NCBI GenBank assembly: GCA_015486845.1 | Contig: WFQU01000117.1 | Location: 1 to 33,637, forward strand | From: Anaerolineae bacterium | Lineage (GTDB): Bacteria; Chloroflexota; Anaerolineae; JAADDB01 | Direction of reading: 5' to 3' | DNA: 33,637 nt | Notes under the pieces: model-generated | What the model saw: only the letters and a program-made list of their open reading frames with translations | Told to the model about the DNA's origin: nothing | The model's database searches: none | Shown: positions 1 to 33,637 of the stretch, one piece after another | Numbering within the stretch: the stretch's first letter is position 1 | Layout: each line of letters starts with the position of its first letter | Position numbers and translations under genes: made by a program

Positions 1-80
1 CAACGCAGGCTGCGCACGCCGATAAAAAATCAGGCCCCCTTTAAGAAGTTCAACTTCTTTAAGAAGTTGAACTTCTAATC
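1..80. repeat. Composite intergenic repeat, left copy, with two tandem palindromes
   Basis: The first 30 bases (CAACGCAGGCTGCGCACGC then GATAAAAAA) are followed by two tandem palindromes, AAGAAGTTCAACTTCTT at 43-59 and AGAAGTTGAACTTCT at 62-76. The same order of elements is found reverse-complemented at about 33341-33396, near the other window end. The palindromes could form short hairpins. The element lies downstream of clpB, but neither palindrome is followed by a clear T-run in the clpB direction, so a terminator role is not established. Confidence 0.75.
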
Positions 81-101
81 GACGGCGTTCTCCGCCCAAG
101 C

Positions 102-156
102 GCACGGGGGGCAAATCCCCGTGCTACGTCGCCAAGAAGCCCCCTGAAAGGGGGCT
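102..156. repeat. Two adjacent GC-rich hairpins downstream of clpB
   Basis: GCACGGGG (102-109) pairs with CCCCGTGC (117-124), and AGCCCCC (138-144) pairs with GGGGGCT (150-156) around a 5-base loop. Neither is followed by a T-run on the minus strand, so they look more like repeat-type hairpins or mRNA 3'-end stabilisers than intrinsic terminators. The rest of 157-350 contains further short inverted segments (for example around 231-250) and no credible gene. Confidence 0.5.
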
Positions 157-270
157 GGTGTTGAACAGCCCCTTGGTAGAGGACGCTACCTTGACGTACC
201 CCGCCGCTGCACCGGCATCAAGGCTTTAGCCGGTGGTAGACCCACCAACCCGCCTAAAGGCTCGACGCCG

Positions 271-318
271 GCCGCATTATTTTCATCCGTTGTGGTGCGC
301 CGCAGGCTCATGTCAAAT
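271..318 (-). repeat. Partial copy of the CACCACAACGGATGAAAA repeat module
   Basis: Read on the minus strand this stretch is CATGAGCCTGCGGCGCACC followed by ACAACGGATGAAAAT. It matches the module at 33432-33463 on the plus strand and, with an inserted hairpin, those at 27383-27435 and 33171-33222. This copy lacks the ATCAGCG-type module that follows it at 33464. Confidence 0.65.
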
Positions 319-350
319 CTATGGCTATGACCAGCACCGGCTCGGCGCCG

Positions 351-2987
351 TTAGTTTTCGTCCACCACTTCGGCTTCCACGACCGGGGTAAACGTGTAAC
401 CTCCGTCGCCGTAACCTACTTCGACATGGTCGCCGTCGCGAATCTCGCCTTGTAGGATTTCCATTGCCAATGGATCTTGGATGCGATGCTGGATCACCCG
501 CTTTAACGGCCGGGCACCGTAAACCGGATCATATCCTTCTTGCACCAACGCCCGCTTCGCTTCCTCCGTCAGCTCGATGCTGATATGTCGCTGGGCCAGT
601 AAATCCCGCAGCCGCCGCATCTGGATGTCCACAATTTCCATCAGATCGGCCATGGTCAATGGCTGGAAGACGATAATCTCGTCCACCCGGTTCAGAAACT
701 CTGGCCGGAAACTCTGCCGCAGTGCCTGCAACGCTTGTTGCTTCGCTTTCTCGAACAGCTCTCGAAATGTTTTCTCGTCCACACCCTCCGGCAAGTTAGC
801 CAGATACTGACTGCCCACGTTGCTGGTCATGATAACGACACTGTTCTTGAAATCCACCGTGTGCCCTTTGCCATCGGTGAGCCGGCCATCGTCCAGCACT
901 TGCAACAGAACATTGAAGACCTCCAAATGCGCCTTCTCGATCTCGTCGAAAAGCAGTACGCTGTAAGGACGGCGCCGCACTGCTTCCGTCAATTGGCCGC
1001 CTGCTTCGTATCCCACGTAGCCCGGCGGTGCGCCAATCAACCGGCTTACCGTGTGTCGCTCCTGATACTCGCTCATATCGATGCGCACCATCGCGTCTTC
1101 ATCGTCGAAGAGAAACTCCGCCAAAGCGCGAGCCAACTCTGTCTTGCCGACGCCGGTAGGTCCCAGAAAGATGAAACTGCCGATGGGTCGATTTGGATCC
1201 TGCAGGCCGGCCCGGGCCCGGCGCACCGCGTTGGCCACCGCTCGGATAGCGTCGTCCTGCCCGACCACCCTCTGGTGCAACCGTGCTTCCATCTGTACCA
1301 GTTTTTCCACTTCACCTTCCAGTAGCCTGCTTACCGGTATGCCGGTCCACTCGCTGACAATCCTGGCGATATCCTCGGCATCCACTTCCTCTTTCAGCAA
1401 GCTTCCTTTGGCCTGCAATTGCTGTAGCCTGGCCAACGCTTCCTCGCGTTTACTCTCCAGCTCCCGCAAAGTGCCGTAGCGCAGCTCCGCCGCTTTGCCC
1501 AAATCCGCCTGCCGTTCTGCCTCGGCAATCTGATGGCGCACTTGCTCGATCTGTTTTTTGATCTGGCGCAGCGCCATGATTGCCTCCCGTTCCGCCTGCC
1601 AGCGGGCTGTGAGCTGTTTGCTTTCATCTTGCAAATTGGCTAATTCGCTTTCGATTTTGGTCAGCCGCTCTTTGGAAGCCGCATCCTTCTCTTTTTTCAG
1701 CGCTTCTCGCTCGATTTCTAACTGCATAATCTGGCGGTCGACGTTATCCAAATCCGCCGGTTTGGAATCGATTTCCATGCGCAGCCGGGCTGCGGCTTCG
1801 TCAATGAGATCGATGGCTTTGTCCGGCAAGAAGCGGTCGCTGATGTAACGATGGCTCAACGTGGCCGCGGCAATGACGGCGCTATCGGTGATGCGCACAC
1901 CGTGATGTACTTCGTAGCGCTCTTCCAAGCCTCGCAAAATGCTGATGGTATCCTCCACGCTGGGCTCGCCCACATAAACCGGCTGGAAGCGCCGCTCGAG
2001 GGCCGCGTCTTTCTCGAGGTAATGCCGGTATTCGTCTACGGTAGTCGCCCCGATGGTGTGCAGTTCGCCCCGAGCCAGCATCGGCTTGAGCATGTTGCCG
2101 GCGTCCATGGATCCCTCTGCTTTGCCCGCCCCGACCACGGTGTGCAGTTCGTCGATGAAGAGAATGACCTGCCCTTCCGACTCTTTTACTTCTTTGAGTA
2201 CCGCTTTGAGCCGCTCTTCGAACTCGCCGCGGTATTTGGCGCCGGCGACCAGCGAGCCCATGTCCAGCGCGACGATGCGCTTTTCCTTCAATCCCTCGGG
2301 CACGTCGCCGCGCACGATGCGCTGGGCTAATCCTTCCACGATAGCCGTTTTGCCCACGCCGGGGTCGCCGATGAGCACCGGATTGTTTTTGGTGCGCCGA
2401 CTGAGGATCTGAATTACCCGGCGAATCTCGTCATCACGGCCGATGACCGGGTCCAGCTTGCCTTGCTTGGCCATCTGAGTCAGGTCGCGCCCGTATTTCT
2501 CCAAGGCCTGGTACTGCGCCTCCGGATTTTGATTTGTCACGCGCTGGCTGCCGCGGATGTTAGCTAAGGTCTGCAAAATAGTGTTGTAGTCCACGCCATG
2601 GCGGGCCAGCAATTCCTTAATGGCGCCTGCGTTGGGCTCGGTCATGGCCATCAAGATGTGTTCCGTGGAAACGTATTCATCTTTCATGCTGCCTGCCAAC
2701 TTTTCCGCCTCTTCCAAAAGGGCGTTCAGCGCCTGCGAAAGACCCACTTGCGCCGCCGCGCCGTAGGAACGGGGCCGTCGGCTCAGTTCTTGCTCCAAAT
2801 CTTGTACCAACATGTCCGTGGCACTGCCCATGCGCGCCAGAATGGCCGGCACCACGCCGCCTTCTTGTTGCAATAAAGCCAAAAGCATGTGCTCCGGCCA
2901 GATTTCGGGGTGATTGTATTCCCCTGCTAAATGTTGTGCTTCCAAAACAGCTTCCTGGGCTTTTTGGGTAAATTTATCTAAACGCAT
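351..2987 (-). CDS. clpB: ATP-dependent disaggregase ClpB
   Basis: An 878-residue Hsp100 protein that rescues aggregated proteins in the cytoplasm together with DnaK/DnaJ/GrpE. Order of parts: Clp N-domain with two repeats (about 1-150), first AAA+ module with Walker A GDPGVGKT and Walker [10 protein letters not shown] (about 160-400), a long coiled-coil middle domain rich in E/K/R/Q (about 400-525) that separates ClpB from ClpA/ClpC, and a second AAA+ module with GPTGVGKT and [11 protein letters not shown]. The IGF/IGL loop for ClpP docking was not seen. Length is normal for the family. The ATG is preceded by AAGGAGG (minus strand). It is monocistronic here, with a 760-bp gap upstream that holds a perfect 17-bp inverted repeat 58 bp before the start codon, which is a candidate stress operator. 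A CIRCE element was not seen. Confidence 0.97.
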
Positions 2988-3044
2988 TGCGTTGCCTCCT
3001 TATTTTTGATCCCTGCCTAAATGCTTCACGATGCTTTCACTTTA

Positions 3045-3061
3045 GTCTAACCGTGTTAGAC
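3045..3061 (-). promoter_or_regulatory. Perfect inverted repeat upstream of clpB (candidate operator)
   Basis: GTCTAAC-CGT-GTTAGAC, with seven-base arms and a three-base centre, lies 58 bp before the clpB ATG. It resembles neither CIRCE (TTAGCACTC-N9-GAGTGCTAA) nor the HspR HAIR motif. The symmetry and position suggest a repressor or activator site, but no regulator is assigned. Confidence 0.45.
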
Positions 3062-3128
3062 GATACTATGTAGGGTGTTAGCATTCTGTTAGTTTTTGAG
3101 GCGTAACTGCTTTGCTCTGGCCCAATAG

Positions 3129-3201
3129 AACGCTGATTACGCAGATATCCGCAGATGGATCAGAAAAGATCAGTGAAAATCAACGTTATCTGCGTCTAAT
3201 T
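3129..3201 (-). repeat. ATCAGCG/ATCTGCG-type intergenic repeat
   Basis: AACGCTGATTACGCAGATAT followed by CCGCAGATGGATCAG and AACGTTATCTGCGTCTAAT is a degenerate copy of the roughly 10-11-base periodic repeat (ATCAGCG / ATCTGCG units) also seen at 16816-16842, 19827-19850, 25771-25805, 33369-33405 and 33466-33500. The rest of the 2988-3748 gap holds another repeat (3529-3595), a short hairpin ACGACT-GAA-AGTCGT (3672-3686) and no supportable gene. Confidence 0.65.
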
Positions 3202-3528
3202 CTAAGTAATCGTCTAAAAAACAGTTCCTGTTTTATTGTGGTCTCTTCAAGGGGAAACGGGAGGTGAATTCTGGATAGGGGCTATATCCGGATGGTCTGA
3301 TAATGAGGAATTTCCATGCGCTGTGGTGCCCTATAGGCCTATGGCAACCCTCCCCGCTATGGGAAAGAGCATAGCCGCACCATAATCTTTCTGGCTGATG
3401 GCTGCAATGTTCTGAACGCCACGATTACTATCTGTCAACAAATAAGGCACCGTTTGTCCGAGTTTGGCTATAATAGTTGTGGTATTGAACGATAAACAGG
3501 GAAGCCTCCTACACTCCTATGCGTGCTG

Positions 3529-3595
3529 TCATTGCCAGGGAAGCAATTGCCCTCATGGATGTTGACGATTGCTTCCCTTTTCTCAACGACAATGA
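3529..3595. repeat. TCATTGCnAGGGAAGCAAT-type inverted repeat
   Basis: Outer arms TCATTG (3529-3534) and CAATGA (3590-3595) enclose inner arms GGAAGCAAT (3539-3547) and ATTGCTTCC (3568-3576). This resembles the widespread TCATTGCGAGG...GAAGCAAT class of dispersed bacterial repeats. The 65-aa ORF on the minus strand here is explained by the repeat and is not annotated as a gene. Confidence 0.65.
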
Positions 3596-3748
3596 GCAGA
3601 TCAGTGATGTCGCCGTTCCCCCCTGATGCGTCCGAAACGGTATACCGCGTTGCGCTTCTATGCACACGCTAACGACTGAAAGTCGTATCCAGACGGCGTC
3701 CGTGTTTCCAACAGATTATTGTGGCCGGCTTGGTAAGCCTGGATAGAA

Positions 3749-5485
3749 TCAGCCCTGCTTGGATTGCGGCAACGACCGCAAATAGCGGCGCACCTCTTCT
3801 GGTTCGCTCAGCTTGAGCACTTCCGTGCTGATTTTCTGGGCATCTTCATAGCGCCATTGGCGGATCTGCGCTTTCACAGCGGGAATGGACGGAGGCGCCA
3901 TGCTTAGTTCGTCGACGCCCAAGCCCAGCAACAATGGTGCCGCCAAGGCATCACCGGCCAATTCGCCGCAGATGCCTACCCAAATGCCGGCGGCGTGTGC
4001 AGCGATCACCACTTGTTGGATGAGCCGCAGCACGGCCGGATGCATAGCATCCGCCATTTTGCCGATTTCTGGGTGTGTGCGATCCGCAGCCATGGTGTAT
4101 TGCGAAAGATCATTCGTGCCGATGCTAAAAAAGTCGATTTCGGGTGCTAAGACATCTGCTAAGACCGCAGCAGCTGGTATTTCTACCATGATGCCCACTT
4201 CGACATCCTGGGCGTAAGGTAAGCCCTGCTTTTCCAGCGCCTGGCGGGCTTCCGCCAAATACTTTTTTGCTGCGCGGACTTCGTCCAAAGCGGCTACCAT
4301 AGGGAACATAATTTTGATGCCGGTGCTATTGGCGCCGGCCCTGAGGATCGCTTTCAGTTGCGTGACGAATAGATCCGGGTTGGCCAAAGAGAGTCGAATC
4401 CCTCGTTTGCCCAGAAAGGGGTTGGCCTCGGCGGGCAGGCGCAGATAAGGCAACGGTTTGTCACCCCCGATGTCCACCGTGCGGAAAATGATCGGCCGTC
4501 CGGCCATTACTTCCAAGTAAGGCCGGTATGCCTCGACTTGCTCTGCTTCGTCCGGCGGCGTGTCACGCTGCATGTAAAGGAACTCGGTGCGCAGCAAGCC
4601 AACACCCTCGGCGCCGAGCTGTACGGCTTGTTCCGCTTCTACTCGTCCATTGCCACCCAAATTAGCGCCTATTTCGATGGTGCGGCCATCTGGCGTTTGG
4701 GCTGGCTGTTGGCCAGCGCGGCGCGAAGCCTCCTGTTCGACCCGGTCACGCTCCATAGCGGCGCGGTAGCGAGCCAACGTTTCTGCTGAGGGATCGAGGT
4801 AAACAAGCCCCGCTTTGCCGTCTAAGAGCATTGCATCGCCAGTGTGTACGGCGTCCAAGAAAGCTGCTGGCATGCCGACTACCGCCGGTATGCCTAATCC
4901 GCGGGCCAAAATGGCAACGTGGGAAGTCTGGTTTCCTTGCACGGTGCAGAAACCCAACGTCAGTTCTTTGGGCAAGAGAATCGTTTGGGACGGGGTGAGG
5001 TTCTCGGCTACGATGATGGATGGTTGGTCCGGCTCATTGACATCTGTTGAGCGGCGGGTCAAAATGCGCAGAACCCTTTGTCCCACATCACGTAAATCGA
5101 CGGCCCGGGCGCTGAAAATGGGGTCGTTGAGGGTTTCTAACAAAGCAGCTTGTTGTTCGAAAGCAGCTTGCCACGCTTTTGGCGCGCTTTCCCCCTGTTC
5201 GATGGCGGTGTCCACTTGCTGCAGAAGCGTCGGATCGGATAAAAACATCTCGTGCGCTTCGAAAATAGCTGCTTTTTCTTTACCTAAACGTTGCAGCGCT
5301 TTTTCGTGCAATTGATGGATTTCTGTGTGCGCAGTGGCTAACGCTTGCTGGAGCCGTTCTTTTTCTTCCGCTGGGGATGCCGTAACGTTGGTCTCTGCGA
5401 TGTCAACGACCTGTGCCAGCACAAACGCTGGCGCGATAGCAATCCCTTTTGAAGTGGGATTGCCGTGAAAAAGTTTCTCTGTCAT
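3749..5485 (-). CDS. ptsI: PTS Enzyme I (PEP-protein phosphotransferase)
   Basis: A 578-residue cytoplasmic enzyme that takes phosphate from PEP and passes it to HPr. The N-terminal HPr-binding/swivelling domain carries the phospho-histidine at His189 in GNQTSHVAILARG, the same position as in E. coli EI. The C-terminal TIM barrel has the PEP-binding MVEIPAAAV, the FFSIGTNDLSQY motif and the catalytic Cys in GICGELAGD. Full length, no fused domains. It is the last gene of the leftward run, 11 bp after the SorC-type regulator. No EIIB or EIIC gene lies in the window, and the only PTS partners nearby are HPr and the EIIA-like DhaM. Its likely main job is therefore to feed the dihydroxyacetone kinase, although a general role with transporters elsewhere cannot be excluded. 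Confidence 0.97.
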   Translation of the reverse strand: MTEKLFHGNPTSKGIAIAPAFVLAQVVDIAETNVTASPAEEKERLQQALATAHTEIHQLHEKALQRLGKEKAAIFEAHEMFLSDPTLLQQVDTAIEQGESAPKAWQAAFEQQAALLETLNDPIFSARAVDLRDVGQRVLRILTRRSTDVNEPDQPSIIVAENLTPSQTILLPKELTLGFCTVQGNQTSHVAILARGLGIPAVVGMPAAFLDAVHTGDAMLLDGKAGLVYLDPSAETLARYRAAMERDRVEQEASRRAGQQPAQTPDGRTIEIGANLGGNGRVEAEQAVQLGAEGVGLLRTEFLYMQRDTPPDEAEQVEAYRPYLEVMAGRPIIFRTVDIGGDKPLPYLRLPAEANPFLGKRGIRLSLANPDLFVTQLKAILRAGANSTGIKIMFPMVAALDEVRAAKKYLAEARQALEKQGLPYAQDVEVGIMVEIPAAAVLADVLAPEIDFFSIGTNDLSQYTMAADRTHPEIGKMADAMHPAVLRLIQQVVIAAHAAGIWVGICGELAGDALAAPLLLGLGVDELSMAPPSIPAVKAQIRQWRYEDAQKISTEVLKLSEPEEVRRYLRSLPQSKQG

Positions 5486-5496
5486 AAGTATCGTCC

Positions 5497-6465
5497 TTAT
5501 AAATCATTGTCCGCCAATTCCAAAACACGGGCGGCGGCATCACTATCGGTAATCAAGCAGTCAATGACATGACTGCGCAAAGCGCCCCAGATGGCAGAGG
5601 CTTTTTCTCTTCCCCCGGCGACGCCGATAACCAGCGGAATACGGTGTAGTGCCTGCCAGGAAACGCCAATAAGCCGATGGTGGATATCCAGATCCAGAAG
5701 CTGGCCTTGGGTATCGTAGAAATAGCCACAAACATCCCCGACACCACCCCGTTCTTTGATGGCTTGGAGATCTTTCTCGGTAAGGTGCTTAGCTTGAAAT
5801 AAGCTGGAAAGCGTGGGAGGCCAGACGCCGCCGATGCCAACCAGGGCAATGTCGGATTTAGCAGCCAGTTCTATGGTTTCCTGAATAACGGGCTGCCGCA
5901 CGATGGCGTCATGGGAAGCAACGTCGCTGGCCAGCAACGGTGCGGGCAAGTATTTGTATTTGCCGCAGAGCGTTTGGGCTAACCAGCGGGTCAGGTCTGG
6001 GCCGTCTAAGATAGGGTTGACGGAGCCTGCCGTGCCGACCAGTTGTACTACGGTTACCCGCTTTTGCCGGGCAGTGCGCAGGGCACTGACAACTTGGTAC
6101 ACGCCGGTGCTCCAGGAGATGCCTAGAATCATGTTGCTCTTGAGTAGATTCATCAGCCGGTTAGCAGCTAAAACGCCTAAGCCTTGGATAATTTGGGCAT
6201 AGCCCCTGTTCTCCGACGCCATAACTAAAGCTTCTTTGATAGCGAAACGGCGTTCTATGGCAGTCTGAAGTTGGCCCACTTCACTCCAGACACCGCGAAT
6301 ACGAATGTCAACGATACCGAGCTCGCGCGCTTCTGCCAGCCAGCGGGAAATCTGTGAGCGCGAGACACGCATCTGGGCAGAGATATTGGCCTGGGTGAGG
6401 TTTTCCATGTAATATAATTGGGCAACTTTGGCCAATTTCAGTAAATGAGGGTCCCTGGTTGACAT
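5497..6465 (-). CDS. SorC/DeoR-type sugar-binding transcriptional regulator
   Basis: A 322-residue regulator of the SorC family (as in CggR, DeoR of Bacillus and LsrR). The N-terminal region (about 10-60) is a winged HTH: LAKVAQLYYMENLTQANISA then MRVSRSQISRWLAEAREL. The remainder (about 65-320) is the SugarP-isomerase-like effector domain, seen in WSTGVYQVV, VVQLVGTAG and the GIGGV and GVAGG loops. Family members usually bind phosphorylated sugars or trioses. It sits between ptsH and ptsI in the glycerol/DHA operon, so DHAP, DHA-P or glycerol-3-phosphate are reasonable inferred effectors. A 186-bp gap before its start suggests a possible internal promoter, but no convincing -35/-10 was found. 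Candidate targets are the inverted repeats at 16423-16474. Confidence 0.9.
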   Translation of the reverse strand: MSTRDPHLLKLAKVAQLYYMENLTQANISAQMRVSRSQISRWLAEARELGIVDIRIRGVWSEVGQLQTAIERRFAIKEALVMASENRGYAQIIQGLGVLAANRLMNLLKSNMILGISWSTGVYQVVSALRTARQKRVTVVQLVGTAGSVNPILDGPDLTRWLAQTLCGKYKYLPAPLLASDVASHDAIVRQPVIQETIELAAKSDIALVGIGGVWPPTLSSLFQAKHLTEKDLQAIKERGGVGDVCGYFYDTQGQLLDLDIHHRLIGVSWQALHRIPLVIGVAGGREKASAIWGALRSHVIDCLITDSDAAARVLELADNDL

Positions 6466-6651
6466 TTTGTGTCTTGCTTTCCCGAACTTATATCATGGGC
6501 GTTGGTTTTCTGCTTCGGCAAAGATAGTAGTAAGTCTGTACATAGTTGATGCAGCCTTTTTCCGATCTTTTTTTCTGTTAACGGACATTAGCCAATTATT
6601 CCGATCCGAGCACCGCCGGCGCCCAGCAAAGAAATCTGTCGATTGCCGGTA

Positions 6652-6945
6652 TTACTCACCAAAATTATTGGCGACTAAAGCTGAGAGCGCTTGGATAGCT
6701 TCTTCTGCATCATCTCCTGCAGCTTCTACCTCTATATCGTGCCCCTTTTTCACGCCAATGGTCATGATGCCTAAGATGCTTTTAGCATCCACGAAGGGGG
6801 TGCCGCGTGTGAGATTGCGCACGCGGACGGCGGCCCCGAAGTTAGCAGCCGTCTGTACGAATAATGCCGCCGGCCTGGCGTGTAACCCGGCCGGATTGTC
6901 AATGGTTAATTTCGCTGAAACGATAGTTGCCGTGACTGTGTCCAT
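6652..6945 (-). CDS. ptsH: Phosphocarrier protein HPr
   Basis: A 97-residue HPr. The catalytic His22 lies in NPAGLHARPAALFV. The regulatory serine region is KSILGIMTIGVKKG (Ser56 here, equivalent to Ser46 of Gram-positive HPr), so control by an HPr kinase is possible, but no hprK lies in the window. HPr takes phosphate from EI and hands it to EIIA-type proteins such as DhaM. It is four bases downstream of dhaM, with an AGGAAG ribosome binding site inside the dhaM 3' end. In E. coli the HPr-like domain is fused to DhaM. Here it is a free protein. Confidence 0.96.
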   Translation of the reverse strand: MDTVTATIVSAKLTIDNPAGLHARPAALFVQTAANFGAAVRVRNLTRGTPFVDAKSILGIMTIGVKKGHDIEVEAAGDDAEEAIQALSALVANNFGE

Positions 6946-6949
6946 AATT

Positions 6950-7345
6950 TTATAGTATCTTCCTCATATTACTTGCAGCTTCGGCAGCAGTGTTGACCGC
7001 CTCGAGGCTGTGTCCTAAAGAAGCCTCTACGGCAGCGACGATAGCGCCCTCGACTAATGGTGCTTCGCTCATTTTAATATTCTGCTGTTGTTCTTCCGTT
7101 AACATCTCTATAGCCATCTGCGTACTCATCACTGCGCTGCCTAAATCCAGCAGCACTAATACCCCGTCAGGGGCATAAGCTTTTTGCAAGGCAGTAAAAA
7201 TACGCTCTGCATTCGTCCCCATAGTTTGGTCATCGACGCCGCCAGCGGCAGCGATTAGCACACGTTTTTGGCTCATTTGTTCGGCCATTTCTTTGACGCC
7301 GACTGCGACTTTGGCGCTATGGGATACGATGACAATACCTACCAT
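6950..7345 (-). CDS. dhaM: DhaM, EIIA(Man)-type phosphotransfer subunit of PTS-dependent dihydroxyacetone kinase
   Basis: A 131-residue protein matching the N-terminal EIIA(Man)-fold domain of DhaM. The active His9 is in IVIVSHSAKVAVGV. LLDLGSAVMSTQMAIEML and APLVEGAIVAAVEASLG are DhaM signatures that separate it from sugar EIIA. It receives phosphate from HPr and rephosphorylates ADP bound in DhaL. E. coli DhaM is a three-domain EIIA-HPr-EI protein of about 470 residues. Only the EIIA domain is present here, while HPr and EI are separate genes downstream. It overlaps the methyltransferase stop by 7 nt, so translation is probably coupled. It is separated from dhaK/dhaL by the whole glpA-sdh block. 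Confidence 0.95.
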   Translation of the reverse strand: MVGIVIVSHSAKVAVGVKEMAEQMSQKRVLIAAAGGVDDQTMGTNAERIFTALQKAYAPDGVLVLLDLGSAVMSTQMAIEMLTEEQQQNIKMSEAPLVEGAIVAAVEASLGHSLEAVNTAAEAASNMRKIL

Positions 7346-8004
7346 TTATGGATCTCCTTTGTTGCTAGGCAGTGGGGGCAATTTTTGACTTCGTGAATTG
7401 CTCCTGCTGCCGGAATGTTGTTGTCTGTGGACGATTCTTTGTAGCCTACTGTACCGCATGCGCAAGCATACCAACCGTCCGGTGCCTTGTCAAAATCGAA
7501 CCGCTTTAATGTGAGATCAATCTCTTCGCTGTCCATGTGCCAACGGGCATTGGTGAAAAGGCGTTGTGCGCCGATGCTGGTTAGTTTTTGGTAGTAGGTG
7601 GCGAAATGCTGGCAGTGTCTCATCAACAAAACACCTACTGTGACATCCGCAGGGAATGGGAAATCCAGCGCATTGGCACAGATAACTTGTAAATTGCGCG
7701 GTAATTCCGTTCCGGCTTGTTGTAAGAAAGTGGCCACCAGTTCTGGAAAGACTTCGATAGCGTATACTCGTTTGACCCGTGGCGCTGCCGCCGCTGCCAG
7801 CCGGAAATCGCCGGCACCGATGTCCAAGAGCACATCGTCTGGGTGCAGCCGTTCCACGACAAACTTATAGATAGCATCGTCATACGGCGCAAACCACGCC
7901 TCCCAATCTTGCAAATCGTGCCGGCGTGAAAATACACCTAAGTCTAAGTCTTCCCTGAACTGGATGGCATCCTTTTCCCAATTAGTCACTTGCTGCGTAT
8001 CCAT
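7339..8004 (-). CDS. SAM-dependent methyltransferase-like protein with C-terminal Cys ribbon
   Basis: A 221-residue protein of uncertain function. Motif I of class I methyltransferases is visible in VLLDIGAGDFRLAAAAAP, followed by an acidic residue after strand 2 (VYAIEVFPEL), so a Rossmann SAM-binding core spans about 55-165. The C-terminal 60 residues contain CACG and NCPHC, a CxC...CxxC pattern compatible with a zinc ribbon or metal site. I do not recognise the family or the substrate. The gene overlaps the upstream 93-aa membrane protein by 19 nt and dhaM by 7 nt, so it is translated as part of the glycerol operon. No clear Shine-Dalgarno precedes its ATG, which also points to coupling. 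A non-enzymatic Rossmann role is an alternative. Confidence 0.7.
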   Translation of the reverse strand: MDTQQVTNWEKDAIQFREDLDLGVFSRRHDLQDWEAWFAPYDDAIYKFVVERLHPDDVLLDIGAGDFRLAAAAAPRVKRVYAIEVFPELVATFLQQAGTELPRNLQVICANALDFPFPADVTVGVLLMRHCQHFATYYQKLTSIGAQRLFTNARWHMDSEEIDLTLKRFDFDKAPDGWYACACGTVGYKESSTDNNIPAAGAIHEVKNCPHCLATKEIHKW

Positions 8005-8267
8005 TTGATTAATGTGTAAGCAAAACCGAAAACCAGCCAGGTACTGAACAATACAATGGCCGTGACTCTAATTTGGGTTCCCCAACTAAGGTCTTTTGGT
8101 GCAGAATAGAGCAAAAGAGCCACTAACCCTATGCTGATTACAATCATCACTTTGATGCCGGCCCGAGGTGTGATGAGTGGTTGTAGTTCCACCTCTTTCG
8201 TTGGCTCTTCGGCTTTATCATTTGCTTCAACAGGCTGTACCAATTTATGCTTTTCCTTTTGCGCCAA
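7986..8267 (-). CDS. Small two-helix membrane protein of unknown function
   Basis: A 93-residue protein with a charged, K/E-rich N-terminal tail (about 1-38) and two predicted transmembrane segments (about 39-58 and 68-88), ending in KWIRSK. Both ends are probably cytoplasmic. No family was recognised. The start is TTG (LAQ... read as Met), chosen because AGAGAGGG sits about 7 nt upstream and no ATG fits before the first helix. It follows the SdhD-like gene by 15 bp and overlaps the methyltransferase by 19 nt. Its position suggests an accessory or assembly subunit of the membrane complex encoded just upstream. That is inference from context only. Confidence 0.75.
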   Translation of the reverse strand: MAQKEKHKLVQPVEANDKAEEPTKEVELQPLITPRAGIKVMIVISIGLVALLLYSAPKDLSWGTQIRVTAIVLFSTWLVFGFAYTLIKWIRSK

Positions 8268-8282
8268 AACACCCTCTCTTTG

Positions 8283-8618
8283 TTACAAAATGGACACGAA
8301 TAGCCAAAGGCCATATGCGAACACTAACACGCCTATGATGGATAGTCCCCATGTCACAGACCGATCGGTTGACTTGGAAACACCAAAATCTAACACCAAC
8401 GCTCTGATTCCAGCCATAGCATGAAAAATCACTGAGGCTAAAAATAGAATTTCTATAACCAGGACGATGGGGTTAGAGAGATACTGTATGATGTCCTGGT
8501 AGGTCAAAAGACCGCCAGCCGCAAAATGGTTAACAATCATGTGTAGGGTGAGTAAAATTACCAGCAACAAGCCGGTAAGCGCTTGCCAAAGCCACGCTAA
8601 ACTTCCTCGTTGTGCCAT
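8283..8618 (-). CDS. SdhD/FrdD-like cytochrome b membrane anchor
   Basis: A 111-residue integral membrane protein with three predicted helices (about 8-30, 50-72, 88-110). TLHMIVNHF supplies His26 and His31, and IFHAMAGIRALVLDFG is the typical second-helix haem motif of SdhC/D anchors with His66. The track start at 8636 is a TTG overlapping the upstream stop and lacks a ribosome binding site. The ATG at 8618 is preceded by GGGAGAG and is preferred. Together with the preceding gene it would form a two-subunit, probably diheme, quinone-reactive anchor of the succinate:quinone oxidoreductase superfamily. No sdhA lies in the operon. The flavoprotein gene here is glpA. Confidence 0.88.
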   Translation of the reverse strand: MAQRGSLAWLWQALTGLLLVILLTLHMIVNHFAAGGLLTYQDIIQYLSNPIVLVIEILFLASVIFHAMAGIRALVLDFGVSKSTDRSVTWGLSIIGVLVFAYGLWLFVSIL

Positions 8619-8632
8619 TTTTTCTCTCTCCC

Positions 8633-9037
8633 TCAATGAAACATCAAAATAGCCGCTATAAGCGACACGAAAACAGTTAGCACGATTACAGTCCAGAACA
8701 TGATTTTATGCTGTCTGACGCCTATGTTGAGTGCCATGAGCATGAGCCGTAAGCCGTTCAATCCGTGGTAGATGATGACGGCCACTAAACCTACCTCTAA
8801 CAAAATGAGGATAGGACTCTCCATGAACTGAACCATATTGTCATAAGCGGCGGCACCTTGGGTAAGCGTCCTCAAGACATAGAAATGCAAGAATAAATAG
8901 AGGACTAACAATATCCCCGTGAGACGATGCAACGCAAACGCCCAAGCACCTACACCTTTCTTAGTGACACTAAACCATCTCTCCCAATTCTTTTTGGGCA
9001 AGAGGGGCTCCGGTCTTTTATATTCTTCTGCCAACAT
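8633..9037 (-). CDS. SdhC-like cytochrome b membrane anchor
   Basis: A 134-residue anchor with a soluble N-terminal 30 residues and three predicted helices (about 34-56, 75-101, 112-133). The SdhC signature HRLTGILLVLYLFLH (His37, His51) and the haem motif YHGLNGLRLMLMALN (His91) are clear. The ATG follows GGAGGGC, 12 bp after the Fe-S gene stop. In the family such subunits bind haem b and quinone and hold the Fe-S subunit to the cytoplasmic face of the membrane. The pair of anchors with several conserved histidines resembles two-subunit, diheme type A/B complexes. That they work with GlpA rather than SdhA is inferred from gene order. Confidence 0.93.
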   Translation of the reverse strand: MLAEEYKRPEPLLPKKNWERWFSVTKKGVGAWAFALHRLTGILLVLYLFLHFYVLRTLTQGAAAYDNMVQFMESPILILLEVGLVAVIIYHGLNGLRLMLMALNIGVRQHKIMFWTVIVLTVFVSLIAAILMFH

Positions 9038-9049
9038 AATGCCCTCCTA

Positions 9050-9757
9050 TTAGAACAGATGTTTCAGTTTGTCGGAAATTAGATGCTGGCGCAGATACAT
9101 GATCATGCTGCCGGGATCTACGTCGTTAGGACACACTTCGCTGCACTCCATGGCCGAATGGCAACGCCAGCAACCTTCTGCGTTATCCACCATTTGCAAG
9201 ATGGCGGGAACATCCTGACCGCGTGGTTCTTGCACGACCCGCGCTGCCGCGGCTAAAGCGGCCGGTCCTAAATAGGCCGGATCTGTGGCCACAACCGGGC
9301 AAGCGGAAAGGCAAAGCCCGCATTCGAGACAGCTTTCGTAGCGTGTATAACTGCCGACTTCTTCCGATGGCTTTCCCTCTGGCAAGTACTCGCTTTGGCG
9401 TATTAACGGCATTTCCACGGGTGCGTATTTATTGAAAAACGGTTCCATACTCACAACAAGGTCGCTGACGAGCGGCGCATTGCGCAACGGCTCGACGGTC
9501 ACTTCGGTGGTGCCTAACGCCAGGACATTGGCCACACAGGCTAAGACTTCTTTGCCGTTGACCAACATGCCGCAGGTGCCGCAGGAACCGTGATGACAGG
9601 AATGCCGATAAGTCAAGGTCTCGTCATTGATCCGCAATTTCTCCAGCACGTCCAGCACTGACATTTGCTCGTCGACTTCGATCTTGAACGTATCATAGCG
9701 AGGTGGGTCGATGACCCCGGGCTTGTAGCGGAAAATCTTAAAGGTTACTTCAGTCAT
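9050..9757 (-). CDS. SdhB/FrdB-like iron-sulfur subunit, linked to glpA
   Basis: A 235-residue protein with the full ligand set of a succinate dehydrogenase Fe-S subunit: [2Fe-2S] Cys54, 59, 62, 74 (SCHHGSCGTCG...C), then CLECGLCLSACP and CHSAMECSEVCP supplying [4Fe-4S] (Cys143, 146, 149, 209) and [3Fe-4S] (Cys153, 199, 205). Cys196, three residues before the second block, is an extra cysteine. The track start at 9820 lies inside glpA. The ATG at 9757 has a G-rich RBS (GGGGGGTG) and begins with the expected MTEVTFKIFRY, so it is preferred. It starts 2 bp after the glpA stop, with its RBS inside glpA, so the two are translationally coupled. It should carry electrons from a flavoprotein to the haem b/quinone anchor. 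In this operon the flavoprotein is GlpA. Confidence 0.95.
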   Translation of the reverse strand: MTEVTFKIFRYKPGVIDPPRYDTFKIEVDEQMSVLDVLEKLRINDETLTYRHSCHHGSCGTCGMLVNGKEVLACVANVLALGTTEVTVEPLRNAPLVSDLVVSMEPFFNKYAPVEMPLIRQSEYLPEGKPSEEVGSYTRYESCLECGLCLSACPVVATDPAYLGPAALAAAARVVQEPRGQDVPAILQMVDNAEGCWRCHSAMECSEVCPNDVDPGSMIMYLRQHLISDKLKHLF

Positions 9758-9759
9758 TT

Positions 9760-10935
9760 TCACACCCCCCGCCGGTAATAAGCAGTGTGGGGCAACAAGA
9801 CAACCTCTCGGGTACGACATGCTACGTCGAGCCCTAATTTTTCCACGACGACATTGGCGGTTACTTCAGCCATGCCCCGTGCTGTGGTTGCTTTGCCGCC
9901 GGTGATGGTTACAAAGCCTATGACATTGTCGCGATCTTCATGATCGAAACACTTGAAGGTCCTGCTCAACTCACGCCCGGTCGTGGCGCCGCTTTCCGAT
10001 CCAATGAGGGGTCGGGCTGCTGCCCAAGCCGCTCGCATTGGCGCATTTTTGACGGCCGGCACAAGCATAGCGCCCATTTTGTACATGAGCTCTATATGTT
10101 CTTTCTTCATTTCCAGTTGGTCTGGATCTTTCACGACCCAGGAACTGGTGCCGATGACCGAAAGGGTCCGCTGTGGCAAGATGATGTCGCCATCGCCAGA
10201 GCGGTGCATGCGGTTAAGCACCATGTTGTTCCAGCGCCCGTAAACGGCGACTAGAACGCCAGGGGATGGCTGCATAGGCACATGAACGCCGGCCATAGCT
10301 GCGATTTTATCGGACCAGGCACCTGCTGCGTTCACCACCAGGTCGGCGCCGATGTCGTAGGTTTTTTCTGTGACGTGATCGCGTACCCTGACCCCCACAA
10401 CAGTTTTATCTTTCATTAGAAGTTTGGTGACTTGCGTGTAAGTCTTGATAACAGCGCCGTTGTGCTGCGCCGTGGCCAGAAACCGCAGGGGAAGCCGCAT
10501 GGCGTCCATGGTGCCATCCGGCACCTCTACGGCTGCTTTGACGGCCGGGTTGAGGTTGGGCTCGCGTTGTAATGCTTCTTGGGTTGTGATCTCTTGATAC
10601 GGAATAGCGCATGTCTCTAAACCGGCCAGAAAGGCGTCGTGATAAGCCATATCCTCATCGGTGATGGCGACAAAAAGACCGTTGTTCAACTCGAAAGTAC
10701 CAGGTGCAATTTTGCGCAGAATCATGTTTTCTTGAATACATTCCTTGGCCGATTCCTGGTCTTTCACCGCGTAACGCGCGCCGCTGTGCAATAATCCGTG
10801 GTGCCGGCCGGTCGTGCCAGAAGTGACCTCTCCGCGTTCCACGATTGTGACACGCACGCCGCGCAGCGTCAGGTCATGGGCTAACGCTGCACCTGTGGCC
10901 CCACCTCCCACAATGACTACATGGGGCTTTCCCAT
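9760..10935 (-). CDS. glpA: Short GlpA-type FAD glycerol-3-phosphate dehydrogenase
   Basis: A 391-residue DAO-fold flavoprotein that oxidises sn-glycerol-3-phosphate to DHAP. The FAD site is VVIVGGGATGAALAHDLTLR with VTIVERGE. The GlpA-specific loop SGTTGRHHGLLHSGARYAVK follows, and VPDGTMDAMRL, VNAAGAWSDKIA and GFVTITGGKATTARGMAE match anaerobic GlpA throughout. E. coli GlpA is about 540 residues because a BFD-like [2Fe-2S] domain follows. This protein stops soon after the catalytic domain, with no remnant. No glpB or glpC is adjacent. The stop codon is not a recent frameshift scar that I can see, because the next gene's RBS and ATG are fitted to it. The start is supported by GAGGAGGAA upstream. 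It has its own intergenic region after the glpK terminator, so it probably heads a separate transcript. Confidence 0.93.
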   Translation of the reverse strand: MGKPHVVIVGGGATGAALAHDLTLRGVRVTIVERGEVTSGTTGRHHGLLHSGARYAVKDQESAKECIQENMILRKIAPGTFELNNGLFVAITDEDMAYHDAFLAGLETCAIPYQEITTQEALQREPNLNPAVKAAVEVPDGTMDAMRLPLRFLATAQHNGAVIKTYTQVTKLLMKDKTVVGVRVRDHVTEKTYDIGADLVVNAAGAWSDKIAAMAGVHVPMQPSPGVLVAVYGRWNNMVLNRMHRSGDGDIILPQRTLSVIGTSSWVVKDPDQLEMKKEHIELMYKMGAMLVPAVKNAPMRAAWAAARPLIGSESGATTGRELSRTFKCFDHEDRDNVIGFVTITGGKATTARGMAEVTANVVVEKLGLDVACRTREVVLLPHTAYYRRGV

Positions 10936-11006
10936 TTTATTTCCTCCTCATATAGAACAGCTCTGAAAATAACTGACATAGAGCCCAAAAAGCTTATTCT
11001 CCCTTT

Positions 11007-11042
11007 CTGAGGTTCAATTTCTCGCAGGAATTGAACCTTCAG
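11007..11042 (-). other. Leader hairpin upstream of glpA
   Basis: CTGAGGTTCAATT (11007-11019) pairs with AATTGAACCTTCAG (11029-11042) with one bulged base, giving a stem of about 13 bp 70 bases before the glpA ATG. No T-run follows on the minus strand, so it is more likely an mRNA-stabilising leader structure or a binding site than a terminator. The rest of 10936-11267 must hold the glpA promoter, but I could not single out a convincing -35/-10 pair. Confidence 0.5.
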
Positions 11043-11057
11043 GGATGGTTACCGTAG

Positions 11058-11073
11058 TGAACAATTCAGTTCA
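11058..11073 (-). promoter_or_regulatory. TGAAC-N6-GTTCA inverted repeat upstream of glpA
   Basis: TGAAC-AATTCA-GTTCA is a 16-bp perfect inverted repeat about 125 bp before the glpA start. A further TTGTTCA half lies near 11137. Spacing and position suit an operator for a regulator such as the SorC-type protein of this cluster, but the assignment is speculative. Confidence 0.35.
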
Positions 11074-11267
11074 AGAATACAAATAATACATCAAATATGG
11101 CGCGATGATGAAAATATCGCTAAGTTTGTTCAAATAGTAATGATGCCAAACCACAATCATGGTGCTCATTAACCTGGACGAACCAGCGCCAAAAACGACG
11201 ATAGAGGGTACGTAGGCCTTTCTATCTGTGTAGCTGCTACGGATCCGTGTAGGTTCTTAAGACACAT

Positions 11268-11300
11268 AAAAAATAAGGGCGGGGAAATTCCCCGCCCTTA
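11268..11300 (-). terminator. Strong intrinsic terminator after glpK
   Basis: TAAGGGCGGGGAA and its exact complement TTCCCCGCCCTTA form a 27-nt near-perfect palindrome (11274-11300). Reading on the minus strand it is followed at once by TTTTTT. This is a textbook intrinsic terminator that closes the glpF-dhaK-dhaL-glpK transcript and isolates glpA downstream. It lies 180 nt beyond the glpK stop. That 3' stretch (11301-11479) holds no gene that I can support. Confidence 0.92.
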
Positions 11301-11479
11301 CTGTCGTTTCTGGAGTCAGCACACGCTCCTCGCCCGACCCTTTATGTCATCAAGGAGCCGCACGGCAAGCACAAGAACTGTGAACTTTCCTGTCTCCAGG
11401 TCTGATAAAGAAAGCGGTCCGGTCTACGGCACCGAGAATCCCTTTACAAGCCTAACTTTGAGCTTTGTGGGATGATTTT

Positions 11480-12994
11480 TTACTCAACCCAATTAAATGT
11501 GCGCTCAACAGCTTTCAACCAACCTTTGTACAGGCGGTCCCTTTCTTCATCGCCCATCTTGGGTTTCCAGGTATGAGCAATTTGCCAATTCGTCCTCAAG
11601 TCATCCAGGTTGTTCCAGAAACCAACGGCCAGCCCGGCGGCATAAGAAGCGCCTAATGCTGTCGTTTCGGCAACCTGCGGTCGCACCACTGGCACGCCGA
11701 GAATATCAGCCTGGAACTGCATCAAAAGCTCATTGTAAACCATCCCACCGTCGACTTTCAACGCTTTCAGGTTGACGCCAGAATCTTTGTTCATGGCATC
11801 CAAGACCTCGCGTGTCTGAAAAGCGGTTGCTTCCAAAGCCGCTCGGCCAATGTGTCCTTTATTGATGTAGCGGGTGAGACCTACGATAACGCCGCGAGCA
11901 TCAGATCGCCAGTATGGTGCGAACAGACCGGAGAAGGCAGGTACGAAATAAATACCGCCGTTGTCTTCCACGCTCTTGGCTAACTCTTCGACCTCGGCTG
12001 ACGTGGAAATCATGCCCAGGTTATCCCGCAGCCACTGTACCAAAGCGCCGGTAATAGCGATGGAACCTTCCAAAGCGTAGTTGGCCGGCGCGTCGCCGAA
12101 TTTATAGGCTAACGTCGTCAATAAACCGCTCTTGCTCTGCACTGGCTTCGTGCCGGTGTTCAACAGCATGAAGCAGCCGGTACCATACGTGTTCTTCGCT
12201 TCACCAACACTGTAGCAGGTTTGGCCGACCAAAGCAGCTTGCTGGTCACCTAAAGCGCCGGCTACAGGAATGGCCATGCCAAACGGGCCATCTTTAGGCG
12301 TGTAGCCGTAAACTTTCGGATCACTGGAAGGACGAATCTCTGGCATCATTGATCGCGGAATGCCCATCACTTTCAGCATGTCCTCGTCCCAGTCCAAGGT
12401 CTCCAAGTTCATAAGCATGGTGCGGCTGGCATTGGTGACATCGGTCACGTGTGCGCCGCCATTGGGCCCACCGGTCAACCACCAGATTTCCCAGCTATCG
12501 ATGTTGCCGAAATAAGCGTCACCTTTTTCAGCATCTTCGCGCAGTCCGGGCACATTTTCCAACATCCATTTGATCTTGGGGCCGGAGAAATAGGTCGCCA
12601 GCGGCAAGCCAACTTTGGTGCGGAAGCGATCCTGGCCGCCATCTTTGGCCAACTCGTTGCAAATCTTGTCGGTGCGGGTATCCTGCCAAACAATGGCATT
12701 GTAATACGGTTTACCCGTCTTTTTGTTCCAGACCACGGTGGTTTCGCGCTGGTTCGTCACACCAACGGCTGCCAGTTCGGATGCATCCACGTGTGATTTT
12801 TCCAGGGCGCCTTTGATAACATCTTGGGTCCTGGCCCAAATTTCCATCGGATCATGCTCGACCCAGCCGGGCTTGGGATAAATCTGCTCGTGCTCCATCT
12901 GATGCGACCCAATTACCTTGCCTTCATGGTCGAAGATCATGAAGCGGGTACTGGTAGTTCCTTGATCGACAGCTCCTACATATTTCTTTGTCAT
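11480..12994 (-). CDS. glpK: Glycerol kinase
   Basis: A 504-residue FGGY kinase that phosphorylates glycerol to sn-glycerol-3-phosphate. GlpK signatures run the length: [86 protein letters not shown] with the catalytic Asp, [14 protein letters not shown] and [19 protein letters not shown]. The region just before GDQQAAL reads [15 protein letters not shown] and lacks the histidine phosphorylated by HPr in Firmicutes GlpK (from memory of that family), so direct PTS control by that route is unlikely. The ATG is preceded by AAGGAGGGTG. It is last in the glpF-dhaK-dhaL-glpK run and is followed by the terminator at 11268-11300. Confidence 0.97.
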
Positions 12995-13037
12995 CGTAAC
13001 ACCCTCCTTGTGTTATGCATCGAGTGAAATAAACAAC

Positions 13038-13676
13038 TCACACTTCTTTGTGATTCCAAACTTTTTCTGCACTTTGAATCAGAAGATAACTGGATGTTGC
13101 TCCTGGATCCTGGTGATTCGCACTGCGCTCACCCAAATAACTGGCTCGTCCTTTGCGTGCGACCCATGGTATAGTAGCTTTCATCCCTTCCTCAGCAGCG
13201 ATCGTAGTCTTTTCCAAGGCCACGGATAAGGTGTCGCCGTTCGTGACTGCTTTCTGAAAAGCCTCCACAGCCGGTGTCCAGGCATCTACCATGGTCTTGT
13301 CACCTGGGACAGCTTTTCCTCTCTGTTTGATGCCTTCTAAAGCAGCCTGAAACAACTTTAGAACGTCTTCTTCGGAAAGTTCATTTTTGTTTCCGGCGGC
13401 CATGCCCATGCGCAGGAAAAGCGTGCCATACAGCGGACCGCTGGCCCCACCCACGGTGGAAACTAAAGCCATACCTACCTTTTTCAAGATAGTCCCTATG
13501 TCTTTATCTTCGACGCTTGGTAGTTGAGCCATGACAGCTTTGAAGCCACGTTGCATGTTGATGCCGTGGTCGGCATCGCCAATGGCAGCATCTAATTCGG
13601 TGAGGTACGTTTCGTTGGCGTCAACAACATCGGCATAGTGCTTGATCCAGTTCAGCACGTCTTCTTTGGTGACCAT
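13038..13676 (-). CDS. dhaL: Dihydroxyacetone kinase subunit DhaL
   Basis: A 212-residue all-helical nucleotide-binding subunit. The Mg-ADP ligands are in LDAAIGDADHGIN (Asp29, Asp34, Asp36), equivalent to Asp30/35/37 of E. coli DhaL. GGASGPLYGTLF, PGDKTMVDAW and ARKGRASYLGERSANHQDPG complete the signature. In PTS-dependent systems the ADP stays bound as a cofactor and is rephosphorylated by phospho-DhaM, then DhaL transfers the phosphate to dihydroxyacetone held by DhaK. The presence of dhaM in the same cluster supports the PTS-dependent type. It lies 25 bp after dhaK and 43 bp before glpK. Confidence 0.96.
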   Translation of the reverse strand: MVTKEDVLNWIKHYADVVDANETYLTELDAAIGDADHGINMQRGFKAVMAQLPSVEDKDIGTILKKVGMALVSTVGGASGPLYGTLFLRMGMAAGNKNELSEEDVLKLFQAALEGIKQRGKAVPGDKTMVDAWTPAVEAFQKAVTNGDTLSVALEKTTIAAEEGMKATIPWVARKGRASYLGERSANHQDPGATSSYLLIQSAEKVWNHKEV

Positions 13677-13701
13677 AGCACTTCCCTCGGTTCCAGGTTG
13701 G

Positions 13702-14703
13702 TTACATTCCCCACCGCAGACCGGGTGTGTGCACCGGCGCGTCCCAGTATTTAATCATTTCGTCATCAGCGCGCAACAAAGTGATGGAGAAACCAGCCAT
13801 TTCCAAGGACGTAATGTAGTTGCCGATGAGATTTCGTTCGATTTTGATTCCTTTACCTTGGCAGATCTGCGCTAAGCGGCGGTAAGCAACGTACAACTCA
13901 ATGAGTGGTGTGCCGCCCATGCCATTGACCATGGCAATGATCCGATCGCCGGATTTGAATGGCAAGTCGGTTAAAATAGCGTCTGCCATCATATCCACGA
14001 CTTCATCGACAGGTTTTATTTTCATGCGCTCGCGCCCTGGCTCGCCATGGATACCGATGCCGATTTCCATTTCATCGTCGCCAAGCTCGAAGGTCGGCTT
14101 GCCGGCTACCGGAACGGTGCAAGAGGTCAATGCCATGCCCATGCTCCGGCCGTTTTCGTTGACTCTGTTGGCCAGTGCTGTGAGTTCTTTCAACGGCATG
14201 CCCGCTTCCGCCGCGCCGCCAGCAATCTTTTCCACGAATACCGTCACGCCCACGCCGCGACGTCCTTGCGTGTAAAGGCTATCTTGCACAGCTACATCGT
14301 CATTGGTAACCATAGAAGCGACTTCGATGCCATCTGCGCCGGCCATCTCTGCTGCCATTTCGAAATTCATGACATCGCCGCTGTAGTTTTTGACGATGTG
14401 TAGAACGCCTGCGCCGCCGTTAACCGCTTTGGTGGCATCGTAAATCTGGTCCGGTGTTGGTGAAGTGAATACTTCGCCGGGGCAAGCTGCATGCAACATG
14501 CCGATCCCTACATAGCCGCCGTGGAGCGGTTCATGGCCGCTGCCGCCGCCGGAAACGATACCGACTTTTCCTTTGACAGGTGCATCAGCTCGCACAATGT
14601 AATTGGGAGCAAAGTGCACGCGTACCAAATCTGGATGAGCGAAAACAATACCTTCTAGCTCTTCCTTTACAACATCTTCTGGCTTATTGATTAGTTTTTT
14701 CAT
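13702..14703 (-). CDS. dhaK: Dihydroxyacetone kinase substrate-binding subunit DhaK
   Basis: A 333-residue subunit that binds dihydroxyacetone as a hemiaminal on a histidine. [19 protein letters not shown] (about 48-66) and the covalent His219 in [15 protein letters not shown] are both present, and [11 protein letters not shown] and [12 protein letters not shown] are family motifs. Length matches bacterial DhaK (about 330-355), without the fused DhaL domain of ATP-dependent kinases. Product DHAP enters lower glycolysis. The gene follows glpF across a 155-bp gap that contains two hairpins, so its level relative to glpF may be tuned there. Confidence 0.97.
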
Positions 14704-14738
14704 GACCCTCTCTCCAAAATCGACTCACACACATTTAA

Positions 14739-14802
14739 CCGGGGGGAAGAGCTACCCTTCCCCCCGGAGTGGGATCGCTCGCCTGTGCAACATAACACAG
14801 GC
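14739..14802 (-). other. Two hairpins between glpF and dhaK
   Basis: CCGGGGGGAAG (14739-14749) pairs with CTTCCCCCCGG (14757-14767), an 11-bp GC-rich stem with a 7-base loop. GCCTGTG (14781-14787) pairs with CACAGGC (14796-14802). On the minus strand the first stem is followed by TTAAATGTG, too weak for a full intrinsic terminator. Partial termination or 3' protection of the glpF message is the likely effect. Confidence 0.6.
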
Positions 14803-14858
14803 TAACGCCCTTAGAATGTTAAATTCGTGCCTATTTTATGAGGCTTTGGCACTTGTGT

Positions 14859-15659
14859 TTATTCGCCTTCTGTCGGCAGGAACGGCATAATAAACCAATC
14901 ATACATAAAGGCGCCGACGGCCCCACCAATTAATGCGCCGGTAACAGGCGGTCCGATCCAATACCAACCGCTGAAAAGTCCTTTTGTGCCTACGATCGCA
15001 CCAAAGATGCGAGGCCCAAGGTCACGGGCTGGGTTGATGGCGTATCCACTGGGCCCGCCAAGTGATAAACCAATGGCCATAACCAAGAAGCCGACTAACA
15101 ACGGCCAAAGATTGGCGCCAACGCCAACATTCTTGGCATCGACAATGGCGTAAATACCCATAATCAGCATGGCAGTACCCACGATCTCAGCGATGTAGGC
15201 ATTCCATATAGGATAGGTTCCTAATGCGGTTCCGCTCGTTGCGCTACCCCAGAAAGCTTGTCCGAAAACAGAACCTGGCCCTGTGCACCAAACGTTGGGC
15301 AAACCAGCTTTGACTAAGCCCTCAAAGTAGACAAGATAAACGCCTAAGGCGCCTAAGAAAGCACCAATCATCTGAGCAGCCCAGTATACAAGCATCTTGC
15401 CCCACGGCATACCGCGTTTGATCGCAGCAGCAAACGATACGGCCGGGTTGATGTGTGCACCGGTGACGCCACCGGCGATGTACACTGCCACGGCAACTGC
15501 AAAGCCCCACCCTAAAATAATGGTGTTCCAGTCATAGCCGGGAGCTGCTAATCTTGGGGCTAAACCAACGTTGGCCACAACGCCATCGCCAAATAGAATC
15601 AGAACAAAAGTCCCTACGAGCTCAGCAACGAACTCGCCCCACAAGGTGTTTTTCTTCAT
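14859..15659 (-). CDS. glpF: Glycerol facilitator, aquaglyceroporin
   Basis: A 266-residue MIP-family channel for passive glycerol entry across the cytoplasmic membrane. Both NPA half-helices are present, HINPAVSFAA (first) and GYAINPARDLGPR (second). The Asp after the second NPAR is typical of glycerol facilitators rather than water channels. Six transmembrane segments are predictable, and length is close to E. coli GlpF (281). The ATG is preceded by AAGGAGAAA. It is the first gene of the leftward glycerol run and has 1.28 kb of non-coding DNA upstream with a consensus promoter far upstream and possible nearer regulatory sites. Confidence 0.97.
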   Translation of the reverse strand: MKKNTLWGEFVAELVGTFVLILFGDGVVANVGLAPRLAAPGYDWNTIILGWGFAVAVAVYIAGGVTGAHINPAVSFAAAIKRGMPWGKMLVYWAAQMIGAFLGALGVYLVYFEGLVKAGLPNVWCTGPGSVFGQAFWGSATSGTALGTYPIWNAYIAEIVGTAMLIMGIYAIVDAKNVGVGANLWPLLVGFLVMAIGLSLGGPSGYAINPARDLGPRIFGAIVGTKGLFSGWYWIGPPVTGALIGGAVGAFMYDWFIMPFLPTEGE

Positions 15660-15793
15660 CGATCAGTTTCTCCTTCTTAACAAGTAAAGTGGCAACACGA
15701 ATCATAAATTGCCCAAAAAACCGAAAACAGCTACTCCGAACAATATACTGAATACTGACGGTACAGCTTTATGTAATGAAATCACCCCCTCTC

Positions 15794-15807
15794 TTGATGT
15801 AAATCAC
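15794..15807 (-). promoter_or_regulatory. FNR-like site upstream of glpF
   Basis: TTGAT-GTAA-ATCAC differs from the FNR consensus TTGAT-N4-ATCAA at one base. It lies about 135 bp before the glpF ATG and about 55 bp upstream of a possible -10 hexamer TATATT on the minus strand near 15740, for which no good -35 is visible. A CRP/FNR-superfamily activator is therefore plausible. No such regulator gene is in the window. Confidence 0.35.
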
Positions 15808-15995
15808 GGTGTGCTGCGTTTCTCCTCTCAACGATAATTAATGATAGGAGGAAAACGTTCCCGCAGTCTTTCATCAAATTCGAAAGATGTGGTAAATCAG
15901 CATATCTTTCTCTGCCATATCCACTTTCTTGGATGGGCTCGGGGTTAAGATTGATGAAAGCTATTGTAACAATCGGATTTTGACTTCGCTGTGCA

Positions 15996-16011
15996 TGTAA
16001 CGACTATCACA
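15996..16011. promoter_or_regulatory. CRP-like site TGTAA-N6-TCACA
   Basis: TGTAA-CGACTA-TCACA matches the CRP half-site pattern TGTGA-N6-TCACA with one mismatch. It overlaps CATGTAAC at 15994-16001, whose complement GTTACATG recurs at 16035-16042, within ATCATG-N7-CATGAT (16026-16044). Site function is not shown. Confidence 0.3.
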
Positions 16012-16149
16012 ATGCGCTTTCGTTAATCATGATCGTTACATGATAAGGAAACAAATGTCATAACACCGATATCACACATAAATTCTCAAAAAGCTGTGCT
16101 GTAATTGTTAAAGTGCGCTTCGCGCTTACGCACGCGGCCAATCTCTCCC

Positions 16150-16198
16150 TATACAACCTAATGGATGTCTTTGTTTAGGGTGTTTTATTGGTTGTATA
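16150..16198. other. Long-arm inverted repeat in the glpF upstream region
   Basis: TATACAACCTAAT (16150-16162) pairs with ATTGGTTGTATA (16187-16198), leaving one bulged T and a 24-base loop. No T-run follows on either strand in terminator position. A second possible hairpin of C7 (16209-16215) with G6 (16234-16239) adjoins it. These could shape a leader RNA from the upstream promoter. Confidence 0.45.
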
Positions 16199-16422
16199 AA
16201 GGAATTAGCCCCCCCTGATATCAATAAACATGTGGGGGGAAGTGGAAAAACTGGAGTAATAACAATGAGAAGTTTGTTCGGCTGATGATAGTAGCGCTAC
16301 TGCATAACGACTGCTTGTGTGTGGATAACGCTTATTTGAAGGACAAGCTACCATTGCTTTATGCTCCCAACAAATTAAGTCTTTGAGTCATTGGCCATTA
16401 AGCCGATTGATGTTTTTATTAC

Positions 16423-16439
16423 TACATTGTAATAATGTA
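16423..16439 (-). promoter_or_regulatory. Operator-like inverted repeat, promoter-distal
   Basis: TACATT-GTAAT-AATGTA is a perfect 6-5-6 inverted repeat about 45-60 bases downstream of the predicted transcription start of the 16487-16514 minus-strand promoter. It shares its 5-base spacing with the neighbouring 16452-16474 repeat. Confidence 0.45.
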
Positions 16440-16451
16440 ACGCATGTACAC

Positions 16452-16474
16452 ATATGTGCATGCCTTGCACATAT
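16452..16474 (-). promoter_or_regulatory. Operator-like inverted repeat, promoter-proximal
   Basis: ATATGTGCA-TGCCT-TGCACATAT is a perfect 9-5-9 inverted repeat placed right after the predicted start site of the consensus promoter, which suits a repressor. The overlapping CACATATGTG is a further 10-bp palindrome. The SorC-family protein of the cluster is the natural candidate ligand, by context only. Confidence 0.55.
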
Positions 16475-16486
16475 TCTACACTTGGT

Positions 16487-16514
16487 AGTATAGCACAAAA
16501 ACCGGATTTGTCAA
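16487..16514 (-). promoter_or_regulatory. Consensus sigma-70 promoter directed toward glpF
   Basis: On the minus strand TTGACA (16514-16509) is followed after 16 bases by TATACT (16492-16487). It points toward glpF, whose start is about 820 nt away, with no terminator recognised between. It could equally serve an unannotated small RNA. Confidence 0.75.
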
Positions 16515-16719
16515 GGGGTTCCGGCGCAAAACGGGGACAAAATCGTGAGAATTTGCCGTTTTTTCGTGATTTTGCAGTTTTCAAGGCGACATTGGGATAT
16601 TCCCTTTACACTTTCACGGTTTCCCGCCGGAGCGCTTTGGCACGTGACGCACCCATGAGGGGGCATCATCCGAAGCGGGTGGCCGTTAGCGTGTGGGCAA
16701 TGGCGAATGGATAAGTAAC

Positions 16720-16842
16720 TCCGGCGATTGGAAATTGCTGCAAACGTTGCGAAATCTGCCTGTGCAGGCGTTGCCCTGATTTATAGTTGCTGGGCTGGTT
16801 ACCTTTATGATTTGTAGAACGCTGATATGCGCTGATTTGATT
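16720..16842 (+). repeat. TCCGGCGATTrGAAAT-type repeat, short form, plus ATCAGCG-type unit
   Basis: TCCGGCGATTGGAAATTGCTG to ATAGTTGCTGGG (about 16720-16793) aligns with 19855-19962, which carries an extra internal segment of about 36 bp. AACGCTGATATGCGCTGATT (16818-16837) then belongs to the ATCAGCG family. Confidence 0.65.
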
Positions 16843-16895
16843 TCCATCCGCATGAACTAACACGCGGCGGTGCGATTCTGTGCATTGCGTGAAGA

Positions 16896-16904
16896 TGGTA
16901 CAAT
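16896..16904 (+). promoter_or_regulatory. Possible extended -10 for the FGGY kinase
   Basis: TGGTACAAT has the TGn extension before a TACAAT hexamer, 36 bp before the kinase ATG. The -35 region is poor. A promoter relying on the extended -10 is plausible, with moderate to low certainty. Confidence 0.35.
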
Positions 16905-16940
16905 GGTCAAAAGGTATTATCGTTACAAGGAGGTTTTATC

Positions 16941-18356
16941 ATGTCCGATCGCTTGACCGTGGTCATTGACCAGGGAACCCACGCGACCAGGGCCCTGGCC
17001 ATCGATCAACAGGGCCGTATACGCGCTTCAGCCTGGCAAAAAGTGGCTTTACATCGTTTGGGTCGGGAAATGGTGGAGCAAGATGCTGAAGAGATTGTGC
17101 GTTCGGTGTTGCAAGTGCTGAAAACAGTGTTGGCGGATCCGGAAGTCGTGCGGATGTCGATTGCACAGGCCGGCCTGGCCACTCAGCGTTCCACGGTCGT
17201 GGCCTGGGACCGTGAGAGTGGCCAGCCGTTAGCGCCGGCGCTCAGTTGGCAGGACCGTCGCACGGCGCATTGGCTGCAGCGGTTGCAGCCATATCAAGAA
17301 GAGATCAAACAGCGCACCGGACTTCCTTTGTCGCCCCATTATGGCGCCGGCAAATTGCGCTGGTACCTTGATCACGTTTCTATTGTTCGCCAGAAATTGA
17401 GCGGGAAGCGGCTGGCTATGGGCCCGTTGGCCAGTTTTCTCCTCTCCCGACTGCTGGAAGGACAGCCTTTGGTCGTTGATCACGCTAATGCGTCCCGCAC
17501 GCAACTCTGGAATATCGCCACTTGTGATTGGGATCCCTGGCTTTTAGACTTATTCGGCGTGCCGGAGGAAGCGCTACCCCATTGCCGGCCTATTTCCTCT
17601 CTTTACGGCGTTCTGCGCGGCACGGATATTCCGCTGTTGGCCGTGAATGGGGATCAAAACGCGGCGCTCTATGGCTGGGGGCAACCCCGTGGCGATACGG
17701 CCATCGTCAATTTGGGCACAGGGGCTTTTGTTCTGCTGCCGACGGGCAATGAATTGATACGTCACCCTCGCCTGCTTAGTGGCATTACCAATAGCAGCGA
17801 GACGGAGCGCTCGTATACTCTTGAAGGCACCGTCAATGGCGCCGGTGCAGCGCTTTCCTGGGCTGCCGAGCAGTGGCAAATCCCCGATCTCATTGCCCGG
17901 CTGCCCGGTTGGTTAGCCGAAGAAAACGAGCCGCCGATTTTTCTGAATAGCATTGGCGGTTTAGGCTCTCCCTGGTGGCAGACCGGGCCGGTGCCGGCCA
18001 TTGTCGGCGAGGGCAGCCTTGGACAAAAAGTGGTCGCGGTGGTGGAGAGTGTCTTGTTCTTATTGCAGGCGAATATCGACGCCATGGCCGAGGCCGGTTT
18101 GAACATCGATCGGCTGCAAGTCAGCGGCGGCCTGGCCCGGCTGGACGGATTGTGCCAGCGGTTGGCCGATTTGACTGGGTTGCCGGTGTACCGTTCCGTC
18201 GAAACAGAGGCAACGGCCAAAGGAATCGCCTGGCTGGCTGCCAGCGGCCGGGGCCGGTGGGGTGCAAGTGCGGCTGAAAGTGTGTTCTCGCCGAGAGGAA
18301 ATGGTGCGCTCCAAGACCGCTACCGACAATTTTGCCGCCTGATCGTTGCGGAATGA
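16941..18356 (+). CDS. Divergent FGGY-family kinase, GlpK-like, substrate unknown
   Basis: A 471-residue carbohydrate/polyol kinase. It keeps DQGTHATRALAIDQQG at the N-terminus, SWQDRRT, HYGAGKLRWYLD, VDHANASRTQLWN, NGDQNAALYGWG with the catalytic Asp, NLGTGAFVLLPTG and the C-terminal VSGGLARLDGLCQRL. It is shorter than GlpK (504 here) and replaces APYW-ARG-IVGLTRG with SPWWQTGPVPAIVGEG, so it is a paralogue with a changed substrate pocket. The start follows AAGGAGG at good spacing. A GPH-type symporter gene begins 30 bp downstream, suggesting uptake and phosphorylation of the same sugar or polyol. Pentulose, erythritol-like or glycerol-like substrates are all possible, and none is assigned. 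Confidence 0.88.
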   Translation: MSDRLTVVIDQGTHATRALAIDQQGRIRASAWQKVALHRLGREMVEQDAEEIVRSVLQVLKTVLADPEVVRMSIAQAGLATQRSTVVAWDRESGQPLAPALSWQDRRTAHWLQRLQPYQEEIKQRTGLPLSPHYGAGKLRWYLDHVSIVRQKLSGKRLAMGPLASFLLSRLLEGQPLVVDHANASRTQLWNIATCDWDPWLLDLFGVPEEALPHCRPISSLYGVLRGTDIPLLAVNGDQNAALYGWGQPRGDTAIVNLGTGAFVLLPTGNELIRHPRLLSGITNSSETERSYTLEGTVNGAGAALSWAAEQWQIPDLIARLPGWLAEENEPPIFLNSIGGLGSPWWQTGPVPAIVGEGSLGQKVVAVVESVLFLLQANIDAMAEAGLNIDRLQVSGGLARLDGLCQRLADLTGLPVYRSVETEATAKGIAWLAASGRGRWGASAAESVFSPRGNGALQDRYRQFCRLIVAE

Positions 18357-18385
18357 TGGCAATGCACAGCTAACGGGTCACCGTT

Positions 18386-19822
18386 ATGGCACGGAAACTA
18401 TCGCAACGATCAAAACAAACTCTCCCGGGAAAAATGAGCATGGAAAATAATCGTATGATGGAGGCTGAGATCAATCGGCGTCCGGAAAAGCTATCCCCTC
18501 GCCGGAAACTGACCTGGCATGAAGTCGTCGGCTATGGCATGGGAGATTTTGGCAGCAATATGGTTTGGGGGCTCACCAGTGTGTTCCTCTTGTTCTTTTA
18601 CACAGATGTCTTTGGCTTAACAGCTTTGGCGGCCGGTGTTTTGTTATCGATTGCCCGCGTTCTCGATGCCGGTTTCGATCTTATTTCCGGCCTGCTGACT
18701 GAACAATTACACTTTCGTTGGGGAAAGTTTCGCACCTATTTGCTTTTCGGGCCGATTCCTATGGGCATATTGCTTGTTCTGAGTTTTACAACACCCCATA
18801 TCAGCGACGCTATGAAGCTCTTTTACGCCTACGCAACCTATATTTTGCTCCTTTTTGTGTTTTCGGCCACCAATACACCTTATGGCGCTTTAGCGACCAC
18901 GATGACGCAAGATATCGCTGAGCGTAACAGTTTATCCTCGGCGCGTGCTATCGGTGCTATTATTGGTTCCGGGTTTGTCGTGGGGATGGCTACCCCGTGG
19001 TTAGTCTCCGTATTGGGGCGCGGCAATGAGGCGCGCGGGTTTCAATGGGTTGCACTTCTGTTCGCCGTGATCTGCGTTTTGGCGCTTTGGACTACTTTCA
19101 TTACGAGCAAGGAGTATTACGTTTCAGCGTCGGATAGTGGATTTTCTCTGCGGAAACTTAGTTTCATCATCATGCACGATCCGCCGTTCCTCATAATGAC
19201 TTCATCTGCGCTGCTATCCTCTGCCAGCTGGCTCACGCACAATGCCATGCCCCCCTATTATGTGACGTACGACATGGGCCGGCCCGGGGTTTTGAGTTTG
19301 TTTCTTGGTATCGGGACAATAGCCATTTTAGCCGGCGTTGCCGGGGGAAAGGCTGTTATTCGTATTCTCGGTAAACGCGATACGATGATTGTCGGGAATA
19401 TTATCAGCGCGGCCGCAATGATTGTTTTCTACTTCACGCCATTTGACAATTTGGTGATGATCTTCGCATTGCAGATTATAGTTTCTTTTGGTGGCGGTGT
19501 TGGATTGGTGCCCCTTTGGTCAATGTTAGCCGACACGGTTGAATACGGCGAATGGAAAACCGGCTACCGCGCTGAAGGAGGGCTCTATTCTGTAGCCAGT
19601 GCGGTGATGAAAATCGGGTGGGCGATTTCTGGTGCACTTCCGGCCTGGATACTGAGCAGCAGCGGCTACATTCCCAACCGGGGACAGCCGCTCTCCTCGC
19701 TGGTGGGTATCAATATCGCTTTTAATCTGTTGCCGGCGTTTTTGCTTTTGGCAGCGACGATTCTGCTCTTCTGGTATCACCTGGATGAGAAGCTATTTGA
19801 CCAAATTGTGAGTGAGCTGTGA
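18386..19822 (+). CDS. GPH-family (MelB-like) sugar:cation symporter
   Basis: A permease of up to 478 residues with about 12 transmembrane helices. The family signature appears as GYGMGDFGSNMVWGL, the DAGFD pair equivalent to the cation-site acidic residues of MelB, FRWGKFRTYLL, NTPYGALATTMTQD and YGEWKTGYRAEGG in the late loop. GPH transporters import glycosides, pentosides or hexuronides with H+ or Na+. The true start is uncertain: the track ATG has no ribosome binding site, and ATG at 18434 (MSMENN) or the MMEAE pair at about 18455 would trim the charged N-terminal tail without touching the first helix. It is paired with the FGGY kinase upstream and followed by a repeat-rich gap. Confidence 0.9.
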   Translation: MARKLSQRSKQTLPGKMSMENNRMMEAEINRRPEKLSPRRKLTWHEVVGYGMGDFGSNMVWGLTSVFLLFFYTDVFGLTALAAGVLLSIARVLDAGFDLISGLLTEQLHFRWGKFRTYLLFGPIPMGILLVLSFTTPHISDAMKLFYAYATYILLLFVFSATNTPYGALATTMTQDIAERNSLSSARAIGAIIGSGFVVGMATPWLVSVLGRGNEARGFQWVALLFAVICVLALWTTFITSKEYYVSASDSGFSLRKLSFIIMHDPPFLIMTSSALLSSASWLTHNAMPPYYVTYDMGRPGVLSLFLGIGTIAILAGVAGGKAVIRILGKRDTMIVGNIISAAAMIVFYFTPFDNLVMIFALQIIVSFGGGVGLVPLWSMLADTVEYGEWKTGYRAEGGLYSVASAVMKIGWAISGALPAWILSSSGYIPNRGQPLSSLVGINIAFNLLPAFLLLAATILLFWYHLDEKLFDQIVSEL

Positions 19823-19826
19823 GAAT

Positions 19827-19963
19827 GGAACGCTGATCAACGCAGGCTGCCTTGTCCGGCGATTAGAAATCGCTGTTACAACTGCGAGACCTGCCTGCGC
19901 AGGTTACAAGCTAATCGCCGTAGGGCGATTTTGCAGATGTTGCCGTGACTTTTAGTCACTGGG
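19827..19963 (+). repeat. ATCAGCG-type unit plus long form of the TCCGGCGATTrGAAAT repeat
   Basis: GGAACGCTGATCAACGCAGG (19827-19846) is followed by TCCGGCGATTAGAAATCGCTG and ends at TTTTAGTCACTGGG. Compared with 16720-16793 it carries an extra segment containing CTAATCGCCGTAGGGCGATT, itself complementary to the first part, so it can fold into a long hairpin. It follows the symporter stop by 5 bp but has no T-tail. Confidence 0.65.
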
Positions 19964-19971
19964 CCAAATGG

Positions 19972-20025
19972 CCCCCCCGGCCGGGTGTGTTGCTCCCCCC
20001 AAGGTTGGGGAGTAGGGAGCGCCTT
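19972..20025 (-). repeat. G/C-run repeat TTGGGGGGAGC-AACACACCC
   Basis: Read on the minus strand, TTGGGGGGAGCAACACACCC is followed by GGCCGGGGGGG. The plus strand at 33247-33270 holds a close copy (TTGGGGGGAGCGCAACACAC). Both are intergenic. Nothing else in 19964-20066 resembles a gene. Confidence 0.6.
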
Positions 20026-20066
20026 CAGCTGCTGTGGTTTGTTAACATGAACTCAGCCCTGCCGAT

Positions 20067-20107
20067 TTGACAATATGATAGCTGCTCCATATACTCCCCC
20101 ACTGTAT
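20067..20107 (+). promoter_or_regulatory. Consensus promoter with overlapping inverted repeat for the CsoR/CstR-like gene
   Basis: TTGACA (20067-20072), a 17-base spacer and TATACT (20090-20095) form an excellent sigma-70 promoter. ATAC-TCCCCCACT-GTAT (20091-20107) overlaps the -10 and the expected start site. C-run/ATAC-GTAT operators are typical of CsoR-family repressors, so autoregulation is likely. The leader to the ATG is about 130 nt and contains direct repeats of AAGCGTTTT. Confidence 0.75.
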
Positions 20108-20230
20108 CTTGGTTGTTTTATAAGCGTTTTGGTTGATAAAAGAAGCGTTTTAATTACCAGGCAAGTGGGCACAGGCGAAAAAGCCGAACGTTTCGGGTGA
20201 AGCTTTTGCGGGCAAAATCAGGCGGGCGTT

Positions 20231-20503
20231 ATGCAGCGTATTGATGAACAAACGAAAATGAAAATTCAGCATCGTCTACATCGCGTCGAAGGGCAAGTGA
20301 GAGGCGTACAGCGGATGCTTGACGATGGTCGGGAATGCGATGAACTGTTGCAGCAATTGGCCGCGATAAGATCGGCAGTACATAATACGGCCATTTTGCT
20401 GGCGCGTTCTTACACTGAAAGTTGTCTTACAGATCCGGACATGACGATTTCACCGCGGAAATTGACGGATCGCCTTTTGCATTTGTTGGACAGGGTGGAT
20501 TAA
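20231..20503 (+). CDS. CsoR/CstR-family transcriptional repressor
   Basis: A 90-residue all-helical DUF156 repressor (CsoR/FrmR/RcnR/CstR family), recognised by HRLHRVEGQVRGVQRMLDDG and LLQQLAAIRSAVHNTA. By alignment to M. tuberculosis CsoR numbering the copper ligands Cys36-His61-Cys65 read Cys36, Tyr61, Cys65. Loss of the histidine with both cysteines kept is what I expect of CstR-type sensors that react with persulfides rather than bind Cu(I). The downstream thioredoxin, glutaredoxin and OsmC genes fit a thiol/sulfur-stress role. The RBS is weak (GGCGGGCG). The promoter and operator at 20067-20107 suggest autoregulation. Copper or another metal remains possible. Confidence 0.9.
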   Translation: MQRIDEQTKMKIQHRLHRVEGQVRGVQRMLDDGRECDELLQQLAAIRSAVHNTAILLARSYTESCLTDPDMTISPRKLTDRLLHLLDRVD

Positions 20504-20620
20504 GCGAATATTAGCCTGTTGGTTTAGCCAGAGGGCAATGCCCGGCAGGCATTCAGATGTAATTTCTGGCGCGATTGCATAGCGATGTGCGAAGACAAAG
20601 AAATGCAAGGAGAGCATGAT

Positions 20621-21025
20621 ATGAGTTTATTAACTCGTTTATTGGGCACAGGAGAAACCAAACGGGGTTTGATCAGTGCGGAAATAGAAACACCGACCGT
20701 GACTATTGAGCCAGTTCACATCACGGATGCAGAGTTCGAGTCGGTTGTGCTGCAAAGCGATAAGCCGGTTTTGCTGGATTTGTGGGCTGACTGGTGTGTG
20801 CCGTGTCATATGATCGCTCCGGCGGTGGAGGATTTAGCGGTGGAATTTGATGGACAAGCACTCGTAGCTAAAATTGACGTGGATGCTAATCCCATGGTGC
20901 CACAGAAATATGGTATCATGGGTATTCCTACTTTACTCCTTTTCAAGGAGGGGCAAGAGGCGGATCGGATTGTCGGGGTGACAACGTACGGTAATTTACG
21001 TAAGCATTTAACTGCCTTGCTCTAA
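20621..21025 (+). CDS. Thioredoxin with WCVPC active site
   Basis: A 134-residue thioredoxin-fold disulfide reductase. The active site is WADWCVPCHMIAPAVE (Cys59, Cys62). VP in the middle instead of the usual GP is expected to change the redox potential. The cis-proline loop is GIPTLLLFKEG. About 30 residues of N-terminal extension precede the fold, with no signal peptide, so it is cytoplasmic. The ATG at 20621 (MSLLTRLLG) is chosen over the track start at 20585 because AAGGAG lies 10 nt upstream. It follows the CsoR/CstR-like gene by 117 bp, a gap with a small palindrome GGGCAATGCCC (20533-20543), and could share its transcript. Confidence 0.93.
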   Translation: MSLLTRLLGTGETKRGLISAEIETPTVTIEPVHITDAEFESVVLQSDKPVLLDLWADWCVPCHMIAPAVEDLAVEFDGQALVAKIDVDANPMVPQKYGIMGIPTLLLFKEGQEADRIVGVTTYGNLRKHLTALL

Positions 21026-21141
21026 TGGAGATATGGGGGCGCGTCAGACCATTGAGCGCGTTGACGCGCTTCTCCCCTCTCTATATTGCTGTCGGGCGGT
21101 ACAGTTTTGACTGCTAATGTAATGGTTGGGGAAGCGGGGAG

Positions 21142-21867
21142 ATGATGATTACAGGCAGTGGGCAATGGATTGTTGGCGGGCTTGACCTGCTTTGGGGTTT
21201 CCTTTCGGTCTATTTTGGTTTGCGCCTTTGGCGGATGAACCGAGCTGATCGACAGGTAAGCCGTTATCAATGGGGTTGGGTGCTCGTTTGGTTAGGGGCA
21301 GCGGCTTTGGCGCGCGGGGCCTACACGCTGGGCGGTGAACAATTACCGCTGGCAATCGGTTATTGGCTGCGGGTGGTTGAGCTCTACTTGTGGGGTTTGG
21401 CGGTACTTAACACGTTGTTGGCTGCATTTTTCATGGCGGTTCCGGCTGCCCAACGTGATCGTATCATGTGGTTGCCCTGGCTGCAATTTTTCGTTTTCTT
21501 GCTCACTGTGAGCTTCCTGCGCCATGATTTCTATTTGGTGAGCATGAACTATGCCCCGGTATTGTTACTTTTGGGCTGGTTCTTGCTGCAGGATGCGCAG
21601 GAAAATCATCTGGTGGCATTTCTTTGGTATGGCATCGTTGCTTTTTCCCTGCTCTTTGTGTTAGATGAGGCCATGGGCCGGGCGTTGATTGGCACACATG
21701 TTGCCTTGCCGGCTATAGCCATTGTAGGCTTGCTCGGTTCCTATTTCTTTTATCGGGGCGGGATTGGCTTGCATGATCGGGATATCGTGCAAGTACGGCC
21801 GCCCTCCTTGAAACGCGGGAAAAGCAAACGCAAGTCGGGCCAGCATGAACGGAAGAACGATAGTTAA
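21142..21867 (+). CDS. Polytopic membrane protein of unknown function
   Basis: A 241-residue protein with about seven hydrophobic segments, spaced from about residue 10 to 212, and a basic, hydrophilic C-terminal tail (about 218-241, rich in K/R/G/S) that should be cytoplasmic. No family was recognised. The segments contain many Trp and Leu and a conserved-looking LRHDFY and DEAMGR between helices. The start is ATG at 21142, or the next codon ATG at 21145, with GGGGAAGCGGGGAG just upstream. It lies 116 bp after the thioredoxin gene on the same strand. The intervening DNA contains GAGCGCGTTGACGCGCTTCT, a possible hairpin (GCGCGTT-GACGCGC). Confidence 0.75.
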   Translation: MMITGSGQWIVGGLDLLWGFLSVYFGLRLWRMNRADRQVSRYQWGWVLVWLGAAALARGAYTLGGEQLPLAIGYWLRVVELYLWGLAVLNTLLAAFFMAVPAAQRDRIMWLPWLQFFVFLLTVSFLRHDFYLVSMNYAPVLLLLGWFLLQDAQENHLVAFLWYGIVAFSLLFVLDEAMGRALIGTHVALPAIAIVGLLGSYFFYRGGIGLHDRDIVQVRPPSLKRGKSKRKSGQHERKNDS

Positions 21868-21989
21868 TAGCATGTCGTTTCCTGTTTGCGCGTAATGAAC
21901 GAATCCTTGGTGTGAAGACGATGTAGAAATCCATTGAGATAACTGTTTTGGGACAAACGGAAGAAGAAAATCGTTTTTGTAAAAGCTGC

Positions 21990-22270
21990 GTGCCGACTTA
22001 TGCTTCGCAACAATGAAGTCTGGAGACGACTGTATTTGCTTGGTACGTTCCCTATGCCGGCACGAGTTGTGTATTTAGACGCATTGGATTCTGTTACGTA
22101 GGCCGAGTACTTGTACCACATTTGCTTGGCTAAACGGAATGACCTGCATTTCTCGATCTGTCGGTCGAAGGGGAATTTGGTGGAGCGGTCGTGCCGAGCC
22201 GTATGTGCTGGCCCGGGCATTGCGCAGCTATTTAGAAGAACAAGAAGAAACAGCCGTTTTCGCCCGTTGA
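21990..22270 (+). pseudogene. Possible decayed coding remnant before the MFS gene
   Basis: No intact ORF covers 21868-22280 on the plus strand, but protein-like stretches occur in changing frames: LLGTFPMPARVVYLDALDS (about 22036-22092) then a stop, and GRAEPYVLARALRSYLEEQE (from about 22189) ending at a stop just before the MFS ribosome binding site. This may be a degraded gene, or chance. The 164-aa minus-strand ORF across it lacks an RBS and overlaps the MFS start, and is not accepted. Confidence 0.25.
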
Positions 22271-22280
22271 AGGAGAACCC

Positions 22281-23603
22281 ATGGTGACAAAGGGGGCTGC
22301 CGAGCTCGATGAACAGCAAACCCAGTTTAACACTTTTGTAGAGCGACATTTCCGGCATAATTTCTTAGCGGCTATGGTGCATGGTACGTTTTTCCAACTT
22401 AGCGCTGCATTTGTGAGTCCGGCGACGATTTTGCCGGCTTTCATCAACACTTTGACCGGCTCAAAAGCGATCGTCGGCGTGATGATAGCCATTGCCACGG
22501 GGGGGGGCTATGTGACGCAATTGCCGGCCGCCAGGTTTTTGGAATCTAAGCCACACAAACAACCTGCTTTAATTGCTGCGATTTCTATTCGGCTCATTTC
22601 CTGGTTTCTCATCGCGGCCATGACTTATTTGTGGGGTGTTACCCATCCGCTGTTAGTATTATTTGTTTTCTTATTACTGCTGCTGATTTTTTCCATGGCC
22701 GGCGGCTTGGGCACTGTGGCCTATGGAGATGTCATTGCTAAAGCGATCCCAGCCCAGCGCCGCGGACGGTTTGCCGGGTTTCGTTACCTGTTGGGCAGCT
22801 TCTTAGCCATCGGAGCCGGCTTTGCTATCCGCTGGGTACTGAAACGTCCGGATTTGTTTCCTTATCCGGCCAACTTTGCGCTAATCTTTTTAGGTAGTGC
22901 TCTTAGTTTGAGTGTCGCTTTTTTTGGCTTCTGGATGATTCGGGAGCCGGTGGATCCGGTATTAGGTGAGCTGTTAGATGTGCACGCCTTTTTTCGTTTG
23001 GCGGGGAAGCTTTGGCGTCGATATAGCAATTTCCGGCTTTTCATACTTAACCGGTTAGCCGGGGAAACATGGCAAATTAGCATGCCCTTTTATGTTTTGT
23101 ACGCCAAACATGATTTGCACGTTTCTACGGCCAGTATCGGCCTTTTTGTGGTGGGACAGCTAGCGGGTGGCATGATTGGTAACCTGTTTTGGGGCTTTTT
23201 GGGCGATCGCAGTGGCAATAGGATTGTTATCGTGGTGAGTTCTTTATTGTTGGTGACCATTCCGCTGGCAGCATTGCTGTCGCCGGTCGGTTCTGACTGG
23301 ATCTTTATGCTGGTCTATGTGCTCATCGGCTTCGTAATCGCGGGACGACGCATCGGCTACACGAATTACCTGCTGGAAATCGCTGCGCCGGACGTGCGCT
23401 CGACCTGCATTGCCATGAATGGCACCTGGATGATTCCAACTGCCTTTTATCCCATTATCGGCGGCGTGCTGGCGTCTTTTTGGACCTATCGCTGGCTGTT
23501 CTGGTTGACAACAGTGTTAGCGCTATTGGCATTTATCGCTTCCTGGTGGCTACGCGAACCCCGGCAAGGCGAAATGGCGGTTTGCACAGCTTCTGGCAGT
23601 TAG
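22281..23603 (+). CDS. Major facilitator superfamily transporter
   Basis: A 440-residue permease with about 12 hydrophobic helices and a hydrophilic N-terminal 25 residues. MFS features include AKAIPAQRRGRFAGFRYLLG in the first half and the loop GFLGDRSGNRIVIVVSS (a GxxxDRxGxR-type A motif) in the second half. The substrate is not identifiable. The ATG is preceded by AAGGAGAACCC. It is on the same strand as the redox genes on both sides. The 3' end overlaps the promoter of the sigma-factor gene. Confidence 0.9.
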   Translation: MVTKGAAELDEQQTQFNTFVERHFRHNFLAAMVHGTFFQLSAAFVSPATILPAFINTLTGSKAIVGVMIAIATGGGYVTQLPAARFLESKPHKQPALIAAISIRLISWFLIAAMTYLWGVTHPLLVLFVFLLLLLIFSMAGGLGTVAYGDVIAKAIPAQRRGRFAGFRYLLGSFLAIGAGFAIRWVLKRPDLFPYPANFALIFLGSALSLSVAFFGFWMIREPVDPVLGELLDVHAFFRLAGKLWRRYSNFRLFILNRLAGETWQISMPFYVLYAKHDLHVSTASIGLFVVGQLAGGMIGNLFWGFLGDRSGNRIVIVVSSLLLVTIPLAALLSPVGSDWIFMLVYVLIGFVIAGRRIGYTNYLLEIAAPDVRSTCIAMNGTWMIPTAFYPIIGGVLASFWTYRWLFWLTTVLALLAFIASWWLREPRQGEMAVCTASGS

Positions 23604-23610
23604 ATACAAT
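23582..23610 (+). promoter_or_regulatory. Sigma-70 promoter immediately before the ECF sigma gene
   Basis: TTGCAC (23582-23587), a 17-base spacer and TACAAT (23605-23610) lie inside the 3' end of the MFS gene. The expected transcription start, about 23616-23618, falls next to the ATG at 23619, implying a near-leaderless message if that start is used, or a leader of about 110 nt if the ATG at 23727 is used. Confidence 0.6.
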
Positions 23611-23618
23611 GGGGTGCT

Positions 23619-24338
23619 ATGAATGTGATAAGGTCCGATTGCAGTGAAAATAAAGTGAGGCAAGGGCAATTAGGTGGAGAGCCATACCTGGTCTCGGATA
23701 GTTTTACGGATTGTGTGCGGGTTGGCATGTACGATACGGAAGCCGAATTGGTGGCTGCTTTGCAACAGGGTGATAAACATGCCTGTGCTGTTTTGGTTGA
23801 ACGCTATTCCAAAACGGTGTATAATGTTGGTTTGCGTATTTTAAGAGATCGTCATGATGCTGAAGAAGTATTGCAAGAGACCTTTATTGCCGCCTGCCAG
23901 AAAATTCGTGCTTTCAGGCAGGATGCCAAGTTGAGCACTTGGTTGTATCGCGTGGCCACTAATGCTAGCCTGATGTTATTGCGCAAGAGAAAGCGAACCT
24001 ATTCTTTGGACGAGCCATTTGAGACCCAGGACGGCGATCAATTGCCGCGGCAATTGATCGATTGGCGCTTTGACCCGCGTGACTTGCTGTTGAATAATGA
24101 GATGAAGGAGTTTTTGCGTGTAGCGGTGGATCGCTTGCCGGATAAGTTAAGGGTGGTTTTTGTTCTGCGGGATATCGAAGGTCTTTCGACGCAGGAAACC
24201 GCTGATCTGTTAGATATCAGTGAATCGGCGGCGAAAGTGCGGCTGCATCGGGCGCGGCTACAATTGCGAGAAGACCTAAACGTTTATTTTCAACCCCATG
24301 AGGAGTTATCAGCTACGCCAACACCGGCTGTCTCTTGA
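23619..24338 (+). CDS. RNA polymerase sigma factor, ECF (sigma-24/RpoE-like) subfamily
   Basis: A sigma factor of up to 239 residues. Region 2 is VERYSKTVYNVGLRILRDRH through DAEEVLQETFIAACQKI and LSTWLYRVATNASLMLLRKR. Region 4 is LPDKLRVVFVLRDIEGLSTQ with the HTH ETADLLDISESAAKVRLHRA. The track start adds 36 residues with little family resemblance. ATG at 23727 (MYDTEAEL) fits known ECF N-termini better, but neither start has a good RBS. No anti-sigma (zinc-finger or membrane) gene follows directly. The next gene is glutaredoxin. The C-terminal tail after region 4 is short. Its regulon may include the redox genes around it, by context. Confidence 0.93.
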   Translation: MNVIRSDCSENKVRQGQLGGEPYLVSDSFTDCVRVGMYDTEAELVAALQQGDKHACAVLVERYSKTVYNVGLRILRDRHDAEEVLQETFIAACQKIRAFRQDAKLSTWLYRVATNASLMLLRKRKRTYSLDEPFETQDGDQLPRQLIDWRFDPRDLLLNNEMKEFLRVAVDRLPDKLRVVFVLRDIEGLSTQETADLLDISESAAKVRLHRARLQLREDLNVYFQPHEELSATPTPAVS

Positions 24339-24359
24339 TCTTGGCGCAATACTTTGTAA

Positions 24360-24377
24360 GAGATTTATTAGAATCTC
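24360..24377 (+). promoter_or_regulatory. Perfect inverted repeat between the sigma and glutaredoxin genes
   Basis: GAGATT-TATTAG-AATCTC is an 18-bp perfect 6-6-6 inverted repeat 21 bp after the sigma-factor stop. No T-run follows, so it is more likely a binding site for the downstream glutaredoxin promoter or a simple hairpin. Confidence 0.35.
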
Positions 24378-24481
24378 AGGATTGTTGTAACGATGTTTTT
24401 TGGAACGCATCTAATTGGAATAGTTCATCGGAAATTAAGTGGGCATTAAAAGAGCATCGCCATTGAGGAGGAAGTTTGCTT

Positions 24482-24736
24482 ATGGAGAAGAAAAGTAGCG
24501 TGCGCAGGGTGCTTATTTTCACCACACCCAGTTGTCCGCATTGTAATGCTGCTAAGCGCTATTTTCGCCAAAAAGGGATTCGTTTCAAGGATATTGATGT
24601 GTCTCGTGATCACACCGCAGCTCGTGATATGATTCGCCTGAGCGGTCAATCTGGTGTGCCTGTGATCAAGATTGGCAATAAAGCCGTGGTGGGCTTCAAC
24701 CGACCGAAAATTGACCGATTGCTCGGTTTAGCGTAG
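24482..24736 (+). CDS. Glutaredoxin/NrdH-like redoxin
   Basis: An 84-residue thioredoxin-fold reductant with the active site TTPSCPHCNAAKRYF (Cys18, Cys21), the cis-proline GVPVIKIG and the C-terminal VVGFNRPKIDRLLG. The CPHC site and short length fit NrdH-like or YruB-type glutaredoxins, which are often reduced by thioredoxin reductase rather than glutathione. The ATG at 24482 is preferred over TTG at 24476 because GGAGGAA lies 8 nt before it. It sits between the ECF sigma gene and groES on the same strand. Confidence 0.92.
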   Translation: MEKKSSVRRVLIFTTPSCPHCNAAKRYFRQKGIRFKDIDVSRDHTAARDMIRLSGQSGVPVIKIGNKAVVGFNRPKIDRLLGLA

Positions 24737-24832
24737 TATTTTAGCGGGCGGGTTTCTGGCTCGCTGAAAATATAACTTGTCTTGTCTGTTACTTGTCTGC
24801 TGAGAAAAAAACAGTGAAAGGAGTTCGTTGAG

Positions 24833-25108
24833 ATGAAGGTCGAACCAATTGGAGATCGTATTCTCATTAAAGTGGTAGAAGCGGAAGCTAAAACGCCCAG
24901 CGGAATTATTCTGCCGGAGACGGCCAAGGAAAAGCCGCAACAGGGTGAAGTATTGGCCATGGGCAGCGATGCGCAGGAAGAATTGCCGTTGGAGATTGGT
25001 GATATTGTTCTTTTCCCCAAGTACAGCGGTACCGAGATTAAAATCGAAGGTGTCGAGCATTTGTTGCTGGAAAGCGGCGATGTCTTGGCTAAGATTATTC
25101 GGGACTGA
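24833..25108 (+). CDS. groES: Co-chaperonin GroES
   Basis: A 91-residue GroES (Hsp10). PIGDRILIKVVEAEAKTPSG contains the mobile loop (SGIILPETAKEKP) that contacts GroEL, and GEVLAMGSD, GDIVLFPKYSGTEIKIEG and LLLESGDVLAKI complete the fold. Length is normal. The ATG follows AAAGGAG. No groEL follows: the gene ends in an intrinsic terminator and the next gene encodes an OsmC protein. It must use a GroEL encoded elsewhere. No CIRCE element is visible upstream. The 96-bp upstream gap has CTTGTCTG direct repeats. Confidence 0.96.
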   Translation: MKVEPIGDRILIKVVEAEAKTPSGIILPETAKEKPQQGEVLAMGSDAQEELPLEIGDIVLFPKYSGTEIKIEGVEHLLLESGDVLAKIIRD

Positions 25109-25143
25109 AAAAGTCAGTCTATCTAATGTGTCTGTTTGTTCTG

Positions 25144-25181
25144 TAACCTCTGGCCGTATGGTCAGAGGTTAGTTTTATATT
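25144..25181 (+). terminator. Intrinsic terminator after groES
   Basis: TAACCTCTG (25144-25152) pairs with CAGAGGTTA (25163-25171), followed by GTTTTATATTT. The nine-base stem and T-rich tail fit a rho-independent terminator that closes the groES transcript. Confidence 0.85.
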
Positions 25182-25243
25182 TACGGTCAGAATGTGTATG
25201 CGTTCTGATCAACGGGGAAGTTAATGATGGATAGGAGGTAGCT

Positions 25244-25690
25244 GTGAAAGCGACATTACATTGGGTTGAAGGCATGCAGTTTGTGGCTAATGCTGATTCA
25301 GGGCATGCGCTGGTCATTGACGGCTCGCCCGGCGTGGGCGGCAAGGACAGTGGCCCGCGTTCTATGGAATTGTTAGCTATGGGGTTAGGTGGATGTACGG
25401 GCATGGACGTGGCGTATATCTTGCGCCGGCATCGACAGCCTTTTACCGGCTTGGAAGTCTTCGTGAATGTTGAGAGAGCCGATACACACCCGCAAGTTTT
25501 CACCCGTATTCACATCGAATATATTATTTATGGTAATGTCTCCGAGAAAGCGGTCAAAAGGGCAATCCATCTCTCCGAAACAAAATATTGTTCCGCATCG
25601 GCCATGTTTGGCAAGACGGCCAAAATCACCAATAGTTATCATATTCTTAATAGTGGCGTACCGGAAGATGTCACAGTACCTTCCGAGTAA
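25244..25690 (+). CDS. OsmC/Ohr-family peroxiredoxin-like protein
   Basis: A 148-residue OsmC-family protein, thiol-dependent hydroperoxide reductase fold. Both reactive cysteines are present: Cys51 in MGLGGCTGMDVAYIL and Cys116 in SETKYCSASAMFG. This branch, with GGCTGMDV, is the YhfA-like group rather than classical Ohr, so the substrate (organic peroxide or persulfide) is uncertain. The start is GTG, supported by AGGAGG 7 nt upstream. It is flanked by the groES terminator upstream and a repeat downstream, so it is probably expressed alone. Confidence 0.93.
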   Translation: MKATLHWVEGMQFVANADSGHALVIDGSPGVGGKDSGPRSMELLAMGLGGCTGMDVAYILRRHRQPFTGLEVFVNVERADTHPQVFTRIHIEYIIYGNVSEKAVKRAIHLSETKYCSASAMFGKTAKITNSYHILNSGVPEDVTVPSE

Positions 25691-25740
25691 TAGGGGGTGA
25701 TGACTGTCATGAATCTGCCTGTTCGGTGCAGGTAAACGCA

Positions 25741-25815
25741 TACCACAGGCACGCCTTAGCGGATGAAAATAAGATCAGCGCACATCAGCATTGATCAGTG
25801 TTCTGTTTGCAGAGG
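25741..25815 (+). repeat. Composite CACCACA/ATGAAAA + ATCAGCG intergenic repeat
   Basis: TACCACAGGCACGCCTTAGC then GGATGAAAATAAGATCAGCG and ATCAGCATTGATCAGTGTTC, ending TGCAGAGG. It aligns with 33438-33510, the best full copy in the window. It occupies much of the gap before citrate synthase. Confidence 0.7.
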
Positions 25816-25829
25816 GGTTTAATCGTTAG

Positions 25830-25858
25830 ATACCCGTGGTATGGTTATGACACGCGTC
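25830..25858 (+). promoter_or_regulatory. Two adjacent short inverted repeats upstream of citrate synthase
   Basis: ATACC-CGT-GGTAT (25830-25842) and ATGAC-ACGC-GTCAT (25845-25858) lie 133-161 bp before the chosen ATG. A weak promoter candidate (TTCAAT-N17-TAAATT) starts just after. These may be regulatory, but the evidence is symmetry only. Confidence 0.3.
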
Positions 25859-25990
25859 ATTCAATAAAATGGAATGGGATGATAAATTAAAGAGTGGAGA
25901 TTAAGAACGCCGGATGTGAGGCGCTGGTGGGAGTTTTGTTGGTGTTCAGTCAGTTTAGTTGATTTTTATTTGGAACGAGGAGGTTCTCTA

Positions 25991-27154
25991 ATGACGATCA
26001 TTGTAGCAAAGCCGGGAGAAGTCCAATTTCCTAAAGGCTTGGAAGGTGCCATTGCCAGGGAAACGACGAAAGGTTATGTGGACGGTAAACAAGGTAAACT
26101 TTATTATCACGGTATTTCCATTGAAGAGTTAGCAGAACATTCAACCTATGAAGAAGTTTTTTATCTTTTGATGTACGATAAGCTTCCATCGAAAGAAGAA
26201 TTATCCATTCTGGATATGCGTATGCGGCAATATCGCGAAATCCCTGATGCTGTTTATGAATTCATTAAGGATCGAGCCAGTGGCTATAACGTGCATCCGA
26301 TGTCCGTTTTGCGCACAGCCGTTTCCATGTTAGCGCCTTTTGATGACGCTTCGGAAGAACAGTCTATGGCCGCTGCCGAACGCGAAGCGATTAAGATCAC
26401 TTCTCGTATGGCAACGATTACGGCCGCTATCGGTCGTGCCCGCCGAGGTTTAGCGCCGATTCACCCTGATTTTAATTTGCCTCATGCCGCGAATTTCCTC
26501 TATATGTATTTAGGCGAGGAACAGGATGATTTCATGAATCGGTTAATGGACGTGTTGTTGATTTTGCATGCTGATCACGGCTGCAATGCGTCGACTTTCG
26601 CTACGCTGGTAGTGGTTTCTACGTTGGCCGACATGTATTCCGGCGTTGTGGGCGGCATCAGCGCTTTGAAAGGGCCGCTGCATGGTGGTGCTAACGAACG
26701 TGCTATGGCGATGTTGGACGAGATTGGCGACGAGGAGAATGCTGAAGCTTGGATTTTGGATGCGATTGCCAAGAAGAAGAAGATTATGGGCTTTGGCCAT
26801 CGCGTGTATAAAGCATACGATCCTCGTGCTCGCATTCTGCATAGTTATGCTGAGGAAATTACACGACGCGCCGGCACTGAGCATTGGCTGCGTATCGCTT
26901 CTATCATTGAACGCGTGATGATTGAGAAGTTGGGGGCTAAAGGAATTTTTCCCAATGTCGATTTCTACTCCGGCACGGTGATGTCCTCCATGGGTGTCGA
27001 GCGCAAGCTGTTCACGCCGATTTTTGCCACGGGACGCGTCGCAGGCTGGACAGCCCACGCTGTAGAGCAACTGAAGGATAACCGTATTTACCGGCCGCGC
27101 TTCATTTATGTCGGTCCGGTGAATGTGGCTTATACCCCGATTGACGAACGTTAA
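25991..27154 (+). CDS. gltA: Citrate synthase
   Basis: A 387-residue type I-like short citrate synthase that condenses acetyl-CoA and oxaloacetate. Catalytic regions are LHADHGCNASTF (His), GPLHGGANERAM, KIMGFGHRVYKAYDPRA (His) and IFPNVDFYSG (Asp). The N-terminal GKLYYHGISIEELAEHSTYE is the usual entry. The ATG at 25991 (MTIIVAKPG) follows GAGGAGG and is preferred to the track start at 25916, whose extra 25 residues have no RBS and look like noise. 2-Methylcitrate synthase is the main alternative, but no prp genes are nearby. It stands alone on the plus strand and ends at a hairpin facing the convergent GNAT gene. Confidence 0.94.
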   Translation: MTIIVAKPGEVQFPKGLEGAIARETTKGYVDGKQGKLYYHGISIEELAEHSTYEEVFYLLMYDKLPSKEELSILDMRMRQYREIPDAVYEFIKDRASGYNVHPMSVLRTAVSMLAPFDDASEEQSMAAAEREAIKITSRMATITAAIGRARRGLAPIHPDFNLPHAANFLYMYLGEEQDDFMNRLMDVLLILHADHGCNASTFATLVVVSTLADMYSGVVGGISALKGPLHGGANERAMAMLDEIGDEENAEAWILDAIAKKKKIMGFGHRVYKAYDPRARILHSYAEEITRRAGTEHWLRIASIIERVMIEKLGAKGIFPNVDFYSGTVMSSMGVERKLFTPIFATGRVAGWTAHAVEQLKDNRIYRPRFIYVGPVNVAYTPIDER

Positions 27155-27189
27155 AAGCGGTTTGTTGGTGTTGCAGGTTAAAAGTGTAG

Positions 27190-27228
27190 AAGCGGTGTGT
27201 TCTCGTAAGGGCATGCCGCTTTGTTTAT
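27190..27228 (+). terminator. Probable terminator after citrate synthase
   Basis: AAGCGGTGTG (27190-27199) pairs with CATGCCGCTT (27212-27221), ten pairs including two G-T wobbles, followed by TGTTTATGG. The loop is 12 bases and the tail is only moderately T-rich. Confidence 0.5.
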
Positions 27229-27382
27229 GGTCGGTTTCTCTGAGAATAGAATGCCGATCTCAAATCTATTATAAGTGGCCCTCAAGAAAGAGAACCAAAC
27301 AGCTTGTCAGCTGTTATCTACCGACTCTATGCCTATCCCTGTAGCATGACTTCTCAAGCCTGTGCCCCCAATCTTGTCAAGC

Positions 27383-27435
27383 GTTTTTCATCTACTGTGG
27401 TGTGCCTGTCTGCGTGCCCGCACAGGCAGGCCGTA
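27383..27435 (-). repeat. CACCACA/ATGAAAA repeat module carrying the CCTGCC hairpin insert
   Basis: On the minus strand this reads AGCCTACGG, then a 26-bp hairpin module beginning CCTGCCTGTGCGGGCACG, then CACACCACAGTAGATGAAAA. The flanks match 33434-33460, which has no insert. The insert itself recurs at about 33183-33208. It sits between the convergent citrate synthase and GNAT genes. Confidence 0.7.
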
Positions 27436-27438
27436 GGC

Positions 27439-27993
27439 TTATATTGACGCTCTCCATTCTGCGGATAACATGCTGTAAACCACCAGGTCCAGATAATGTC
27501 CGTTGACCTGTTGGTACTGGCGTAAAATGCCGTCCTGGTGGAAGCCTAATCGCTCTGGGATGGCCCGGCTGCGTTTGTTCCCGGCGGCTGCTTCAATCTC
27601 AATTCGGTTGAGGCCGAGCGTGTCGAAGCCGTAATCCACCACGGCCCGGCAGGCGGCAGTCATCAAGCCATGTCCCTGAAACGTCTTGCCCAGCCAATAG
27701 CCGATGGCGCTGCGCCGGTCGATCCAGGAAATCTTTTGCAGCTCGATGAGCCCGGCCAACTGCTCTTGGTGCCAGAGCGCCGCCGTGAAACCGCCATTTT
27801 CGGCGGTGATGCGCAGCCGGCTGGTGATGAACTGCTCGCAATCATGTGCCGATTGTGTTTGTCTTTCCCAGGTGAGCCAGCGACGCAAATGGGCCCGGTT
27901 TGTGTCGATCAGATGGAATAAAGCGTTGGCATCGTGGCGTTGCAATAATTGCAGCCTGCTATCTTGGTCCAACGGCGTATAGAAGAAGTACAT
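27439..27993 (-). CDS. RimL-type GNAT N-acetyltransferase
   Basis: A 184-residue acetyltransferase that should move an acetyl group from acetyl-CoA to a protein N-terminus or small amine. The RimL/YdaF pattern is seen in ANALFHLIDTNRAHLRRWLTW near the N-terminus, IGYWLGKTFQGHGLMTAACR (acetyl-CoA loop) and NRIEIEAAAGNKRSRAIPER followed by LGF. The ATG at 27993 (MYFFYTPLD) has GGAG 6 nt upstream. The longer track start at 28056 reads through a hairpin and is rejected. It follows the PPDK stop by 75 bp with a GC hairpin between, and may be co-transcribed with it. Confidence 0.88.
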   Translation of the reverse strand: MYFFYTPLDQDSRLQLLQRHDANALFHLIDTNRAHLRRWLTWERQTQSAHDCEQFITSRLRITAENGGFTAALWHQEQLAGLIELQKISWIDRRSAIGYWLGKTFQGHGLMTAACRAVVDYGFDTLGLNRIEIEAAAGNKRSRAIPERLGFHQDGILRQYQQVNGHYLDLVVYSMLSAEWRASI

Positions 27994-28019
27994 TTTGCTC
28001 TCCATCCTCGGCCAATAGA

Positions 28020-28047
28020 CAGAGGCGACCGCCCCGGGCCGCCTCTG
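28020..28047 (-). other. GC-rich hairpin between PPDK and the GNAT gene
   Basis: CAGAGGCG (28020-28027) pairs with CGCCTCTG (28040-28047) with a GC-rich interior. No T-run follows in the minus direction, so it may attenuate or protect the PPDK message rather than terminate it. Confidence 0.5.
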
Positions 28048-28068
28048 TTGTGACATCCAGAAAAGCGT

Positions 28069-30690
28069 TTAGTACCCTTTTTCTTCCAAAGCAGCTTGTG
28101 CCGCCGCCAACCGGGCAATGGGCACACGGAATGGCGAACAAGAAACATAGTTCAAGCCGGCGCGATGGCAGAACTTCACGCTATTCGGCTCGCCACCGTG
28201 CTCGCCGCAAATACCCACTTCCAGGTCGGGCCGGGTCTCGCGACCTCGATCCGTGCCGATTTTTACCAGTTGGCCGACCCCTTCTTGATCCAATACCTGG
28301 AACGGGTCGTCTTTGAGAATTTTCTTTTCCACGTAGAACGGCAGGAACCGGCCAGCGTCATCCCGGCTCAGACCGAAAGTGGTCTGCGTCAAATCATTGG
28401 TGCCGAAGGAGAAGAACTCCGCCACTTCGGCGATCTCGTTAGCCGTCAAAGCCGCCCGAGGCAGCTCGATCATCGTGCCCACCTGGTATTCGAAGGAAAC
28501 ACCCGTTTCTTCCTGCACATCTTGGGCGGCTTTGCGGACAACCGCTTCCTGCAATTTCAGCTCGTTGACGTGCGCCACTAACGGGATCATCACCTTAGGA
28601 TGGACATCGACCCCTTCTTTTTTGACCGCCACGGTTGCTTTGAAAATAGCCCGGGCTTGCATTTCGGTTATTTCCGGGTAGCGAATGCCTAAGCGGCAAC
28701 CGCGAAAACCGAGCATAGGATTAGCTTCCGACAAAGTGTTGATCTTGTCTTGTAGTGTTTCGGTGCTGATGCCCATTTTCTTAGCTAAGTCGGCGACTTC
28801 TGCCGGCTCTTTGGGCAAGAACTCGTGCAAAGGCGGATCTAACGTGCGGATGATGACCGGATAGCCGTCCATGACCCGGAAGATGCCCTCGAAATCGCCT
28901 TGTTGCAGCGGTTCGATTTTAGCTAAAGCAGCTTTGCGTTCTTCCAAAGTGGACGCCACGATCATCTCGCGCACGGCATCGATGCGATTGCCGACGAAGA
29001 ACATATGCTCGGTACGGCAAAGACCAATGCCGGCGGCGCCAAAATCACGGCCAACCTGTGCGTCGTGCGGCGTGTCGGCATTGGTGCGCACGCCAATAGT
29101 GCGGAATTCGTCAGCCCAAGTCATCAAGGTCTGGAAATCATCACTTAACGCTGGCTCTACCGTTGGCACTTGGCCCTTGATGACCTCGCCGCTGCTGCCA
29201 TTGAGCGTGATCCAGTCCCCTTCTTTCAATACTTCGTTGTTAACCGTAACAATGCCTGCACCGTAGTCGATATTCAAATCGCCGCAGCCGGCCACACAGC
29301 ATTTGCCCATGCCGCGGGCGACTACTGCCGCATGGGAAGTCATGCCGCCGCGGGCGGTCACGATACCCTGCGCCGCGACCATACCGTGGAAATCTTCCGG
29401 CGCCGTTTCCACGCGCATCAGAATTACTTTTTCGCCCGCTTTGGCCAGTTTTTCGGCCTCGTCTGGATCGAAAACAAGTTTTCCGGTGGCTGCGCCGGGG
29501 CTGGCGGGCAACCCTTTAGCCAGTACTTTAATCTTGGCGTTGGGATCCACTGTGGGATGCAAGAGTTGGTCTAATTGCTCTGGGGCCACGCGCATGACAG
29601 CTGTCGCTTGGTCGATCAGTCCTTCTTTCACCATGTCCACAGCGACTTTGACTGCTGCGGCGCCGGTGCGTTTGCCGGTGCGCGTTTGCAGCATGTACAA
29701 TTTACCTTTTTCGATGGTAAATTCCATGTCCTGCATATCTTTATAATGCGCTTCCAATTTCTGGGCGATCTCGATAAACTGTTTGTACGCCTCTGGCAAC
29801 TCTTCTGCCATCATGGCGATGGGGTGCGGCGTGCGAATGCCGGCCACTACATCTTCACCCTGCGCGTTGAGCAGATATTCGCCGAAAATGCCTTTCTCGC
29901 CGGTAGCGGGATTGCGGGTGAACGCGACGCCAGTGCCGGAGTCGAAGCCCATATTGCCGAAGACCATAGTAACCACGTTGACAGCGGTGCCCCAGTTATG
30001 CGGAATTTTGTGGAAATTGCGGTAATCCACCGCCCGGCGGGTCATCCAGGAATCGAATACCGCCGCAATGGCCATGCGCAATTGGTCGTATGGATCTTCA
30101 GGAAAATCTTTCCTGGTTTCTTTCTTGATGATAGCTTTGAACTCATTGGCGATTTCCTCCAACATCTCTGTAGTCAGATCGGTGTCCTGGCCGCCCTCGG
30201 TTTTCGCTTTGTATACGTCCATGACATGTTCGAAAGCTTCGCCGCTGGCGCCCATGACGATTTTACCGAACATCTGGATGAAGCGACGGTAAGCGTCCAT
30301 GGCGAAACGAGGATTGCCCGTTAATTTAGCCAAACCCTCTAAAGTTTCTCGGTTCAAGCCTAAGTTCAAGACAGTATCCATCATGCCCGGCATAGAAACG
30401 CGTGCACCGGAGCGAACGGAGACCAACAACGGATTCTTGGGATCACCGAATTTCTTGCCCGACTGTTTCTCGACAACTTTTAGCGCTTTTAGTGTCTGTT
30501 CCCATAGTCCTTCCGGGAACTTCAGGCCTAGTTCGTTGTAAACATTGCACGCTTCTGCTGTAATGGTGAAGCCTGGCGGCACCGGTAGCCCGGCATTGGA
30601 CATCTCGGCTAAGTTAGCACCTTTTCCGCCGAGCAAGTCTTTCATTTTTGCATTACCTTCGCTGAACAGATAAACCCACTTTTTTGTCAT
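28069..30690 (-). CDS. ppdK: Pyruvate, phosphate dikinase
   Basis: An 873-residue enzyme that interconverts pyruvate + ATP + Pi and PEP + AMP + PPi. The N-terminal ATP-grasp domain begins KKWVYLFSEGNAKMKDLLGG followed by KGANLAEM. The swivelling His is in GGMTSHAAVVARGMGKCCV. The C-terminal PEP barrel contains GFRGCRLGI, FFSFGTNDLTQTTFGLSRDD and the catalytic Cys in VGICGEHGGEP. The ATG at 30690 has AAGGAG 9 nt upstream. The track start adds 21 unrelated residues. PPDK can regenerate PEP, the phosphate donor for the PTS-driven DHA kinase in this window, although the genes are 12 kb apart. It lies downstream of dnaK, separated by a terminator. Confidence 0.97.
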   Translation of the reverse strand: MTKKWVYLFSEGNAKMKDLLGGKGANLAEMSNAGLPVPPGFTITAEACNVYNELGLKFPEGLWEQTLKALKVVEKQSGKKFGDPKNPLLVSVRSGARVSMPGMMDTVLNLGLNRETLEGLAKLTGNPRFAMDAYRRFIQMFGKIVMGASGEAFEHVMDVYKAKTEGGQDTDLTTEMLEEIANEFKAIIKKETRKDFPEDPYDQLRMAIAAVFDSWMTRRAVDYRNFHKIPHNWGTAVNVVTMVFGNMGFDSGTGVAFTRNPATGEKGIFGEYLLNAQGEDVVAGIRTPHPIAMMAEELPEAYKQFIEIAQKLEAHYKDMQDMEFTIEKGKLYMLQTRTGKRTGAAAVKVAVDMVKEGLIDQATAVMRVAPEQLDQLLHPTVDPNAKIKVLAKGLPASPGAATGKLVFDPDEAEKLAKAGEKVILMRVETAPEDFHGMVAAQGIVTARGGMTSHAAVVARGMGKCCVAGCGDLNIDYGAGIVTVNNEVLKEGDWITLNGSSGEVIKGQVPTVEPALSDDFQTLMTWADEFRTIGVRTNADTPHDAQVGRDFGAAGIGLCRTEHMFFVGNRIDAVREMIVASTLEERKAALAKIEPLQQGDFEGIFRVMDGYPVIIRTLDPPLHEFLPKEPAEVADLAKKMGISTETLQDKINTLSEANPMLGFRGCRLGIRYPEITEMQARAIFKATVAVKKEGVDVHPKVMIPLVAHVNELKLQEAVVRKAAQDVQEETGVSFEYQVGTMIELPRAALTANEIAEVAEFFSFGTNDLTQTTFGLSRDDAGRFLPFYVEKKILKDDPFQVLDQEGVGQLVKIGTDRGRETRPDLEVGICGEHGGEPNSVKFCHRAGLNYVSCSPFRVPIARLAAAQAALEEKGY

Positions 30691-30895
30691 TAAATTTCTC
30701 CTTGTTCCGTAAAAGTACTTCGTTTGTGTCGGTAAACCGTACTTTGTTACCATTTTGAAGGGTGACTCTTGTGGAAAGTCTCCTTACGCTTGTCACATTA
30801 TAGAAAGTCAATTGTTATTTGGCAAAAGCCTTTCTCTCGGATTCGGGCAAGCCTTTTAATCCCCAACGGGAATACGCTAAGTGGTCGTGTCTGGC

Positions 30896-30944
30896 AAAAA
30901 GAAAGGCTGACAAATGGTCATGCCATTTGCCCGCCTTTTCTTTT
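30896..30944 (-). terminator. Intrinsic terminator after dnaK
   Basis: AAAAAGAAAGGC...AAATGG (30896-30917) pairs with CCATTT...GCCTTTTCTTTT (30923-30944), with a small internal mismatch. The A- and T-rich ends make it usable from both strands. On the minus strand it closes the dnaK transcript with a T-rich tail. Confidence 0.75.
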
Positions 30945-30975
30945 CATCCGGTTAGCCATTGACTAAAATGGCTTG

Positions 30976-32901
30976 TCATGGTTCGTTAACTTCTCGATAT
31001 TCGCCTTCGACGACATTTTCTTCGCCGGGCGCTGTTGCTTCGCCGCTTTCATCCGTTTCTGCGGCACTGCTGGCAGCACCGGCAGCGGTTTCGGCTTGCT
31101 GTTGCTGATAAAGTTGTTCGCTCAGCGCGTGGCTGGCTTGCAACAACGATTCAGTGGCCTGGCGGATAGCATCAATATCCTCGCCATCCTTGATTTCCCG
31201 CAAATGCTTAATTTGTTCTTCAATACTGCTGCGGTCTTCTGCCGAGACTTTATCAGCTAATTCGCGCAAGGTTTTCTCGATGGTATAAATGGTATTATCC
31301 GCTGTATTGCGCACTTCCGCCAGTTCTCGTATTCGCTTATCCGCGTCGGCGTGCTCTTGTGCTTCTTTCACCATGCGGTCCACGTCGGCATCAGACAGGT
31401 TCGTCGTGGCCGTAATGGTGATGTGTTGCTCTTTGCCTGTGGCTTTGTCTTTTGCTTTCACGGTCAGAATGCCGTTGGCGTCCAGATCGAACGTGACTTC
31501 GATTTGGGGCACGCCGCGCGGCGCCGGCGGAATGCCATCTAACCGGAACTTGCCCAATGTCATGTTATCCCTGGCCATGGGGCGTTCCCCTTGCAAGACA
31601 TGAATATCCACCGCTGTTTGGTTGTCTTCTGCTGTGGTGAATGTCTCGGTCTTGGAGGCAGGAATGGTCGTGTTGCGCGGAATGAGTACCGTCATCATGT
31701 TGCCCAATGTTTCCACGCCCAAGCTTAGCGGCGTGACATCCAGTAAGAGGATATCTTTGACCTCGCCGCCGAGGACGCCGCCCTGAATGGCAGCACCGAC
31801 CGCAACGACCTCATCCGGGTTAACGCCTTTGTGCGGTTCTTTGCCGGTCAAGCTGCGGACTAAATCTTGTACCATGGGCATGCGTGTCGCTCCGCCTACT
31901 AATACGACTTCGTTGATGTCGTCACGGCTCAAACGAGCATCCTGCAAAGCCCGATTGAACGGACCCACGCAGCGTTTGACCAAATCGTCCGTCAATTGTT
32001 CGAATTTGGCTCGCGTCAACTTCATCACTAAGTGCTTGGGGCCATTAGCGTCGGCGGTGATAAACGGCAGGTTGATCTCTGTTTCAGTCATGCCGGAAAG
32101 CTCGATCTTCGCTTTTTCGGCCGCTTCTTTCAGCCGTTGTAAAGCCTGCCGGTCGTTCCGCAGGTCAATGCCGTTTTCCTTGCGAAATGTTTCGACGATC
32201 CAGTCGATGATGCGGTTATCCCAATCGTCACCGCCCAAGTGTGTGTCACCGTTGGTGGATTTTACTTCTACAACGCCTTCGCCTACTTCCAGGATGGAGA
32301 CGTCAAAGGTGCCACCGCCCAAGTCAAAAACTAAAATGGTCTCATTGGTTTTCTTGTCTAAGCCATATGCTAAGGCTGCTGCTGTTGGCTCATTGATGAT
32401 GCGCAACACTTCCAGCCCGGCGATGCGTCCGGCGTCTTTCGTGGCCTGGCGCTGGCTGTCGTTGAAGTAAGCCGGCACAGTGATCACAGCCTGTTTGATC
32501 TCTTCGTGCAGATAGGCTTCTGCATCGCGCTTAAGCTTCTGCAGGATCATGGCCGAAATTTCTTGCGGCGTGAAGTCTTTGCCTACCGCCGGAATATGCA
32601 CCCGAGCATCGCCGGCTTTTCCTTGTGCGACTTCGTAGGGCATCATGGAGCGTTCTTGGGCAACCTCGTCATAACGACGTCCCATAAAACGCTTGATGGA
32701 GAAGACTGTATTTTCAGAGTTGATGACAGCTTGCCGTTTGGCGTTCTGGCCTACTAAGCGTTCACCTTTTTTGGTAAACGCGACCACAGACGGGGTTGTG
32801 CGCCCACCTTCGGCGTTGGGTATAACCTCCGCCGAGCCGCCCTCCATAACTGCCATACAAGAATTCGTTGTTCCTAAGTCAATGCCAATAATTTTTCCCA
32901 T
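30976..32901 (-). CDS. dnaK: Molecular chaperone DnaK (Hsp70)
   Basis: A 641-residue Hsp70. Signature 1 is [18 protein letters not shown], signature 2 [16 protein letters not shown] and signature 3 [18 protein letters not shown]. The substrate-binding domain starts after [19 protein letters not shown], followed by the helical lid and a flexible Ala/Glu-rich tail ending [11 protein letters not shown]. The ATG is preceded by AAAGGGGA. No grpE or dnaJ adjoins it: PPDK is downstream and the 736-bp upstream stretch to the window end has no gene. It should act with ClpB, at the opposite end of the window. A palindrome about 120 bp upstream is a candidate operator. Confidence 0.98.
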
Positions 32902-33020
32902 TTTCGGGTTTCCCCTTTCCCTTTTTTCTTTCTGTATATGCGATTTCGCTCTCCTTATTTGTGGAAAAATGCTTTCCCCGGGTGGTTGGCCCTGGTTCTT
33001 GTCTTATTTAGCTGGTGCTT

Positions 33021-33035
33021 GGCATGTAACATGCC
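33021..33035 (-). promoter_or_regulatory. Palindrome upstream of dnaK (candidate operator)
   Basis: GGCATGT-A-ACATGCC is a perfect 15-bp palindrome 120-134 bp before the dnaK ATG. It differs from CIRCE, HAIR and from the clpB-upstream repeat. The CATGTAAC core also occurs at 15994-16001 and, reversed, at 16035-16042. No clear promoter hexamers were found beside it. Confidence 0.4.
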
Positions 33036-33170
33036 TTTTCACCATTTCTCGGCCTGAACCGCTCGTTTCCATAATATTAGCGACGCATATGGTGTACAAA
33101 CAAGGTTATTATCTGCGATAGGCATTAGATTTGTGCATGTGCTTTGTTAGTTTTTCATTAGAGTCGGCAT

Positions 33171-33308
33171 GGGCCTGTGGCCTGCCTGTGCGGGCACGCA
33201 GACAGGTGCACCACAGCGGCTGAAAACGCCCCCTATCCGCCAAGGTTTGGGGGGAGCGCAACACACCCCCAGAATTGGGGGCCGGGAGCTCGAGGGCAGT
33301 GCCCTCGA
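33171..33308 (+). repeat. Repeat cluster: CCTGCC-hairpin module, G-run repeat and a palindrome
   Basis: CATGGGCCTGTGG, the 26-bp hairpin module (about 33183-33208), then TGCACCACAGCGGCTGAAAA forms one unit (33171-33222). TTGGGGGGAGCGCAACACAC (33247-33266) is the reverse copy of 19972-20002. TCGAGGGCA-G-TGCCCTCGA (33290-33308) is a 19-bp palindrome. The 62-aa ORF over this region is not a gene. Confidence 0.65.
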
Positions 33309-33340
33309 AAGAGAAAAAGGAGGTGACATTATTTTTGATC

Positions 33341-33428
33341 AGAAGTTCAACTTCTAAAAGGGGATTGTTTTTTATCTGCGTGCGCAGCCAGCGTTGATCT
33401 GCGTCCCATTTTTATTTTCAGAGGAGTT
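33341..33428 (+). repeat. Composite intergenic repeat, right copy (inverted relative to 1-80)
   Basis: AGAAGTTCAACTTCT (33341-33355) is followed by AAAAGGGGATTG and ATCTGCGTGCGCAGCC then AGCGTTGATCTGCGTCCC, ending in TTTTCAGAGGAG. Reverse-complemented, it matches positions 1-76 element by element. The TTTCAGAGGAG end is shared with 33500-33512. Confidence 0.75.
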
Positions 33429-33431
33429 ATC

Positions 33432-33555
33432 ATGAGCCTACGGCACACCACAACGAATGAAAATTAAGATCAGCGTGCATCAGCGTTAATCTGCGTTCTA
33501 TTTTCAGAGGAGGAATTTTCGTATTGCTGGCGTAATATATTTAAGATCAGCGTTC
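33432..33555 (+). repeat. Full CACCACA/ATGAAAA + ATCAGCG/ATCTGCG repeat and partial tandem unit
   Basis: CATGAGCCTACGGCACACC, ACAACGAATGAAAATTAAG, then ATCAGCGTGCATCAGCGTTA and ATCTGCGTTCTATTTTCAG. A partial unit TTAAGATCAGCGTTCC follows at 33541-33556. No gene is visible from 33556 to the window end. Confidence 0.7.
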
Positions 33556-33637
33556 CATAATGATTTTTGGTGCTGGACATAGCTATGGGTTGTGTTATGA
33601 GTATAGTCATACAGATTTTCTTTGTTTCCACGGATAA

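What the first reader, a model, noticed from the sequence alone, without database searches (positions are those of the whole stretch)
16423..16514. Consensus promoter followed by two perfect inverted repeats about 820 nt upstream of glpF
TTGACA-N16-TATACT on the minus strand is followed by ATATGTGCA-N5-TGCACATAT and TACATT-N5-AATGTA. The layout (repeats just after the start site, equal 5-base centres) is that of a repressed promoter. The distance implies an unusually long glpF leader or a separate small RNA.
Basis: partly seen in the sequence, partly recalled or inferred. Interest (0 to 1): 0.6.

Follow-up and report, generated by a model that had tools for sequence, protein, structure and literature searches.

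The report
SorC-type operator at glycerol operon promoter

Summary
In detail: on the minus strand TTGACA-N16-TATACT (16514-16487) is followed by ATATGTGCA-N5-TGCACATAT (16474-16452) and TACATT-N5-AATGTA (16439-16423). The first palindrome is significant and recurs, just after the -10 box of glpF operons, in three relatives. It has the TGNACA/TGTNCA half-sites of SorC/DeoR operators, and a SorC-family regulator (5497-6465) lies in the same co-directional cluster glpF-dhaK-dhaL-glpK-glpA-...-dhaM-sorC-ptsI. In another family with the orthologous cluster, the operator becomes ATGTTCA-N15-TGAACAT (gap +10, one helical turn) and the recognition helix changes from SRS to SRP; B. subtilis DeoR also has SRP and TGAACA/TGTTCA sites. 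The second repeat is absent from the relatives inspected and is likely chance. A long glpF leader is usual in this class (promoter about 200-600 nt upstream): 38 of 49 leaders carry an AAAGGAGGTGAT-like sequence 55-170 nt before glpF, resembling the cry3A STAB-SD, and 24 of 47 carry an intrinsic terminator. The window keeps the SD-like element (15781-15793), has no recognisable terminator, and has about 550 extra nt not found in relatives. No evidence for a separate small RNA. Ordinary repressor/operator, new regulon; the shared leader is the more interesting lead.

The parts
16509..16514 (-). -35 box TTGACA
   Evidence: TTGACA also in G003, L104 and G036
16487..16492 (-). -10 box TATACT with upstream TGC (extended -10)
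   Evidence: corresponding boxes in relatives
16452..16474 (-). core operator ATATGTGCA-AGGCA-TGCACATAT, inferred +8 to +30
   Evidence: conserved in G003, L104, G036
16447..16480 (-). proposed full SorC-type operator of two half-operators: degenerate left TGTAGAATATGTGCA, good right TGCACA-TA-TGTGTA
   Evidence: pattern of TGCACA-nn-TGTGCA units in other SorC operons; inference for the left half
16423..16439 (-). second inverted repeat TACATT-N5-AATGTA; probably chance
   Evidence: 6-bp arms expected in 17% of pieces; absent in G003, L104, G036
15660..16481 (-). inferred glpF leader, about 820 nt
   Evidence: promoters of relatives about 200-605 nt upstream
15800..16446 (-). leader stretch holding the extra AT-rich non-coding segment; no ORF of 50 aa within 15752-16374, no match elsewhere in own genome or 40 relatives
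   Evidence: operator-to-SD distance is far shorter in G003 and L104
15781..15793 (-). SD-like element GAGAGGGGGTGAT without start codon, candidate 5' mRNA stabiliser (STAB-SD type)
   Evidence: STAB-SD description PMC4113751
14859..15659 (-). glpF, MIP-family glycerol channel
11480..14703 (-). dhaK (13702-14703), dhaL (13038-13676), glpK (11480-12994)
6950..7345 (-). dhaM-like EIIA-man protein
5497..6465 (-). SorC-family regulator, candidate repressor binding the operator
   Evidence: Pfam PF04198 E=4e-62; PDB LsrR/DeoR/SorC matches; co-clusters with glp/dha genes
3749..5485 (-). PTS enzyme I of the dihydroxyacetone system

Best explanation
16514-16447 (minus strand) is the regulated promoter of the glycerol/dihydroxyacetone operon glpF-dhaK-dhaL-glpK-glpA-... 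The SorC-family regulator encoded downstream in the same cluster (5497-6465) binds, probably as a tetramer, to the tandem half-sites that cover the start site (about +1 to +34) and blocks initiation or early elongation. A phosphorylated three-carbon metabolite (dihydroxyacetone phosphate or glycerol-3-phosphate) releases it. The operon, probably including sorC itself, is then transcribed with a long leader whose AGGGGGTGAT element near -130 probably binds 30S subunits without starting translation and protects the processed mRNA 5' end. Shown from sequence: promoter, operator, conservation, gene clustering, operator/recognition-helix co-variation, leader element enrichment. Inferred: which protein binds, effector, tetramer, operon extent, role of the SD-like element.
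For: Promoter plus palindrome recur together upstream of glpF in G003 (same family, 72% identity, E=1e-4), in L104, Anaerolineales MAG 131-447 (TTGACA-N17-TATAGT then ATTTGTGCA-N5-CGCACATAT), and in G036, found by an unbiased pattern scan of 396 genomes: 21 matches, 0 with the reversed control pattern. Several SorC-encoding operons in the class start with TTGACA..TATAAT followed by [TGCACAnnTGTGCA]-N5-[TGCACAnnTGTGCA]-like sites (L054, L055, L057, L061, L062, L063). The orthologous sorC (52-55% identity) sits with dha/glp genes in G303, G277, G324 and G199, whose glpF promoters carry ATGTTCA-N15-TGAACAT. Their recognition helix is SRPQ, the window's is SRSQ; B. subtilis DeoR has SRPT and operator sites TTGAACA / ACATATGTTCAA (PMC11229326). 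No other promoter-linked perfect copy of TGTGCA-N5-TGCACA in the window's genome, as expected of a local regulator.
Against: No binding or expression data. The left half-operator is degenerate in the window. L104, which has the operator, has no sorC gene on its 10-kb contig. In G036 the SorC protein is only 43% identical. SorC has paralogues in the same genome (C130) that were not excluded as the binding protein. Gap lengths 5 and 15 are joined by an inferred one-turn shift.
Confidence: 0.78

Rival explanations
1. The palindrome is an operator, but of another regulator (a SorC paralogue at C130, or an unrelated GntR/LacI-type protein), and the clustered SorC binds elsewhere.
For: The genome has further SorC proteins; several pattern matches in the class have no SorC within 1.5 kb; many Anaerolineae glp/dha clusters lack SorC altogether.
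Against: The operator type tracks SorC operons and the recognition-helix change across families; the paralogue contig L044 has no matching site.
Confidence: 0.13
2. The leader makes a regulated terminated RNA: transcription from this promoter is attenuated, and the leader RNA (riboswitch, leader peptide or small RNA) is the main control.
For: 24 of 47 glpF leaders in the class have a sense-strand intrinsic terminator between promoter region and gene, against about 2.4 in shuffles and 5 on the other strand; in f45 genomes it lies downstream of the SorC-type operator; the window leader folds better than shuffles, z -3.6 with 20 shuffles.
Against: The window itself, G003 and L104 have no recognisable terminator; no Rfam match; no GlpP antiterminator family in the genome; no conserved aptamer found; leader ORFs only in small groups.
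Confidence: 0.12
3. The repeats are chance and the real glpF promoter lies closer to the gene, within the extra segment.
For: An 820-nt leader is longer than in nearly all relatives examined; the second repeat is within chance.
Against: The promoter-operator pair is conserved in three relatives; no better promoter-like site on the minus strand between 16486 and 15660.
Confidence: 0.05

Closest known systems
B. subtilis DeoR and its dra-nupC-pdp operator (SorC/DeoR subfamily)
   Same: HTH plus sugar-binding domain; TGAACA/TGTTCA half-sites, including ACATATGTTCAA, very like the window's TGCACATATGTGTA and the f45 ACATATGTTCA; two half-operators (PMC11229326)
   Different: DeoR operator lies at -60 to -21, here inferred +1 to +34; TGTGCA instead of TGTTCA arms with SRS instead of SRP helix; effector there deoxyribose-5-phosphate; regulon here is glycerol/DHA
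B. subtilis CggR / gapA operator
   Same: operator downstream of the transcription start, triose-phosphate metabolism, tetramer on two half-operators (PMC11229326)
   Different: CGGGAC-type sites at +32 to +77, different DNA-binding domain subfamily
Bacillus glpFK leader with GlpP antitermination (from general knowledge)
   Same: glpF operon with an intrinsic terminator in the leader (true for f45 relatives, not for the window)
   Different: no GlpP-family gene above cut-off in the genome or 59 relatives; window leader has no terminator
STAB-SD 5' stabiliser of Bacillus thuringiensis cry3A mRNA
   Same: long leader (-558) with a non-initiating SD-like sequence near a processed 5' end at -129 (PMC4113751); here the SD-like element starts at about -134
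   Different: no transcript or RNase J evidence here; sequence in the window is GAGAGGGGGTGAT

Membership tests
SorC-family regulator (5497-6465) | C-terminal sugar-binding domain PF04198 over its cut-off | tested here: met
   210 bits vs cut-off 27
SorC-family regulator (5497-6465) | N-terminal SorC/DeoR-type HTH, full-length similarity to LsrR/DeoR/SorC structures | tested here: met
   PDB 4go1 E=6e-39, 8r7y E=6e-38, 2w48 E=1e-33
DeoR equivalog (NCBIfam NF053881) | score over curated cut-off | tested here: not met
   204 vs 420 bits: a SorC/DeoR-subfamily protein, not DeoR itself
SorC/DeoR-type operator | TGNACA/TGTNCA half-sites next to a promoter, conserved in relatives | tested here: met
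SorC/DeoR-type operator | two half-operators for a tetramer | tested here: inconclusive
   right half good, left half degenerate in the window; both halves clear in L054 and f45
SorC/DeoR-type operator | binding by the regulator, relieved by a sugar phosphate | not testable with these tools
   needs gel shift or footprint
GlpP-type antitermination leader | leader terminator upstream of glpF | tested here: not met
   no terminator in the window leader, though present in 24 of 47 class leaders
GlpP-type antitermination leader | GlpP (PF04309) in the genome | tested here: not met
   none in G000; 0 of 60 genomes over the cut-off; controls positive
STAB-SD 5' stabiliser | strong SD-like sequence in the 5' UTR not followed by a start codon | tested here: met
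   GAGAGGGGGTGAT 15781-15793; element in 38 of 49 glpF leaders vs 0.49 in shuffles
STAB-SD 5' stabiliser | stable processed 5' end at the element, dependence on RNase J and 30S binding | not testable with these tools
   needs 5'-end mapping

The most novel reading that the evidence does not exclude
glpF operons of the Anaerolineae share a leader with two layers beyond the repressor: a terminator-based attenuator working without GlpP, and a 16S-complementary AAAGGAGGTGAT element that sets the mature 5' end. The window would be a variant in which the attenuator has been replaced by about 550 nt of new structured leader.
Probability: 0.25. Interest if true: 0.6.

Novelty: new member of a known kind. 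Interest (0 to 1): 0.4.

Why it matters
It assigns a regulator, an operator and a probable inducer class to glycerol/dihydroxyacetone use in uncultured Chloroflexota, and gives a natural experiment for SorC/DeoR specificity: a Ser/Pro change in the recognition helix tracks a G/T change in the operator arms and a one-turn change in spacing. The class-wide glpF leader (SD-like stabiliser plus terminator) is a testable lead on mRNA stability and attenuation outside the Firmicutes.

Tried and rejected
Small RNA in the leader: no terminator, no Rfam family, no homologue. GlpP antitermination: no PF04309 gene over the cut-off. Mobile repeat or MITE as source of the extra segment: no second copy in the genome. 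Second repeat as a second operator: not conserved, within chance. SD-like element as start of a conserved small ORF: reading frames after it are not conserved and usually lack a start codon. Genome-wide regulon of the operator: the only other perfect TGTGCA-N5-TGCACA lies inside a coding region. Leader covariation: too few alignable leaders; only groups of 2-4 could be aligned. Paper search for SorC glycerol regulons in Chloroflexi found nothing relevant.

Full report
What is there. On the minus strand the window has TTGACA (16514-16509), a 16-nt spacer, TATACT (16492-16487) with a TG before it, then ATATGTGCA-AGGCA-TGCACATAT (16474-16452) and TACATT-ATTAC-AATGTA (16439-16423). It is the best promoter-like match in 2 kb. 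Nine-base perfect arms are expected in 0.27% of such 64-nt pieces of shuffled leader, six-base arms in 17%. Only the first repeat is therefore remarkable by itself.

Conservation. Searching the 901 nt upstream of glpF in 41 genomes found one match apart from the window itself: exactly the promoter and first palindrome, upstream of glpF in G003. A named Anaerolineales MAG (L104, JALUXH010000174) has TTGACA-N17-TATAGT followed by ATTTGTGCA-CTGCG-CGCACATAT upstream of glpF. A pattern scan of 396 genomes of the class for TGTGCA-N5-TGCACA-N2-TGTGC gave 21 matches and none for the reversed control. Several follow a good promoter, and one (G036) is again upstream of glpF, with a small membrane-protein gene in between. 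The second repeat is in none of these three.

Gene setting. The promoter reads into glpF, dhaK, dhaL, glpK, glpA, an SdhB-like and an SdhC-like subunit, a methyltransferase, dhaM, a SorC-family regulator and ptsI, all co-directional. The regulator has the SorC sugar-binding domain and full-length similarity to LsrR, DeoR and SorC structures. Orthologues (71% in G003, 52-55% in G303, G277, G324, G199, G038, G143) mostly sit with dhaM/ptsI and the dha and glp genes.

Operator and regulator vary together. In G303, G277, G324 and G199 the glpF promoter is followed by ATGTTCA-N15-TGAACAT. The arm changes G to T and the gap grows from 5 to 15, about one helical turn. Their recognition helix reads SRPQ where the window reads SRSQ. 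B. subtilis DeoR, whose operator is ATTGAACAAAATTTCAATTACCAATTTACATATGTTCAA (PMC11229326), has SRPT. Other SorC operons of the class with SRS helices carry [TGCACA-nn-TGTGCA]-N5-[TGCACA-nn-TGTGCA]-like sites right after TTGACA..TATAAT. I read the window site as one such operator, 16480-16447, with a weak left half. Binding, tetramer and effector (a triose phosphate by analogy and gene content) are inferred.

The leader. The start is inferred near 16481, about 820 nt before glpF. In the relatives the promoter lies about 200-605 nt upstream, so a long leader is usual and the window's is extreme. The difference is about 550 nt of AT-rich sequence between operator and 15800, without ORFs of 50 aa in 15752-16374, and with no match in its own genome or 40 relatives. 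The leader folds better than shuffles (z -3.6, 20 shuffles) but cannot be tested for covariation.

Two features of class glpF leaders deserve attention. First, an AAAGGAGGTGAT-like sequence, which I take from general knowledge to be complementary to the 16S 3' end, lies 55-170 nt before the gene in 38 of 49 leaders (shuffle mean 0.49). Among 135 genes with long upstream gaps in a control set only 14 had it, and 9 of those 14 are glpF. It is usually not followed by a start codon. In the window it is GAGAGGGGGTGAT at 15793-15781. This matches the description of STAB-SD in cry3A: a -558 transcript and a stable end at -129 protected by 30S binding (PMC4113751). Second, 24 of 47 leaders have an intrinsic terminator between promoter region and gene, against about 2.4 in shuffles and 5 on the opposite strand. 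In f45 genomes it is downstream of the SorC-type operator, so it can attenuate that promoter. In many other genomes the upstream gene appears to read in the same direction, so there it may instead end that gene. The window, G003 and L104 lack a terminator. GlpP, the known antiterminator of Bacillus glp leaders, is absent.

Verdict. A real, conserved, SorC/DeoR-type repressor operator at the promoter of a glycerol/dihydroxyacetone operon: a new regulon of a known kind. The second repeat and the small-RNA idea are not supported. The shared leader elements are the part most worth testing.

Noticed in passing
window 8633-10935: GlpA (391 aa, below the GlpA equivalog cut-off) is followed by an SdhB-like iron-sulfur protein and an SdhC-like cytochrome b protein instead of GlpB/GlpC, suggesting a glycerol-3-phosphate dehydrogenase with a succinate-dehydrogenase-type electron path.
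   Followed up: partly
L067, L074, L076 about -325 to -186 of glpF; L101, L144 about -273 to -133: Possible leader ORFs (such as MLILIVRCPDL..., MKKLFSASQRLFRVCWLQVSQPV...) that end at, in or near the leader terminator; similar within each small group only.
   Followed up: partly
L094, L095, L096, L097 upstream of glpF: Strong intrinsic terminators (about -29 to -35 kcal/mol) downstream of the SorC-type operator and upstream of glpF: candidate attenuators.
   Followed up: partly
L054, L055, L062 upstream of operon genes: SorC-regulated PTS-like operons also carry the AAAGGRGGTGA element after the promoter-operator, about 100 nt before the first transporter gene in L054 and L055.
   Followed up: no
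window 16941-19822: Divergent pair on the other side of the promoter: an FGGY kinase resembling glycerol kinase but far below the cut-off (297 vs 590 bits), and an MFS_2 sugar transporter.
   Followed up: no
window 16100-16260: In the extra leader segment: a hairpin with about 20-bp imperfect arms (GCTAATTCCTTTATACAACC / GGTTGTATAGGGAGAGATTGGC) and a C-run/G-run pair, with local folding z about -3.2.
   Followed up: no
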